IMG/VR virus record: IMGVR_UViG_3300025949_000032
Location: 1 to 50,559 of that record
DNA length: 50,559 nucleotides
Reading direction: 5' to 3' (one strand)
Source of the DNA: a virus
In this document: in pieces, positions 1 to 50,559 of the stretch
Numbering within the stretch: the stretch's first letter is position 1
Layout: each line of letters opens with the position of its first letter
Notes under the pieces: model-generated
What the model was told of the DNA's origin: nothing
Databases searched by the model: none
Seen by the model: only the letters and a program-made list of their open reading frames with translations
Made by a program: the position numbers and the translations under genes

Positions 1-11
1 CAGCACCAGCT

Positions 12-30
12 TGTCTGTATGTGACAGACA
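12..30. repeat. small stem-loop at left edge
   Basis: Perfect 7-bp arms TGTCTGT and ACAGACA around the loop ATGTG. No T-run follows on either strand, so it is not a convincing terminator. An operator or protein-binding dyad is possible. The first 239 bases of the window hold no gene I can support. Confidence 0.45.
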
Positions 31-164
31 CACTGACCAGACGGCAGACATCAGTTTGATGCTCAAGGTCAGCTTTCGGCCGGGGAAAGCGCCGGCCCGC
101 CAGGGACACTGGACAGGCCGGCCAGAGCACCGCAGCACAGAGAGGTACCGCGTGTGAACGAGGG

Positions 165-227
165 TCGAAGTCCCGTGCGATAGACTGTGGGGGTCTCACG
201 TCCACAACCACTCGCACAGGACTTCGA
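165..227. repeat. long imperfect inverted repeat (16-bp arms)
   Basis: The arm TCGAAGTCCCGTGCGA (165-180) is matched in reverse complement by TCGCACAGGACTTCGA (212-227) with a single mismatch. The 31-nt spacer contains a smaller AGAC/GTCT hairpin. The right arm ends exactly where the Shine-Dalgarno-like GAAAGGAA of the next plus-strand gene begins, so as RNA the structure could control that start. As DNA it is a candidate binding site or cruciform. Confidence 0.6.
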
Positions 228-239
228 AAGGAACCCGCT

Positions 240-422
240 ATGCTCGGACACAGTTTCCTGTTCTGGATTCTCGGCTTCATCGGCTTCGCACTGCTGGTAG
301 CCATCGAAATGGTCTTGCAGCGCATCGCCAATGCCGTAGAACGCTCCAATGAGCTGCTGGAAGTGCTGCTGGTGCGAATGCCGGCGCAACCCGATGGTGT
401 TGTGTTGCTTCGCGCCAAATAG
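240..422 (+). CDS. small membrane protein, 60 aa
   Basis: The ATG is preceded by GAAAGGAA at good spacing. The protein opens with one strongly hydrophobic segment (residues about 5-24) followed by an amphipathic helix rich in Glu, Arg and Leu, the pattern of a single-pass inner-membrane protein with a cytoplasmic helix. It is convergent with the minus-strand zinc protein to its right. A long opposite-strand frame over the same DNA lacks protein-like composition and was set aside. Function unknown. Small membrane proteins at phage genome edges are often exclusion or regulatory factors, but nothing here shows that. Confidence 0.55.
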   Translation: MLGHSFLFWILGFIGFALLVAIEMVLQRIANAVERSNELLEVLLVRMPAQPDGVVLLRAK

Positions 423-433
423 CGGGACGCGGT

Positions 434-886
434 TCATGCGGCCTTCTCCCGACTGCCCGCATCAGTTGCCGCCCCGCGGATCACATTGCAGCGATGGCAG
501 ACGGGTTGAACGTCAAGCGGTTTGCTGTAGTCGCGATGGTCGTAGACCTCGGCAGGATTGCCGCAATCAATGCAGTCGAACTCATACGCAGGTTGCAGAT
601 CGCCACGCTTGATTGCGCGTGCAACCTTGCTATGGGCGCTACCGGTCCTCCATCGCAACTCGTCGGTGCGATCAAGGGCGCATTCGTTGCAGCGCAACGA
701 ATTAAGCCCCCGCAAGGATTCGCGGCCGCATTCCTCGCATTTCAGGCAGCCATAGCGCCTGTTTTGACGGGACTGCCAGATACCGCGGCAGTAGTTCCAT
801 CTGAAGCGCGGTTTCGGGATCACTGAAAGTTGCGCCTTATGTTGGCTCGCGCTTGCGACAAGAGTCTGTTGTGCGACAATAGTCAT
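434..886 (-). CDS. zinc-cluster protein, HNH-like (150 aa)
   Basis: Second gene after cro on the early minus strand, separated from it by only 11 bases, so almost certainly co-transcribed from the pR-like promoter. It has two cysteine clusters: CLKCEECG...CNEC near residues 48-71, and CIDCGNPAEVYDH followed by CHRC near residues 104-135. The second has the spacing of a treble-clef/HNH finger (Cys pair, DHRDYS, Cys pair) as in small phage HNH-type endonucleases and DksA-like zinc proteins. The central part is basic. I read it as a nucleic-acid-binding zinc protein, possibly a degenerate HNH nuclease. There is no clear Shine-Dalgarno before the ATG. Confidence 0.7.
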   Translation of the reverse strand: MTIVAQQTLVASASQHKAQLSVIPKPRFRWNYCRGIWQSRQNRRYGCLKCEECGRESLRGLNSLRCNECALDRTDELRWRTGSAHSKVARAIKRGDLQPAYEFDCIDCGNPAEVYDHRDYSKPLDVQPVCHRCNVIRGAATDAGSREKAA

Positions 887-897
887 CAGAACAACAA

Positions 898-1119
898 TTA
901 AGCGCTCGCCCGCACAAGCGGCGGTTTGGCTGACCGAGCAATCGTTAGTTCAGCAAGCAACTCAGAGAGTTGTCGCCAGACTCGGTAGCTCGGATTCGGG
1001 GTCTCGCCAGTGGCGATTCGATTGACCGTGGACTGGGAAACTGTTCCCAGTCGTTTGGCGATCTTGTATTCGGTGAGCCCCAGCGCCTTGAGTTCGTCGA
1101 TGATCTGACGTGCATCCAT
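898..1119 (-). CDS. cro: Cro-like repressor, 73 aa
   Basis: Short XRE-type DNA-binding protein. Residues about 13-42 form a helix-turn-helix: LTEYKIAKRLG, then VSQSTVNRIATG, followed by a third helix containing YRVWRQLSELL. It is divergent from the larger repressor gene, heads the minus-strand early genes and lies directly under a strong promoter (-10 TATACT). Size, position and orientation match the Cro protein of lambdoid switches, which competes with CI for the same operators and tips the phage into lytic growth. The predicted transcription start coincides with the ATG, so the message may be leaderless. The symbol is by position and fold, not proven homology. Confidence 0.8.
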   Translation of the reverse strand: MDARQIIDELKALGLTEYKIAKRLGTVSQSTVNRIATGETPNPSYRVWRQLSELLAELTIARSAKPPLVRASA

Positions 1120-1125
1120 TGTCCG

Positions 1126-1157
1126 AGTATATGCGTTAGCGGGACGGATGCAACCCG
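1126..1157 (-). promoter_or_regulatory. pR-like promoter with repressor operator
   Basis: Minus-strand promoter: -35 TTGCAT (1153-1148), 16-bp spacer, -10 TATACT (1131-1126). An 18-bp element, CGGGTTGCATCCGTCCCG on the minus strand (1157-1140), covers the -35. The same arrangement recurs at 1732-1763. The six bases between -10 and the cro ATG place the transcription start at the start codon. Confidence 0.8.
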
Positions 1158-1171
1158 GTCACGCGACGACT

Positions 1172-1200
1172 TTGACCAGGTCTAGAGCCGTATCGACACT
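1172..1200 (+). promoter_or_regulatory. pRM-like promoter for the repressor
   Basis: -35 TTGACC (1172-1177), 17-bp spacer, weak -10 GACACT (1195-1200). A start six or seven bases further falls on the repressor ATG at 1207, and no Shine-Dalgarno precedes that ATG. This matches the leaderless pRM arrangement of lambda cI. The weak -10 suggests that activation by the repressor itself may be needed (inference). A short dyad GACC-A-GGTC overlaps the -35. Confidence 0.55.
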
Positions 1201-1206
1201 ATTCGC

Positions 1207-1680
1207 ATGAAGAAAACGCCCAAAGAGATCCTCGAATGGCTCTGCACGGACCAAACGGAATTCTGGAAGCCCGATAACACAGTCAACATTTATGCACTGC
1301 ACCAAGCTCTAGAACGCTGGGGCAAGGGAAAAGGAAAGACAAAAGTCCCTTCGCAGTCCACACTAGCGCGGCTGTATGGCGGGGAATCAACCGAATTTAA
1401 AACCAAGACAGCAGAAGCACTGTCAGAGTTTTTCGGTGTCCCTGTCTCAATTATTCGCGGAGAATTACTGTGGAATCCAGAAGAGGTCTGGGGCATGGAT
1501 ATCACCCTTCCCGAAGTGAGACTGTTGTACCAATTGCGACAGCTCACTCCGGATCAGCGCAAAGTTGTTCTGAAGTTGGTCGAAGAAATGTTGCCGGAAG
1601 GAGCAGAAAAAGTACCTGTACTCCTCTCCCCCCGTCGCACGCCTCTCCTGCCGCCCCCCAAGTTCCCCGATAAGCACTGA
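1207..1680 (+). CDS. CI-like phage repressor, 157 aa
   Basis: Divergent to cro and followed by the pL-like promoter, as in lambda. Residues about 25-80 hold an XRE-type DNA-binding domain: VNIYALHQALERWG, then PSQSTLARLYGG, then TAEALSEFFGVPVSIIRG. The C-terminal part (about 95-140) has the segment LRQLTPDQRKVVLKLVEEML, an oligomerisation helix common in short phage repressors. The tail is proline-rich. There is no S24/LexA-type peptidase domain, so induction would not be by RecA-stimulated self-cleavage. Another trigger or an antirepressor would be required (inference). Predicted to bind the two 18-bp operators at 1140-1157 and 1732-1749. Confidence 0.8.
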   Translation: MKKTPKEILEWLCTDQTEFWKPDNTVNIYALHQALERWGKGKGKTKVPSQSTLARLYGGESTEFKTKTAEALSEFFGVPVSIIRGELLWNPEEVWGMDITLPEVRLLYQLRQLTPDQRKVVLKLVEEMLPEGAEKVPVLLSPRRTPLLPPPKFPDKH

Positions 1681-1686
1681 TCAATC

Positions 1687-1707
1687 TGTGTGTGCGCCGC
1701 ACACACA
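1687..1707. repeat. perfect hairpin after the repressor gene
   Basis: TGTGTGTGC and GCACACACA with loop GCC, a 9-bp perfect stem starting six bases after the repressor stop codon. It lacks a T-run, so it is at best a weak or factor-assisted terminator or a transcript-stabilising 3' end. Confidence 0.5.
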
Positions 1708-1731
1708 ATGCCCACAAAATATATGCATTGA

Positions 1732-1763
1732 CGGGTTGACTTCATCCCGCTTCTGCATATACT
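1732..1763 (+). promoter_or_regulatory. pL-like promoter with repressor operator
   Basis: -35 TTGACT (1737-1742), spacer, extended -10 TGCATATACT with core TATACT at 1758-1763. The -35 lies inside CGGGTTGACTTCATCCCG (1732-1749), an 18-bp element that agrees with the cro-promoter element at 14 of 18 positions in the same promoter-relative position. The base run CCCGCT...GCATATACT is also shared. It drives the plus-strand recombination operon. Confidence 0.8.
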
Positions 1764-1797
1764 GTCTCTCCATCGAATCTGGATGGAGAGCCGCAAA

Positions 1798-1989
1798 GTG
1801 AAGACCGTGACCTACCTGGACAAGCTGTTCCAGGCGATGGAATCCCCGGCCTACCAGGAGTACTCCAACCTCATCGGAGCGGCGATTGCCCGCGCTGCGA
1901 TGGGCGATCCCAAGGCGCGCACCGAGCTCAGCGACCTGATGAAAGAGCAGGCGCAGGTTGTCCGCGCGGCAGTGGATCAGCCGTCGTGA
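1798..1989 (+). CDS. first gene of pL operon, unknown small protein (63 aa)
   Basis: I chose the GTG because GGAGAG lies seven bases upstream. An ATG at 1783 in the same frame has no Shine-Dalgarno and lies only about 13 bases from the predicted transcription start. The product is soluble, mostly helical and slightly acidic, with no recognisable domain (it opens KTVTYLDKLFQAM and ends with LMKEQAQVVRAAV). Its position as the first gene after pL is that of N or other early regulators in lambda-like phages, but it lacks the arginine-rich motif of N. Confidence 0.6.
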   Translation: MKTVTYLDKLFQAMESPAYQEYSNLIGAAIARAAMGDPKARTELSDLMKEQAQVVRAAVDQPS

Positions 1990-2294
1990 GCAACCACACT
2001 AACAGCGTTTCGATTGACGAAGACCGCCCTCTTCCATGGGCTGTATTCCGGGACCATCCGCAGTGCAAGGATATTGCGTACATTCGCAGCGCTGGGTCCT
2101 CCAGACTCTTCAGCCAAGAGGTCTGCACGCTATACAACGATGCATGCCGACACGCCCAGCTACTCGCAGCGGCCCCGGATCTGTTGGCAGCATTACGCCG
2201 AGTGATCGAGGGTACAGAGGATACGCCTGCGGCTGCGGATTCAGCACTCGCGCAAGCGCGCGCTGCTATCGCCAAAGCGGAGGGAAACTCATGA
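1986..2294 (+). CDS. conserved small phage protein, 102 aa
   Basis: Starts with GTG overlapping the previous stop (GTGA). The C-terminal half reads LLAAAPDLLAALRRVIEG then ARAAIAKAEG, a helical signature seen in many uncharacterised phage early proteins. The ending AAIAKAEG recurs in the protein at 7419-7739. Function unknown. Translational coupling to both neighbours suggests a fixed stoichiometry in the early operon. Confidence 0.65.
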   Translation: MSNHTNSVSIDEDRPLPWAVFRDHPQCKDIAYIRSAGSSRLFSQEVCTLYNDACRHAQLLAAAPDLLAALRRVIEGTEDTPAAADSALAQARAAIAKAEGNS

Positions 2295-2491
2295 GCCCTC
2301 ACACCCTGTTGGATGCGTGCTTGTGGTTCATCTCAGGTCTTTGGGCAGTAGAGCAGATCGTCCGCGCTACCCGCGTGAAGGCACCGAAACACAACCGCGT
2401 GCTACCGGCGCCCTCGCCTCTGTGTGAACGCACACCGAAGTATGAAGAGCGCTTGGCCGGTACCGTCTTTGCGGCTCGGCAGAGCAACTGA
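2291..2491 (+). CDS. small protein with N-terminal hydrophobic helix, 66 aa
   Basis: ATGA overlap with the upstream stop and a good ribosome site (GGAGGGAAAC) fix the start. Residues about 5-20 (LLDACLWFISGLWAVEQIV) form a short hydrophobic helix that could be membrane-associated. The rest is basic, then acidic. Function unknown. Confidence 0.6.
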   Translation: MSPHTLLDACLWFISGLWAVEQIVRATRVKAPKHNRVLPAPSPLCERTPKYEERLAGTVFAARQSN

Positions 2492-2492
2492 T

Positions 2493-2660
2493 ATGCGCGA
2501 CACCGTCAAAACCATGGCGATCTGCGTACTGTGCAAATGCGGACTGGATCTGACGCAGCCTCACGCCATCGTCAAATCAGATTACGCCCACCTGAAATGC
2601 GCTGACGAATATGACTCGCGCGAGTGGGGACGAGAATTCAAAAATGAGGTTCAAGCATGA
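2493..2660 (+). CDS. small zinc-ribbon-like protein, 55 aa
   Basis: Starts two bases after the upstream gene ends. Residues about 10-30 contain CVLCKCGLDL and a later HLKC, giving Cys/His pairs suitable for one zinc ion. Its stop codon overlaps the ATG of the RecT/Bet gene (ATGA), so it is translated as part of the recombination cluster. A longer reading from 2424 would overlap the previous gene and lacks a ribosome site. Confidence 0.6.
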   Translation: MRDTVKTMAICVLCKCGLDLTQPHAIVKSDYAHLKCADEYDSREWGREFKNEVQA

Positions 2661-3496
2661 ACGCTGTAGTGAAAGCCGCACCGCAAGCCAGCACCTCAGT
2701 GCTGGTGCGGATGGCTCAGAAGTTTGGAGTGGATGCCGACAAGATGCTCAGCACCCTGAAGGCAACGGCCTTCCGCGGTGAAGTTTCCAACGAGCAGATG
2801 ATGGCGCTGTTGGTTGTGGCGGATCAGTATGAACTGAATCCGTGGACCAAAGAGATTTACGCCTTTCCCGATCGCAACAACGGAATCGTTCCTGTCGTAG
2901 GCGTGGACGGCTGGGCACGCATCATCAACTCTCATCCGCAGTTCGATGGTATGGACTTTGTTGACGGCCCGCTGAATCCGCGAAGCATTCCAGAGTGGAT
3001 TGAATGCCACATGCATCGCAAGGATCGCAGCCATCCTATTGTGGTTCGCGAGTACTTCGATGAGTGTTACCGGGATGTGGGGCCCTGGAAATCACACCCG
3101 CGTCGGATGCTGCGACACAAGGCCACTATCCAGGCAGCGCGGTTGGCGTTTGGCTTCGTCGGCATCTACGAGCCGGATGAGGCTCAGCACATCATCGATG
3201 TGACACCGGAGGTGCTGCCAAAGATTGATCCGCGTGGCGACCTGTCAAGTGTCGATACCACGTTGCGTGACCAGCGCGTTCAGGAGATCACGGACATCCT
3301 GAACGAGTACGGCAGCGATGAGAAGGTCGTGGCCCAGAAGCTTCAGGAATACGCCGCAGAAGCGCTGCAGCCGTTCCCGGAGTTGTGGATCGCGGTCAAC
3401 GACAAGCTCGCCGCCGACAAGATCATCAGCAAAGCCAACATGCGCAAGATCCTGTCCCTGAACCTGCAGGGCACTCGCGAGCATGACGTGGGCTGA
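2657..3496 (+). CDS. bet: RecT/Bet-family single-strand annealing protein
   Basis: 279 aa, the usual size for phage Bet/RecT proteins. The core fits the family: VLVRMAQKFGVDADKML, the NEQMMALLVVADQYELNPWTKEIYAF segment (broken here for length) with its hallmark LNPWTKEIYAFP, then VPVVGVDGWARIIN and the RMLRHKATIQAARLAFGF motif near residue 160. These proteins form rings or filaments on single-stranded DNA and anneal complementary strands during phage recombination and concatemer formation. No exonuclease partner (Exo, RecE or YqaJ-type) is recognisable next to it. The neighbouring HNH and YbcO-like nucleases are the only candidates. The last third is divergent and charged. Confidence 0.9.
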   Translation: MNAVVKAAPQASTSVLVRMAQKFGVDADKMLSTLKATAFRGEVSNEQMMALLVVADQYELNPWTKEIYAFPDRNNGIVPVVGVDGWARIINSHPQFDGMDFVDGPLNPRSIPEWIECHMHRKDRSHPIVVREYFDECYRDVGPWKSHPRRMLRHKATIQAARLAFGFVGIYEPDEAQHIIDVTPEVLPKIDPRGDLSSVDTTLRDQRVQEITDILNEYGSDEKVVAQKLQEYAAEALQPFPELWIAVNDKLAADKIISKANMRKILSLNLQGTREHDVG

Positions 3497-3815
3497 TGCC
3501 ATGATCACCGACCAGAGAGCCGAACAAGCCTTCGAATTCTTACGGGATTCAACAGAGCGGATTGGAGCCGCTCGAGGTGCCTACGAACGCGCGGAGATCA
3601 TGCGCAAGCGAGTACGCAAACGCGCGTTCGTAGGTGCCGAAGGAAGTGTAGCTCAGCGGGAGGCTCTGGCGGAGATCAACGAAGAAGTGGCGGCGGCTGA
3701 CGATCAGTACATAAACGCCGTCGTCGCCTTCGAGACTCTGCGGGCGAAGCGGGACATCGAAACTATCGCGTTGGACGTGTGGCGCACTGAGTCAGCGAAT
3801 CGGAGGCGCTCGTGA
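3483..3815 (+). CDS. conserved protein accompanying RecT, 110 aa
   Basis: Overlaps the 3' end of the bet gene by 14 bases. An internal ATG at 3501 is an equally good start. The protein is almost entirely alpha-helical and charged ([38 protein letters not shown], and an ending resembling SANRRR). Proteins of this style are regularly found beside RecT/Bet genes in phages of proteobacteria, and I recognise the pattern but no assigned function. A DNA-binding or recombination accessory role is inference from position. Confidence 0.7.
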
Positions 3816-4369
3816 ACTGTCAAATTGCTGGTTGCTTCGATAAGTACTACGGACGCGGCTACTGCAAGAAGCATCATCAGTGGCACTGGAAGCGCGGGTT
3901 GATTCCGCCTCTTCCCACATTGGCCGAACGGCTACAGGCCAAGATTCTGAAAGACGAGAATACTGGATGTTGGCTTTGGCAAGGCGTGCGAAACAACAAA
4001 GGATACGGCAAGCTGCAGCACAACGGCGAGTCATACGCGCACCGCCAGTCTTATATGCTGTCAAAAGGGGAAATCCCTGCCGGGTTCGAGGTCTGTCATC
4101 GATGTGACACGCCCGCATGCGTGAATCCCGAGCACCTTTTCCTTGGTACGCATTTGGAGAATATGCGTGATTCTGCGGCCAAAGGTCGCGCAAAAGGTGG
4201 GAATACCGCAAGTGGTCTCGCACATCCACGCGCCGCACTGACAGCAGAACAGGTTCAATTCATTCGCCGCTCTGATTTGTCTCCCGAGAAATTAGCTCCT
4301 GTAATTGGATGCTGTTGGTTGACTATCCATCGCTGTAAGCGCGGGGAGACATACAGAGATGTCAAATAA
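3812..4369 (+). CDS. HNH endonuclease, 185 aa
   Basis: GTG start overlapping the previous stop. The N-terminus has a small zinc finger (Cys3, Cys8, Cys18, His21). The central HNH_3-type domain spans about 70-125 with [29 protein letters not shown] and [11 protein letters not shown], which carry the metal-binding Cys pairs and His. The C-terminal region ([13 protein letters not shown]...) looks like a small DNA-recognition helix module as in free-standing homing endonucleases. It may be a selfish insertion in the recombination operon or may serve DNA processing. Its seamless overlaps on both sides argue that it is an established part of the operon. Confidence 0.85.
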
Positions 4370-4743
4370 TGTCCGTCAATCTACGCAGGCTCGCCCGCAA
4401 CCAACCCTGTCTGATTCGCGTGCCCATCGTATGCAATGGCAACCCCGACACCGTTGTCCTATGTCATATACGCATGATCGAGCTTTCTGGTACTGGGATC
4501 AAAGCACCGGACGTGTTTGCCACCTTCGGGTGTTCCGCCTGCCATGCCGTATGCGATGGGCAGCAGAAAAGCGAGTACAGCTATTCCGAGCGGCGGTTGA
4601 TGCTGCTCGAAGGCATGGTACGTACGCAATTGTGGTTGCTGGACCAAGGAATTCTGAGCTTCGAACCGGAGAAGCCGTGCCGTCCCAAAAAGCTTTCAAA
4701 ACTCGTTGCAAGACGGTTGCCTGGCTCAAAGTCTTTTGGCTGA
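4369..4743 (+). CDS. YbcO-like (DUF1364) nuclease, 124 aa
   Basis: TAATG overlap with the HNH gene. It matches the family of E. coli prophage protein YbcO: PCLIRVPIVCNGNPDTVVLCHIR, broken into its key parts PCLIR, C-N-x-NPDTVVL, H-IR, then SGTGIKAPDVFATFGCSACH with Cys/His zinc residues and DG, and a helical RRLMLLEGMVRTQLWLL tail. YbcO has an HNH-like zinc fold and is considered a recombination-linked nuclease. A basic C-terminal extension of about 20 residues (KPCRPKKLSKL...) is not usual for the family. Confidence 0.85.
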   Translation: MSVNLRRLARNQPCLIRVPIVCNGNPDTVVLCHIRMIELSGTGIKAPDVFATFGCSACHAVCDGQQKSEYSYSERRLMLLEGMVRTQLWLLDQGILSFEPEKPCRPKKLSKLVARRLPGSKSFG

Positions 4744-4771
4744 TCCTCACCGGGCAATGGAGGTTTCCAGA

Positions 4772-5146
4772 GTGAGCACGGTCGATTTCGACACCTTGGC
4801 AGCTTACGTGAAGACGCGCAAAGTGGGCGCCGTGGCGGCCTGGTGTGCTCGCAATCGAGTGCTGACCTTCAGGGATACCAAAGGACGGCCGTGCACGACG
4901 CTCGAAGCTCTGAATCGAGCGCTCTACCGCGGCAAAGATAACAACGAACCCAACTACGAACCGCCCCCATGGGAAAACTCACCTGCGGACTCAGCATTCC
5001 GGGCGTCTTCGAGAAAGACGGCCGATATTACAAGGTTGTCCGAAACGAATGGATCGGGCTCTCACGGATCGATGAGGGGATCCCGGCACTCCACCGGACG
5101 CTATTCGAGCTCGACCCAGCACGGCCAGGGACGATCGGACAAATGA
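4772..5146 (+). CDS. DUF4224-like protein upstream of integrase
   Basis: The GTG start is chosen for the TGGAGG eight bases before it. An in-frame ATG at 4757 is possible. The first 55 residues look like small DUF4224-type proteins that precede phage integrases (FDTLAAYVKTRKVGAVAAWC, RDTKGRPCTTLEALNRAL). The frame then continues 178 bases into the integrase gene as a Ser/Arg/Gly-rich stretch that looks non-native. Homologues would be expected to stop at about the integrase ATG (4969), so the true gene may have lost its stop codon. Confidence 0.55.
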   Translation: MSTVDFDTLAAYVKTRKVGAVAAWCARNRVLTFRDTKGRPCTTLEALNRALYRGKDNNEPNYEPPPWENSPADSAFRASSRKTADITRLSETNGSGSHGSMRGSRHSTGRYSSSTQHGQGRSDK

Positions 5147-5889
5147 TCGACTTCTATCGCGCATCGGGTATGGATGGGCTATCGACGGCCACCCAGCATC
5201 GTTACGGGAACATCCTGAAGCGACTAAGTCACCACTTTGGCTCCATGAGGGTCGGTACGCTCAAGCGATCGCACGTAGCGGTATTCCTCGAGAAGCGCCG
5301 CAAGAAGGGTCGCGGAGCGGTAGCAGCAAACCGGGAAAGGGCCGTTCTGTCCTCCGTCCATGAGTTCGCGCTTCGCCAAGGATGGATCGAGGAAAACCCG
5401 TGTCGCGATGTGCGGCGAAACCCTGAGACGCCCCGCAAACGATATGTGACGGATGCGGAGTTCTCTGCGGCCTTCGAGCGCTCACCTGAACCATTCCAGG
5501 ACCTATTGGCAGTGGCCTTTCTGACGGGCATTCGAGAGACGGATTTGATCAACCTCAAGCGCCAAGAGCATTTGAAGCCTGAAGGGATTGTGTTCGTGGA
5601 GAGCAAGACCGGCAAGGCTCATACGAAGCAATGGTCGGATGCATTGCGGTTCTTCATCCGCCGCGCTATGGAGCGCTTCCCCGAATCGGAGTACGTGCTC
5701 ACGAACAAGTTTGGCCAGCAATGGAGCGTATGGGCCATCAATAGCCAGAAACGCAGACTCAAGCTCACATGGGCGTTTAGGGATCTACGGTCCAAGGCGC
5801 AGAGCGATTCAGAGCACTCTGTGCTGGGTCATGGACGGGTGATGGAAGGGGTCTACCGAAAGATGCTGATCACGAGGCCAGTACGATGA
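4969..5889 (+). CDS. int: tyrosine-family phage integrase, 306 aa
   Basis: Site-specific recombinase that joins attP to the bacterial attB. Residues 1-50 form an arm-binding-like region, 54-140 a SAM-like core-binding domain (TIGQMIDFYRASG, TQHRYGNILKRL), and 160-300 the catalytic domain. Visible catalytic set: Arg189 in TGIRETDL, Lys213 in SKTGK, Arg274 in RDLR, His288 in LGHG and the nucleophile Tyr296 in GVYRKML. The first His of the usual HxxR box is replaced by Arg271. The attP core begins 37 bases after the stop codon, the classical int-attP arrangement. The start overlaps the DUF4224-like frame, so expression is probably coupled. Confidence 0.93.
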   Translation: MGKLTCGLSIPGVFEKDGRYYKVVRNEWIGLSRIDEGIPALHRTLFELDPARPGTIGQMIDFYRASGMDGLSTATQHRYGNILKRLSHHFGSMRVGTLKRSHVAVFLEKRRKKGRGAVAANRERAVLSSVHEFALRQGWIEENPCRDVRRNPETPRKRYVTDAEFSAAFERSPEPFQDLLAVAFLTGIRETDLINLKRQEHLKPEGIVFVESKTGKAHTKQWSDALRFFIRRAMERFPESEYVLTNKFGQQWSVWAINSQKRRLKLTWAFRDLRSKAQSDSEHSVLGHGRVMEGVYRKMLITRPVR

Positions 5890-5925
5890 AACTTAGAGAA
5901 TGGGCACTCAGACTTGGAGGGAAAT

Positions 5926-5970
5926 TGGTGGGCCGTGTAGGAGTCGAACCTACGACCAAGAGATTAAGAG
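5926..5970 (-). other. attP: attP core: 3' half of tRNA-Lys(CTT)
   Basis: Read on the minus strand this is the 3' part of a tRNA: anticodon loop CTCTTAA (anticodon CTT, Lys), the 3' anticodon strand TCTCT, variable loop TGGTC, an intact T-arm (GTAGG, TTCGACT, CCTAC), the acceptor strand ACGGCCC, A and CCA. The 5' half is absent: the bases before the anticodon loop (ending GATAGG) cannot pair with TCTCT. A tRNA half lying immediately behind an integrase gene is the signature of an attP core that restores the host tRNA upon insertion. It extends from the anticodon loop to CCA, about 45 bp. Confidence 0.88.
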
Positions 5971-6083
5971 CCTATCTTCCCAACGCTGAAAACATCGAGA
6001 AAACCCGCAATTCGTCTCTAATCGACGAGTTGAATTGTACCTCAAAAGCACCGTCATTCAGCCGGGCTCTTAGAGGGTCAGCC

Positions 6084-6233
6084 ATGAGCCGCGGCGCCCG
6101 CCTGCTGATTGGGCTCGGATTGCTCGCCGCCCTGCTCGCTCTGAGCGCGTGGACTGCTAGCAACGAACCCTTACCTCCACCGATCGATTACTGCCCGCCG
6201 CACGACAGCGGAAACCCGTGGTGCATCCGATGA
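6084..6233 (+). CDS. small single-span membrane or exported protein, 49 aa
   Basis: First gene after attP. I take the ATG with AGAGGG upstream, because a longer frame starting at the integrase stop merely translates the tRNA fragment. Residues 3-22 form one hydrophobic segment (ARLLIGLGLLAALLALSAW) after a positively charged start, followed by a short proline/cysteine tail (PPPIDYCPPHDSGNPWC). It could be a small inner-membrane protein or an exported peptide. ATGA overlap with the next gene. Confidence 0.65.
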   Translation: MSRGARLLIGLGLLAALLALSAWTASNEPLPPPIDYCPPHDSGNPWCIR

Positions 6234-6424
6234 ACTTGCCCAACATTGAATACGCCCTCGACCAAGGCATGGAGCTCCAGGTCACCAAATCGGTGAAGGG
6301 TGAATTCCTGGCCCAGGTCTGGCTGGGCACCACCCAGAGCAGCCACAACGCCGTGGGCAAGTCCCTGCCCGCTGCTCTTGAGGCACTCGAAGCCTACCTA
6401 CCGAAGGTGGGGCTGACGCCGTGA
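6230..6424 (+). CDS. hypothetical protein, 64 aa
   Basis: ATGA-coupled to the upstream membrane protein. The sequence suggests a small alpha/beta protein (YALDQGMELQVTKSVKGEFLAQVWL, in parts, then a helix SLPAALEALEAYLPKV). No family recognised. Confidence 0.6.
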   Translation: MNLPNIEYALDQGMELQVTKSVKGEFLAQVWLGTTQSSHNAVGKSLPAALEALEAYLPKVGLTP

Positions 6425-6558
6425 AGCTCCAATGCACTCACCGCTCTCGGGCCATTGGCGAAACCTTTTCCCGCTGCCTCGTGTGTCGATGTTGGAAGTT
6501 CACGGTTGGCACACGTTGGTTTGCGGCAGATGTAGCCATGCCGTGGGAAGCGGACTGA
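6421..6558 (+). CDS. tiny cysteine-containing protein, 45 aa
   Basis: GTG start overlapping the upstream stop (GTGA). It encodes MKLQCTHRSRAIGE... with Cys5, His7, then CLVCRCW further on, a Cys/His set that could hold one zinc ion, and ends MPWEAD. The overlap and the cysteine spacing favour a real gene, although it is too short for statistics. Confidence 0.5.
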   Translation: MKLQCTHRSRAIGETFSRCLVCRCWKFTVGTRWFAADVAMPWEAD

Positions 6559-6617
6559 ATACTCATGGCCGATGTTGAAGTCAATCAGTAACTTACACAA
6601 CTAGAAGGGTAAAACAC

Positions 6618-6953
6618 ATGGCCGAAAAGTTCGAAGCATGGGGATTGGTGGAGCTGATGGGACACCAGCGAGTGGCGGGCAGGCTCAGTGAGCAGCCCGT
6701 GGGCGGCGGCAACATGCTGCGGGTGGACATCCCCAATGGGGAGACCTTCAGGACGGCCTATTACGGCGCCAGCGCCATTTACGCGGTGCACATCACCGAT
6801 GAGGCAGCCGCACGGAAGTTAGCCGGCGATACAGGCTCACGGCCGCCCTACGCCTACGAATTGCAGCACGCCGTGGCTCGCATCGCTCCAACAGCCGCAG
6901 TGACGGTGGATACGTGGGAGTCGCATGACGAAGAAGATGACTGCCCGATCTAA
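6618..6953 (+). CDS. conserved phage protein, 111 aa
   Basis: Good ribosome site (AGAAGGG). The N-terminus FEAWGLVELMGHQRVAGRLSE, followed by MLRVDIPNG and YYGASAIYAVHITDE, is a pattern I recognise from small uncharacterised phage and prophage proteins of proteobacteria: a beta-rich domain of about 70 residues. The acidic tail (ESHDEEDD) is variable. Function unknown. It follows a 60-base gap and may begin a new translational block. Confidence 0.75.
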   Translation: MAEKFEAWGLVELMGHQRVAGRLSEQPVGGGNMLRVDIPNGETFRTAYYGASAIYAVHITDEAAARKLAGDTGSRPPYAYELQHAVARIAPTAAVTVDTWESHDEEDDCPI

Positions 6954-6990
6954 CGGCCCTAGAGATCAACACGCTGAGAGAGCATCTCTA

Positions 6991-7173
6991 ATGAAGCTGA
7001 AAATTATGGAAGATCCGAACCAACTCGGGACTTGGGATATCTGGGTACGACGCTGGAAATGGAGCGGGCCCGCTTGGTATCACCATAGCAGTCACCAAAG
7101 CTTCGAAAAGGCAGAAGGATTCGTAGCGCGGTGGCGACTGTTCCGCGATCAAGCGAGGTATTACCGTGTCTGA
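6991..7173 (+). CDS. hypothetical protein rich in Trp, 60 aa
   Basis: Start placed at the ATG after GAGAGAGC. A longer version from 6925 overlaps the upstream gene. The sequence carries six tryptophans (LGTWDIWVRRWKW, WYHHSSHQSF, ARWRLF) and looks like a small beta-hairpin plus helix protein. No known family. Confidence 0.55.
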   Translation: MKLKIMEDPNQLGTWDIWVRRWKWSGPAWYHHSSHQSFEKAEGFVARWRLFRDQARYYRV

Positions 7174-7422
7174 TCAATGCAAGGTCTCTACTGAGAATTA
7201 TCCGCTCGCGAAGGGGCGTTGGGTTGGTGAAACCCTAATTGGGACATCAATGGCGAGACGATCACGGAGGAGGCTCTGCGGCAATGGTGCTGGGACAACC
7301 TTCCTGAGGACTCGCTGTTTCGTTCCAAGGCGGGGATCACCGTGGCCTATCACACGCGGGCCTGGGCAAACCGTCGGTGCGCTATCGACGCCATGATGAG
7401 ATCACTGGAGTGGAAGGCATGA
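7166..7422 (+). pseudogene. frameshifted small phage gene
   Basis: The N-terminal 22 codons from the GTG (ending GRWVGET) are in one frame. From about 7236 the protein-like sequence continues in another frame as NWDINGETITEEALRQWC, then DNLPEDSLFRSKAGITVAYH and ends MMRSLEWKA with TGA at 7420-7422, ATGA-overlapping the next gene. One extra C in the CCC run at 7233-7235 would join them into a single protein of about 86 residues. The rest of the first frame (rich in Arg and Ser) is not protein-like. This is either a sequencing or assembly indel or a recent null mutation. Confidence 0.7.
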
Positions 7423-7739
7423 ACGACCACATCACTTCCACAGTTCAGGTAGAGCGCCTCTCTGACCAGGAGTTGATCTATCAACTCATCCGTTTGGAGA
7501 CGCGCGCTGATCTGAATCTGGGTGACTTGCCGGCTGCTCAAGTACTCCGCGCCGCCGCTCGGCGTATCGAGTTGAAGAACCGTGCGATAGCGGATCTGCG
7601 TGAAGGTCTGAATATTGCCGCGAGCGAGTTGGAGCGATATGTGGATCTGCAGCAGAAGCTCGATTACATCGAGTATGCGGCTGATACACAGAAAAAACTC
7701 GATGTGGTCAACGCTGCCATCGCTAAGGCGGAGGGCTAG
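7419..7739 (+). CDS. conserved helical protein, 106 aa
   Basis: Start ATG overlaps the upstream stop and has GGAGTGGAAGG before it. The whole chain is predicted helical with likely coiled coil (LSDQELIYQLIRLETRA, VLRAAARRIELKNRAIADL, SELERYVDLQQKLDYIE). The C-terminus AAIAKAEG resembles the product of 1986-2294, so the two may be paralogues in part. Function unknown. Confidence 0.65.
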   Translation: MNDHITSTVQVERLSDQELIYQLIRLETRADLNLGDLPAAQVLRAAARRIELKNRAIADLREGLNIAASELERYVDLQQKLDYIEYAADTQKKLDVVNAAIAKAEG

Positions 7740-7741
7740 AG

Positions 7742-7984
7742 ATGGTCACGAAGCGGCTAAAGAAGCTGAATAGCCTATCAGCGGGGCGGGATTGGCGAAA
7801 CAAGGCACGCAACAGCGAGCCCAATGCTTGGGCAGCCTTCCTGCGCGCCACCAAAGGCCATCGTATGGCCGATCGCGCGGAGCTGTACTGGAACTTCTTC
7901 CTGGAAGGCTGGAAGCGCAGAGCCCGCGCGTGGCCATTCAATACACTGAACGGTTGGTACCGAAAGGCGGTGCACGGTGGCTAA
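7742..7984 (+). CDS. small basic hypothetical protein, 80 aa
   Basis: Rich in Arg, Lys and Trp (NAWAAFLRATKGHRMADRAE, FFLEGWKRRARAWPF), and probably nucleic-acid binding by charge alone. Two bases separate it from the upstream stop and it overlaps the next gene by eight bases. Confidence 0.55.
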   Translation: MVTKRLKKLNSLSAGRDWRNKARNSEPNAWAAFLRATKGHRMADRAELYWNFFLEGWKRRARAWPFNTLNGWYRKAVHGG

Positions 7985-8243
7985 TATCAACACTGCAGAT
8001 GAGAAAGTCAGGCACGCGGGCCGGATGGATGATGACCGTGGGGCGCTATGCGGCTCACAGATAGGGCGCGCAACGCGACCGAAAGAGTCTGTGAACTGCC
8101 CAACCTGCCGCACGATTCTCAACCATGTGAGACAGACCTATCCGCAGCACGCCGGCTATACCGATTGGCGGCTCAGCGAGCGCGAGCGTCACGAAGCCGC
8201 GATGCGGTTTGTGGCCGACATGCACGGGGGTACCGATGACTGA
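7977..8243 (+). CDS. small protein with one Cys pair, 88 aa
   Basis: GTG start inside the previous gene. The centre carries NCPTCRTI, and the second half is a charged helix (DWRLSERERHEAAMRFVADM). One Cys pair is too few for a complete zinc ribbon, so a role cannot be assigned. Confidence 0.5.
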   Translation: MANINTADEKVRHAGRMDDDRGALCGSQIGRATRPKESVNCPTCRTILNHVRQTYPQHAGYTDWRLSERERHEAAMRFVADMHGGTDD

Positions 8244-8469
8244 GGTCAACACATCGGATGAGTATTACGGGGCAGAGTTAGCCCCTGGTAAAACCCGATA
8301 TTACGTTCAGCGTCGCGGTTTGCGATGGCATGTGCACTGCGGGACGGGAACGCGCAGCCTCGGCAAATTCTGGCGCTGGATATCTGCTCACCGGTTCGCT
8401 GGCGAGCTGTTCACAGCGTACATGGATGGAATGTTCGTTGGATCGAAGGGACGGAAGACACATGACTGA
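8236..8469 (+). CDS. hypothetical protein, 77 aa
   Basis: Start MTEVNTSDEYY overlaps the previous gene by eight bases. An aromatic-rich beta segment (TRYYVQRRGLRWHVHC) is followed by a short helix (FWRWISAHRFAGELFTAY). No known family. Confidence 0.5.
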   Translation: MTEVNTSDEYYGAELAPGKTRYYVQRRGLRWHVHCGTGTRSLGKFWRWISAHRFAGELFTAYMDGMFVGSKGRKTHD

Positions 8470-9025
8470 CCGGATACTCTCCTCAAATGATGAAGTCGAA
8501 CGTCTGAAACGCGAGATTGCCGCAGAACGCATCGCACGTGCTGATGTTGCCGCAGAACTGGCGCGCGTAACTGACAGTTATTTTAGCGTGCTCAACGAAC
8601 TGAATCAGCTTCGAGCTGGTAACGAGACGGAACAAGCTCCAGACTACGTGCAGTTTGGATGGGTGCCCTATCACGATGAGCGCGGCGCCGACCCTGACAG
8701 CTTTATAGAGCGCGAGGAGAGTCAAGGCGAGCTGATCGAAGGCTGGCGGTATGTGCCAGCTTTCGCTGCCATCAAAGCGCGCCCGAACCTTCTCCAGCAC
8801 ACAGATGCCTGTGCATGCATGACGCGCGGGTTCGCCTGTGACTGCGGAGCGGCGGTGCGTCAACAAAGGGCTCGACTACAACAGGAAACACTTGCGCCTC
8901 CAGCCGGTGATTACGTGCTCGTGTCCGACATGGTTCCGGGGCACCACTGGGAATATGGGGAAGGCTTATTCGCCACTCAAGACTCCGTGCGACCTGCACA
9001 GAAAGCCGGAGAAAGTCAAAAGTGA
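8462..9025 (+). CDS. coiled-coil plus cysteine-rich protein, 187 aa
   Basis: Start at MTDRILSS, eight bases inside the previous gene. The N-terminal 45 residues form a coiled coil (EVERLKREIAAERIARADV, AAELARV). The middle is beta-like (YVQFGWVPYHDERG, GWRYVPAFAAI). Near residue 145 there is a cysteine cluster DACACMTRGFACDCGA that could bind metal. Such modular proteins are common in early phage regions and uncharacterised. Confidence 0.6.
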   Translation: MTDRILSSNDEVERLKREIAAERIARADVAAELARVTDSYFSVLNELNQLRAGNETEQAPDYVQFGWVPYHDERGADPDSFIEREESQGELIEGWRYVPAFAAIKARPNLLQHTDACACMTRGFACDCGAAVRQQRARLQQETLAPPAGDYVLVSDMVPGHHWEYGEGLFATQDSVRPAQKAGESQK

Positions 9026-9141
9026 CAACTCAAGAAGCATCAGTGGCAATCGCGGGAATGGCACTCATCGGCGGAATCTGTTGGGCGACTCACAGTGCCG
9101 AGCCGCTGTGGGCACTCCTGCTGATCATCTGGATGCTCTGA
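9022..9141 (+). CDS. tiny two-span membrane protein, 39 aa
   Basis: GTG start overlapping the upstream stop (GTGA). Two hydrophobic stretches (ASVAIAGMALIGGICWA and PLWALLLIIWML) with a short turn between them make a hairpin membrane peptide. Coupled translation and clean composition support a real gene. Function unknown. Confidence 0.6.
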   Translation: MTTQEASVAIAGMALIGGICWATHSAEPLWALLLIIWML

Positions 9142-9157
9142 ACGGGGGATGTAGTCC

Positions 9158-9724
9158 GTGAAAGTATTGGTAGCCTGTGAATTCTCCGGAACGGTGCGCG
9201 ATGCGTTCGCGGCTCGCGGCCACGACGCCTGGTCGTGCGATGTGCTGCCGTCCGAGACTCCAGGCCAGCACTACCAAGGGGACGTCAGGGAGTTTCTCGA
9301 GGCCGGCTGGGACCTGCTGATAGCTCACCCGCCCTGCACTCACCTGGCAGTCTCTGGCGCCCGCTGGTTCAAGGACAAGAAAGACGAACAGGCCCACGGT
9401 TTGGGCTTTGTGATGCAGCTCTGGAGCGCTCCGGTGGACCGGATAGCGATTGAGAACCCAATCAGCATCCTGAGCTCACGTTGGCGCAAGCCGGATCAGA
9501 TCCTTCAGCCGTGGCAGTTCGGGCACGGCGAGGTCAAAGCCACGTGCCTGTGGCTGCGCGGTCTGCCGAAGTTGAAGCCGACCGAGATTGTCGAGGGCCG
9601 TGATCCGCGCGTGCACTTCATGCCACCGAGCGAGGACCGCTGGAAAGAGCGCTCGCGTACCTACGCCGGCATAGCCAACGCGATGGCGGACCAATGGGGC
9701 CAATCAGCCCAGGCGGTCGCGTGA
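9158..9724 (+). CDS. cytosine methyltransferase-like protein, 188 aa
   Basis: GTG start after GGGGGA. The fold signature is that of C5-cytosine methyltransferases: MKVLVACEFSGTVRDAFAARG (SAM-binding start, F/GxG region), CDVLPSE, then LLIAHPPCTHLAVSG with the Pro-Cys pair of motif IV, and IENPISIL resembling the ENV motif VI. It is only about half the length of a full enzyme and lacks a visible target-recognition domain. Proteins of this short type are widespread in phages and annotated as DNA methyltransferase-like. Activity and target (DNA, or possibly an anti-restriction or decoy role) are open. Confidence 0.75.
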   Translation: MKVLVACEFSGTVRDAFAARGHDAWSCDVLPSETPGQHYQGDVREFLEAGWDLLIAHPPCTHLAVSGARWFKDKKDEQAHGLGFVMQLWSAPVDRIAIENPISILSSRWRKPDQILQPWQFGHGEVKATCLWLRGLPKLKPTEIVEGRDPRVHFMPPSEDRWKERSRTYAGIANAMADQWGQSAQAVA

Positions 9725-9748
9725 ATCAACATACATCCAGAGGACAGC

Positions 9749-9949
9749 ATGGCTGACGAGCGTTTCAACGAGAGCATCATGACCCACGGCTGGCCGGAGT
9801 GCGGCGCTGGGCGTATCGATGTCGAGGAACTCTACCAGATGTTCAAGGAGCGCCTGTTGAAAGAGGTGTACGCGGGCAGACCTCGCGCCGATCTGGGACG
9901 TAATGTGCTCGAGACGATGAAACTATATGGAGACGGTGCCAATGGATGA
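9749..9949 (+). CDS. hypothetical protein, 66 aa
   Basis: Preceded by AGAGGA. A helical second half (VEELYQMFKERLLKEVYAG). Overlaps the next gene by eight bases. The starts of both proteins share the word DERFN, suggesting local duplication of the 5' ends. Confidence 0.55.
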   Translation: MADERFNESIMTHGWPECGAGRIDVEELYQMFKERLLKEVYAGRPRADLGRNVLETMKLYGDGANG

Positions 9950-10154
9950 GCGCTTCAATAGCGTCGAGCCACTTTGGCTGTTCGGTAAACCCGACGATTA
10001 TGGCGAGGCCGATGCGTCCAACATGGAGTACTGCGCGGAGTACATTCAAATGCGGTGCGACGGGGATCTTACTGTAGCTCAAGCGCGCTTGCTCCGCGAT
10101 TGGCTGAACAGAGCAATACCTGCTCTCAGCGCAGGAGGTAGTCATGAAGGTTGA
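9942..10154 (+). CDS. hypothetical acidic protein, 70 aa
   Basis: Begins MDERFNSVEPLW and contains two Cys in SNMEYCAEYIQMRC followed by a helix (TVAQARLLRDWLNRAIPAL). Overlaps both neighbours. Function unknown. Confidence 0.55.
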   Translation: MDERFNSVEPLWLFGKPDDYGEADASNMEYCAEYIQMRCDGDLTVAQARLLRDWLNRAIPALSAGGSHEG

Positions 10155-10329
10155 TTGGAACCTGAGCGGCGCAAAGATCAATGATCTGCAACAGTCCAGC
10201 ATTGAACGACTGGTGCGGATATCCAAACAAGCCCACTTCGTGAACGTCCGGGTGCGGATCAATGGCGAGTGGCGAGAGTTCGAAGCAGATTGGATCAAAC
10301 ACTTGGAGCCAACGAATGTCCAACCATAG
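10144..10329 (+). CDS. hypothetical protein, 61 aa
   Basis: Excellent ribosome site (AGGAGG, seven bases from ATG). A small alpha/beta protein (SSIERLVRISKQAHFVNVRV, WREFEADWI). No family recognised. Confidence 0.6.
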   Translation: MKVDWNLSGAKINDLQQSSIERLVRISKQAHFVNVRVRINGEWREFEADWIKHLEPTNVQP

Positions 10330-10618
10330 CGACTACCCGTTCGACAGCCCTATTCCTGAAGCCATCGCCAAAGCGATCCGAGAGCCGCTGATCGGCGCCA
10401 CGGGCACACACCCGCAGGGAAAGCTCACTCCGCACGACGAGGGAGCCATCCAATTCGCGATTGGTGTAAAGGACGGAAAGGTCTGCATCGACTTCGGAAC
10501 ACCCGTCAAATGGCTTGGATTGGAGCCAGGACAGGCGCTTGAGTTAGCGTCGAGCCTGATTCAGCACGCGAAGAATGCGGCCAAGGGAACTGGCTCCATT
10601 CTCACGCTGAACATATAG
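10316..10618 (+). CDS. hypothetical protein, 100 aa
   Basis: Start MSNHSDYPFD overlaps the previous gene. A beta-hairpin-like centre (AIQFAIGVKDGKVCIDFG) and a helix (QALELASSLIQHAKNAAKG) give a compact domain that recurs in small uncharacterised phage proteins. Function unknown. Confidence 0.6.
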   Translation: MSNHSDYPFDSPIPEAIAKAIREPLIGATGTHPQGKLTPHDEGAIQFAIGVKDGKVCIDFGTPVKWLGLEPGQALELASSLIQHAKNAAKGTGSILTLNI

Positions 10619-10645
10619 AGCACATCCAACCGTGGAACCATCTCT

Positions 10646-10846
10646 GTGAAGAAAGTGATCGACACGACGAAGCTATCGAACCTCGCGGAAGAGGCTTCAC
10701 TGCGAATCGACATCGAGAGACAGTTCAGTCTGCCGGATCTGCCGCGGTTGTTGCGCAGCGCCTACTACCATGGGTACCGAGACGCGCTGCTGGAACACGG
10801 TGTGGGTGCTAAAGGTCAACTACCACAGGAAGGAAGTCAGAAATGA
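10646..10846 (+). CDS. hypothetical protein, 66 aa
   Basis: GTG start. Helical, with an aromatic patch (LPRLLRSAYYHGYRDALLEHG) resembling small phage accessory proteins. It is followed by about 130 bases with no convincing gene before the regulator promoter. Confidence 0.5.
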   Translation: MKKVIDTTKLSNLAEEASLRIDIERQFSLPDLPRLLRSAYYHGYRDALLEHGVGAKGQLPQEGSQK

Positions 10847-10942
10847 GAAGTGCCGTAGGTCCGGACCATCGGAGCGCCTGCGGGAACCGCCTGGCACGCC
10901 CAGGTGAAGCGCGCTGGCAGACCGCGAGGTTGTCTGCCGCTA

Positions 10943-10970
10943 TTGACTGCGCATTTAATGCGTGTACAAT
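10943..10970 (+). promoter_or_regulatory. promoter with palindromic operator (13 bp)
   Basis: -35 TTGACT (10943-10948), 16-bp spacer, -10 TACAAT (10965-10970). The spacer is almost filled by the perfect palindrome CGCATT-T-AATGCG (10950-10962). The start codon of the ribbon-helix-helix gene lies eight bases after the -10, so the mRNA is nearly leaderless. A repressor bound here would block polymerase directly. Confidence 0.75.
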
Positions 10971-10978
10971 ACCCGCCC

Positions 10979-11194
10979 ATGGTCAAAAGCAAAACACCTG
11001 GGCGCCCAAGGTCAATCGAGGGCCGCGTGACACTGAATCTCACACTACCGCCGTATGTGGCGGAATGGCTGAAAGCGACTGGCAACGCCTCTGCTGCGGT
11101 CACAGCACTCGTTAACAGCACGATCTCGACCCGCGAGGGTCAGAATATGAGCAAGCGCGAGATATGGAACGGCATCAAGCCAGTGAAACGGTGA
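10979..11194 (+). CDS. ribbon-helix-helix DNA-binding regulator, 71 aa
   Basis: Basic N-terminal arm (MVKSKTPGRPRSIEG), then the ribbon VTLNLTL, turn PPYV, helix AEWLKATG and second helix ASAAVTALV: the order of an Arc/MetJ/CopG-type dimer that reads DNA with a beta-ribbon. It sits immediately downstream of its own strong promoter, which contains a 13-bp palindrome. Autoregulation is the natural reading, as for antitoxins and Arc-type repressors. No obvious toxin partner follows. The next gene is a small basic protein. Regulation of the rest of the array is inference. Confidence 0.7.
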   Translation: MVKSKTPGRPRSIEGRVTLNLTLPPYVAEWLKATGNASAAVTALVNSTISTREGQNMSKREIWNGIKPVKR

Positions 11195-11200
11195 CAACCA

Positions 11201-11395
11201 ATGAGCAAGTCGCACAAAGTCGGTGGATACCATCGCAGCCGTAACGTCCAGATGCGCAACGCTCGGGAATGTCTGGCAGCGATTGGAACAATCAACGCCG
11301 CGCATGACGAAGCAATGCGGCGCCAAGCATCAATGTATGTAGGTCTCGCAAGGACATTCAATCGGCTGGCGCTCATTGTAGCAACGAGACGGTAA
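11201..11395 (+). CDS. small basic protein after the RHH regulator, 64 aa
   Basis: Begins six bases after the upstream stop. Very basic and helical (HRSRNVQMRNARECLAAIG, AMRRQASMYVGLARTFNRL). It could be a nucleic-acid-binding protein or, given the linked RHH gene, the second member of a two-gene module. There is no family evidence for a toxin. Confidence 0.5.
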   Translation: MSKSHKVGGYHRSRNVQMRNARECLAAIGTINAAHDEAMRRQASMYVGLARTFNRLALIVATRR

Positions 11396-11412
11396 CCAAC
11401 TAGGAGGCAGTC

Positions 11413-11593
11413 GTGGCGACTCATCCATGTAGAGACAACACGTTCAACCATTGCTGGGCATCCAGAGCCCGTGCATTCGTCAGCGGCTAATCCGCACTCA
11501 GTGCACGTCTGTTGCCATTGCGGCCAGCGATCGAGTTACGTGATGTTCCCGGTGACAAGCGGTCATGGCCCGTATATGCCGAAGAGCCTCTAA
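11413..11593 (+). pseudogene. frameshifted cysteine/histidine-rich small protein
   Basis: A perfect ribosome site (AGGAGG) precedes GTG, and the first codons read MATHPCRDNTFNHCW. Protein-like sequence then continues in another frame as HPEPVHSSAANPHSVHVCC, then HCGQRSSYV and GHGPYMPKSL, ending with TAA TAA. Removing one G from the GGG at 11456-11458 fuses both parts into a 60-residue protein of a type common in phages (HC-W-HP ... CCHCG ... GHGP). The uncorrected first frame stops after 24 codons. Confidence 0.7.
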
Positions 11594-11611
11594 TAACTCA
11601 AGAGAACAACC

Positions 11612-11821
11612 ATGAGAATCCCTGATCCAATCGAGCAAGGTGAGGCGCGGGTAGAGCGCTGGGCAGACGTGAGTCTCGTTGGAGACAAGTTCACCTGCGG
11701 CTGTGGGAAACAGTGCGCGCTGCACAATGGCGTGATCCTGACGCCAGATCCCTACGGCATCCCTGTCTGTCCGGACTGCGCGATGGCTGACCCGGCCTAC
11801 GCCGCATGGGTGCGCTCATGA
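11612..11821 (+). CDS. small zinc-ribbon protein, 69 aa
   Basis: Two cysteine knuckles, FTCGCGKQCALHNG and VCPDCAMADP, separated by about 18 residues, form a classic zinc ribbon. Such proteins usually bind nucleic acid or act as adaptors. ATGA overlap with the next gene. Confidence 0.65.
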   Translation: MRIPDPIEQGEARVERWADVSLVGDKFTCGCGKQCALHNGVILTPDPYGIPVCPDCAMADPAYAAWVRS

Positions 11822-12363
11822 CAAACGAGGATCTCTGCCCCCACTGCCATCTACCTCGCCAGGGCGCGCATAGCTGCATGCACTCGATGCAGGCGGAGAT
11901 CAAGCGGCTGCACGCTGAGTTAGCCGCCTACGTGCATGAGACGCGCAATATGATTGGCGGCGGTGAGGCAATGGAACGGCTGAGACGCTGGCGCGAAGAA
12001 TTCACCCCCGATCGACTACGAGGCGAACCGGGAGGTAGTCCAGAGCGCCCATTCGCTTGGTGTCGTGAGAGGGTGCCAGTGGGGTACCACATCCACGTGG
12101 GTGCTTGGCCGCCGCCAGAGCCAGATGATACGGCATGGCAACCATTGTACCTCACACCAGGTGGACGCCCTACTTCTGCGGAACCAGAAGGTCGTCCAGT
12201 GCGCCCGCACAGATCAGGCGGTCAGCCTGTTGCGCCCGCCTTCAGTGATGAGCGCCTACATCGAATTGACAAGCTGATGGACGCTCAGCCGGGTACGCCT
12301 GAGGGAACTGAACTCGACAAGCTCGTTGACGAGCAAGTGAACGCTGAGAAATCGGGGAGGTAG
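11818..12363 (+). CDS. modular small protein with zinc knuckle, 181 aa
   Basis: The N-terminus CPHCHLPRQGAHSCMH offers Cys/His ligands and is followed by a coiled-coil helix (MQAEIKRLHAELAAYVHE). The centre is a short domain with YHIHVGAWPPPEPDD. The last 35 residues (IDKLMDAQPGTPEGTELDKL) resemble a motif at the N-terminus of HigA-type antitoxins (a small helical dimerisation piece), but no helix-turn-helix follows. It looks like a recombinant of several small phage modules. Confidence 0.6.
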   Translation: MTNEDLCPHCHLPRQGAHSCMHSMQAEIKRLHAELAAYVHETRNMIGGGEAMERLRRWREEFTPDRLRGEPGGSPERPFAWCRERVPVGYHIHVGAWPPPEPDDTAWQPLYLTPGGRPTSAEPEGRPVRPHRSGGQPVAPAFSDERLHRIDKLMDAQPGTPEGTELDKLVDEQVNAEKSGR

Positions 12364-12366
12364 TCA

Positions 12367-12606
12367 GTGAAGGCCAAGCAACTGCTGGAGAATGGAGCAG
12401 TTCGAGCATGGGGCTACATGATGGATGGCGAACTGGCCGATTGCGCACGCCAAGAGAGGGACAAGCCCCGGCGTACCGGGAAGAATCGCTACAACGATGC
12501 GCTCATTGCGGTCGGATACCGCGCAGTGAAGGTCATCATCCTTACCGAGAAAGACTATCAGCGGCTCGTTAGAGCTTCACAGAGAACCGGAGTTGCTCAT
12601 GAGTGA
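12367..12606 (+). CDS. hypothetical basic protein, 79 aa
   Basis: GTG start just after the upstream stop. Helix-rich N-terminus, then RRTGKNRYNDALIAVGYRAV and a short strand VKVIILTEKDYQRLV. No family recognised. Overlaps the following gene by eight bases. Confidence 0.5.
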   Translation: MKAKQLLENGAVRAWGYMMDGELADCARQERDKPRRTGKNRYNDALIAVGYRAVKVIILTEKDYQRLVRASQRTGVAHE

Positions 12607-12931
12607 AATGGGACAGGTCTCAGACGGCTATCACACGTTCGATGAACTCTACGACCATCGATGCCACCTGTTCATAGCCCTCATGCGGAGCAATCCGGGG
12701 CTCTCCTGGCGGTCCAAGCTTCACTCGGACGGCACTGGTTATCCCAGTTGGTTCATCGCCGGCATGAAGCTCGTAAGCGGCGACATCACCTATCATCTGC
12801 CACTGTGGATGTGGAGCATGCTGGATGGGATCACCACTCACGATCGAGCGCCTGAGTGGGACGGACATACTGCTGCAGACGTAGTGAAGCGCCTACGTGA
12901 ATGGAACGAGCGAGCCGCTCAGCGTCGATGA
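12599..12931 (+). CDS. conserved phage protein (SDGYHTFDELYDHR family), 110 aa
   Basis: The pattern SDGYHTFDELYDHRCHLFIA, then SWRSKLHSDGTGYPSWFIAG, ITYHLPLWMW and RAPEWDGHTAADVVKRLREW is one I recognise as a widespread conserved protein of phages infecting Gram-negative and actinobacterial hosts. It is of about this length and has no established function. The start used is the ATG two codons inside the longest frame, overlapping the previous gene. Confidence 0.8.
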   Translation: MSEMGQVSDGYHTFDELYDHRCHLFIALMRSNPGLSWRSKLHSDGTGYPSWFIAGMKLVSGDITYHLPLWMWSMLDGITTHDRAPEWDGHTAADVVKRLREWNERAAQRR

Positions 12932-13437
12932 GCACCTACTTCTATTTCGTTGTATCAACTGTCTCCGGCATGAAGCCGGGGGAGAAGTTCGTTGCGGACG
13001 CCATGCGGCTTTCGGAAGGCTGGGGCGGCGCTTTTGGAACATTCATCAGCGGTGGTTGGACTCCGCCAGATCGCGTCCTGGAGAGGGTCATAGGCAGTTC
13101 AGTGACCTACAGGTATCGGAGGTATCAAACCAGCGATTGGCTCTACGAAAGGCTGCACTCTGCCCTTCCGGCAGGTGTGCGCAGCTATGTATCCCCGGAT
13201 CGGCGCGACTGGTTCATGCAGCGAGCTGATGGACTCTATCAGCATCACGAGACGAAGCTGACAGCCGAGGACGAGCGGCACATTCTATGTGCGTTACGAG
13301 GGCATGATTTGCAGCGCGCGATGCTAATGCCACCGCCCGGGCCAACGCCGTTGGTCTTGGACCTGAGCGCAATGAATGAAACCGTGCAGTTGATCGAAGG
13401 CAAGCGTTGCGTCAATTGCGGCTTAACTACGTCCTAG
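12928..13437 (+). CDS. hypothetical protein, 169 aa
   Basis: ATGA overlap sets the start at MSTYFYFVVSTVSG. An N-terminal alpha/beta region (VVSTVSG, FVADAMRLSEG) and a charged middle are followed by a Cys pair at the end (KRCVNCGLTTS). One of the larger proteins of the array. No family recognised. Confidence 0.55.
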   Translation: MSTYFYFVVSTVSGMKPGEKFVADAMRLSEGWGGAFGTFISGGWTPPDRVLERVIGSSVTYRYRRYQTSDWLYERLHSALPAGVRSYVSPDRRDWFMQRADGLYQHHETKLTAEDERHILCALRGHDLQRAMLMPPPGPTPLVLDLSAMNETVQLIEGKRCVNCGLTTS

Positions 13438-13451
13438 CGGACGATGACCTC

Positions 13452-13643
13452 ATGAACGAGATCGACGAAAAGCGCCGGAAACAGCTTCAGGACACCATCC
13501 GCAAAGCAGCCAAGGAGCTGCTCGGCTTCGGTGGCCTACCCTTGGCGGGATTCAGCTTTCCGCTGGATGACTCCAAAACGACGTGGATTATCGTGAGGCC
13601 GGCGACGGAGGAAGAATCCGATGCGGAGTTGACGAAGAAATGA
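13452..13643 (+). CDS. hypothetical protein, 63 aa
   Basis: A charged helix (EKRRKKQLQDTIRKAAKEL in similar wording) leads into a short beta segment (TTWIIVRPATEEE). There is a weak ribosome site. An upstream in-frame start would overlap the previous gene. ATGA overlap with the following small membrane gene supports the frame. Confidence 0.5.
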   Translation: MNEIDEKRRKQLQDTIRKAAKELLGFGGLPLAGFSFPLDDSKTTWIIVRPATEEESDAELTKK

Positions 13644-13759
13644 TGTGCCTAGACTTCCATGAGCTCCAGATCTGGGCCGGTGTCCTCATCGGCGTCTCGC
13701 TGACGGTACTCGGCTTTTTTGTGTACGATCTCGTTTGCCATCTCCGCCCTCCACGGTAG
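13640..13759 (+). CDS. tiny single-span membrane protein, 39 aa
   Basis: Two adjacent ATG codons overlap the upstream stop. Residues 9-31 form one hydrophobic helix (IWAGVLIGVSLTVLGFFVYD), then a short basic tail ending HLRPPR. Function unknown. Confidence 0.55.
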   Translation: MMCLDFHELQIWAGVLIGVSLTVLGFFVYDLVCHLRPPR

Positions 13760-13779
13760 CGGAGGAAACTGACATATGA

Positions 13780-14047
13780 ATGCGCGCGTCGTATAACGAG
13801 TACGCGGGAGCAGCCCCGAAATGCCAGTTCGACCTGGCCGCGCTCATTGGACGGAGAGCGATGGGTTTACTGGGTGTGGTCCCGAGCCGCCCGAGTGCCT
13901 TCGACGGTCAACGCGAGTCCAAAGGGCTGTGACACGGCCAGCCACGCGCCCGCCAAACCAAAACTATCGGGGCGCCTTCTCATTCGTCCCGTTTCTTTTT
14001 CGGCTTCTTCCAGAGTTTGTTGTCGCCTGCCCTACCATTCCTCATGA
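13780..14047 (+). pseudogene. possible frameshifted gene at end of the array
   Basis: From the ATG the frame reads MRASYNEYAGAAPKCQFDLA-ALI, clearly protein-like, and then degrades. One base shifted at the GG of 13849-13850, the reading DGERWVYWVWSRAARVPSTV follows naturally. A GGAGGAAAC site lies upstream (closer to another ATG at 13776 that reads only six codons). The 3' end would overlap the convergent minus gene, so the true end is uncertain. An indel or gene decay would explain it. Confidence 0.4.
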
Positions 14048-14276
14048 GCTGGACGGGCTGAGTGGAGAGGCCGAAACAGGATAGGTATTCCTCAGCGGTG
14101 ATCATTGCGTTCACCGCACGCCACTCTGGAATGGCTGCCAATTCCTCGTCCGATGGCACCTCGGTAACGACCTCAGACTCACCATCGCCGTAGTTGAGCC
14201 CCACGGCATCGCGGAATTCCTCGGTGAACTCGATGGCTCCTGCCAGTTCAGGCGGCACTTCTGGTCGTTTTCGCAT
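13980..14276 (-). CDS. small acidic protein divergent from XRE gene, 98 aa
   Basis: Start MRKRPEVPPEL has GGGAGG upstream. The body is acidic (FTEEFRDAVGLNYGDGESEV, PSDEELAAIPEWRAVNAM) with a lysine-rich end (KKPKKKRDE). It is the last minus-strand gene and is separated from the late operon by a plus-strand regulator, so it has its own promoter, presumably overlapping the dyad at 14383-14403. Function unknown. A regulator's partner is one possibility. Confidence 0.6.
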   Translation of the reverse strand: MRKRPEVPPELAGAIEFTEEFRDAVGLNYGDGESEVVTEVPSDEELAAIPEWRAVNAMITAEEYLSCFGLSTQPVQLMRNGRAGDNKLWKKPKKKRDE

Positions 14277-14382
14277 CAGGCGTCCCTCCCGACCTGCGGA
14301 GACTCTATGCCCGACGCGATGCGTCAAACAAGCCCTAGGAATCGAAAATTTCAGGGAAAGCCCGATAATTAGGTTTGCATAC

Positions 14383-14403
14383 AATGTCCATAAACTGGAC
14401 ATT
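14383..14403. promoter_or_regulatory. perfect dyad operator in divergent promoter region
   Basis: AATGTCCA-TAAAC-TGGACATT: 8-bp perfect half-sites with a 5-bp centre, the geometry of a site for an XRE-type dimer. It lies between the divergent starts at 14276 (-) and 14456 (+). The plus-strand gene encodes such a protein, so autoregulation is likely. Confidence 0.65.
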
Positions 14404-14455
14404 TGGTGCCGTGGTCTATCAACCGCGCTCCTGAGAGGGTCCTGGAGCCGGTTCG

Positions 14456-14701
14456 TTGAAGAGTATTCGAAGCCCCGACGAACGGGTGCTAGGTGAGCTA
14501 TTGAAGGAGTTTCGCGGAGCGCGTACTCAGCAGGAGTTGGCCGATTTGCTCGGCGTGGATCGCCGCGTGGTGCTTCGTATCGAATCGGGAGACCAGATCC
14601 CAGACGCGCTATTCATGCGGCGATGGGCGAAAGCCTGCAAGAGGAGCCCCCGGCAACTGTGGTGGCATCTCGAATATCGCATGGACCGGCTAACGAAATA
14701 A
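14456..14701 (+). CDS. XRE-family transcriptional regulator, 81 aa
   Basis: TTG start with GGAG nine bases upstream. Helix-turn-helix at residues about 20-45: TQQELADLLGVDRRVVLRIE, then SGDQIPDALFMRRWAKAC. It lies in the gap between the end of the late operon and the small-gene array, and its stop abuts the stop of the convergent late-operon end. It could control the divergent gene, the distal late region or superinfection. It is distinct from the main CI/Cro pair. Confidence 0.75.
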   Translation: MKSIRSPDERVLGELLKEFRGARTQQELADLLGVDRRVVLRIESGDQIPDALFMRRWAKACKRSPRQLWWHLEYRMDRLTK

Positions 14702-14992
14702 CTACGTGCAACTCTCGATAACTTCCGACGTAACCACATCCCACATAGCCTCTCCGTTCCGCGCCGGGGGTCCATCAAGCTTGAATGACTTGTCGCCACT
14801 GAGCACCTGAACGATTCCAACCGCAACTGATGCACTGGTGAATGTGCCTGTCACTTGAGCGCCGGGTACTCCATCGACGGTGTTGAGGATGATGTAGACT
14901 TTCCCCTTCACCGGTTTCCGTGGAGCAAGGGTCTCAAGGACTTCCGGCTTCTTCTGCGTCAGCGGATCGTGGATAACGACGGTACGCGGCAT
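14702..14992 (-). CDS. last late-operon protein, 96 aa, unknown
   Basis: Start MPRTVVIHDPL coupled to the upstream mini-ORF (TGATG). Beta-rich (KGKVYIILNTVDGVPGAQVT, SASVAVGIVQVL). No membrane segment. Possibly a minor structural protein, given the company of virion and lysis genes. Confidence 0.6.
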   Translation of the reverse strand: MPRTVVIHDPLTQKKPEVLETLAPRKPVKGKVYIILNTVDGVPGAQVTGTFTSASVAVGIVQVLSGDKSFKLDGPPARNGEAMWDVVTSEVIESCT

Positions 14993-15045
14993 CAGTGCAC
15001 CGTGATCGAATGATGACCCCAGTAGCCGTCGGCGAGCCGTTTCAT
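14992..15045 (-). CDS. 17-codon mini-ORF between overlapping late genes
   Basis: MKRLADGYWGHHSITVH: its ATG overlaps the upstream stop (ATGA) and its stop overlaps the next ATG (TGATG), so it exactly fills the space between two genes. Either a real micropeptide or a relay that keeps ribosomes coupled through the operon. Confidence 0.4.
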   Translation of the reverse strand: MKRLADGYWGHHSITVH

Positions 15046-15217
15046 CCGTGCACCGGATGCAGGCTGATATACCCACCAATCATCAATGACAAAAGCCAGA
15101 GGAAAAGCCCGCATGCAATTAAGTTCCAAGGCCGGTCTTTCGGAAACGGTCTGTTGAACCACGCCATCAAAAAAGCGATCAGGGCAATGATCTGCAGAAC
15201 GATGGGGACATGTTCAT
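15042..15217 (-). pseudogene. small two-span membrane protein with apparent frameshift
   Basis: A perfect ribosome site (GGGGAG, six bases) precedes an ATG that reads MNMSPSFCRSLP then stops. The neighbouring frame encodes two clean membrane spans (IVLQIIALIAFLMAWF and PWNLIACGLFLWLLSLMIGG) and ends HPVHG with an ATGA overlap. Adding one base to the run of four C (plus-strand G at 15204-15207) fuses them into MNMSPIVLQII..., a sensible 58-residue holin-like protein. The alternative is an upstream start at 15281 with an unlikely proline-rich leader. Confidence 0.6.
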
Positions 15218-15219
15218 GG

Positions 15220-15426
15220 CTATCTCCCCTGTGCTTTGGCAGCGGCAATGGCGGCGGTGAGCGCAGCAGACGCGGAGTCATCCGCCCCCACGATCGTGGC
15301 CCATTGCTCAGGCGTGAGATTGGTTTGCCCGTTCGTTTGGGCAGTCTGGATCAACTGACTGATCTGCCCAGCATTCTTCAGGAGCTCAACCAGCAAATCG
15401 ACGGCAACAGCAACAGCAGGTCCCAT
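15220..15426 (-). CDS. small helical late protein, 68 aa
   Basis: GGGAG seven bases before ATG. N-terminal helix MGPAVAVAVDLLVELLKNAG, then an alanine-rich helix (SASAALTAAIAAAKAQG). It lies in the lysis/membrane block. Function unknown. Confidence 0.65.
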   Translation of the reverse strand: MGPAVAVAVDLLVELLKNAGQISQLIQTAQTNGQTNLTPEQWATIVGADDSASAALTAAIAAAKAQGR

Positions 15427-15427
15427 A

Positions 15428-15775
15428 TCACTTACTCCCGTGGGTATTCAGATACGTCTGCAGGGCTTGCAGAGCGCTCAAAGCGAGAACCAGGTTCTTT
15501 TGGGCGCCTGCGGTATCTCCAGCCGCTTCTGAGGCTCTAGCGGTGTCTAGAAGCGTTCTGGAGGTCCCCGCGATGGTCTGTACGTGCTCGGCATCGGCAC
15601 TCGAGATGGATCCGGCCGTCAGCGCGGTAGTCGTGGCAGAGACGACAGCGGTATGGACGCCATAGGCGTTAGCCAGTTGCTGATCGAAGCCTTTCGGAGC
15701 CGTGAGTCCGAGCTGAGCGCAGCTACACAGCAGGAGAACGAGGGTCAGGGGCAGCGGTATTTTCAGGTGATGCAT
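15428..15775 (-). CDS. phage lipoprotein, 115 aa
   Basis: N-terminal signal LPLTLVLLLCSCAQLG with a lipobox-like LCSC, so acylation and outer-membrane targeting are likely. The mature part is a long alanine/threonine-rich helix (VVSATTTALTAGSISSADAE, ASEAAGDTAGAQKNLVLALS). It overlaps the holin-like gene by 53 bases in another frame. Lipoproteins in this place are often outer-membrane spanin subunits, but the length and composition are unusual for that, so the role is unproven. Confidence 0.7.
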   Translation of the reverse strand: MHHLKIPLPLTLVLLLCSCAQLGLTAPKGFDQQLANAYGVHTAVVSATTTALTAGSISSADAEHVQTIAGTSRTLLDTARASEAAGDTAGAQKNLVLALSALQALQTYLNTHGSK

Positions 15776-16061
15776 GGAGGACTCCGGTAGGGTTATCGGT
15801 ATTCATCTGATCGGCGGCAGATTTAGTGAAGGTGACGACAGGGGGAATGGGAACCGTAGGTGCAACACGTGCATGGGTGGCCCAATAGACAGCACCCGCC
15901 GTAATGGCATCCATGAGCCAGTTGACGATATCCGTCACGCTCATCCCCATGAAGTCGATATGAAACTGCGCCTGCACGCGCGCTACTACCTGGCTGACCA
16001 CGATTGTCAGCAGTCCCTGCAGAATGCGGGAGCGGTACCATGGAAGTGCGACATCAGTCAT
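15723..16061 (-). CDS. holin-like membrane protein, 112 aa
   Basis: Starts with an ATGA overlap with the endolysin stop. Two moderately hydrophobic segments (SRILQGLLTIVVSQVVARV and VNWLMDAITAGAVYWATHA) and a proline-rich tail. Size, topology and position directly after the endolysin gene fit a holin or a holin-associated protein of the type seen in Pseudomonas and Burkholderia phages. Confidence 0.65.
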   Translation of the reverse strand: MTDVALPWYRSRILQGLLTIVVSQVVARVQAQFHIDFMGMSVTDIVNWLMDAITAGAVYWATHARVAPTVPIPPVVTFTKSAADQMNTDNPTGVLHASPENTAAPDPRSPAV

Positions 16062-16522
16062 GTTTCACCTGAGTGGATTTGTTGGTAGTGCCAGTTACCC
16101 GGCCTGCCGGTTGCAATCAATGCCTGCCGACGCGGTGTTGCGCCCGGCACTGCAATGGAAATATGGATCCATCCGCTGGGTCCGCATTCCTGGATGATTT
16201 GATCGAAAGGCAGCGGGGATGTCCGCAAAGCGTGAAAGGCGTTCAATAGCGGCAAATCAACAGGCACGAAATCTGCGGCCCGACCGTCCATGTGAGCGCT
16301 CGTCACCGCTCCTCCGACCGCTTCATTGACCGCAGGGGCCCGGTACCCACTGTGTATCCGCAGCGGCGCTCCCAGAAGCTCACGTGCGGGCTCGAGCAAG
16401 GTATGACAGAGAGTGGCCAGGCAGGCTGCCTGCGTCATCGACGGTACGTTGTCGAGCCCTTTGCGTAATGCGACTTCGGAGAAAACAAGTTCCTCGAGTG
16501 TGAAATGCTCGCTGAGATTCAT
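16058..16522 (-). CDS. M15-family peptidase endolysin, 154 aa
   Basis: Peptidoglycan-cleaving lysis enzyme of the D-Ala-D-Ala carboxypeptidase-like type (Peptidase_M15_3). N-terminus HFTLEELVFSEVA, the SGYRAPAVN motif with Arg61, zinc ligands His77 and Asp84 in SAHMDGRAADF, and His120 in WIHIS. The length is typical for this endolysin class. No signal sequence, so release depends on the holin-like proteins on both sides. GGAG upstream of the start. Confidence 0.92.
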   Translation of the reverse strand: MNLSEHFTLEELVFSEVALRKGLDNVPSMTQAACLATLCHTLLEPARELLGAPLRIHSGYRAPAVNEAVGGAVTSAHMDGRAADFVPVDLPLLNAFHALRTSPLPFDQIIQECGPSGWIHISIAVPGATPRRQALIATGRPGNWHYQQIHSGET

Positions 16523-16545
16523 CTACACTCCACTTGCGCCCACAA

Positions 16546-16791
16546 TCATTTATGCAACACCGTATAAATCATGGCGGCTATGCCCGGAATGGCACCCGCA
16601 GCCAGTCCCCAAACCCCTGATTTGAACTGCAGAACTGCCATTTGCTCTTTTAACTTGCCGATCTCCAGCGTGTTCATCTGGTCGATGCGCGCCCGCAATG
16701 CCTCGAGCAACGTGTTCAAGCGCTGGAGCTCGGCGAGAATGAGGGCTCGGTGCTCAGCAAAATCACCCTGCGCTTTGGTGGCCATCCACAT
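16546..16791 (-). CDS. XhlA-like coiled-coil membrane protein, 81 aa
   Basis: I use the ATG that begins MWMATKAQ, overlapping the PAS gene's end. A longer frame reads through the PAS coding region. A coiled coil (ILAELQRLNTLLEALRARID, then LEIGKLKEQMAVLQFK) is followed by a C-terminal membrane segment (GVWGLAAGAIPGIAAMIYTVL). That layout matches the hemolysin XhlA/holin-accessory family. Confidence 0.75.
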   Translation of the reverse strand: MWMATKAQGDFAEHRALILAELQRLNTLLEALRARIDQMNTLEIGKLKEQMAVLQFKSGVWGLAAGAIPGIAAMIYTVLHK

Positions 16792-17203
16792 TGACTCGCC
16801 TGACCACGCCAAGTGCGAGCACTCCTTGATTGCTGATGATGGGCGAAAGACTGATCTGAACCATGACGGCACGGCCGCTGCTATGTTGGCCGGGGAGAGT
16901 CTTGCCCAGGTTCATCGGTCGCGATGAGGGTTGCGAGAAAAACTTGGCGATATGCCGCGCATGGGTTTCAGACAAGGTCGGTGCCAATAGCATGTGCACG
17001 GGTTCACCGATCAGACGTCCCCGCGGATAGCCAAACAGCAGTTCAATCTGCTGATTGACCAATTGGATGATCCCGCTTTCATTGATGACCAAGAGGCCAT
17101 CGGGAAGACCATCCACAATCTGGGCGAACGTCTGAGGATCTACAACAATCTGCTCATTCAGCTTCTCATTGACCTCCTTGAGGCGCTCGAGGATCTCAGT
17201 CAT
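16763..17203 (-). CDS. PAS-domain protein in lysis block, 146 aa
   Basis: Start ATG overlaps the upstream stop (ATGA). Residues 1-22 form a coiled coil (EILERLKEVNEKLNEQI). Residues about 25-135 are a PAS domain with its usual words: FAQIVDGLPDGLLVINESG, IIQLVNQQIELLFGYPRGRLIG, EPVHMLLAP, HARHIAKFF, and VMVQISLSPI near the end. No kinase, cyclase or DNA-binding domain follows, so it is a stand-alone sensor or dimerisation domain. Normally PAS domains sense ligand, redox or light for bacterial signalling. Finding one between membrane and lysis genes is unusual. Confidence 0.85.
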   Translation of the reverse strand: MTEILERLKEVNEKLNEQIVVDPQTFAQIVDGLPDGLLVINESGIIQLVNQQIELLFGYPRGRLIGEPVHMLLAPTLSETHARHIAKFFSQPSSRPMNLGKTLPGQHSSGRAVMVQISLSPIISNQGVLALGVVRRVNVDGHQSAG

Positions 17204-17466
17204 GAATAACCACCGCAGACCTTGTTCACGCCCGCGAGCAGCTTCTGCCGATCGGCCTGCGTCCAAGATGCCCACGGCTTCTCGATGATGTCAGCCGCTG
17301 CTTCGGCAAGCTCATGAGCTTCATTGACCAGCGATTGCGAATATCCCATGTTGTTGAGAATCTTGCGCATTTGCTGATCGAACTTCTCCTGCTCAGGAGG
17401 ATCTGTCGGAACCGTGGTATACGTCAGTGTTGATCGAACCACCAGAATGCAAGCCAAACCACCCAT
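17200..17466 (-). CDS. small late protein with hydrophobic start, 88 aa
   Basis: AAGGAG seven bases before ATG. A short hydrophobic N-terminus (MGGLACILVV) could be a signal or anchor. The remainder is a soluble helical domain (FDQQMRKILNNMGYSQSLVN, EAHELAEAAADIIEKPWASW). ATGA overlap with the PAS gene. Function unknown. Confidence 0.6.
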   Translation of the reverse strand: MGGLACILVVRSTLTYTTVPTDPPEQEKFDQQMRKILNNMGYSQSLVNEAHELAEAAADIIEKPWASWTQADRQKLLAGVNKVCGGYS

Positions 17467-17471
17467 ATCAA

Positions 17472-17966
17472 TTACTCCTTATGTCTGAATTCGAGATTGC
17501 CATTAGGCCCCTTGGCCACATCTCCCGGTTGTTTGATGCCTTCACGCAGCATCAGTGCATCGTGATTATCCACCGTCACCGTGAGTACGTGAAACTTGGT
17601 ATAGAGTACCCAAACCGCACCGACCGAGAATACTGACATGGCCATGCCGAACGAACTGATAATGCAGCACAACATGATCCATGGTAGAAGCTTCGAGTGC
17701 TCATGGAACGTGTTGTTCGCCTGACTGACCGGAGCGGCGTTACTATGAACAGACTTGTCTGACACATCACGCATATTCGGTCTTTGTCGGAATTCCAACT
17801 CATGAGCCATATCTTTCTGTGCCGCTTCGTATTCCTGAGCCTTTATCCGCTTGTCGTCTCCTGAAACCGCGCCTGCATGATGCTCTGCAATAGACGCCTC
17901 GCGCAGTGCATCGATGGCATGTTCAACCGTTTTTTTCTTGGGCCAAATCCACAACCTGATATCCAT
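17472..17966 (-). CDS. single-pass membrane protein, 164 aa
   Basis: Start at the second of two adjacent start codons (GAGG just upstream). A charged cytoplasmic N-terminal half with helices (EHAIDALREASIAEHHAG, IKAQEYEAAQKDMAHELEF) is followed by a long membrane segment around residue 100 (LPWIMLCCIISSFGMAMSVF, then SVGAVWVLY) and a short soluble tail. Unknown. Part of the membrane/lysis block. Confidence 0.65.
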   Translation of the reverse strand: MDIRLWIWPKKKTVEHAIDALREASIAEHHAGAVSGDDKRIKAQEYEAAQKDMAHELEFRQRPNMRDVSDKSVHSNAAPVSQANNTFHEHSKLLPWIMLCCIISSFGMAMSVFSVGAVWVLYTKFHVLTVTVDNHDALMLREGIKQPGDVAKGPNGNLEFRHKE

Positions 17967-17979
17967 CACGCCTCATACG

Positions 17980-18306
17980 TCAATGTCGAGCTCGATGGCT
18001 TCTGAGTTCTGGTACGGAGTCAACCTGCTCCCAACGCCCCTTTTGTCGATCCACTTCGCTGCGCAACTGCTCAAATGCACTATTGAGTTGCGAGAATTGC
18101 TCATTCGTCACCGCCGGGGGACTTTTGGCAATCTCATCCACTTTTGTTTCGATATTTCCCACGCGGGATTTCAGATCGTGCCACGCCCGCACGCCCGCCA
18201 GTAGCAACCCCAACAGAGTCAGGATCTGCATGGGATTGCCGCGTACCCACCACCAGAACGGCGATGCTTTCTTGAGAACGCCCGTCGTGGAGTGGGCGTC
18301 GTCCAT
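17980..18306 (-). CDS. membrane-anchored coiled-coil protein, 108 aa
   Basis: TGATG overlap with the tailspike stop fixes MDDAHSTTG as the start. One membrane span (NPMQILTLLGLLLAGVRAW), then a coiled coil (LKSRVGNIETKVDEIAK, FSQLNSAFEQLRSEVDRQK). The design is like an inner-membrane spanin or holin-accessory protein. Confidence 0.65.
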   Translation of the reverse strand: MDDAHSTTGVLKKASPFWWWVRGNPMQILTLLGLLLAGVRAWHDLKSRVGNIETKVDEIAKSPPAVTNEQFSQLNSAFEQLRSEVDRQKGRWEQVDSVPELRSHRARH

Positions 18307-20168
18307 CACACCGGCACCCCAGCCGGACTGTGATAACACTCCACCATATGAGTTCCATCCCACTCGAATTCGATCAGGATGCTGAAGTTATTGGCCGGGG
18401 CACTGGCGCCGGTGGCAAAACTGCTCTTATACGCCGATCCCCAGGTAACCGCGCCCAGAGTGTTGTTTCCAGATACATTGTTGAGTCGGATTGACATCCG
18501 CTTACCACTCTGAATCCCCCCGACGTTTGAGGGATTATTGATCGTGAACGCCGTTGTGTTGCTTACCTGGATGTTAAACGAGTTGCCGTTCTGCAGATCA
18601 GGTGTCATCGATGCGGAATATGTCAGCGCCACCAACTTCTCGATGGTGGGCAAGACCGAATGCCCGTTACCTAGATCTATGATGGGAAGATACGGCGGAT
18701 AACTGACCAGATTACCGTTATTTGCTGGATTGGAGATGCAGCGCCCGCAGCGATCATAGGCGTCATCCTTGACATATACCAAACAATTACTGCCAGCCAC
18801 AACAATATCATTGGCAAACAGATAATAGCAGCGTACTTTCTCGAGTACTGCCTGGCAGGCAGCAAGCAGAATAGACTTCCTGTCAGAGAGTTCCGTTCCC
18901 TGGACGAGGTGCACATTGCACAGGGAGGCATTGGCTCCCAGGCCAGAAGAGCCGTCTATCCTGAGACTGTATACATTGGTTCCGGTGTCAATATGGCCAT
19001 GCCAGTTATCTTCAAACCAAGTGTCTTCTATGGATAGGTCCTGTATGAGAGTAGAAGCGCCAACGACGCCTAAAACGTACATGCCTTCTTGAGCGTTTGC
19101 TTCGAGGATGCAGTCACGAAATGTGATCTGCTGACCAGATCGGATAATGACGCCTTTGCCAGAGCCGGTCAGACTCGAATCACCGACTACAGCCGAACTG
19201 AATCGGCAACTCTGAAACAGACAAGTCGTGGGTAGTGAGCCGGGATTATTGCTCTCTATACGTAGATTGGTGTTGCACCCAACAGAGAAGACGCGCAGAG
19301 CTATGAGACTGACGCATTCGGCAACACGGATGCCGGTGCCACGGCCGCCAGCGAAATTCTGCACCCAGATATCTTGCAATTCGTTGTAGTCAGGCCCGAC
19401 AGGACCCACCAAGAGCCCGAAAGCATTCGTGGTCGCACTTCCATCGATCATGAACCCGTGGAGCTTCGTGCCGGCTGAAGTCGTCAGCGCGTATGACGTC
19501 ACCGCAGCGGTCGGCTTCAGGATCGTTGCTTGATTGCCAGCACCGAGCAGGAACACGTTGGCGGGAACGACCAAGCTGGTGGAACACTTGAATGTTCCGC
19601 GGCCCCAGAATCCAAAGGCTCTCTGGGAGTTCTGCCCCAGAACCGCGAGCCACTCTTGAAGCGCTGTACTGTCGTCGGTGACTCCGTCCCCCACTGCTCC
19701 GAATCGAAAGGGTGTGATCATTCCTTCCGTGGTGAAGTGGGTATTGACAGGTAATACCAACGCGTCCAGTTCTGCCTGGGTCTGTGCGTAAAGGATCGTT
19801 GGATCATCACGCACATCGAAGATGATCTGCGACTGGCCGATGATAATCTCGCCAGACGTAGTGACTTCGTACAGTGCGCCGTCCGCAACGCTGTTGCGTA
19901 CGAGTACCATCGTGCCAGTTACCACATCTCGGGAGCCATCGAAGTCGAGCGCACGAGTCCAATCCGATGTTGACGCGTTGTATATGCCGTTCTGCCTGGC
20001 GTCTGTCTGCGCACGGACCAATACCCGATCACCTTCTTCGAGCACGACAGAGCCCACGGTGAAAAGACCGGCGAGGGGGATATCGAACGACGTCACAGCA
20101 ACACACGGCGGCTTGACAGCAAGAGACGTAGTGATTCCTGCAAGCCTGTCGGTAGCAGTTGCGGGCAT
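18306..20168 (-). CDS. tailspike with pectate-lyase-like beta-helix, 620 aa
   Basis: The N-terminal 130 residues resemble the virion-binding domain common in podovirus fibres (GDRVLVRAQTDARQNGIYNA, with TRALDFDG and GTMVLVRNS). It is followed by the PFRFGAVGDGVTDDSTALQE signature that opens pectate-lyase-fold beta-helices, then many short repeats (IRSGQQITFRDCILEANAQ, VVGASTLIQDLSIEDTWFED) to about residue 520. A C-terminal beta domain ends the chain. It should bind and perhaps cleave a surface polysaccharide. It lies just before the lysis block, the usual host-range position. Confidence 0.88.
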   Translation of the reverse strand: MPATATDRLAGITTSLAVKPPCVAVTSFDIPLAGLFTVGSVVLEEGDRVLVRAQTDARQNGIYNASTSDWTRALDFDGSRDVVTGTMVLVRNSVADGALYEVTTSGEIIIGQSQIIFDVRDDPTILYAQTQAELDALVLPVNTHFTTEGMITPFRFGAVGDGVTDDSTALQEWLAVLGQNSQRAFGFWGRGTFKCSTSLVVPANVFLLGAGNQATILKPTAAVTSYALTTSAGTKLHGFMIDGSATTNAFGLLVGPVGPDYNELQDIWVQNFAGGRGTGIRVAECVSLIALRVFSVGCNTNLRIESNNPGSLPTTCLFQSCRFSSAVVGDSSLTGSGKGVIIRSGQQITFRDCILEANAQEGMYVLGVVGASTLIQDLSIEDTWFEDNWHGHIDTGTNVYSLRIDGSSGLGANASLCNVHLVQGTELSDRKSILLAACQAVLEKVRCYYLFANDIVVAGSNCLVYVKDDAYDRCGRCISNPANNGNLVSYPPYLPIIDLGNGHSVLPTIEKLVALTYSASMTPDLQNGNSFNIQVSNTTAFTINNPSNVGGIQSGKRMSIRLNNVSGNNTLGAVTWGSAYKSSFATGASAPANNFSILIEFEWDGTHMVECYHSPAGVPV

Positions 20169-20187
20169 TCAGATCTCCAAATGCAGA

Positions 20188-20208
20188 GACCCAGCGCATG
20201 GCTGGGTC
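20188..20208. repeat. stem-loop before the tailspike gene
   Basis: GACCCAGC and GCTGGGTC around GCATG, an 8-bp perfect stem in the 70-base gap between two late genes. No T-run on the minus strand, so it is a pause, processing or attenuation site rather than a clear terminator. Confidence 0.5.
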
Positions 20209-20237
20209 CTAGGTTGAACGGAAGGAAAGCTACAGCG

Positions 20238-20447
20238 CTACATTTGGCGCTGAATCATCGCGTGCAGTTGCTTCATTAGTAGGCCGCCGATCATCAGCGC
20301 TGCAATTGCTCCGATTACCATGACAGCATTCTCAGCATCCTGAGATAGATGCATGGACTTCACCAGAAAGCCAGCTAGGAAAAGTGCTCCGCCAATAACG
20401 CCAGCGAAGACGACAAAGAATATGCTGACGAGTAGAAACCCTTTCAC
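20238..20447 (-). CDS. two-span membrane protein, 69 aa
   Basis: Start ATG overlaps the upstream gene's stop. Spans at residues 3-28 (FLLVSIFFVVFAGVIGGALF) and 40-60 (AVMVIGAIAALMIGGLLM), with the tail LHAMIQRQM. Holin-like size and shape, but it sits between ejection proteins and the tailspike rather than at the endolysin. It could equally be a virion membrane component. Confidence 0.65.
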   Translation of the reverse strand: MKGFLLVSIFFVVFAGVIGGALFLAGFLVKSMHLSQDAENAVMVIGAIAALMIGGLLMKQLHAMIQRQM

Positions 20448-23400
20448 TGAACCGTTTTGGTCAGGTCAGGTGCCCGCTGCGGGACCGCCTGACCTGGCTC
20501 CCAGAAGAAGTTCTGATGAAAGTCGGTCTGTGCCCGCGCACGCATTCGACTCAAATAGCCAGGTGAGTAGTACTCCTGGAGGTTTTGCCAGATCATGTGA
20601 TCCATGGCAGCCTTGAGATACCACAACGATGCGCCGGGTGTGTTGCCTTTGACGAAACGAACGATGTCGGCCCCTACGTTGGTTTTCTTATCATTCAGGG
20701 TTTTGACCACATTCCCTTGGGAGAGGTTGAATAGGTCTTCCGCCGAAGATAATACCGGGCCGGTCAGTGAGGCAAGCGGGCTGTTACCATATTGCGTCGT
20801 GTCTGAGAACAACAGGTCGCCGTAGATCCCCAGCGAACCACCTTTCAGGAAGGCAGCCAGCAGATTCCGGCCGGCGCCAGTCTTACCGCCCACATTGAAC
20901 GGATTCAGGTCCTTTGGATCGCGTCCCGAAAGCACCTCGTTTACTTCGAGCGATAGTGCGCCGAGGACCGTGGTTGAGGCCATCAGGGCTGCAATATATG
21001 CCGCGCGTCCAGTCCCGGTCGGCAAGGACATTCCGCGACTGATGTGGCGGTAGATCATTGCCAACGGGAAGGACTTGAACAGGAAAAACGAGCGGGTGAG
21101 CTCACCTTTCCATGTGCCGCGCTGCAGACCGGAACCGGTAAATGCCTTTTCCCGCGCGCCCGGTTCGATGACGGCTGTATCTGTCTCTTCGAGAATCGCT
21201 CCCAACAGTTTGGTGACGGCCTGCTCCCGGGCGCGCATGCGCTCTCCTGCGATCGCCGGTTCAATTTCCCGTTGGATACGGTCCATGACAGCCTGCCGAC
21301 GTCCAGCGCGCTCGTTTGCCCGGTCCGTAAACTCGTCAAGCTCGGCCTTCTTCGCAGCCCACTTCTCTGCGAAGTCGAGTGCCTTTTCTTGCTTTGAAGA
21401 CGCCAGCTCCTTCGTGATGGATCGGATCTGCTGCTTCAAATTGGTTGCGGCCTCGCGGGCCCGGCCCTCGCGCACACCTTGAGACCGCAGATCCCCAAAG
21501 TTCGGCCGCGATGTATTGGCTCGATTCCACAGATCATCCGCAGCCTTGATCTGTTCACGGAGTTTAGATACCTGTTCGACGCTCTTGTTGATCTTGGCAG
21601 TCAGCTTCTCGTCTGCCCCTTCTAGTCGATGAGTCAGCCGCGCATTTGCTTCAGTGAACAGTTCATCGAACTTGTCCATTGCGAAGGCAATCTTTCGCTC
21701 GTCGCCGGACTCGATCAGCGACTGGATCTCTTGCTCCCTCGCAACAAACTTCTCCTTGAAATCACCTTCCAAGCCTTCCTTGAGGCTTGTGGTATCCGCC
21801 GCGGCCTTCTTCAGCTTAGTCGCCAGTTGATCGATGGCGGACTGATTGCGCCCTTCCGACACTCCGGCTCGTCGCAGGTCAGAGAGGCTGACCTGGTTCT
21901 TTTTCGTCTCCTTGAAATAAGAGTTCGCGATGTCGAGCTGATCATAGAGACCGCTGAGGCGCTTGCGGATTCCATCGATCCGCGCCCTGGTGTTGGCGTC
22001 TGCCGTTGAGGCTTGCTGTGCTAGGCGGCCCTGTTGATCCTTGACCCACTGACGGAGCTTATCTGTGCGCTTCTGCGCCCAGCTTTGATCCTGAGTATTT
22101 CGGTCCTGAAGCGCCTGAATTTGTGCATTGGCGGAATCGTGCAGTCCCTGGATCCGCGGCGCGATCACCTTGTCGATCTCGGCATCGGGAATGCGGTAGA
22201 TGCTCTCAGGAGTGAGCATGGTGTCATTGCCACCACCCCAGTCTTCCTGTTCGGCTTTCTTCCAGACTTGGAAATCATCCTCCGAGATACCCTTAGAGAG
22301 CAGCATTCGGTGATCGTGCTTGTCGAGGTCCGCGAGTGATCCGTGCTCTTTCGTGACGCCGCCGATAGCCCCCATCATCGTCACGCCGAATCCGCGCTTG
22401 CGTGCGTCCGTGATCGCGTTGAGTCCAGAGACCCGCATCACACTGTTGGCGAGTTTGGATGAGAAGCTCTTTCCCAATCCGTTCTGACCGAATCGGTTGA
22501 GCGTGGATTTCAGTGTATTGAGCGCAAGTCCGGCCAGCATGGCCATCCGCTCTTCCATACGATTCGCAGGATTGAACGTGGCGAGTTGGTTTCTGATCAG
22601 CTGCATCTCCGGCAGATGATTCAGTCGCGCAGTGAGATGCAGCGTCGCCTCATCCGAGAACGAGGTGATAATGGATGATCCCAGCCTAGAGGCAATCAGC
22701 CAGTTGCGCAGCGTATCAAACGTCGTGGCAAGCCAGCGGGAGGCGACGGGTTGGGTTTTACCGGCCACCACGTTGTAGAGGTTCTCTGTGTTGATCGAGC
22801 GCGAATCGATCTTGTCGATCTTCGTGGGATCTGCCAGTTTGGCATCACGCACTGCTTCATCTCGGAAGAGACGAAATGTCTGGTCCGGGTTTGGTCCAAA
22901 GACCTCGGTGAGTGCAATGTCCTTCGAGATGCCTTCGATATGACCTACCAAGACCTCATACAGGGACTTGTCTCCGTACTTCGTCTGATAGTCCATGTAC
23001 GCATCGGCATCCTTGAAGTGAATCTGTCGAGATGCGTTACCGCGGTTCGCACGCGCTCCGCCCCCGGCGAATGTGCCGGGTTCGAGCTTGTTCGCCCCAC
23101 CGGTAGCTATCGTGGTCCATGCTTCCTTCAGGAAGTCGTTCAATTGCGGATCGGTCATCCGCGTGCCATCAGGATTGAAATAGTGCTCGCGATCGAGGTG
23201 CGGAAGGATGTCTTGCACCCACTGATCGCGGCCCGCCAAAGCCACCTTCGACTGAGAGTGATGGTGCGGCATACCCCAGTCATCCAGCTCGCCCACATCG
23301 CCGCCTGCACGGTTGAATCGATCTCTCAGCGCAGAGGTGACCGTCTGCCATTCCGTCGCACCAGCATCGGCTTCCGGCACACCGGTCTTCTCACCAAAGA

Positions 23401-23887
23401 TCGCGCGGACCACCGATTCGACGCCCTGCTGGTTCTCGAACAGCCCGAACCACTTCGGATTCGAGGCCTCGAGAGTGCCGAGCATTTGCCGCAACCCGTC
23501 ATTCTCGATGGCTTGAGCCTGCTTCTCAAGTGAGACGAAGTTGCCCTTCGCGTCTGCGTGGAACGCGATCATGCGATCGAGCGAATCGATTCCGTCGATT
23601 CCACGACCCGCTTGGTCGGCCAGGTACTGTCGGATACGGGATCGAGCCGCGATGGTCAATGCAGCGCGGCGCTGCTTCAACACCTGCTCACCCACGAGTT
23701 CCTGTGCTGCCGCTTTGGCCCCTTCCTGCAATCTCTCTTGGAGCGGCTTTGCAGTCCAGGCCTGTGGGTCACGGCGCGCGGTGTTGCGCATGGCACGGGT
23801 GATCCGCTCCTCAATGCCGTCGAGCTCAGCCTTCGTCAGAGAGCGGCCGATGGCTTTGACGACGGCTGCTGCACATTCCGCTCTCAT
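20444..23887 (-). CDS. giant internal virion (DNA-ejection) protein, 1147 aa
   Basis: Largest gene of the window. An N-terminal helical region is followed by a globular part with DDWGMPHHHSQSKVALAG, a long charged coiled-coil section (about residues 600-900), a hydrophobic patch (AAYIAALMASTTVLGALSLE), and a conserved-looking end (GASLWYLKAAMDHMIWQNLQ, YYSPGYLSRMRARAQTDFHQ, NFFWEPGQ). That ending is typical of large internal core proteins in BPP-1-like and other podoviruses, which leave the head with the DNA and form a channel through the envelope. No lytic transglycosylase motif is evident. Confidence 0.8.
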   Translation of the reverse strand: MRAECAAAVVKAIGRSLTKAELDGIEERITRAMRNTARRDPQAWTAKPLQERLQEGAKAAAQELVGEQVLKQRRAALTIAARSRIRQYLADQAGRGIDGIDSLDRMIAFHADAKGNFVSLEKQAQAIENDGLRQMLGTLEASNPKWFGLFENQQGVESVVRAIFGEKTGVPEADAGATEWQTVTSALRDRFNRAGGDVGELDDWGMPHHHSQSKVALAGRDQWVQDILPHLDREHYFNPDGTRMTDPQLNDFLKEAWTTIATGGANKLEPGTFAGGGARANRGNASRQIHFKDADAYMDYQTKYGDKSLYEVLVGHIEGISKDIALTEVFGPNPDQTFRLFRDEAVRDAKLADPTKIDKIDSRSINTENLYNVVAGKTQPVASRWLATTFDTLRNWLIASRLGSSIITSFSDEATLHLTARLNHLPEMQLIRNQLATFNPANRMEERMAMLAGLALNTLKSTLNRFGQNGLGKSFSSKLANSVMRVSGLNAITDARKRGFGVTMMGAIGGVTKEHGSLADLDKHDHRMLLSKGISEDDFQVWKKAEQEDWGGGNDTMLTPESIYRIPDAEIDKVIAPRIQGLHDSANAQIQALQDRNTQDQSWAQKRTDKLRQWVKDQQGRLAQQASTADANTRARIDGIRKRLSGLYDQLDIANSYFKETKKNQVSLSDLRRAGVSEGRNQSAIDQLATKLKKAAADTTSLKEGLEGDFKEKFVAREQEIQSLIESGDERKIAFAMDKFDELFTEANARLTHRLEGADEKLTAKINKSVEQVSKLREQIKAADDLWNRANTSRPNFGDLRSQGVREGRAREAATNLKQQIRSITKELASSKQEKALDFAEKWAAKKAELDEFTDRANERAGRRQAVMDRIQREIEPAIAGERMRAREQAVTKLLGAILEETDTAVIEPGAREKAFTGSGLQRGTWKGELTRSFFLFKSFPLAMIYRHISRGMSLPTGTGRAAYIAALMASTTVLGALSLEVNEVLSGRDPKDLNPFNVGGKTGAGRNLLAAFLKGGSLGIYGDLLFSDTTQYGNSPLASLTGPVLSSAEDLFNLSQGNVVKTLNDKKTNVGADIVRFVKGNTPGASLWYLKAAMDHMIWQNLQEYYSPGYLSRMRARAQTDFHQNFFWEPGQAVPQRAPDLTKTVQ

Positions 23888-25410
23888 CCGTTACCTCGAG
23901 ACAGGATGCAAGAGGCCAAGGCGTCGAATGCCTTGGAGTCGTTCTGCGCCTTCGACACATCCTGATCGGCTTGAGCCAACATCTCGCGAGCGCTCCGCGT
24001 GATGACTCGGCCGTCTTGGTCAATTTCGCCGGTAGGAATCGGGAAGTCCTTCTCGGCAAGAGCGGAGCGTGCCGAGGCGACAACGGGATCAACCACTGGC
24101 CGCTCCAGACCGGAGGTCTGCGGGTTTACGTTCGATTTTGCGGCATCCGATACAGAGGTGTCCGGAGCCGGCTTGGATTCAGCAGATGATGGTCCCTCCG
24201 GGCTCCAACCATTACTGATCTCGGTATTGTGGTTGACCCATACTGGCTTGCCGTCGCCGGAATCTACTCGTGCGCGCTGTCCGTCCTCCGAAACCTCCAC
24301 TATTCGATAGGGCTCCTGCCCTGCTTTCTTCCACACCTGCCCAACCTCAAAGTCGGTGGGTGCTGCTTTCTCAGGTGGAAAATCAACCCGTTCCGGATTC
24401 TGCGCGGGCTGTTCTCTGAGCGCTTCATCGACACCATGCAGTTCTTCGGGCGTCTCGGTAAATGCCGGGATTCGATCCCGAGGATTGAAGGTAGCCTGAT
24501 CGATTCCAGTACCCGCTAGATCAACAGGCTTGCCGGCCAGCGTATCGCGCACGGCGGCCTCCATTGCTTTCTGATGGGCTATGGATGAGCCGATATCCGC
24601 CGGCTCGCCCGGGGCGGTGTCGTACTGGAAGTGCTTGGCATTGGCGGCCGTAGCTGCGGCATCGCGCATGCTTGGCGTCCCGAGATGGGCCACGGTCCCA
24701 AACACTGCGCCGGACAGTACATCGACAATGCGTGTCTCGAGGTCGAGCGGGTCGAAGTTCTTCGCCTGCACATCGTAGCCGGCGGCCTTCAGAATCGCAT
24801 GTGAGATCTCCGCCGACCCCGCGTTGACCGCGAGATTTCCCGCAGCGCCGCTCGCGATCCGACTGACCAAGGTGCTGCCGAGGAAGGGGATACGGAATCC
24901 GATCGCAGTGGCCGCGGCTTGCGTCATGGCAACGCCAGTCGCTGTCTTTGCGTCCACTCCCTGCTGCACCAGATCATGGCCCGTTCCCATAGCGGCCGAG
25001 CCGATCAGCAGCGATGGGTTGCCACCGCCGGCCATCAGCGGCAAGGCAATCTCGGAGAGCCCCCCAAGTACGCGCCCGGCAGTTCCCACTTCGTTCGCGC
25101 CCGGTGTCCAGTAATCGACCGCGCTGCTGATGAACTTGTCCAGGGCACTGAAATAGGGATCTGTCAGCGTACCGGGAGCCAGCCCGGGCGATCCTGCGCC
25201 ATCGCTCTCGAACTGCGAAAGTAATCCGCCCCCCGCCATTCCAACGGCTTGGGCTGCCCGTACACCGCCACGCATGATCCCCATACCGATCGCCTGCGGA
25301 ACACCGTGCCAAAAGCCAGCCGTGTCCTGGCCTGGCTGCAGCAGGTGATCACGCGCGACGCCGGCCATCGCTTGCTGACCCTCGGTGTCGAGGTCGAAGA
25401 GGTCACTCAT
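23884..25410 (-). CDS. internal virion protein, 508 aa
   Basis: ATGA-type overlap with both neighbours. Glycine/alanine-rich N-terminal region (FWHGVPQAIGMGIMRGGVRA) with several hydrophobic, possibly membrane-inserting helices (ALPLMAGGGNPSLLIGSAAM, GVAMTQAAATAIGFRIPFLG), then a polar C-terminal half with a small beta domain (FEVGQVWKKAGQEPYRIVEV). It belongs to the group of ejection proteins encoded between the tail tube and spike genes. The assignment rests on position and composition. Confidence 0.7.
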   Translation of the reverse strand: MSDLFDLDTEGQQAMAGVARDHLLQPGQDTAGFWHGVPQAIGMGIMRGGVRAAQAVGMAGGGLLSQFESDGAGSPGLAPGTLTDPYFSALDKFISSAVDYWTPGANEVGTAGRVLGGLSEIALPLMAGGGNPSLLIGSAAMGTGHDLVQQGVDAKTATGVAMTQAAATAIGFRIPFLGSTLVSRIASGAAGNLAVNAGSAEISHAILKAAGYDVQAKNFDPLDLETRIVDVLSGAVFGTVAHLGTPSMRDAAATAANAKHFQYDTAPGEPADIGSSIAHQKAMEAAVRDTLAGKPVDLAGTGIDQATFNPRDRIPAFTETPEELHGVDEALREQPAQNPERVDFPPEKAAPTDFEVGQVWKKAGQEPYRIVEVSEDGQRARVDSGDGKPVWVNHNTEISNGWSPEGPSSAESKPAPDTSVSDAAKSNVNPQTSGLERPVVDPVVASARSALAEKDFPIPTGEIDQDGRVITRSAREMLAQADQDVSKAQNDSKAFDALASCILSRGNG

Positions 25411-27485
25411 TGGAGCGTGATCACCAGCGGATTACCCTTCTTGTCGGGCACGAAATTGCGGCCCTGCGTCACGTAGTACGTGCCATCGCCGTTGTTCTTC
25501 AGGCCCGCACTCAACAGATTGGTGGCAAACTCAGGTTTGACCGAATCCTGAGCCTTCGTCAGCGCGGCGTGCGCCTTGTCCTGAAAGTCCGCCTCGGTCA
25601 TTCCCCACGGGGCCAAGACACTTCCATTTCCATTGAAGTTCACCACGTTGCCGAGTGTTGCGGTGATCGCCTCTTTCATGATCGAAGAGTCGATGTCCTG
25701 CTTCCCTGAAGCCAAGCGTCCGCTCTGTGCTGCCTTCCCCACGTAGTAGGCCTGCACCGCCTGATAAGCTTTCTCTGCGGCATCGGGCCGCCCCGCAAAA
25801 GCATCTCCCACACGATCCTGGAAATCAGATTGCAACTGAGTTGTTTCAGGTAGAAACAACTTCGACGTGGGATGACCGTCCTCGCCTTTCTGAGATTTCG
25901 TTGGATTGAGCAGCGCTTCACCCTGCAGCATTGTCGTCGCGACATCACCGCTCGGCGCTACATCGTTCGGCTTGAACCAGTGAGTGGCGAGCGTCAGATT
26001 GCGTTGCTTGGCTGCCAGCATCCCCGCCAGGGCCTTGATCGGGGCATCGGGCGCCACCTGCTGCATGATGCCCTTGTAGGTGTCCATATCGCCGCCCGTC
26101 GCATTCTGGAGCGCACCAAAGATTGCCGCGGCGTTTTTGGGGTCCGAACTGTTCAAGGCGGATGTCAGTTGCGCAGCCTCTTGTGGCAGTAACGGACGGA
26201 TAGGAACCTGACCGCCGTACTGTTTGCGCATCGCCGTGAGCGTCGTCACGCGATCCTGAATCTGTTGGCTGATCTGCGCGTTGGCGTTTGGATCGCCCAA
26301 CTGCGCCAGATTGAGTGGCGGAAGGTCAACGCCGGTCCGCTGCGCATCGAATATCAGCGGTTCGGTCTGCATCAATTTGACGTTCTGCTCAACCGCGCCC
26401 TTCAGACGATTGAGGTTTGCCAAGTCTCGAAGGGATCCACCTTGACTTTGCAGCGTTGCCTGCTTGTCCTGAACGAACTTCAACTGCTGATCGATGGGCT
26501 GGCGAAGGACCTGCTGAACCTTCTGCTCATCGTCGGCGTACTGTTTGAAGTCCGCCTCGGCCTCGGTGCCCTTCACGGTATGAGCCCAGTTGTCCCACAT
26601 CTGTGGTGTTGCCGGAACGCCTGAGGCGATCTGCGTCCCCATTTGCAGAAGTGCCCGCTGGCCTGCAGCTTCCCGCTTCTCCTGGGCTCGCTCGAGGCGA
26701 TTCTCCAGGACCAGTTGGTCGTTCGTCACCGTCCTCAACACGGCATTGCGCTTCTCGGTATCGAGTTTGCCAGCGTAAAAACCATCTTCGGCTGTGAGAT
26801 CGTGCTCCAACTGCTTCAGATCCGGCATGCTGTTTTTCGACTGCATGGCGATCTGAACCGCGTTGTTGAACCAGTTGCGGTCCTTGAAATCCTGAATGGA
26901 TTTATCGACGACCTCTTGCGGAATACCGGCTTTGCGCGCCAGCGGTCTGAACGCCTCGGCCTTCGTGTTGATGTCATCGATATTGGCGCCAGGCATTCCA
27001 GCCAGTTTCCCGAGCTTGTCGAGGTTGTCCGCGAACTGGTCCTTAAAGTCGTTCGCCTCAGCCTGTTGGACAACGTGATTCATCACGATGCCCTGATCGA
27101 ACACAGTTCTCTCGGCGCCCTTCTTCAAATTCTGGGCGGCCACCTCATCCAAGTACTGAGGCTGCGCTGGTTGCAGCTTGCCAACGGTGTCTTCCCAAGT
27201 CTGCTTCGCTTGGGCATACGGAAGTTCGCCCGTCTGAACCTTACGGGCGAGGTCCTGCGTTGCGCTCTTCACCTGGATCTCGTGATCCAGCAAAGCATTC
27301 GTGGCTTGAGCTCGCGCAAGGTTCGTGCGGTGGACGAAGGCCTGATCTGCAATGTCGGATAGAGCAGCGCCGGCCTGCACCATCGATTGGCCGGTGACTG
27401 ATCCTGACGAGTCAGCCGCAGGCGCAGACGCGGCCTGGCTTACCTGACGCGGACCAACGGCGGTGTAATCTGGGAGTCGGGGCAT
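25407..27485 (-). CDS. internal virion protein (gp15-like), 692 aa
   Basis: Long, mostly helical and glutamine/alanine-rich, with extensive heptad-like stretches (RTNLARAQATNALLDHEIQV, KFVQDKQATLQSQGGSLRDL) and no membrane span. In size and gene order it corresponds to the inner core proteins of T7-like and BPP-1-like podoviruses (T7 gp15 is about 750 aa). Ends SAGLKNNGDGTYYVTQGRN... in a small beta tail. The start overlaps the stop of the 153-aa protein. Confidence 0.72.
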   Translation of the reverse strand: MPRLPDYTAVGPRQVSQAASAPAADSSGSVTGQSMVQAGAALSDIADQAFVHRTNLARAQATNALLDHEIQVKSATQDLARKVQTGELPYAQAKQTWEDTVGKLQPAQPQYLDEVAAQNLKKGAERTVFDQGIVMNHVVQQAEANDFKDQFADNLDKLGKLAGMPGANIDDINTKAEAFRPLARKAGIPQEVVDKSIQDFKDRNWFNNAVQIAMQSKNSMPDLKQLEHDLTAEDGFYAGKLDTEKRNAVLRTVTNDQLVLENRLERAQEKREAAGQRALLQMGTQIASGVPATPQMWDNWAHTVKGTEAEADFKQYADDEQKVQQVLRQPIDQQLKFVQDKQATLQSQGGSLRDLANLNRLKGAVEQNVKLMQTEPLIFDAQRTGVDLPPLNLAQLGDPNANAQISQQIQDRVTTLTAMRKQYGGQVPIRPLLPQEAAQLTSALNSSDPKNAAAIFGALQNATGGDMDTYKGIMQQVAPDAPIKALAGMLAAKQRNLTLATHWFKPNDVAPSGDVATTMLQGEALLNPTKSQKGEDGHPTSKLFLPETTQLQSDFQDRVGDAFAGRPDAAEKAYQAVQAYYVGKAAQSGRLASGKQDIDSSIMKEAITATLGNVVNFNGNGSVLAPWGMTEADFQDKAHAALTKAQDSVKPEFATNLLSAGLKNNGDGTYYVTQGRNFVPDKKGNPLVITLQ

Positions 27486-27946
27486 TATTTGTACTTGGTA
27501 TAGAGCGTCGTTCCGCCACTCAAAAGCGTGGTCGCGCCTCTCAGATAGCCGGCGCTCTTGGCCGCCTGCCCCTCGTTATAGACCGCCGTGGCTTGCGACC
27601 GCGCATTGCCGCCGGCTGTAGAACCTTCATAGAGCGACGTCAGCGCGTTGTATTCACCTTGCCCGGCAATCTGCCCTTCGACGTTCACGACCGTCGGATC
27701 GGTCGCGCCCGCTCCAGAAGATGCCGCAATCGCTTGGGCCCGCGACATCACGTAATCGGTCTGGCGGCGGGTGTTCTGCGCTGTCCGCTGAGCCGCAGCC
27801 TCATCCGCATTCGCCTGATTGCGCAGAGCGGCGGCCTGCTGTTGAGCCTGAAACGCCTGATCCTGGCCCTGTTTGATGGCGCCAACCGTACTAACGACAG
27901 TGGCAGCAGCTGCGATGTAGGGAACAGCCGCGGCTAGGAAGGCCAT
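27485..27946 (-). CDS. internal virion protein B-like, 153 aa
   Basis: Hydrophobic alanine-rich N-terminus (MAFLAAAVPYIAAAATVVST) and then a long Gln/Ala coiled helix (FQAQQQAAALRNQANADEAA, QRTAQNTRRQTDYVMSRAQA). It is the counterpart of T7 gp14-type internal virion proteins, the smallest of the ejection set, which inserts in the outer membrane. Order relative to the two larger core proteins is conserved. Confidence 0.78.
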   Translation of the reverse strand: MAFLAAAVPYIAAAATVVSTVGAIKQGQDQAFQAQQQAAALRNQANADEAAAQRTAQNTRRQTDYVMSRAQAIAASSGAGATDPTVVNVEGQIAGQGEYNALTSLYEGSTAGGNARSQATAVYNEGQAAKSAGYLRGATTLLSGGTTLYTKYK

Positions 27947-28356
27947 CGATATACTTCTCCATCCACTTGAACAAACCCCAGGCGCTGTAACACGCGGTGA
28001 GAATCCGGCTCATCGGCCTGAGCGATCGCGAATACAGGCAGTTTCGACTCACGTACAAAATCCAAGGACTTCAGTATCGTCCGCAGGCAAATGACACGTG
28101 GCAGACTGGCTCGCAGATCCTCGCGGATCTCCGAGAAAAACTTCGACCATGGGCCCTCGCGGGCGAGGCCAATGACGCCCAGAACTTCCCCGGACTGGGA
28201 CGTCACGACCCGCGCCCGCAAGGTGGGGTGCGGCCTCTCGCCGTAGAAGGCCCTGATATCTGCCGCAGTGGCTTCTCGAGAAATCAGCCGCTGGTGGTCA
28301 TCGACACCGTCACGCACAGCGCTGTGCAGGGTTTCGGTGCTTTCGCTTGCAAGCAT
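27934..28356 (-). CDS. GNAT-like acetyltransferase-fold protein, 140 aa
   Basis: The central and C-terminal parts show a GNAT layout: REATAADIRAFYG, then GEVLGVIGLAREG for the beta4 region, LRTILKSLDFVRESKL and VLQRLGFVQVDGEVYRW at the end, the typical GF-x3-G finish. The canonical acetyl-CoA loop (Q/RxxGxG/A) is not obvious. Podoviruses frequently carry such a protein between the tail-tube and internal-core genes. The ATG used overlaps the upstream gene by 73 bases and lacks a ribosome site, so the real start may be downstream. Confidence 0.72.
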   Translation of the reverse strand: MLASESTETLHSAVRDGVDDHQRLISREATAADIRAFYGERPHPTLRARVVTSQSGEVLGVIGLAREGPWSKFFSEIREDLRASLPRVICLRTILKSLDFVRESKLPVFAIAQADEPDSHRVLQRLGFVQVDGEVYRWPS

Positions 28357-31010
28357 ATGCGGGCATCAGTTGTCCACAGACCATTGAATGCGCTCAGGTC
28401 GTAATCGATCTCATCTAACACGGCGTTCGTGTCTGGCTGTTCATTGGCAGTTCCTTGCGAACCCAGCGTGATGGGGAGAACTTCCAGCGGAAGGTCGTCC
28501 AGATGATCAAAGTCACTGCCAACCTGGATGCCCTGGCAGTGGGTATTGATTAGCACGAGAGCGGCGCTATCGACGCGCTTTCGTTGGTTCAACGGTGTAC
28601 CCAGTGCAGCGGCAAAAGCCTGCTTCATGGATTTCCACTGCGCGGTATAGCCCAGTCCAATGCAGGCATCGGTTACCGGAGATGGTAGATTCTCAATCGT
28701 CCCGTTGGTAACGAGGTGCGGGCCCAGAAGATCGAACCCAGCTTCCAGCCCATTGCCGCCCACAAATGGCGTCTGCGTATTCCAACCCCAGCCGTAGACT
28801 TGCTGGCCCTCCAGATGGCCGAGACCTGAAATGGTTTGCGTGGGAGACCCAGAATACATGATGTGCGCGTCGGCGAGTTTGGCCATCGGTAGACCTGAGC
28901 ACTCCGACTCGAGCGCCCACTTCTCAAGGTAACGGACGGTCTGACCGTTGATGGTTCGACGGATCACGTAGTAGACGCGATCCTCGGAGGTTCCGGGAAG
29001 GATTGATACATCCTCCACTGCGCCACTGGTTTCTAGCTCCAACCAGCAGGTCACGTTCTCGGCCTTGTCGAAGACCAGGACACCGACCGTTCCGTCAGCC
29101 CGGACGCAGTGAATGCGTGTATCCGGTTGACGCTGAATTGCAATGTGCACGAGCCCGGCTTTATGCAAGTCCGGAGTGAGAAGCGTCAGATCGTTCGAAA
29201 CGTAGTCGTTTGAATTGAGATCATAGGAAAGTTCGAACACCCGCTGACCGCTGCGTTGGGCGTAGATCCCATCCTTATCCTTGCGAACCGCATCAATAGT
29301 GCTGGAACCCTGAGTGCTGGAGGCCTTCAGGTTGAAATTGGTTGGCGTCAAAGGCTCATCGAAGCTCGAGGACCGCGCAGAGGTTTCAGCCGATGGGGTA
29401 CCCAGTAGCAACCGATTGAGCGACAGCGCCCAATTGATGGCATCGATCGGACCTTCGCCGATACTGCGCTGAATGGTCCCAGAATCCCCTTCCACCGAAT
29501 CGTCGAAGTTCTCGTAATCGTCAGAGACAGATCCGTACACCGACAGGCCCAACCACCAGAGCCGTCCTTCATGCAAAACCACTGCGGAAGGCCAGCCGCG
29601 AAAATCAGACCATGAGCCTTCGGTCCAATCAGAGGTTGCATCAACGCCACCCAGCGAGTCCAACACGGCCGCACTGACATGCGTCTGATCTGTGAACGCT
29701 GTTACCCTGACGACACCGGTGGAAGACCCGGAAGAGAAGCTCAAAGTCGCGGTGGCACTTCCCGAAGTGTAGTCACCCGCCTTGATTCCAACCCGGTAGA
29801 AAATGATCTGATTGTCGAGTTGATCGTTGTAGGAGATGGCTTGCGGCGTCGTGTAGGTTTTTGCATCCACCCAGTTGCCGGGCGCACTCACCGAATATTG
29901 CAGGGTGAACGTGCCGACGAACGTTCCCGTAATCAGGATGCTGAACGCCCTTTGGCCACCGACCCCCGTTACCTCGATAGGATCGGTGAACTGATTCGCT
30001 CCTGTTATAGCCGCAGTGGCAATCTGCCCAGAGGACCTCAGGCGAAACAATGCGCCGACGTGGGCCGCCTTGAAAATGGCTTTCGATGCAGTGAGAGTAA
30101 TATCACCCGTCAAAGCACTGGGTGTAATCGTGGTCGGCGTAACATTGGACAGACGAAATGGCCCAGTCGTGGGCTGATACAGAACCACAGACCACGAATG
30201 CACGCCGCGGCGCTCGATCTTGCGCTGCTGATATCCTCTGGCCGCGACATACATGACATCGCCTGACTGAACGCGCCGGATAGATCCCAGATCGGCTTCG
30301 CGCCAGGGTGTGGGCACTTCGAGAACGCCGGCTGATTCGACAGTGATCGAATCGACCAGAGATGCCGCAATGGAGCGGTTCATCACCCGAATATTGAAGT
30401 TGCCGGTGGGAGTGAAGGCCAGGGAGTGTGTACCGACACCGAGCGTCGTCTCCGTCACATAATCATCGTTGCCAGAGGTCGAACCTACCCGGAAGAGCAC
30501 CGTTCCTCGGGCGATCACGACCCGTACCGCGTGTTCCGTTCCAATCTCGGTGACGGTCACCGCTTGGTCGCGGATCGCCGCATTGGTGCCGGTACCCACG
30601 AGTGACAAATAGCCACCGGTGACCCAGGCAGACGTGGCCCCAGATTCATCAGAGTCGGTCCACCCGTTCACGTCCGAGGTGAACGAACCATTGGTGGTCT
30701 GCGCAGAGACAGCAGGACGCGTAATCAATACGTCGTTGACCCTCACGCGAAGCACGCTGTCGGTTAATTCGAGATGCGCAACATCCGTGCTGGAGAAGAT
30801 GAAATCAATCGTCTTCGCCTTCGCGTTATTTCGTGTGGGACTGATGTACTGCCAGCCTGGCCGGAGTGACATCGAGCCAAGCACCCGCGGCATCCAGTTT
30901 GTCATGACCTCGGCAGACATGGCGTACCGCGCAAGATCCACGCGCGCAAGGGCGAGCTTGCCCAAGATACCACGGTTGAATGCCAGTATTGGCGAGTGAC
31001 CTTGTGGCAT
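28284..31010 (-). CDS. tail tubular protein B-like / stabilisation protein, 908 aa
   Basis: ATGA overlap sets the start at MPQGHSPILAFNRGILG, a highly typical opening of podovirus tail-tube B or tail-hub stabilisation proteins (KLALARVDLARYAMSAEVMT, NWMPRVLGSMSLRPGWQYI). It is beta-rich throughout, with VVLHEGRLWWLG, DAINWALSLNRLLLGTPSAE and YAQRSGQRVFELSYDL in the second half, also familiar from this family. It forms the tail nozzle below the portal and gp11-like adaptor. Confidence 0.87.
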   Translation of the reverse strand: MPQGHSPILAFNRGILGKLALARVDLARYAMSAEVMTNWMPRVLGSMSLRPGWQYISPTRNNAKAKTIDFIFSSTDVAHLELTDSVLRVRVNDVLITRPAVSAQTTNGSFTSDVNGWTDSDESGATSAWVTGGYLSLVGTGTNAAIRDQAVTVTEIGTEHAVRVVIARGTVLFRVGSTSGNDDYVTETTLGVGTHSLAFTPTGNFNIRVMNRSIAASLVDSITVESAGVLEVPTPWREADLGSIRRVQSGDVMYVAARGYQQRKIERRGVHSWSVVLYQPTTGPFRLSNVTPTTITPSALTGDITLTASKAIFKAAHVGALFRLRSSGQIATAAITGANQFTDPIEVTGVGGQRAFSILITGTFVGTFTLQYSVSAPGNWVDAKTYTTPQAISYNDQLDNQIIFYRVGIKAGDYTSGSATATLSFSSGSSTGVVRVTAFTDQTHVSAAVLDSLGGVDATSDWTEGSWSDFRGWPSAVVLHEGRLWWLGLSVYGSVSDDYENFDDSVEGDSGTIQRSIGEGPIDAINWALSLNRLLLGTPSAETSARSSSFDEPLTPTNFNLKASSTQGSSTIDAVRKDKDGIYAQRSGQRVFELSYDLNSNDYVSNDLTLLTPDLHKAGLVHIAIQRQPDTRIHCVRADGTVGVLVFDKAENVTCWLELETSGAVEDVSILPGTSEDRVYYVIRRTINGQTVRYLEKWALESECSGLPMAKLADAHIMYSGSPTQTISGLGHLEGQQVYGWGWNTQTPFVGGNGLEAGFDLLGPHLVTNGTIENLPSPVTDACIGLGYTAQWKSMKQAFAAALGTPLNQRKRVDSAALVLINTHCQGIQVGSDFDHLDDLPLEVLPITLGSQGTANEQPDTNAVLDEIDYDLSAFNGLWTTDARICLQAKAPKPCTALCVTVSMTTSG

Positions 31011-31651
31011 CAGCCGATGAGTCTCGATCGGTTTCCGCGATCCAACCGGCTCGTCCGCCCTCGTCTGGAGGTAGACCAAGTACCGGGCGGCAGGAACTGG
31101 GTGGCCTCATCCATGGCATCGGTTGACTTGGCATTACGAAGCGCCTTATCGACGTCCTTCCACAGATCCTCCTTGGTCTGCCCGCTGTTGGTCGTGCGTC
31201 GGCAGATGCTCCAGGCAAACCAGAGCTCCACGAAGTTCGTGAAGTTGGCCGGCCATTTGGAGAAATCCATTCCAAAGTCAGGAAGCAGTGAGACGAAACT
31301 CACATAGATAGTGTCCAGATCTGCGAACCAGAATCCTGCCTCATCCGCGTATTGAAGCAGCGGAACCTTGTAGAACTCGTCTTGGCACACCTTCGTCGTG
31401 CGAACCCAGTCATCCGGTTTGTTAAACGCACGCTTGAAACCGAATGGCGGCTCGACGCTCGGTGAGTAGTCGTATTGCATCGAGCGGGTCGCGAAATTCC
31501 ACAAGCCCATCTGAAGACAGCGCTTGACGCCGTCTCGCTCCCATACACTATCCAGCGCGCGCCGGGTCTCGCGGTTCTCGGTAAGAGACATGATCTTGCG
31601 ATCGCCGAGCGCGAGGCAGGCACCCTGGTAGATTGTCAATTTCGAAGGCAT
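31010..31651 (-). CDS. tail tubular protein A-like adaptor, 213 aa
   Basis: Opening KLTIYQGACLALGDRKIMSL and ETRRALDSVWERDGVKRCLQ, followed by GLWNFATRSMQYDYSP and FKRAFNKPDDWVRTTKVC, is the signature of gp11-type head-tail adaptor proteins of podoviruses. They attach to the portal and receive the tubular B protein. The basic C-terminus (STSRRGRTSRLDRGNRSRL) is extended. Directly coupled to the following tail gene. Confidence 0.85.
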   Translation of the reverse strand: MPSKLTIYQGACLALGDRKIMSLTENRETRRALDSVWERDGVKRCLQMGLWNFATRSMQYDYSPSVEPPFGFKRAFNKPDDWVRTTKVCQDEFYKVPLLQYADEAGFWFADLDTIYVSFVSLLPDFGMDFSKWPANFTNFVELWFAWSICRRTTNSGQTKEDLWKDVDKALRNAKSTDAMDEATQFLPPGTWSTSRRGRTSRLDRGNRSRLIG

Positions 31652-32080
31652 TTAACCGCCTATGGTTCGAAGGTGCTCACGAAGCCACTGATTCGCACCG
31701 TCCTTGCTCTGGCCATCCTTCAACACATCTGTGCCTCGAAGTACACACCACTTGTGGATCGGCCCGCGCCACTTCACCTCATAACCTTTTGGAAGAGCGG
31801 CGGAGCCCTGCTGAACATCAACCGGATCCAAATCGTGGTATTCGAGTTTTGTGACTGTGGCATACAGCCGCGCCGCATCGCGCACGAGAAGGCGTCCATA
31901 GTAGGAGCCATCCTCAGCATGCACCGTAATCTCGTCGCAGGGCTTGAGTTGAGCGGCCACGTGGGTCCAGTACGCAGGATCCAGCAGTGCATCAAATGGC
32001 GTGCCATGTTCGGGCACCACGAACCACTGGTTGCGCGAGTGCTCGGCAAAGGTCATTTTTGAATGGGTTAACTGTGTCAT
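31652..32080 (-). CDS. head/tail-region protein, 142 aa
   Basis: I use the ATG reading MTQLTHSKMTFAEHSRNQWF. A TTG start 18 bases upstream is possible, and the upstream DNA repeats CCAATCTCTTGG twice. The protein has a beta-sandwich-like middle (CDEITVHAEDGSYYGRLLVR) and ends KWCVLRGTDVLKDGQSKDGA. Small proteins with this pattern lie between capsid and tail-tube genes in BPP-1-like phages. First gene after the terminator at 32.1 kb. Confidence 0.65.
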   Translation of the reverse strand: MTQLTHSKMTFAEHSRNQWFVVPEHGTPFDALLDPAYWTHVAAQLKPCDEITVHAEDGSYYGRLLVRDAARLYATVTKLEYHDLDPVDVQQGSAALPKGYEVKWRGPIHKWCVLRGTDVLKDGQSKDGANQWLREHLRTIGG

Positions 32081-32112
32081 ACCAATCTCTTGGGCCAATC
32101 TCTTGGCAGGTG

Positions 32113-32143
32113 GAAAGAAAGGGCGGCCTGGATGAGGCCGCCC
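32113..32143 (-). terminator. intrinsic terminator after capsid genes
   Basis: On the minus strand GGGCGGCCT-CATCC-AGGCCGCCC forms a perfect 9-bp stem followed by TTTCTTTCC. It separates the head genes from the tail-tube genes and would set a higher level for capsid mRNA. Confidence 0.78.
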
Positions 32144-32176
32144 AAGGTGGACGCTCCTTCAGCGTCAGTTCGGACG

Positions 32177-32473
32177 TCAGTCCGAATTGGTCGCAGTAAT
32201 CGCTGTGCTGTTCGACAGATCCGCAGCATACGGATAGGTCGTGCTGATGCTGCTGACGTTGAAGATGAAGTTGGCGATCGGACTTGCGTCCGTCTTGGTG
32301 TAGTAGAGCAGATCGCCCTTTTTCATCCCCAACACACCGGCATTGGTGATGTAGCCCGAGCCATCCACGGTCGTGTCAGCGTCGGTTCCGCTCAGCGTCC
32401 AGATCTTTGGGCCCACCGAATTGTCGATGCCCTGGATCAGCAGCTGAGGAGGATTGGAGGTTGAATAACTCAT
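32177..32473 (-). CDS. head decoration-like protein (Bbp16-like), 98 aa
   Basis: GGAGAG precedes the start. MSYSTSNPPQLLIQGIDNSV, a TLSGTDADTTVDGSGYITNA segment and GMKKGDLLYYTKTDASPI are typical of the small protein that follows the capsid gene in BPP-1-like phages, likely a decoration or capsid-stabilising protein. No Cys or membrane segments. Confidence 0.75.
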   Translation of the reverse strand: MSYSTSNPPQLLIQGIDNSVGPKIWTLSGTDADTTVDGSGYITNAGVLGMKKGDLLYYTKTDASPIANFIFNVSSISTTYPYAADLSNSTAITATNSD

Positions 32474-32483
32474 CGTGCTCTCC

Positions 32484-33335
32484 TTATGAGCTCAGCGCAG
32501 AGTCGTCGTGATTAATCACCACGATGCCGCTGTTTTGAAGGACCTTTGACCCCATGTTCACGGAAGCCCGGGCCCATGAGTACGCCTGCTCCTGGTCGTA
32601 ACCCACAGGGGTTTCCAAGCCGGCAGTGTCAACCGCGTGACCGATGGCTGACTTGTGGAAGAGGAAGCACTTCGCGGCGTTCGTGCCTTTTCCGGGCAAG
32701 CGGGGATGCACTACCCACATCACGCCGTACCAGTAAAACGCGCTCGGCTTGTCTCGCCACGCGGTATCACCGGTGTCGAAGTGCTTGGCATTGACGTACA
32801 CCACAGACTTCGAGAACTCCGGCGCCTGCATGAGGTAACCCTCAAAGGCGGGAGTGATAACGCCGTTGATATTGCCGTCCCATGGCACTTCCGAGTTGCC
32901 CAGGATTGTCTTCGCGCGGGTCACGAGTCCCACAGAAGCGGTCGCTGCTGCGCCCGTGTTGACCGTTCCATTGGCAAGCTCACCGATGATGTCCTGGTCG
33001 ATCTTGCGATTGACCACGCCCATCGTGGTCATCTGCATAATCTCTCGCTGGTTGCCCTGGGATGCGAAGATGTTGAAGCTGGTCTTGCGAACCAAGTCAT
33101 GCCATTCCGCCAGGGTTGCCACCGGCTGATTGAGGTTATCTGCGCGCGCCGGGATGAGACCGTTGACGCCGCGGGTCTTGGCTTCCGCATTGCCGGAATC
33201 CGCGACCAGGAAGGTGGCCTGGTTGCCTTTGATGACGACTTCCGTGGTCACCATGTCACGCAGAAGACTCTGCTTCTGCTCGAAGCCGGCAATGAATTCC
33301 TGCCGGTATTGGATCTGAAATGCTGTGTTAGACAC
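32484..33335 (-). CDS. major capsid protein, 283 aa
   Basis: GTG start with GGAG upstream. Opening SNTAFQIQYRQEFIAGFEQK and continuing with VIKGNQATFLVADSGNAEAK, GLIPARADNLNQPVATLAEW, VRKTSFNIFASQGNQREIMQ and NRKIDQDIIGEL, it matches the capsid family of BPP-1-like podoviruses (HK97-type fold expected). No N-terminal scaffold domain, consistent with a separate scaffold gene upstream. The C-terminal half includes KSVVYVNAKHFDTGDTAWRD and WVVHPRLPGKG. Confidence 0.92.
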   Translation of the reverse strand: MSNTAFQIQYRQEFIAGFEQKQSLLRDMVTTEVVIKGNQATFLVADSGNAEAKTRGVNGLIPARADNLNQPVATLAEWHDLVRKTSFNIFASQGNQREIMQMTTMGVVNRKIDQDIIGELANGTVNTGAAATASVGLVTRAKTILGNSEVPWDGNINGVITPAFEGYLMQAPEFSKSVVYVNAKHFDTGDTAWRDKPSAFYWYGVMWVVHPRLPGKGTNAAKCFLFHKSAIGHAVDTAGLETPVGYDQEQAYSWARASVNMGSKVLQNSGIVVINHDDSALSS

Positions 33336-33365
33336 GTTGTCATACTCCGATGTATGGGTTTACGT

Positions 33366-33500
33366 GCCGTGGGCTCGGGGTGTCCGTTGAGGCAATAACC
33401 GGGGTGTCCGCAGATGCGGGCCGGTATGGCCGGAACGGGGCTTCGCTTAGGGCGTTATTGAACGACGAGGTGCTGTCAGTGCCGTGGGGACGGGGTGGCT
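33366..33500. repeat. G-rich direct repeats upstream of capsid gene
   Basis: CGGGGTGTCCG occurs twice exactly (33376-33386 and 33400-33410). A longer imperfect pair starts with GTGCCGTGGG at about 33365 and 33479. A small CCGG-TATGG-CCGG hairpin lies between them. This is the only sizeable gap (about 190 bases) within the head genes and may carry a promoter, RNA element or recombination scar. Confidence 0.5.
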
Positions 33501-33524
33501 GACGTAAGCCTCAATTGGAAATAA

Positions 33525-33725
33525 TTACTTGCCCAGGACCGTGTTGGCCTTGGCATCGATGCGATCGCGCTGACTTTGGGAGAGGCGACCGCGCTTGTAC
33601 TGTTGCTCCGCGCGCGCTTTCGCGTTGGCGGCATGACTTTTATCCGGCACCGGATACGAGCGATCCGGACCCGCAAACACCGCCGTCGGCAGCCGCTTGC
33701 GCTGCTTGCTGGTGAGCGTGCTCAT
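33525..33725 (-). CDS. small conserved head-region protein, 66 aa
   Basis: MSTLTSKQRKRLPTAVFAGP, then RSYPVPDKSHAANAKARAEQ and ending RIDAKANTVLGK: a lysine/alanine-rich protein found next to scaffold and capsid genes in many phages (DUF6582-like). Probably virion-associated. TGATG overlap with the scaffold gene. Confidence 0.75.
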   Translation of the reverse strand: MSTLTSKQRKRLPTAVFAGPDRSYPVPDKSHAANAKARAEQQYKRGRLSQSQRDRIDAKANTVLGK

Positions 33726-34654
33726 CAGGAGCCTCTGGCCTGCTGGCGCGCACGTGCGTCGTAGAGATCGCGCAGACGAGCCTGTTTCTTCTCGTCCTTG
33801 CGATACTCAGCACGATTGGTCTTCATGAACCCTTCGATCTCGGTGATTTCGTCTTCGAGACCTTTGCCCACAGTGCTGCCCGTGGGAACGATCGTGCCAG
33901 TTGGGTTCAGATCACGCGCAACGGATGCGAGCCAACGAACCACGTTGGGATCATTCAGAATGGCCTTTCCGTCAGAGCCGCGCGCGTTGGCGACCAGATC
34001 AGCAACTCCCTCAGGAGCCTGGGCCAAGAATCCTTGGATGTGATTGATGTTTGCTCGGTAGTCTGCGCCCCACTCCGCCCGCAAAGCATCTTCGGTCGCG
34101 GTCTTTGCGGTGGTATCGCCTTCCGCCACCTTGGCAGCCTGCTCCTCCTGCAGTTTGTTGTACCAGCTGACCGCATACTGAGCGATCTGCGGCGGCGCGT
34201 TCAGTTTGTGCAGACCCTCGGCGAAGCTGTTGAACATCGGCTTGTCCGCATCGCCGATGACCAGCCCGTCGGGCAGCTTCTCGAAGTAGCCTTCTGGCTT
34301 CTCGGGAATGCCGTTCTGCTGGCGGTAGGCGGCCACCTGCTCAGGTGTGGCATTCTCCGGCAACGGTGCACGCAGCTCTCCGGAGCTGATCTTGTTCTGT
34401 GCAGCAATCAGCGCATCGAGCGCCGCCTTCGGGCTCTGATAGCGTTCCAAGCGCTGCAGGAGCTTCGTATCCTCGCCTGCATACTGCTGACGCCAGTTAT
34501 CGCCCCAGCCTTTGGTGGGCTCTGGAGTGGGAGCTGGGCTCGGTGTTGCTCCGGGTGACGGTGCAGGAGTTGGAACCGGACTTGGATTCGGGGTCAAGCT
34601 CGGCGCCGGGGTGGCCCCTGGTGAGGGAGCCGGCGTCGGAGTGGGATCGGGCAT
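33725..34654 (-). CDS. capsid scaffolding protein, 309 aa
   Basis: Residues 1-47 are a proline/threonine/alanine repeat (blocks like TPAPSPGATP). Then comes a conserved head-assembly domain: WRQQYAGEDTKLLQRLERYQ, SPKAALDALIAAQNKI, NGIPEKPEGYFEKLPDGLVI, PMFNSFAEGLHKLNAPPQIA, QYAVSWYN. A C-terminal coiled coil (DEITEIEGFMKTNRAEYRKD) is charged. This is the usual composition of podovirus scaffolds, which guide capsid assembly and then leave. AGGAGA upstream of the ATG. Confidence 0.85.
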   Translation of the reverse strand: MPDPTPTPAPSPGATPAPSLTPNPSPVPTPAPSPGATPSPAPTPEPTKGWGDNWRQQYAGEDTKLLQRLERYQSPKAALDALIAAQNKISSGELRAPLPENATPEQVAAYRQQNGIPEKPEGYFEKLPDGLVIGDADKPMFNSFAEGLHKLNAPPQIAQYAVSWYNKLQEEQAAKVAEGDTTAKTATEDALRAEWGADYRANINHIQGFLAQAPEGVADLVANARGSDGKAILNDPNVVRWLASVARDLNPTGTIVPTGSTVGKGLEDEITEIEGFMKTNRAEYRKDEKKQARLRDLYDARARQQARGS

Positions 34655-34699
34655 ACAGTCTCCTGGTTACGCCTGCGGCGGTTTGCCGAGGCTCGGGTC

Positions 34700-34987
34700 T
34701 TACTTCAGCGCTGAGGGATTCAGGTTCAAGAACTTCACAACCTGCAAACCGACGAAACGCTTACCCGCCGCAAAGCACGTGTCACGGTCGCCTTCAGGAC
34801 CGGGATGAAACTGCAGGTCGTAGGTCCCGCACAGCGTTTGGATCAGGTAATTGAGCGCGCGCCGCTGCTGGTCTTCGGTGGCATCGCCGCGCTGTAGTGC
34901 TTGGAACGCGACGACATCCGGCAATTCATAGTCGGACGGCTTCCACGGCTCTGGCTTCGGAGTGCCGGGGATTCGAGCCTTCGGCAT
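34700..34987 (-). CDS. Bbp19-like structural protein, 95 aa
   Basis: VVAFQALQRGDATEDQQRRA, LNYLIQTLCGTYDLQF and DRDTCFAAGKRFVGLQVVKF correspond to the small Bbp19 domain found between portal and scaffold genes in BPP-1-like phages. Proposed minor head protein. Coupled by TGATG to the upstream gene. Confidence 0.75.
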   Translation of the reverse strand: MPKARIPGTPKPEPWKPSDYELPDVVAFQALQRGDATEDQQRRALNYLIQTLCGTYDLQFHPGPEGDRDTCFAAGKRFVGLQVVKFLNLNPSALK

Positions 34988-35223
34988 CAGGCCTTCGGCG
35001 TGACGTTATCGACGGCGGTCTGCAGAGCAGTGGCGACATTGGCGACAGCGTCTGCGCGTTTCTGCACTTCCTCGGCGGGAATGCTATTGGAGTTGAGGTC
35101 GCCCAACTTGAGAGCCGCGTTGTTGGCAGCCGTTGTCAGGTTCGCCAGAGCAGTGTCGAGAGCATCGAGAGCGGTAGCCATGCGTTTGAACCTCTGAATG
35201 AATCCGGGGATGAGGCGAATCAT
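34987..35223 (-). CDS. small coiled-coil head protein, 78 aa
   Basis: The ATG at 35223 overlaps the portal stop (ATGA). A second ATG at 35181 (MATALDALDTAL) has a better ribosome site (AGAGG). The body is an Ala/Asn-rich helix (TALANLTTAANNAALKLGDL, ADAVANVATALQTAVDNV). Function unknown. Confidence 0.6.
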   Translation of the reverse strand: MIRLIPGFIQRFKRMATALDALDTALANLTTAANNAALKLGDLNSNSIPAEEVQKRADAVANVATALQTAVDNVTPKA

Positions 35224-36857
35224 GAAACAGCCGTGAGTGACTTCTGAGCCTCGCCCAGTGCCTGGGCTGCCTGGCCCGCACTCGCCAGATTCGCGATCTG
35301 GCTCTGCGCCTGCTGTTCGGCAGCGTGTTGATCGGCGATCTGTTGAACCGCGTCTTCAGTGCGCAGCCATTTCGCGGGTGTCCCGACACCATTGAGCGCA
35401 TCGCGCAGCGCCGCTTGGGTATCGAGGATCTGAGCTGCGACAGGATCCAACGTGACGGCCTGGTCGATGAGCTGCTTGGACTCCAAGAACTGCTGACCTT
35501 TCTTGCGCTCGATCGCTTGGTGCAGTGGTGACTCGAAGCGGAATCGAATATCGGCACCGCGAATCGAATCCGGGATGTCATCCGGGGAACCGAACGCACC
35601 CGCGCGCATGAGCGCTTCGAACGTGTCGTCACACAGCGCTGCGTTGTATTCGGTCTCCATGGGCTCAAAGAGCGGCAGCGCCGTGCGGATATATTCCTGG
35701 ATCCGCTGGCTGGTCTCGTACGCCGTCATGGGCTGGGCGGTCTGCGGCGGCAGGTTCAGTTTGTTGAGATAGAACGCCTGGGAGAGCATTTCCCGAGCAT
35801 CCCTCTGCATCTCCATACCCGTGGGGAACCCGGACTTATCCTGGTAGATGGGCCGGAGAACCTCGCCCAGCCGCTCGTCGTACTCTGCATCCGCCCAGGT
35901 CACCCCGCCTGCGTAGATCGCCAGGTCAGAGCGGATTGCCTCCTTGGTCGCAATGAGGGGCGGACGCACCGCCATCTCTCCTGCTTCGAGCAACGTGAGA
36001 GTCATCGCCTGAATGAGGCGGGCGTCCGGCAACCCCGCAACCGTGGCCGGCGAGTAGGCGTACTGCGAACCGGAGACCGTCTGCCATCGCGGGATGGTGT
36101 AGATCCGGCTGAACGATCCGATCTCCTGCAAGGGCTGCTTGTTATCGACGTCGATGTAGACCGAGTACCACGGATAGCGCTTCGCCTTCGGATCGTCGGT
36201 CTCGTAATCCTCAGTGGGCAACACCACGTGCAGGCAGTTGATTTCCCGGTGAGGCTCTTTCGTGAGCGCATCTTTGACGGTCTGATGAACCGTGTTGGGG
36301 AACAGCTTATTGAGGTCGCGCGCCGTAGGTTTCCACTTGCGATAGACCTCGCCAATCGTCCCGTTGTAGCGCTCGACCCAGGCCACGTCACGTAGATGCC
36401 AGCAGCGGTACAGCAGCGCCTGCTCGCGCATGTCGAGCTCGCGGGAGAGCACGCACTGGCCAAAGGCCGCAAAGTCGTGATCACCTTCCTTGGTGGCCCG
36501 GACGAACTGACTCAGCCGGTCATACATCGCCCGACGCTGGACACCGGAGGCCCACTCGAGCCACTGGCGGCCCGCCTGGTCCAGTCTCTCCTCATGCTCG
36601 ACCGTGATCCCAAACCATTCCTCATCGCGGGGACGGAGCATGGCGGAGAACGCATTGCCTAACTCCCTGCGAACAATGAGCGGATAGCTGGAATTCAAAT
36701 CGGTCGCGAATTCCTCACCCAGATAATGCGTGCGCGTGAACTGCGCGCGTTCCGGATAAAAGTTGTCGGCGATCGTCTGCCACAGGCTCATGACGCCCGA
36801 GCGCTTGCCAAAGTGGTAGCCGCTGCGATCGATGAGCGTGGTGATGCGATCCGGCAT
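35220..36857 (-). CDS. portal / head-tail connector protein, 545 aa
   Basis: Podovirus head-to-tail connecting protein (T7 gp8 type). Recognisable words: VMSLWQTIADNFYPERAQFT, FSAMLRPRDEEWFGITVEHE, EGDHDFAAFGQCVLSRELDM, LLYRCWHLRDVAWVERYNGT, YDERLGEVLRPIYQDKSGFP and YETSQRIQEYIRTALPLFEP. The length is typical. It forms the dodecameric DNA gate to which terminase docks. It is downstream of terminase and upstream of scaffold, the expected order. Confidence 0.92.
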   Translation of the reverse strand: MPDRITTLIDRSGYHFGKRSGVMSLWQTIADNFYPERAQFTRTHYLGEEFATDLNSSYPLIVRRELGNAFSAMLRPRDEEWFGITVEHEERLDQAGRQWLEWASGVQRRAMYDRLSQFVRATKEGDHDFAAFGQCVLSRELDMREQALLYRCWHLRDVAWVERYNGTIGEVYRKWKPTARDLNKLFPNTVHQTVKDALTKEPHREINCLHVVLPTEDYETDDPKAKRYPWYSVYIDVDNKQPLQEIGSFSRIYTIPRWQTVSGSQYAYSPATVAGLPDARLIQAMTLTLLEAGEMAVRPPLIATKEAIRSDLAIYAGGVTWADAEYDERLGEVLRPIYQDKSGFPTGMEMQRDAREMLSQAFYLNKLNLPPQTAQPMTAYETSQRIQEYIRTALPLFEPMETEYNAALCDDTFEALMRAGAFGSPDDIPDSIRGADIRFRFESPLHQAIERKKGQQFLESKQLIDQAVTLDPVAAQILDTQAALRDALNGVGTPAKWLRTEDAVQQIADQHAAEQQAQSQIANLASAGQAAQALGEAQKSLTAVS

Positions 36858-37093
36858 CAGGCGCCCAACTGATCGCCGCTGTCAGGCTGCGACAGAATGG
36901 TCGATGCGCGCCCAGTCCGCTGTAGGGCTTGCGCCTGCGCGAGCTTCTTTGCCCGCTGTACATCCTGATCCGTCGGCATCGCCAGGACTTGCGGTGTCGT
37001 CACGGTCTTGGGCGTCATGTTCAGTCCCACTGCGGAGGATACGGCCCGGTCGAGCGGGTCAATCTTGTGCAGCGTCTGTTGAAGCTTGGCCAT
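36857..37093 (-). CDS. small protein between terminase and portal, 78 aa
   Basis: MAKLQQTLHKIDPLDRAVSS, PQVLAMPTDQDVQRAKKLAQ, with a polar C-terminus. Soluble, Gln- and Lys-rich, no known domain. It fills the short space between two essential head genes with direct overlaps, so probably virion-related. Confidence 0.6.
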   Translation of the reverse strand: MAKLQQTLHKIDPLDRAVSSAVGLNMTPKTVTTPQVLAMPTDQDVQRAKKLAQAQALQRTGRASTILSQPDSGDQLGA

Positions 37094-37302
37094 TAGTACG
37101 ATCCGAATGTGGATGGCGTCGAGTTGCCAACCTGTTGCACGGGAGTACCCAATACGGTCTTGGCCGGTTGCCGTTTGCGATTGGCTGCTACCTGCTGCTG
37201 GCCGGTGATCCCCGCGAGTCTCGAGACTTCGCTCGCAGGTAACGCGCTGGTCACGGGCTGCTGTTGGACCTGCTTCGTGCCGCTATCGAACAGACCACCC
37301 AT
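37093..37302 (-). CDS. small Gln-rich protein after terminase, 69 aa
   Basis: MGGLFDSGTKQVQQQPVTSA and ANRKRQPAKTVLGTPVQQVG: low-complexity, rich in Gln, Ser and Val, ending GSY. Starts on the terminase stop. Resembles small internal head or tail proteins of podoviruses that begin MGGLF. Confidence 0.6.
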   Translation of the reverse strand: MGGLFDSGTKQVQQQPVTSALPASEVSRLAGITGQQQVAANRKRQPAKTVLGTPVQQVGNSTPSTFGSY

Positions 37303-38921
37303 CAGGATCTCCTTCGTCCCAAATTGACCCCGGGCGAGTTCCCGCCGCGTCGAGGGCCCAAATTGATTGTTGGTGCCAAATGCCGGTTGACTCGTTGATC
37401 AGCACGCCACTCGTGGTAATGCGTGGCCATCTTTGCGCCGGCCCACCAACTCATCACGACCGCATCGCCTCGGTCCGTCGACCGGCCGAGGCGCTCGCAG
37501 ACCTTCTCTTTTGATTCGAGTTTGATGCCGTTGGGCGTAGGTTCGAACGTGGGCGCGGCGAGATCCGCAGCCAACACCGCATCATCCGGCGGCAAGATGA
37601 TGGGCGACCCCCCGTCTTGGGCAGGGTCTAACGCCTCGCGGAACATCCAATACGCCGCCGTGCGGGTATTGGTGAAATGCATTTTGCCGTCGCGGCTTCG
37701 ACGCTGTGTCGCTTCGGCACCGACATATCGGGCCACTTCGACCTCGTTCGCTTTCAGGTGATCGAACATCGATCCGCCGTAGCCGCCACCCATGTCGATC
37801 ACGACCAACGCGTTGTGCTTGCGATGGCTCACCACCTGGCCTGCGCAATAGGGGCCGATCCGATCAACCGGAATGTCCTTTCCGGGAATTTCAATCAGGG
37901 GCGCGTACCAACCGTCGTAGCGTGCCGCAATCATCATCGGATCATCGCCGCCCCCCGAAGCGTCGACACCCATCGCACACATGGGCACACCTTCAGGCGG
38001 AGACTTCGTCCAACGCTTCTGCGCCAGTTGAATCCAGGCGGTCGAAATGACCTGGTTCGGTGCGTCTTTGAAGGTGGTCTGGAAACCGCCCATGAGCAGC
38101 GAGCGATACGGCTCTGGCATCGCATCGAGCTGCTTCTCGTAATCCGTCGCTGCGTAGTACGGATTGTCCGAGACCTTCGCGTTGATGTACGTCCGCGACG
38201 TCGGACGAATCACCTTTCCCTTGCTGTTGGTCCGTGTGTCATCAGGACCGGAAACCCACTCGTCCTTGCCGTCCTCGTCGCTGATCACCCACCGCAGTTC
38301 GCCATCCTTCGCAGGGTACGGGAAGGCCGGGTCGAGCCATGGTGCGAACATCTTGTTGACCCACAATCCCTCGGCAGTCAGTGGCGGATTGGTGGCGAGC
38401 ACGGTTCGAACCCGCTGCCCAGGCGTGTCCGTGCGATTCCAACCCATCAGGAAGCGGATCTGGCACTCGGCGAAGTGGGTCGCTTCATCGATACCCAACA
38501 GATCGCGACCTTTACCCATCTGGCCTTGCTCATCGCCCACCCGGTGAGCCGCGGCAAAGTCGATTATTTGCTTGTCGCTCACTCGAAGTTTGGGCGGCGG
38601 CGATCCATTGAACCCAGTTCTGGATCCGTGGATCTTAAGCGCGTCATCCACCAACCGGTCGAGATCGCCGTACTGCCGGCGCATCACGAGGGAGCGCTCG
38701 TGGCAGTTGAATGCGAGCCCCAGGATCAACTGGGACTTTCCACCTCCCGGCTCCCCTCCATAGAGCAGGCAATCAGCCAGACTGAAATACGCTTCGGTCT
38801 GCGGGCCAGGGTTTGGAATCCACTTCAGCGTCTTGGTGGCTTCGAGGGCCTCGGTTTCAACCGCCTTGCGATCCTCGGGGCTCAGTCCATTGAGCCGCGC
38901 GAGGACGTCATCGAGATTCAA
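37302..38921 (-). CDS. terL: terminase large subunit, 539 aa
   Basis: DNA-packaging motor. N-terminal ATPase: Walker A GGEPGGGKS (55-63), Walker B LLGIDEATHF (141-150) and coupling motif ATNPP (176-180). C-terminal RNase H-like nuclease: Asp320 in MGVDASGGGDD, Asp376 in VVIDMGGG, and the DRGDAVVMSWW segment (483-493) with the last acidic residues. The arginine/glycine-rich tail (LGPRRGGNSPGVNLGRRRS) may contact DNA or portal. It starts with TTG directly behind the previous stop, with no good ribosome site. The small subunit lies 4 kb upstream, separated by non-packaging genes. Confidence 0.95.
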   Translation of the reverse strand: MNLDDVLARLNGLSPEDRKAVETEALEATKTLKWIPNPGPQTEAYFSLADCLLYGGEPGGGKSQLILGLAFNCHERSLVMRRQYGDLDRLVDDALKIHGSRTGFNGSPPPKLRVSDKQIIDFAAAHRVGDEQGQMGKGRDLLGIDEATHFAECQIRFLMGWNRTDTPGQRVRTVLATNPPLTAEGLWVNKMFAPWLDPAFPYPAKDGELRWVISDEDGKDEWVSGPDDTRTNSKGKVIRPTSRTYINAKVSDNPYYAATDYEKQLDAMPEPYRSLLMGGFQTTFKDAPNQVISTAWIQLAQKRWTKSPPEGVPMCAMGVDASGGGDDPMMIAARYDGWYAPLIEIPGKDIPVDRIGPYCAGQVVSHRKHNALVVIDMGGGYGGSMFDHLKANEVEVARYVGAEATQRRSRDGKMHFTNTRTAAYWMFREALDPAQDGGSPIILPPDDAVLAADLAAPTFEPTPNGIKLESKEKVCERLGRSTDRGDAVVMSWWAGAKMATHYHEWRADQRVNRHLAPTINLGPRRGGNSPGVNLGRRRS

Positions 38922-39734
38922 TCAGACACGCAGGCCAGAGATCATCGCGTAGTCCAAGGTGAGAGTCGGCGTACCGGTGGTGGTGCGGTTGAATCCGGCA
39001 ACAACCGGGGTCAGCAGCACGGTCGGAGTCACAGCCCCCGCCATACTGACGCCTACTTGCTTCCCGTTGCGGTAGAAGGTCGCTGCACCAGCCGTACTCA
39101 CGGCGACTCGCAGCGTCTCATAGGTATTGGCAACCGGCGCGAACGTACTGTCCTGCATCGTGGCGTCCACATCGTTCGCCACTCCGGTGAGCCACCAGTC
39201 TTTGGTCGTCATACTCGTGTCGAACATGAAACCGAAACCATCGGTCGCATTGGTCGTGAACGTATCCGCCGAGGCTGCGGATTGAATCGGCATTTCGAGT
39301 GCCGCCGTCTGATCAGTGAACCCGACGAACACTGCAATGTTGGTGATGACGGAGAGCTTGATCCGGGTCTCAAAGACCAGATCGCCCTGATCCGCACGCC
39401 ACGCGAGCCCGCGGTCCAACTGAGTTCCTGAGACCGCCATCGAGGCCGTGGTTGATCCGATCGTTCCCACCGCGGTGCCATTCAGGGCAGGCGTAACAGT
39501 CCAATCCACACAGGCGCCATCCGATCCCTTGCGAGAGCGCCAGCCATCAACGATGGTCGTGGAGTACGCCTGCGAGCCGCCCAGGAATTCCTCAAAGAAC
39601 GTCACGCAGCGGGGGCTTGGGGAATCAAACTGGGAGCCATGGTCTCCGGCGCGGAAGCCTGCCGGGACAACCAATCGACCCTGTGAATCCAGACCAATCT
39701 TTCGTCCAAAAATGGACGTGAGAATTTCGGACAT
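38922..39734 (-). CDS. lectin-like virion protein, 270 aa
   Basis: GAGGA precedes the start. A short N-terminus (MSEILTSIFGRKIGLDSQGR) is followed by a beta-sandwich with the pattern of concanavalin/laminin-G-like domains: FEEFLGG, GDLVFETRIKLSV, NIAVFVGFTDQT, FGFMFDT, ETLRVAVSTAGAATFYRNGK, and DYAMISGLRV. It probably binds carbohydrate or coats the capsid. Encoded between terminase and the two signal-peptide proteins. Confidence 0.7.
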   Translation of the reverse strand: MSEILTSIFGRKIGLDSQGRLVVPAGFRAGDHGSQFDSPSPRCVTFFEEFLGGSQAYSTTIVDGWRSRKGSDGACVDWTVTPALNGTAVGTIGSTTASMAVSGTQLDRGLAWRADQGDLVFETRIKLSVITNIAVFVGFTDQTAALEMPIQSAASADTFTTNATDGFGFMFDTSMTTKDWWLTGVANDVDATMQDSTFAPVANTYETLRVAVSTAGAATFYRNGKQVGVSMAGAVTPTVLLTPVVAGFNRTTTGTPTLTLDYAMISGLRV

Positions 39735-39818
39735 GAATAGATCCTCAGTAATGAAACTGCTTGGTGCTTGTGCGGATTTCCATTCCGCTGCTGTGCGCCT
39801 ATCGGCCGGCGCAGGCTA

Positions 39819-40538
39819 TCAATAGGCAGTACATGAGAAGCTGATGATGTCGGTCGCGCCTGCACCAGCGGGGATCGTGATCGAAGCGGTCGTAGTCGTG
39901 CTGGAGGACTCACCACCGATCAGCACAGTCGGCGCTGTGCGGTCGTGCGCTTGGCAGCTCCAGCCATTCGTCGCGGTCGCCCCGGTCGCGCCGTTGATTG
40001 TTATTACAACCGTGCAGGAATTTGCGCCGAGAGTAAAAACGCCAGCGGCAGCCCCGCCCGTAGTCGATGATACTGAACAACCGGAAGTTGTAAATTTCGT
40101 TCCGATGCTCTGAAGATAGGCAGCTTTGCTAAATCCCGTGAATTGTATTCCGCCAGAGTTTACGTTACCAACGCCAGTCCCGTTGACCGAAAACTGAATT
40201 GCGCTTCCCGACAGGTAGAGGCCGTAATTGGTAGCCCCTGCAAAAGTAAACCCCGGCGTCGTGGCCGAGCCCGCAGAAGCTTTTATCGTGCTACTACTGG
40301 CGATTGGACCGGTTACATTTAGACCCGCCGTGCCCAGTACACTCACCTGGGGATTGCTTGTCGTATTTCCAAGATTTATCGTACTAGTCGCAGTCGAACC
40401 AACTTGATTGACAAATTGCGCTTTCCAACTTCCAGATAAATCTCCTGCCGCAACGAATACATTGGATATCTGAGCGAGGGCTCCGCCCGTAACCGTTAGA
40501 AGGACCCCCAACGCAAAGTATGCCAATAATTTTCTCAT
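39819..40538 (-). CDS. virion-operon protein with signal peptide, 239 aa
   Basis: The start MRKLLAYFALGVLLTVTGGA followed by LAQ is a clear Sec signal peptide with an ALA-Q-like cleavage site. The mature part is Ser/Thr/Gly-rich and beta-structured (GLNVTGPIASSSTIKASAG, GFTFAGATNYGLYLSGS, then a Cys-containing C-terminal domain NSCTVVITINGATGATATNG), resembling tail-fibre shafts and their knob. Export is unexpected for a virion protein. Base composition is visibly more AT-rich than the neighbours, suggesting separate acquisition. Confidence 0.72.
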   Translation of the reverse strand: MRKLLAYFALGVLLTVTGGALAQISNVFVAAGDLSGSWKAQFVNQVGSTATSTINLGNTTSNPQVSVLGTAGLNVTGPIASSSTIKASAGSATTPGFTFAGATNYGLYLSGSAIQFSVNGTGVGNVNSGGIQFTGFSKAAYLQSIGTKFTTSGCSVSSTTGGAAAGVFTLGANSCTVVITINGATGATATNGWSCQAHDRTAPTVLIGGESSSTTTTASITIPAGAGATDIISFSCTAY

Positions 40539-40539
40539 C

Positions 40540-42477
40540 TTAGAAAATCTCCATTTCAGGCAGTGTCATCTGTGCTGTCCCGATGAAGGTCGATCCGCCG
40601 AAGCTAAACTGGCATTGGCGGGTATTGGCGGGAACAATCGTGGATCCCTGGATGACCGCAGCGGCAGTCGTGGGAGCGTTACCGGTTGTGTATGTAAAAC
40701 CCACAACTGCCGTCCCAGCTAATATTCCGCTTTGATCATAAAAATTTATCGAGGGAGCTAACGTCCCCGATGTATAAGTCGGGGTATATACCCACATCCG
40801 CCAAGTTAATTGTTGCCCGGCCGTACAGGGCTGATTCTGAACAACCGATCCGGCATTCGCCCCTGTAGAAACCCCCTGCACGAAATAAGCTGAGGCAGAA
40901 GGCCAACCGACGCTGGGCTCAGTTGATTTTGCCGCGACCGTCCACGTCCAGCCGGTCCCAGAAGTATACCAATCGGTTAGATCCCCAGAACCCAGGCCCG
41001 CGAACGAGTTGTTATCTAAGAGGTTAAAAATCGAGCCTAGGTAGGGCCAGTCGGTAGAAGTTGTATTATTGGCTGTTGAGCCTTTAAACCCAATCGTGCT
41101 GCCTTGAAGGCTAACGTTTGGATTTCCCGAGACCGCTCCACTACCAATGATCGTATCGCCTGTTCCGAATAGAACCCATCGAGTAGCCGCTTTAAAATAG
41201 GCATTCCCGCCGTTCGTCGTTATACCGACAATTGAGGATCGGGGAGTTGCATCGTATAAAGAGACCGTTCCGCCCTCAATACGAATTCCGGTATCAAACC
41301 CCTGGTTGAATGTGACCTTAAAAAGCTGATTGGCGGGGTTACTATCTTCAAAATGACATCCGAAGCAATCGAACGCACCGCCCTTGTCGTCAACCGCAAC
41401 ATCGTTGTAATCGAACGACACACCATGGAAATTAAGTTCCTTGATCGAGTTTTGACTATTGGCCATACAAACGCCTGCACTAGTCCCTCCGGCATTATTG
41501 TTGTTATGAATCGAACCGCCATGCCAATTTAAATTCTCTCCGGCGTTAGTCGTTCCATAAGCATAGAGACCGCATGACCAGTTATTGACCAACTCGCCAT
41601 TGAAGAAGTTGATGAGATATGTGTTATCGCCCAAAGTAATAGCGTTATGAAAGCCGCGAATTTTAAAATCACTAAATTCTTGGTTTGAGACGTCATTCGT
41701 CGCTGGGCCTATACAAAGCCCTTCTACAGATCGATTCGAGATTGCAGAACCCAGCAAACGAAAGCCTCGGATAGGACGAGTAATCGACCGATCATCGCTT
41801 CCAAATCCTCCGAGAGTTCCGGTACCGGGTTGTACGGTGATGGCGCAGGTGCCACCGGTCGCCATGGCGCTGGCATCGATCGTATCGCCGCTGAAATCGA
41901 CAGATTCGACGCCGCTGTAGATGGTTATGCCAGAGTTGATCTTGATCGTGAGATTAGGTGGGAAGATTGCTTGACAAGGAGACGCTAAGGAACAAGCGGC
42001 GAGTGTCGTGTTGATTGCGGAAGCATCATCCGTACTGCCGTTACCCGTGAAGCCATTCGCGTAGAGCGCCGCGGCGAAGGGTTGCAGCGAATATGCGAAT
42101 TGCCCTGATGTGATATTTGTTGCATTGGTTGTATCCGTCGTCGCGGATGCCGCAAATACGACGCCATTCGTCTTCGTGCAGGTCAGAACACCAGTTCCCG
42201 CAGTCGAGCAATCACCTGACAGATTCCCGTTACTGATCGTGCCCGCGCCTGAAAAGAATGTCAGGTTGCCGTTGACTGGAGATCCGGTGACCGTTGCTCC
42301 GCCGCCAGACGCGCAGGAACTGTTCACCCACGACTTCGTGCTCGACTGATACACCAGACACTGATTGTTCGCGGGGTTGCTGATGCTGTTCGGCAGGCCA
42401 TTTTGGATGAATTGCTGCCCATATGCAGCTGACATCGCGCTGCCGAGCAGCACAAAGGCCATAAGTTGTTTCATCAT
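40540..42477 (-). CDS. secreted beta-helix (tailspike-like) protein, 645 aa
   Basis: ATGA overlap puts the start at MMKQLMAFVLLGSAMSAAYG, a standard signal peptide with cleavage before QQ. The following region resembles the neighbour (LVYQSSTKSWVNSSC). From about residue 150 a pectate-lyase-type beta-helix opens with LYANGFTGNGSTDDASAINT and continues through IRGFHNAITLGDNTYLINFF and KELNFHGVSFDYNDVAV. A C-terminal jelly-roll-like carbohydrate-binding region (WYTSGTGWTWTVAAKSTE, YDQSGILAGTAVVGFTY) ends the chain. Likely acts on surface polysaccharide. The export signal is the odd part. Confidence 0.8.
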   Translation of the reverse strand: MMKQLMAFVLLGSAMSAAYGQQFIQNGLPNSISNPANNQCLVYQSSTKSWVNSSCASGGGATVTGSPVNGNLTFFSGAGTISNGNLSGDCSTAGTGVLTCTKTNGVVFAASATTDTTNATNITSGQFAYSLQPFAAALYANGFTGNGSTDDASAINTTLAACSLASPCQAIFPPNLTIKINSGITIYSGVESVDFSGDTIDASAMATGGTCAITVQPGTGTLGGFGSDDRSITRPIRGFRLLGSAISNRSVEGLCIGPATNDVSNQEFSDFKIRGFHNAITLGDNTYLINFFNGELVNNWSCGLYAYGTTNAGENLNWHGGSIHNNNNAGGTSAGVCMANSQNSIKELNFHGVSFDYNDVAVDDKGGAFDCFGCHFEDSNPANQLFKVTFNQGFDTGIRIEGGTVSLYDATPRSSIVGITTNGGNAYFKAATRWVLFGTGDTIIGSGAVSGNPNVSLQGSTIGFKGSTANNTTSTDWPYLGSIFNLLDNNSFAGLGSGDLTDWYTSGTGWTWTVAAKSTEPSVGWPSASAYFVQGVSTGANAGSVVQNQPCTAGQQLTWRMWVYTPTYTSGTLAPSINFYDQSGILAGTAVVGFTYTTGNAPTTAAAVIQGSTIVPANTRQCQFSFGGSTFIGTAQMTLPEMEIF

Positions 42478-42803
42478 GGTGCGAGATTCACAGAGATGTT
42501 CGTCAAGTTGGCCGCCGCGCCCGCCGAATTTATAAAACTCACAACGATGGAGCCACACGGGAGCCCGTCGGCCCAGCCGACCGCAATGGGCGTATTGGCC
42601 ACCACGGCCACGGTGAGCGGCGTGGAAAGCGAAGTGACACCACCTTCGTCAACGAAACGCTGGACGCTCAAGGTGCCTGCGTGACTGCTGGTCACTCCGA
42701 CCGCCCCGCTTGTGCACCCTTCCGTTCTGAACACGGAAGAATTACCGGTCGCACCATCGGCAATTTGGGGGCCCAAGCCAATGTTTGTGCTCTTGAGCGT
42801 CAT
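42474..42803 (-). CDS. small structural-type protein, 109 aa
   Basis: TAATG-coupled to the small terminase gene. An Ala/Val/Thr-rich beta protein (LSTPLTVAVVANTPIAVGWA, CGSIVVSFINSAGAAANLTN). No signal peptide. Perhaps a decoration or fibre-associated protein. No family recognised. Confidence 0.65.
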   Translation of the reverse strand: MTLKSTNIGLGPQIADGATGNSSVFRTEGCTSGAVGVTSSHAGTLSVQRFVDEGGVTSLSTPLTVAVVANTPIAVGWADGLPCGSIVVSFINSAGAAANLTNISVNLAP

Positions 42804-43387
42804 TACTGCACCGTCTCTCGTGTGGCTTTGGATAGCAGAAACGCAACTCGGCGCGCCCGCTCGGTATCGGAGATCTCTTCAGTTTGGATCGGGCCGCCGT
42901 CCTTGCCCGTGTGCTCGTGCTTATCAACCCAGGCCCCGACCTTGAAGTGGCGGCCGATCAGCTCTTCGCGTTTGGCGCGATCCGACAACTTGATCTTGTG
43001 AAGCACGCCAGTGGGCGTCTTCTTGCCATCGATCGTCTCGAACTGCTGCTCGGTTTCGATGCCAGCGACGAGCCCCGTGCGGAAGATCTTGGGCCACTGC
43101 TGGATGGGCTTCAGTGCGCCGTGCTCGTCGTAGAGATCCGCGAGATCTGCGTCACATACATTGGTCAGTCGTTCGAGCAGCCAGTCAGCATCGACCTTTG
43201 CACGGGTGGATTGAACGGCACGACCCTTGGAAATCGCGTCTGCAACTGAAGGATGCTGAAGTAGCTGATACCCGAGCTGATCGGCGGTCTTTGCTGAATA
43301 GCCTGCGCGCTTGGCGGCGCCCGAGGCATTCAAATCAATGAGATATTCGTCTACGAAGCGTTGCTGCTTCGCGGTCAACTTACGCAT
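42803..43387 (-). CDS. terS: terminase small subunit, 194 aa
   Basis: The start is taken at MRKLTAKQQRFVDEYLIDLN because everything upstream in frame is the antisense of the previous gene and not protein-like. The helix-turn-helix ASGAAKRAGYSAKTADQLGY, QLLQHPSVADAISKG is the Terminase_2 signature. The rest is a coiled region plus a C-terminal part (KLSDRAKREELIGRHFKVGA). It recognises the packaging site and recruits the large subunit. Confidence 0.9.
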   Translation of the reverse strand: MRKLTAKQQRFVDEYLIDLNASGAAKRAGYSAKTADQLGYQLLQHPSVADAISKGRAVQSTRAKVDADWLLERLTNVCDADLADLYDEHGALKPIQQWPKIFRTGLVAGIETEQQFETIDGKKTPTGVLHKIKLSDRAKREELIGRHFKVGAWVDKHEHTGKDGGPIQTEEISDTERARRVAFLLSKATRETVQ

Positions 43388-43416
43388 GCTGGGCCACGAT
43401 GCTCGGGTACCTGAAG

Positions 43417-46398
43417 TTAAGGGGTGCGCAAAGAGGTGATCAGCCGGCCGGCAAAACGGACGTTGAGCACCCCTCCGGCCGTTCCTGGAGCGATGGCCAC
43501 CGCCACCATGTCGTAGTACAGGTCCTTGGTGGGTGGAGAAGGATCCGCCGACAGACCCAGCAACTCCCAGATGCGCTTTCCGAAGTTGCCCAGTCCTGCG
43601 GCGCCGCCAATGACCTGGGGTGCATACACTTCTGTCCAATTCGGGCGGGCAGTATCGAGCGAGAGTGAGGAGACCAGCAGGCTGTCAGAACCGGGGACCA
43701 CGGGTCCGCCACCATTGGGTAGCCGCACTCCAATGACATACAGAGATCCGCTGGGATTCGCGTCGTGTGCGATCTCGAGCTCGGATATACGCGCAGCCGC
43801 AGATACCCGGCCAATACGGTAGACCTGCCCCGGCGGATCTGTGGGGCCCATCACAATCTGGCCAAACCCTTCGTCACACCGATAGTTGTTGACCGTGATC
43901 GCAGACTCTTCGTACTGGATCGTTGGAGATTTCACCACTGTAATGGGTGGATCGACCGGCGTTGCTGGCGGTGCATTTCCGGTGGACAACGATAGATTGA
44001 CGGTGGTCACACCGGGTTGAACGATAGCTCCCGGCAGCGGGGTCTGACCGATCACGGTCCCCTTGATCGCCGGCCCCAATGGATTGGGATCATCTTGGTC
44101 TCCAAACTGTGGGTTTAGATAAACCCCGTCAATCAAGGCTTCGGCGTCATCGCGGGTCTTGCCGATAGCAGAGGGCACCGCTATTCCGCCGTCGATAATG
44201 GCGATCTGCGCCTGTGAGGATTCCGTGCTGTTGTTCGCAACCTGGAAGTTCACAACAGTTATGACCCCCGGCACCGACGCGATACCGGTCACACTTTCTC
44301 CGGCAACCGTTCTTCCACTGGGCAACGACGTCAGAGCGGTGACCGTGAGCGGCGAATCGCCCTGGAGATCTTGGAAGTAGCTGGCGACCGACAGGGAAAC
44401 CTGCTGATTCAATGGAAACAGCAAGTACGGTAGCAATCCGGTCTGTCCCGGCGGCGTGGGCGGGGAATCATTCTCGTAATCCGCAGCCGACCCGATCAGG
44501 TTGCCGAGGGAGACGCTATAGACATCCTTCGTGAAGCTCTGGCGCAGTAGAGAATTCGTCGCGAAAATCGCAACGCCTTCCGCAGTAAAGGTCACACCAT
44601 TGCCTTGGCCGTCCGTGAGATCGGCGATCAGGACATCACCACTGACCACAGGCGTGGAGGATCCGGCGAAGCTCGAACGTCCCCACGTGGCCTTTCCGCC
44701 CGAGGTGAAATTCGAATAGCCCGTCGAATCCACCGCGATCGTCAGATGCGTCGAATCCACGACCGTGCAAGGACCCCATGCACCGTTGATCTGCGTCATG
44801 CCTCCCACATCGAAGACTTCGACCCAGTCTCCCGAGGTTCGACCATGTGAACCGGAGAATGTGATCTGCGCAGGATTGGCCTTGCTGATCGCGGTGATGG
44901 TGTTCAGTACAACGGGAACATACTGCTTACCTGCCGGAGGCGCTTTGAAGACGGCGAGATTCGACACGATCGCCGAATCGCCCGCGCCGCTCGTGACCAA
45001 CTGATGAACGTCGTGAAACGGAAATGTGAGCCCTGTCGCCGACAAGGATGCGGGAGTCGCGGCCGTGACAGCCTGAGTGAAGTGCGCGACGAATCCCGTT
45101 CCAGCCCCTGATTTCAGGTTGGCCGCCGAGGGTGTCGCTGATCCCTTGAGATAGACACCGAGGTGCCAGGTTCCCGTCTGATTGCTGGTAGCGCCGTACG
45201 TGTATCCGTCCGTGTTGGCGCTGGTCAGCGAAGGTCCGGAGGTGAATGAAGGAGCCGCACCGGAAGAAGCCACCGCGACATTGAACAGGTTCGAGTAGGC
45301 AACGGCACCCGAGGAATTGTTCGCTGCCTGGATTAGGCAGTTGTTGAAGGTTCCGACTGCTCCGGCTCCGGGAGTGCCGGTGAGGGAGTTCGATCCATTG
45401 ACCGTGACACCATTGGTCGTGATGGCAGTCACCGCCTGAACCGGATAGGGCGTTACCGTATCGCCGTCCGCCCAGGTCAGAGCGGTCTGCAGAAGCGCGG
45501 TATTGCCGGAGGCGTAGAGGACGGGGGTCAGGGCGTTGTTGCCGACCTTCACCCACTGCCCGGCCGTCAGAGCCGCAGCCGTTGTGATCTGCGTCGATGC
45601 GGAAACGGCCGCTCCGTTGGCGGTGGTGGCAGTTCCTGCGGATCCCAATTGCTTGAGGGTCCCCGTCCAGGGAGCTGTTGCAACGACGCCATTATCGAAC
45701 TTTGCGGTGAGGTCGATCGCACTGATCGCCGCGCCTTGCGTCCACGACTGGTTCGGGATCGCCGTCCCTGTGAACCAGGTCGCGATCTGCGGATCGCCCA
45801 CACTCCCGGCGGTGGTGCCCGTATTCGTCAGGTCGAGACTGCCGACCCGATCGGTTTCCGTACCCCCCGTCGTGTTGACGTAATAGTAGTTGCTCAGTCC
45901 CAGCGCACGGGGATTGACGAGCCCCAATCCGAGCGCTGCCACCTCGAGGTCTGTCGGGCCCCGAGTCAGTGCAAATGCATGTGCTTCGGTTTGAGTCCCA
46001 CGTCCTCCCAACTGCAGGGTATTAATGCCAGGCGGATTGACGATGGCCGCTTTGGAACCCTTGTGGGCCCCGGCCTGCCACAGAATCTGGTTGTTGGGGT
46101 ACGTTAAGAAGGCGCCGACGTACAGGACCCACGCATTGGCACTCGAGGCAGTATCCGCGAGGGCCTGACTGTTCGTCGTAGAATTGGCTTGGACTGCAGC
46201 GCCTTTGCCACCAGCTCCCGTAATGTCATGCCCAACCACCGAACGATTGGTGCTCGTCCCATCATTCAGCCCGATGAATGTCGAGGCCTGCTGAGCAACG
46301 CTCGTCTCGTAAACCCACACACCCAACGCCACGATGCCCGCAGGAAGACTTCCCGAGCTCTTCATGAACTGGGAGGTGCCTGTGAATAGGCGCGGCAT
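43417..46398 (-). CDS. large tail protein with PASTA and Ig-like domains, 993 aa
   Basis: Opens with a lectin-type beta domain (LFTGTSQFMKSSGSLPAGIV, ALGVWVYETSVAQQASTFIG). Middle repeats have the words of bacterial Ig-like folds (NGVTVNGSNSLTGTPGAGAV). A PASTA domain lies around residues 745-810 (VPSAIGKTRDDAEALIDGVY, KGTVIGQTPLPGAIVQPGVT, TVNLSLSTG), normally a peptidoglycan-sensing fold. A C-terminal domain ends KRIWELLGLSADPSPP... RLITSLRTP. Probably a cell-wall- or surface-binding tail protein. TGATG overlap with the gene upstream. Confidence 0.75.
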   Translation of the reverse strand: MPRLFTGTSQFMKSSGSLPAGIVALGVWVYETSVAQQASTFIGLNDGTSTNRSVVGHDITGAGGKGAAVQANSTTNSQALADTASSANAWVLYVGAFLTYPNNQILWQAGAHKGSKAAIVNPPGINTLQLGGRGTQTEAHAFALTRGPTDLEVAALGLGLVNPRALGLSNYYYVNTTGGTETDRVGSLDLTNTGTTAGSVGDPQIATWFTGTAIPNQSWTQGAAISAIDLTAKFDNGVVATAPWTGTLKQLGSAGTATTANGAAVSASTQITTAAALTAGQWVKVGNNALTPVLYASGNTALLQTALTWADGDTVTPYPVQAVTAITTNGVTVNGSNSLTGTPGAGAVGTFNNCLIQAANNSSGAVAYSNLFNVAVASSGAAPSFTSGPSLTSANTDGYTYGATSNQTGTWHLGVYLKGSATPSAANLKSGAGTGFVAHFTQAVTAATPASLSATGLTFPFHDVHQLVTSGAGDSAIVSNLAVFKAPPAGKQYVPVVLNTITAISKANPAQITFSGSHGRTSGDWVEVFDVGGMTQINGAWGPCTVVDSTHLTIAVDSTGYSNFTSGGKATWGRSSFAGSSTPVVSGDVLIADLTDGQGNGVTFTAEGVAIFATNSLLRQSFTKDVYSVSLGNLIGSAADYENDSPPTPPGQTGLLPYLLFPLNQQVSLSVASYFQDLQGDSPLTVTALTSLPSGRTVAGESVTGIASVPGVITVVNFQVANNSTESSQAQIAIIDGGIAVPSAIGKTRDDAEALIDGVYLNPQFGDQDDPNPLGPAIKGTVIGQTPLPGAIVQPGVTTVNLSLSTGNAPPATPVDPPITVVKSPTIQYEESAITVNNYRCDEGFGQIVMGPTDPPGQVYRIGRVSAAARISELEIAHDANPSGSLYVIGVRLPNGGGPVVPGSDSLLVSSLSLDTARPNWTEVYAPQVIGGAAGLGNFGKRIWELLGLSADPSPPTKDLYYDMVAVAIAPGTAGGVLNVRFAGRLITSLRTP

Positions 46399-47921
46399 CA
46401 GATGATCGTGTACGATCCGCCGGCTGGCGGAGTTCCGACAACGCCATTTCTGGCTTGGATAGCCGCGATCTCGTCAGCGTACTTGTAATACTCCCAGGTC
46501 TGATGGTTCCAAGTCAGCATCACCGCGTTGTTCTGCACCGCATTGTCGTATAGCTGCTGGGGCGTATTCCCGGGCTTGATGAGATTGCCGCTCGAATCCT
46601 TGGTGTTGCCCAGAAAGGCTTCCTGCACACGATTCATGAGCAGGATGTTCTTGCGGATATCGGCCATGCCTGTCGTGCTCTGATACACGCCCGCCACAAG
46701 CTTCTGGAACGTAGTCTGACGCACGAACGGATCCGGACCCCCGTAAATGGCGTGCTTGGGATACTGTGCTTCAATGGTGTTGATCATGTTCGCCATCGTG
46801 GGCGCTTCAGTGCTGCCGCCGGGCGGTAAATAGTTCAATGGAACATACAAGGGCGTATTGGACAGGCGGGCAAGCAGACGCAACTGCAGTTCCAGGAACT
46901 TCGCGTTGTAGTGAGCGGAGTCGAGAATCGTCTGGCCCGGAGACAGCCCGTTCGGCTGGGTGACGGTATTTCCGTTCGCATCCTTGCTGTCGATGATCGA
47001 GATCGCGACCGATTCGTCCATCGTAGAGAAGCCATAGAACAGCGGGTGACTGTTGTAGCGATCACAGATCGCCTGGCACATGTCCCCGAAGGCACTCCAC
47101 AGATCATCAATATCCCATTTCGGCTGAGTTCGTTTCGCTCCTTGCGCGATACAGGCAATGATCCAGTTGTTATTGACCACATACTGCGGCCAGCTGGCGA
47201 GATCGGTGAGACTGAACGTGTTGAAGAAGGTCTGCCAAATCTCGACGATCACGCCGAATTTGTGGCCCGCTGTTGCGCATTTGGCCAACGCGTAATCAAT
47301 GGCAGCAAATGCCTTCGAGTAATCGCCGCGGGTCGGACCTTCACAGGCGCCCCAGGTGAGACTCATGTAGAAATACTTGCTCAGCGGATTGGCTGACCAC
47401 AGGGGGAAGTAGTTGTCGAAGTTCGACTTCTCTTGCGCAGCGGCGCCCGTGGCACCAGACCAGAACTGGTTGTCTGTCCACCAACCGTTGCCGACCACGA
47501 GCTTAATTTGACCCTGCTGGGCCACTGCCACAGCAGACCAAACCTGCACATCAAACGTAACCGTATCGACGCCATTGGTCGCTGAGACAAACAGGCTCCC
47601 TGAGCCGCCGTTGGCGCCCGTGGCAATGGAAATCCCATTTCCGCTCGCATCGATCCGCCAGTTTCCCAGCGATCCGCTGGCCGCATTGATGCTCAGGACC
47701 GCCGTGGCGGCGGAACTACCCGTGAGAAACTGGCGATAGTTGAAGTCGAAGGTCTGATTCGATGCAAGCTGAAGAAGATTATAGGCCGCGGCTTTGAAAG
47801 CGACCTTGTCGATGCCGAGATTCGACTGACTGATGACCGGCGCATCACCCAACGGATAGCGGCGATCGATGACGCCGGTGGCACTCGGCAGGTCATGGAG
47901 AGACCGCAGGGCTAGTGCCAT
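46398..47921 (-). CDS. putative glycoside-hydrolase-like tail protein, 507 aa
   Basis: First gene of the late operon. GGGAG precedes MALALRSLHDLPSATGVIDR. Residues about 20-150 form an Ig/cadherin-like beta domain (NQTFDFNYRQFLTGSSAATA, GVDTVTFDVQVWSA). The rest looks like a TIM barrel: KYFYMSLTWGACEGPTRGDY, HKFGVIVEIWQTFF, YGFSTMDESVAISIIDS (a Glu at the end of a strand, as for a catalytic acid), NTPLYVPLNYLPPGG and NAVMLTWNHQTWEYYKYAD. A role in degrading a host glycan is inference. A catalytically dead binding protein is also possible. Confidence 0.65.
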   Translation of the reverse strand: MALALRSLHDLPSATGVIDRRYPLGDAPVISQSNLGIDKVAFKAAAYNLLQLASNQTFDFNYRQFLTGSSAATAVLSINAASGSLGNWRIDASGNGISIATGANGGSGSLFVSATNGVDTVTFDVQVWSAVAVAQQGQIKLVVGNGWWTDNQFWSGATGAAAQEKSNFDNYFPLWSANPLSKYFYMSLTWGACEGPTRGDYSKAFAAIDYALAKCATAGHKFGVIVEIWQTFFNTFSLTDLASWPQYVVNNNWIIACIAQGAKRTQPKWDIDDLWSAFGDMCQAICDRYNSHPLFYGFSTMDESVAISIIDSKDANGNTVTQPNGLSPGQTILDSAHYNAKFLELQLRLLARLSNTPLYVPLNYLPPGGSTEAPTMANMINTIEAQYPKHAIYGGPDPFVRQTTFQKLVAGVYQSTTGMADIRKNILLMNRVQEAFLGNTKDSSGNLIKPGNTPQQLYDNAVQNNAVMLTWNHQTWEYYKYADEIAAIQARNGVVGTPPAGGSYTII

Positions 47922-47985
47922 TCGATTGGATCTCCCGCGCCGAGCGCGGATGGGCTGGCGTGAGGCATGAGGGGTCCTGAAATGC

Positions 47986-48006
47986 AAAACCCCGCTCAAG
48001 GCGGGG
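47986..48006 (-). terminator. strong intrinsic terminator after the Q-like gene
   Basis: Minus strand: GCCCCGC-CTTGA-GCGGGG then TTTT. The hairpin is GC-only and lies between the late-regulator gene and the first late gene, about 65 bases before the late ATG. That is exactly where lambda has tR', which the Q protein overrides. It also reads acceptably on the plus strand. Confidence 0.85.
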
Positions 48007-48035
48007 CTTTAGGTGACTATGTGCAGGCTCGCACA

Positions 48036-48560
48036 CTACATAGTGTTCTGTGACCACGCAATTTTTATTCCCTCCAAACGGTGACCGACTTCACGTCTCG
48101 CGTTGGAAAGTCGCTTTCGGAAGGTGGTCGGCTCCATAGAACACTGTTTGGCCGATACATCAATCGGCTGCCATCGGAGGTAATGCAAAACGATCACCAA
48201 ACGATCGATCTCCTCAAGCTTCATGACGATTCGTTCGACCATTTCGCAGAGCTGATCGACTTCTACCGCCGTGGTGATGCCCAGTCTGGCGGCTGCGCCT
48301 AGAATCCCGAATTCGATGACGCGCGCCAGGATTGTGCTAGCCGGAAAACCCGAGAGCGCCATCCTCCCCCACCGCGCCCATGCCTCGAGCGCAACATCAG
48401 CCTCTGCTACTACCCCCTCAAGTTTGGGGTGATGTCGCCCGTCATTGGGATTGCGAATCGTCGCGACCCCTACTTCCGGGAGAAACTTCATCCGGTGAAC
48501 GTGAATCTGGCGCCCGTCGCTGAGCACGACACAATCGGTCTCGAGGGACGCTTTACTCAT
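48036..48560 (-). CDS. Q-like late gene regulator (sigma-4-like HTH), 174 aa
   Basis: Positioned like lambda Q: last gene of the replication block, directly before a terminator and the late operon. C-terminal helix-turn-helix IDVSAKQCSMEPTTFRKRLS, NARREVGHRL follows the helix VEVDQLCEMVERIVMKLEEI and LVIVLHYLRWQP, a sigma-70 region-4-like arrangement seen in RinA/ArpU/Q-type phage regulators. The N-terminal part is beta-like (DCVVLSDGRQIHVHRM). A palindrome, ACACTA-CA-TAGTGT, overlaps its stop codon and may be a binding site. Confidence 0.72.
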   Translation of the reverse strand: MSKASLETDCVVLSDGRQIHVHRMKFLPEVGVATIRNPNDGRHHPKLEGVVAEADVALEAWARWGRMALSGFPASTILARVIEFGILGAAARLGITTAVEVDQLCEMVERIVMKLEEIDRLVIVLHYLRWQPIDVSAKQCSMEPTTFRKRLSNARREVGHRLEGIKIAWSQNTM

Positions 48561-48847
48561 GCAGTTCTCCGGGCCCCCATCAGCGCCAGCATGTCATCTT
48601 CGGTGCGAATCACCTGCAGCGGTGCGCCATGCTCTTTGAGCTTGATCATCAGTTTCACCTGATCGTCGGTGAATTCGTCCTTGGTGCCTTCCCGTTCGGG
48701 GTGTTTGATCTCGAGAAGATTCCAGGAGCGGCGGTTCCACAGGATTCCATCGAAGGTGATCTCACCGGAGGGGATCCACAGACCGTTGAGCGCACGAGCG
48801 ACCTTGATCAGATCAGGCTCGTTCGAATCCCTGCGAGCCGCTCTCAC
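48557..48847 (-). CDS. VRR-NUC-like PD-(D/E)xK nuclease, 96 aa
   Basis: GTG start overlapping the upstream stop. Small nuclease fold: LIKVARALNGLWIPSGEITF, then DGILW with Asp, LLEIKHPE with the E-x-K pair and DDQVKLMIKLKEHG with the Gln of the domain, then a strand LQVIRTEDDMLAL. Similar small VRR-NUC proteins in phage replication blocks act as Holliday-junction or flap nucleases, substituting for Rap/RusA. Confidence 0.82.
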   Translation of the reverse strand: MRAARRDSNEPDLIKVARALNGLWIPSGEITFDGILWNRRSWNLLEIKHPEREGTKDEFTDDQVKLMIKLKEHGAPLQVIRTEDDMLALMGARRTA

Positions 48848-48975
48848 TTCTTTCGCTCCTTCGGCTTGCGTCGGTCCTTCTTCGGTTCGGGATACAGACG
48901 GCGCACCGGCATCGTCTGCTCACCTTCGCGGCGTTGCGTCTTGGCTTGCCAGTCGGCCCAGTCATTCACGCCCAT
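48844..48975 (-). CDS. very small basic protein, 43 aa
   Basis: Reads MGVNDWADWQAKTQRREGEQ then a tail rich in Lys, Arg and Pro ending KERKK. It is linked by TGATG to the gene upstream and by GTGA to the nuclease gene, so it exactly joins two coding regions. Probably a nucleic-acid-binding accessory or coupling peptide. Confidence 0.6.
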   Translation of the reverse strand: MGVNDWADWQAKTQRREGEQTMPVRRLYPEPKKDRRKPKERKK

Positions 48976-49268
48976 CAGAGTCTCGCGTTGTCCGCGCAGA
49001 TCGCTTGGCAAGTCTCAAGATCGGTCTCGCTGCCTGAGATCTCACCCCACCAGTTGGGAGTGAGCTTGAGGATGCGGTAGCGGGCTGTGGGCGGATTGGC
49101 ATCGAAGATGGCTTCGTGATCGCCGGGGACGAAGCGCTCGATCCGGTATCGGCCACAGGCGGATTCGTGCGTCCACCGGTCGGTTTGGTTCCATACCAGT
49201 TTCGGAGGATCCGACTTTCGCGATCCAGCGTCATGATATTCCTGCTTCAGCAGTGTTGATGTAGTCAT
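48975..49268 (-). CDS. hypothetical replication-region protein, 97 aa
   Basis: Overlaps the P-like gene by 38 bases. A beta-rich middle (HESACGRYRIERFVPGDHEA, YRILKLTPNWWGEISG) and a helical end with Cys (TDLETCQAICADNARL). Function unknown. Position suggests replication or its control. Confidence 0.65.
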   Translation of the reverse strand: MTTSTLLKQEYHDAGSRKSDPPKLVWNQTDRWTHESACGRYRIERFVPGDHEAIFDANPPTARYRILKLTPNWWGEISGSETDLETCQAICADNARL

Positions 49269-49854
49269 TCCAAACCGCCTTCTGGGTTTCGGAAGGAACC
49301 TCGCCGTTGCACTCCAAATCGCGCATGTCGGCGGCCCAGTTATTTTTGGCTTCGATGAGTCTTTTTACGTTGGCGACAAACTTCCCATCCGCGTCGAGAA
49401 GCTTCTCATCGATGCCTATCTGCCGAAGATCCTCGATGCGCGCAGTCAGAAGCTTGTAACTCGCCGGTCGACCGTATCGGGCTGACCGCTGGCAGACCTT
49501 GCGAATCATGTGCCCAAGTAGATGGCGATTTGCAGCCATGTCCCACTTGTTCCATTCGACTTCATCAGGCTTCGGTAGAGCGATTGGCCGGGGCTCGCCT
49601 TCATCAAACTCGTCGCCACCTATTGCACGGCAGAGTTTCGTGAACTCCGGAAGCGAGGGAACATGCGGTTTACCGCTGTAGGCGAGGCGACGAATCCCGC
49701 GATCGATTTGCAAGTCGTTGAGCCGCGCCAACATCCCCACCCACTCCGGGGGAGGCTTCGGGCCGAACTTACGCTCGACGGCATCGCCGCCAAACATTCC
49801 GACCAGGCGACGCCAAACTTCACTGGCGCGCGATTGCAAAGGGGATGGTTCCAT
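49231..49854 (-). CDS. P-like replication protein (helicase loader), 207 aa
   Basis: Directly after the O-like initiator with a 35-base overlap, as O and P in lambda. Sequence style of the P-type family: VWRRLVGMFGGDAVERKFGP, EWVGMLARLNDLQIDRGIRR, PSLPEFTKLCRAI, WDMAANRHLLGHMIRKVCQR. These proteins bring the host DnaB helicase to the phage origin. No Walker motifs, so it is not a DnaC-type ATPase. Confidence 0.78.
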   Translation of the reverse strand: MEPSPLQSRASEVWRRLVGMFGGDAVERKFGPKPPPEWVGMLARLNDLQIDRGIRRLAYSGKPHVPSLPEFTKLCRAIGGDEFDEGEPRPIALPKPDEVEWNKWDMAANRHLLGHMIRKVCQRSARYGRPASYKLLTARIEDLRQIGIDEKLLDADGKFVANVKRLIEAKNNWAADMRDLECNGEVPSETQKAVWNDYINTAEAGIS

Positions 49855-50559
49855 CGTCGTGTTCGATCACTCGTGAATTGTCGGGGCCTTCGAGGGTTCG
49901 CAGGATTCGCTCGCTCGCGGATTCCGCTCGAGGTGGAGGTTTCCACGGCAGCAGGAATGGCTTGCTCGGCCCGAGGAACCGCGAGGCCTGTTGGATGTAC
50001 TCGGTGCCGACCTTCCCGGCCGCTTCCGAATGCGCAGCGTATCGACGGGCACCTGCGATGAACTCCGCAGGGGTATGACCTTCGGCCATCCGCGCCCTTG
50101 CCGCGCTCAGCCCTCCCCTCCAATTCGGGTCTCCGTTGCGTTCGGGATACGCGAGTTTGAAATCGAGGAACCAATCCGGGACTTCCGCTCCACGTGAAAC
50201 CTTCCGTCCCTTGGTGTCGGCGGGCGCCTTGTGCGCGCGTTGACGGTTACTTGGAGGTTCAACTGATGGTTCTATGATGGTTATGGGTGACCCAGGGTCA
50301 GGGGTGCCCTGACTGTGGGTCAGGGGCGGGGGTGACTGTGGGTCAGGGGTGCCCTGACTGTGGGTCAGGGGCGGGGGTGACTGTGGGTCAGGGGTGCCCT
50401 GACCGTCAGTCAGGGGTGACTTTAAGTCGGGGGTGCTTTCTAGTCGGGGGTGAACGGTGTAGGTGTTGCTTCGTCCGGGACGTTCATGACGAGTGATGTG
50501 ACCACTCTTCTCAAGTCGCTCCATCACCCGGGAAACTGATCTCGGAGAAGAGTGGTCAC
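49820..50559 (-). CDS. O-like replication initiator, 5' end cut by window edge
   Basis: No start is reached inside the window: the frame is open to the last base (DHSSPRSVSRVMERLEKSGH...), so the annotated length is partial. The visible N-terminal part is a winged helix-turn-helix (SPRSVSRVMERLEKSGHITR) as in phage O/replisome-organiser proteins. It is followed by a linker of tandem 15-residue repeats (QGTPDPQSPPPLTHS) encoded by the iteron-like DNA repeats, then a C-terminal domain (PDWFLDFKLAYPERNGDPNW, AEFIAGARRYAAHSEAAGKV) of the type that contacts the helicase loader. Confidence 0.82.
   Translation of the reverse strand, partial: DHSSPRSVSRVMERLEKSGHITRHERPGRSNTYTVHPRLESTPDLKSPLTDGQGTPDPQSPPPLTHSQGTPDPQSPPPLTHSQGTPDPGSPITIIEPSVEPPSNRQRAHKAPADTKGRKVSRGAEVPDWFLDFKLAYPERNGDPNWRGGLSAARARMAEGHTPAEFIAGARRYAAHSEAAGKVGTEYIQQASRFLGPSKPFLLPWKPPPRAESASERILRTLEGPDNSRVIEHDDGTIPFAIARQ
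50295..50456. repeat. iteron-like tandem repeats inside the O-like gene (putative ori)
   Basis: A 45-bp unit, made of a 22-bp and a 23-bp half each starting GGGTCAGGGG, is present twice and partly a third time from 50295 to 50406. It is followed by three more degenerate copies with the core GTCAGGGGTG or GTCGGGGGTG to 50456. Within the 22-bp half, TCAGGG-GTG-CCCTGA is a perfect dyad. Lambda places its origin iterons in the same part of the O gene, so this is the best candidate for the phage replication origin. Confidence 0.75.

Follow-up and report, generated by a model that had tools for sequence, protein, structure and literature searches.

Replication origins placed inside the gene of their own initiator have been known for decades from phage lambda, so that one more such origin would by itself be an ordinary finding. 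In lambdoid phages the origin lies inside gene O, and in lambdoid Stx phages two extra iterons add 13 residues to the O protein (PMC7466680). For the Pseudomonas phage MD8, repeats in an O-like gene were read by its authors as a lambda-type origin (PMC8508860). Among plasmids, pSK41 (a RepA_N plasmid) carries four Rep boxes inside rep, the origin-coding part being a linker of the protein. In pPR9, an HTH_36 N-terminal domain together with an origin takes the place of those of pSK41, and the minireplicon replicates and is compatible with pSK41 (reviewed in PMC5703833). At RK2 oriV, TrfA, a Rep protein with two winged helices, binds the 13-mers of the unwinding element as single strand (PMC4081077).

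The locus studied here is found on a linear IMG/VR virus contig of 50,559 bases, analysed in its entirety (the window). The gene content (integrase, Bet/RecT-like annealing protein, head-tail adaptor, tail proteins) looks like that of a temperate tailed phage, and the region gave no blastn match with cultured phages. The order in the O-like gene is a winged helix-turn-helix (wHTH) remnant, a repeat array and a C-terminal domain, and the contig ends ~100 bp past the array:

49820–50557, minus strand: O-like replication initiator gene, 5' end cut by the contig end (PHROG 270, replication initiation protein, E 3.7e-21; PHROG 391, O-like, E 1.2e-6)
~50447–50557, minus strand: C-terminal remnant of a winged-helix DNA-binding domain (SPRSVSRVMERLEKSGHITRHERPGRSNTYTVHP; weak MarR/Crp wHTH matches, PF13730 HTH_36 in intact relatives)
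50284–50453, no strand assigned: iteron array, core TGAC-N5-GTCA-GGGG as read on the plus strand (core-motif scan, TRF)
50241–50282, minus strand: array of AACCRTCA boxes C-terminal to the iterons, a proposed unwinding element (motif match)
49231–49854, minus strand: P-like helicase loader gene; the end of the O-like gene runs into it (PHROG 109, E 1.6e-4)

For the truncated window protein, the MarR/Crp wHTH matches were weak (E 0.15–0.19, below the Pfam cut-off). The intact relatives L012 and L041, which have window-type iterons, matched PF13730 HTH_36. AlphaFold predicted for L012 a confident wHTH (residues 1–80, pLDDT >90), followed by an unstructured iteron-coded linker. In Foldseek, the plasmid initiators 5kbj, 4pt7 and 4pta were among the weak best matches of this wHTH (E about 3e-3). 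The locus thus resembles pSK41 in its origin-coding linker and in the weak fold match of a relative's wHTH. It differs in Pfam family and repeats, and pSK41 has a DnaG-binding C-terminal domain. No RepA_N domain was found among the Pfam matches of the window protein or of the intact relatives. The window initiator would act much as those of RepA_N plasmids do, without being classed with them. The P-like loader had 52% identical relatives in L003 and L004, also beside O-like genes.

The array consists of six exact and two degenerate iteron cores, with start-to-start steps of 22/23/22/23/22/17/17 bp:

50288–50304: exact iteron core 1
50310–50326: exact iteron core 2
50333–50349: exact iteron core 3
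50355–50371: exact iteron core 4
50378–50394: exact iteron core 5
50400–50416: exact iteron core 6
50417–50433: degenerate iteron core, 1 mismatch
50434–50450: degenerate iteron core, 3 mismatches
50307–50396, no strand assigned: exact 45-bp tandem duplication, 50307–50351 being equal to 50352–50396 (direct sequence reading)

TRF reported 45 bp x 2.7 copies at 50295–50416 (score 223), and also 22 bp x 5.5 copies. Allowing up to 2 mismatches, the core was found 14 times in the window, with 4.8 matches expected and a maximum of 11 in 100 shuffles; ten of the 14 fall within the cluster. A preliminary description of this DNA had placed tandem repeats in the O-like gene at 50295–50456, noting internal dyads and a 15-residue protein repeat. 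All three are real, including dyads such as CCCTGAC-TGTGG-GTCAGGG and the repeat TPDPQSPPPLTHSQG, in frame in the minus-strand ORF 49820–50557; the limits of the array shift slightly. Its count of two full, one partial and three degenerate copies gives way to the one above. The recent expansion it suggested holds for the exact 45-bp duplication, in keeping with two iterons (15 residues) having been gained once and recently, but not for the 22/23-bp period, which is general to the class.

Viral contigs were scanned for pairs of iterons by DNA pattern alone, without protein information. The N5 pair was present in 29 viral records and a variant with an N6 spacer in 20. With a wHTH HMM built from loci found by another motif (the boxes described below), a wHTH domain was recognized in the ORF over the iteron pair in 23/29 (N5) and 17/20 (N6) cases. 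The N6 pattern, tried as a negative control, was dropped as such, being a real variant by this latter count. Among the misses, the ORFs of L005, L013, L014, L017, L018 and L048 are open at the end of the examined DNA, and the arrays of L044 and L060 are within 14 and 189 bases of the end, respectively. The arrays map to linker-coding segments, always C-terminal to the wHTH. The pairs occur in both orientations and in all four stop-free frames, encoding unrelated peptides. Window-type iterons at 22/23 bp are also found in the E. coli phage mEp010.

Scanning genomes for the iteron pair gave nine matches, four in wHTH ORFs by HMM, with L042 similar by eye. L037 and L040 (Streptomyces), L038 and L035 were rejected: they have tandem TGAC-N5-GTCA-GGGG in GC-rich contigs (Streptomyces, Chloroflexi) without a wHTH gene and are probably chance matches. 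L037 and L040 have surrounding sequence in common.

In one family with 13 unique sequences, synonymous differences were 0.354 upstream and dropped to 0.015 within the iterons. Synonymously variable codons were 51/64 and 2/27, respectively (Fisher p 8e-11), and amino-acid changes were still present over the iterons. Periodicity was assessed in 65 loci chosen by the box motif (among the matches listed), in the DNA 5' of the boxes and against a null that leaves every protein unchanged. DNA self-similarity peaked at lags of 22 (z 18.1), 17 (10.0), 23 (9.6) and 45 bp (7.5), and dyads with a 5-bp spacer were the most enriched in these box-selected loci (73 vs 17). Because most of the 65 loci have other iterons, for example with TGCA-type half-sites, the 17/22/23-bp spacing rule is general.

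These data bear on two explanations that give the DNA no role of its own. In the first, selection acts on the protein, the Pro/Ser/Thr-rich 15-residue unit being kept as an interaction motif or a flexible linker; recent duplication alone would account for the repeat in the DNA. The repeat is in frame and the linker is predicted to be unstructured in a relative, which is compatible with a linker role. Against this, the peptides that one DNA unit encodes in its two orientations and four frames are unrelated, residues change where synonymous positions stay fixed, and periods that are not multiples of three (22, 23 and 17 bp) exceed a protein-preserving null; we regard this explanation as very improbable. 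Even less credit is due to neutral slippage, in which a functionless tandem repeat grows and decays: one exact 45-bp duplication agrees with it, but the iteron recurs with unrelated C-terminal domains and in different frames, and frozen synonymous sites speak against it as well. As judged by sequence comparison, the repeats are selected as DNA. The proposal that origin iterons double as linker code is strongly supported by the comparison (DNA-level selection, position after the wHTH, a relative's linker modelled as unstructured); that the initiator binds them and that they act as an origin is inferred. The protein repeat as a second selected feature does not stand.

The 15-residue repeat has a simpler origin. 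Each iteron carries TGA on either strand, closing one of three frames per strand. In the window gene, phases 0 and 1 are open; a step of 22 leads from phase 0 to phase 1 and a step of 23 leads back, and two successive steps of 22 would put the gene on a stop. From the genetic code and the coordinates we infer that this closed frame accounts for the 22/23 alternation, the 45-bp period and the 15-residue repeat. The 15-residue unit is made of two different readings of one iteron, PLTHSQG and TPDPQSPP. The same frame walk is seen in L022 (steps 17/22/23, phases 0 and 1), and on the other strand in L024 (steps 23/22, phases 2 and 1). The protein repeat would therefore be a by-product of the 22+23-bp iteron steps and not a second selected feature; the encoded peptide need only remain open and flexible.

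Next to the iterons we found four boxes, which the preliminary description had missed:

50275–50282, minus strand: box AACCATCA
50264–50271, minus strand: box AACCATCA
50252–50259, minus strand: box AACCTCCA
50241–50248, minus strand: box AACCGTCA

They follow each other in steps of 11, 12 and 11 bp, and the window has a single occurrence of the box-pair pattern, against an expectation of 0.00. At 50241–50290, a 40-bp segment reaches 60% AT (top 1.6% of the genome); at a larger scale the AT richness is modest, with 52% over 60 bp (top 8.5%). AACCRTCA was first seen in the iteron loci, with 11 occurrences in 6/31 of them against 0.2 expected; some iteron loci have no exact box after the iterons.

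A scan for three boxes at 10–13 bp gave at least 120 matches. As a scrambled box pattern likewise gave at least 120, raw match counts were rejected as evidence for the boxes. Among the matches listed, 91/119 lay in an ORF with an upstream wHTH, all on the coding strand, a figure that is partly circular because the HMM was built from box loci. For the scrambled pattern, 1/120 of the matches listed lay in a wHTH ORF, and its spacing was mostly 6/12 bp, corresponding to in-frame protein repeats. An independent check of 69 non-redundant box proteins (among the matches listed) assigned 64 to PHROG replication-initiation families and 63 to Pfam HTH_36. Also among the matches listed, the box spacing peaked at 11 bp, within the 10–13 bp set by the pattern; the boxes lay in all three frames (133/73/66), read as EPS, NHQ or TII; and the box segments had 55% AT, compared with 43% for the loci. 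Since the preceding iterons vary from phage to phage, the boxes are the shared element. A sequence search detected no box triplets in the parent genomes of four loci. By sequence reading, the Pseudomonas phages LESphi3 and MD8 have GAACC-type boxes, and the enterobacterial phages mEp460 and ST64B have AACCAGTCA repeats. The latter sequence, and not AACCRTCA, was also seen beside the linker repeats in the enterobacterial phage O genes L183, L185 and L189; it is possibly a host-group variant of the box.

In a few loci, iterons and boxes are seen to behave as one cassette. L003 and L004 have O genes with near-identical C-terminal DNA and unrelated N-terminal halves and linker repeats:

L003, 1134–2057, and L004, 1582–2427: near-identical C-terminal DNA, preceded by unrelated N-terminal halves and linker repeats

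The C-terminal DNA is 99.3% identical and the preceding 200 bp 26.5%. Here the half of the initiator that binds DNA has been swapped in nature. Both loci have a different N-terminal domain, other linker repeats and no boxes. The window has the C-terminal domain common to L003 and L004, but is of the wHTH/TGAC/box type. L005 has the iterons and boxes of the window, then a different C-terminal domain, its own wHTH lying beyond the contig end. The comparison of these four indicates that iterons and boxes go with the N-terminal side, and that the C-terminal domain is swapped independently. The likeness to the chimeric Rep of pPR9 is at this level of domains and modules: a PF13730 N-terminal domain is swapped together with its origin. 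The C-terminal domain of pPR9 is that of pSK41, and pPR9 differs in being a staphylococcal plasmid without a P-like loader.

Very likely, the iteron array is a phage replication origin of the lambda type, placed within the gene of its initiator. Some observations weigh against it: the window's truncated wHTH stays below the Pfam cut-off, its AT-rich stretch is modest at 60 bp, some iteron loci lack an exact box, and L003 and L004, whose C-terminal domain is closely related, have other repeats and no boxes. As in lambda and lambdoid phages, repeats with tandem dyads lie in the middle of the O-like coding sequence, with an adjoining AT-rich region and a neighbouring gene for a P-type loader. Unlike the lambda origin, the window has TGAC-N5-GTCA-GGGG iterons, an alternating 22/23-bp spacing and AACCRTCA boxes instead of a plain A-rich tract. 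MD8 likewise has repeats in an O-like gene followed by a P-like gene, and its GAACC-type boxes stand after the repeats; its iterons are others, with TGCA-type half-sites by sequence reading. RK2 oriV also has iterons beside a short direct-repeat array in an AT-rich stretch; it differs in having 13-mers and not AACCRTCA, and PMC4081077 does not describe it as rep coding sequence.

At this putative origin, each TGAC-N5-GTCA dyad would be occupied by a dimer of the O-like protein's wHTH domain, and an O-some would form from several such dimers spaced at about two helical turns. The adjacent boxes would then melt, as their position, their AT content and the precedent of TrfA (PMC4081077) suggest, and might be held single-stranded by the initiator. 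Judging from gene content, the P-like loader would bring in DnaB. Alternatively, the dyads could serve chiefly as operators, at which the initiator controls its own transcription or some other DNA-binding protein of the phage acts. Their 5-bp spacer does recall operators of dimeric wHTH proteins, and autoregulation is frequent among initiators, plasmid Rep proteins being an example. We consider this improbable, as the dyads lie inside a gene that is always that of an initiator, C-terminal to the wHTH in every case, and adjoin an AT-rich box array, as in the lambda origin (PMC7466680).

The box array is probably the unwinding element of this origin. Going further, we lean slightly towards the AACCRTCA boxes, about one per helical turn, being a second element common to the origins of HTH_36 phage initiators in general. 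As they are kept at the DNA level across unrelated iterons and C-terminal domains, a common factor would read them, either a conserved protein of the host or the initiator fold acting on single-stranded DNA. The iterons would provide the specificity of each phage, and the boxes a shared platform for melting and loading. In a rival view, which we hold possible but give somewhat less weight, the origin is the same, but a conserved loader, primase or architectural protein of the host binds the boxes, which are then not a melting element read by the initiator. That boxes are common to initiators with different iterons and C-terminal domains suits a factor that is not phage-specific. Against this view, the boxes are the AT-richest part of the region (by the AT contents given above for the matches listed), occupy the place of the AT-rich melting region in lambda, and accompany the iterons, being present in the window and L005 and absent from L003 and L004. 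Two-winged-helix Reps like TrfA moreover bind unwinding-element 13-mers single-stranded (PMC4081077).

As far as the open-access literature shows, the widespread TGAC-N5/6-GTCA iteron class, the frame-walk account of 22/23-bp steps and the box array common to many phages are new; for the box array, a limited check of open-access texts found no earlier description, and one may exist. With 22/23-bp frame-walking iterons and AACCRTCA boxes, origins become recognisable by sequence alone in phages without a cultured relative, and confusing repetitive-linker proteins turn into mapped origins. The iteron type appears to follow the N-terminal cassette, and this suggests which replicons can be expected to be compatible. 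What reads the boxes is a testable question raised by these data.

Arrays of iterons or boxes were found at or near breaks of records or retrieved stretches in L005, L014, L017, L044, L060, L076, L106 and L116; such arrays probably fragment phage genome assemblies. The window itself has a perfect 15-nt inverted repeat (50498–50512 / 50545–50559) finishing exactly at the contig end. The O residues it adds (DHSS) fit the wHTH consensus poorly, so it is likely a fold-back or chimeric assembly end. Elsewhere in the window, a 993-aa protein (43417–46398, minus strand) without a PHROG match had a PASTA domain (E 2.7e-5) and, just under the cut-off, a match to E1_FCCH.
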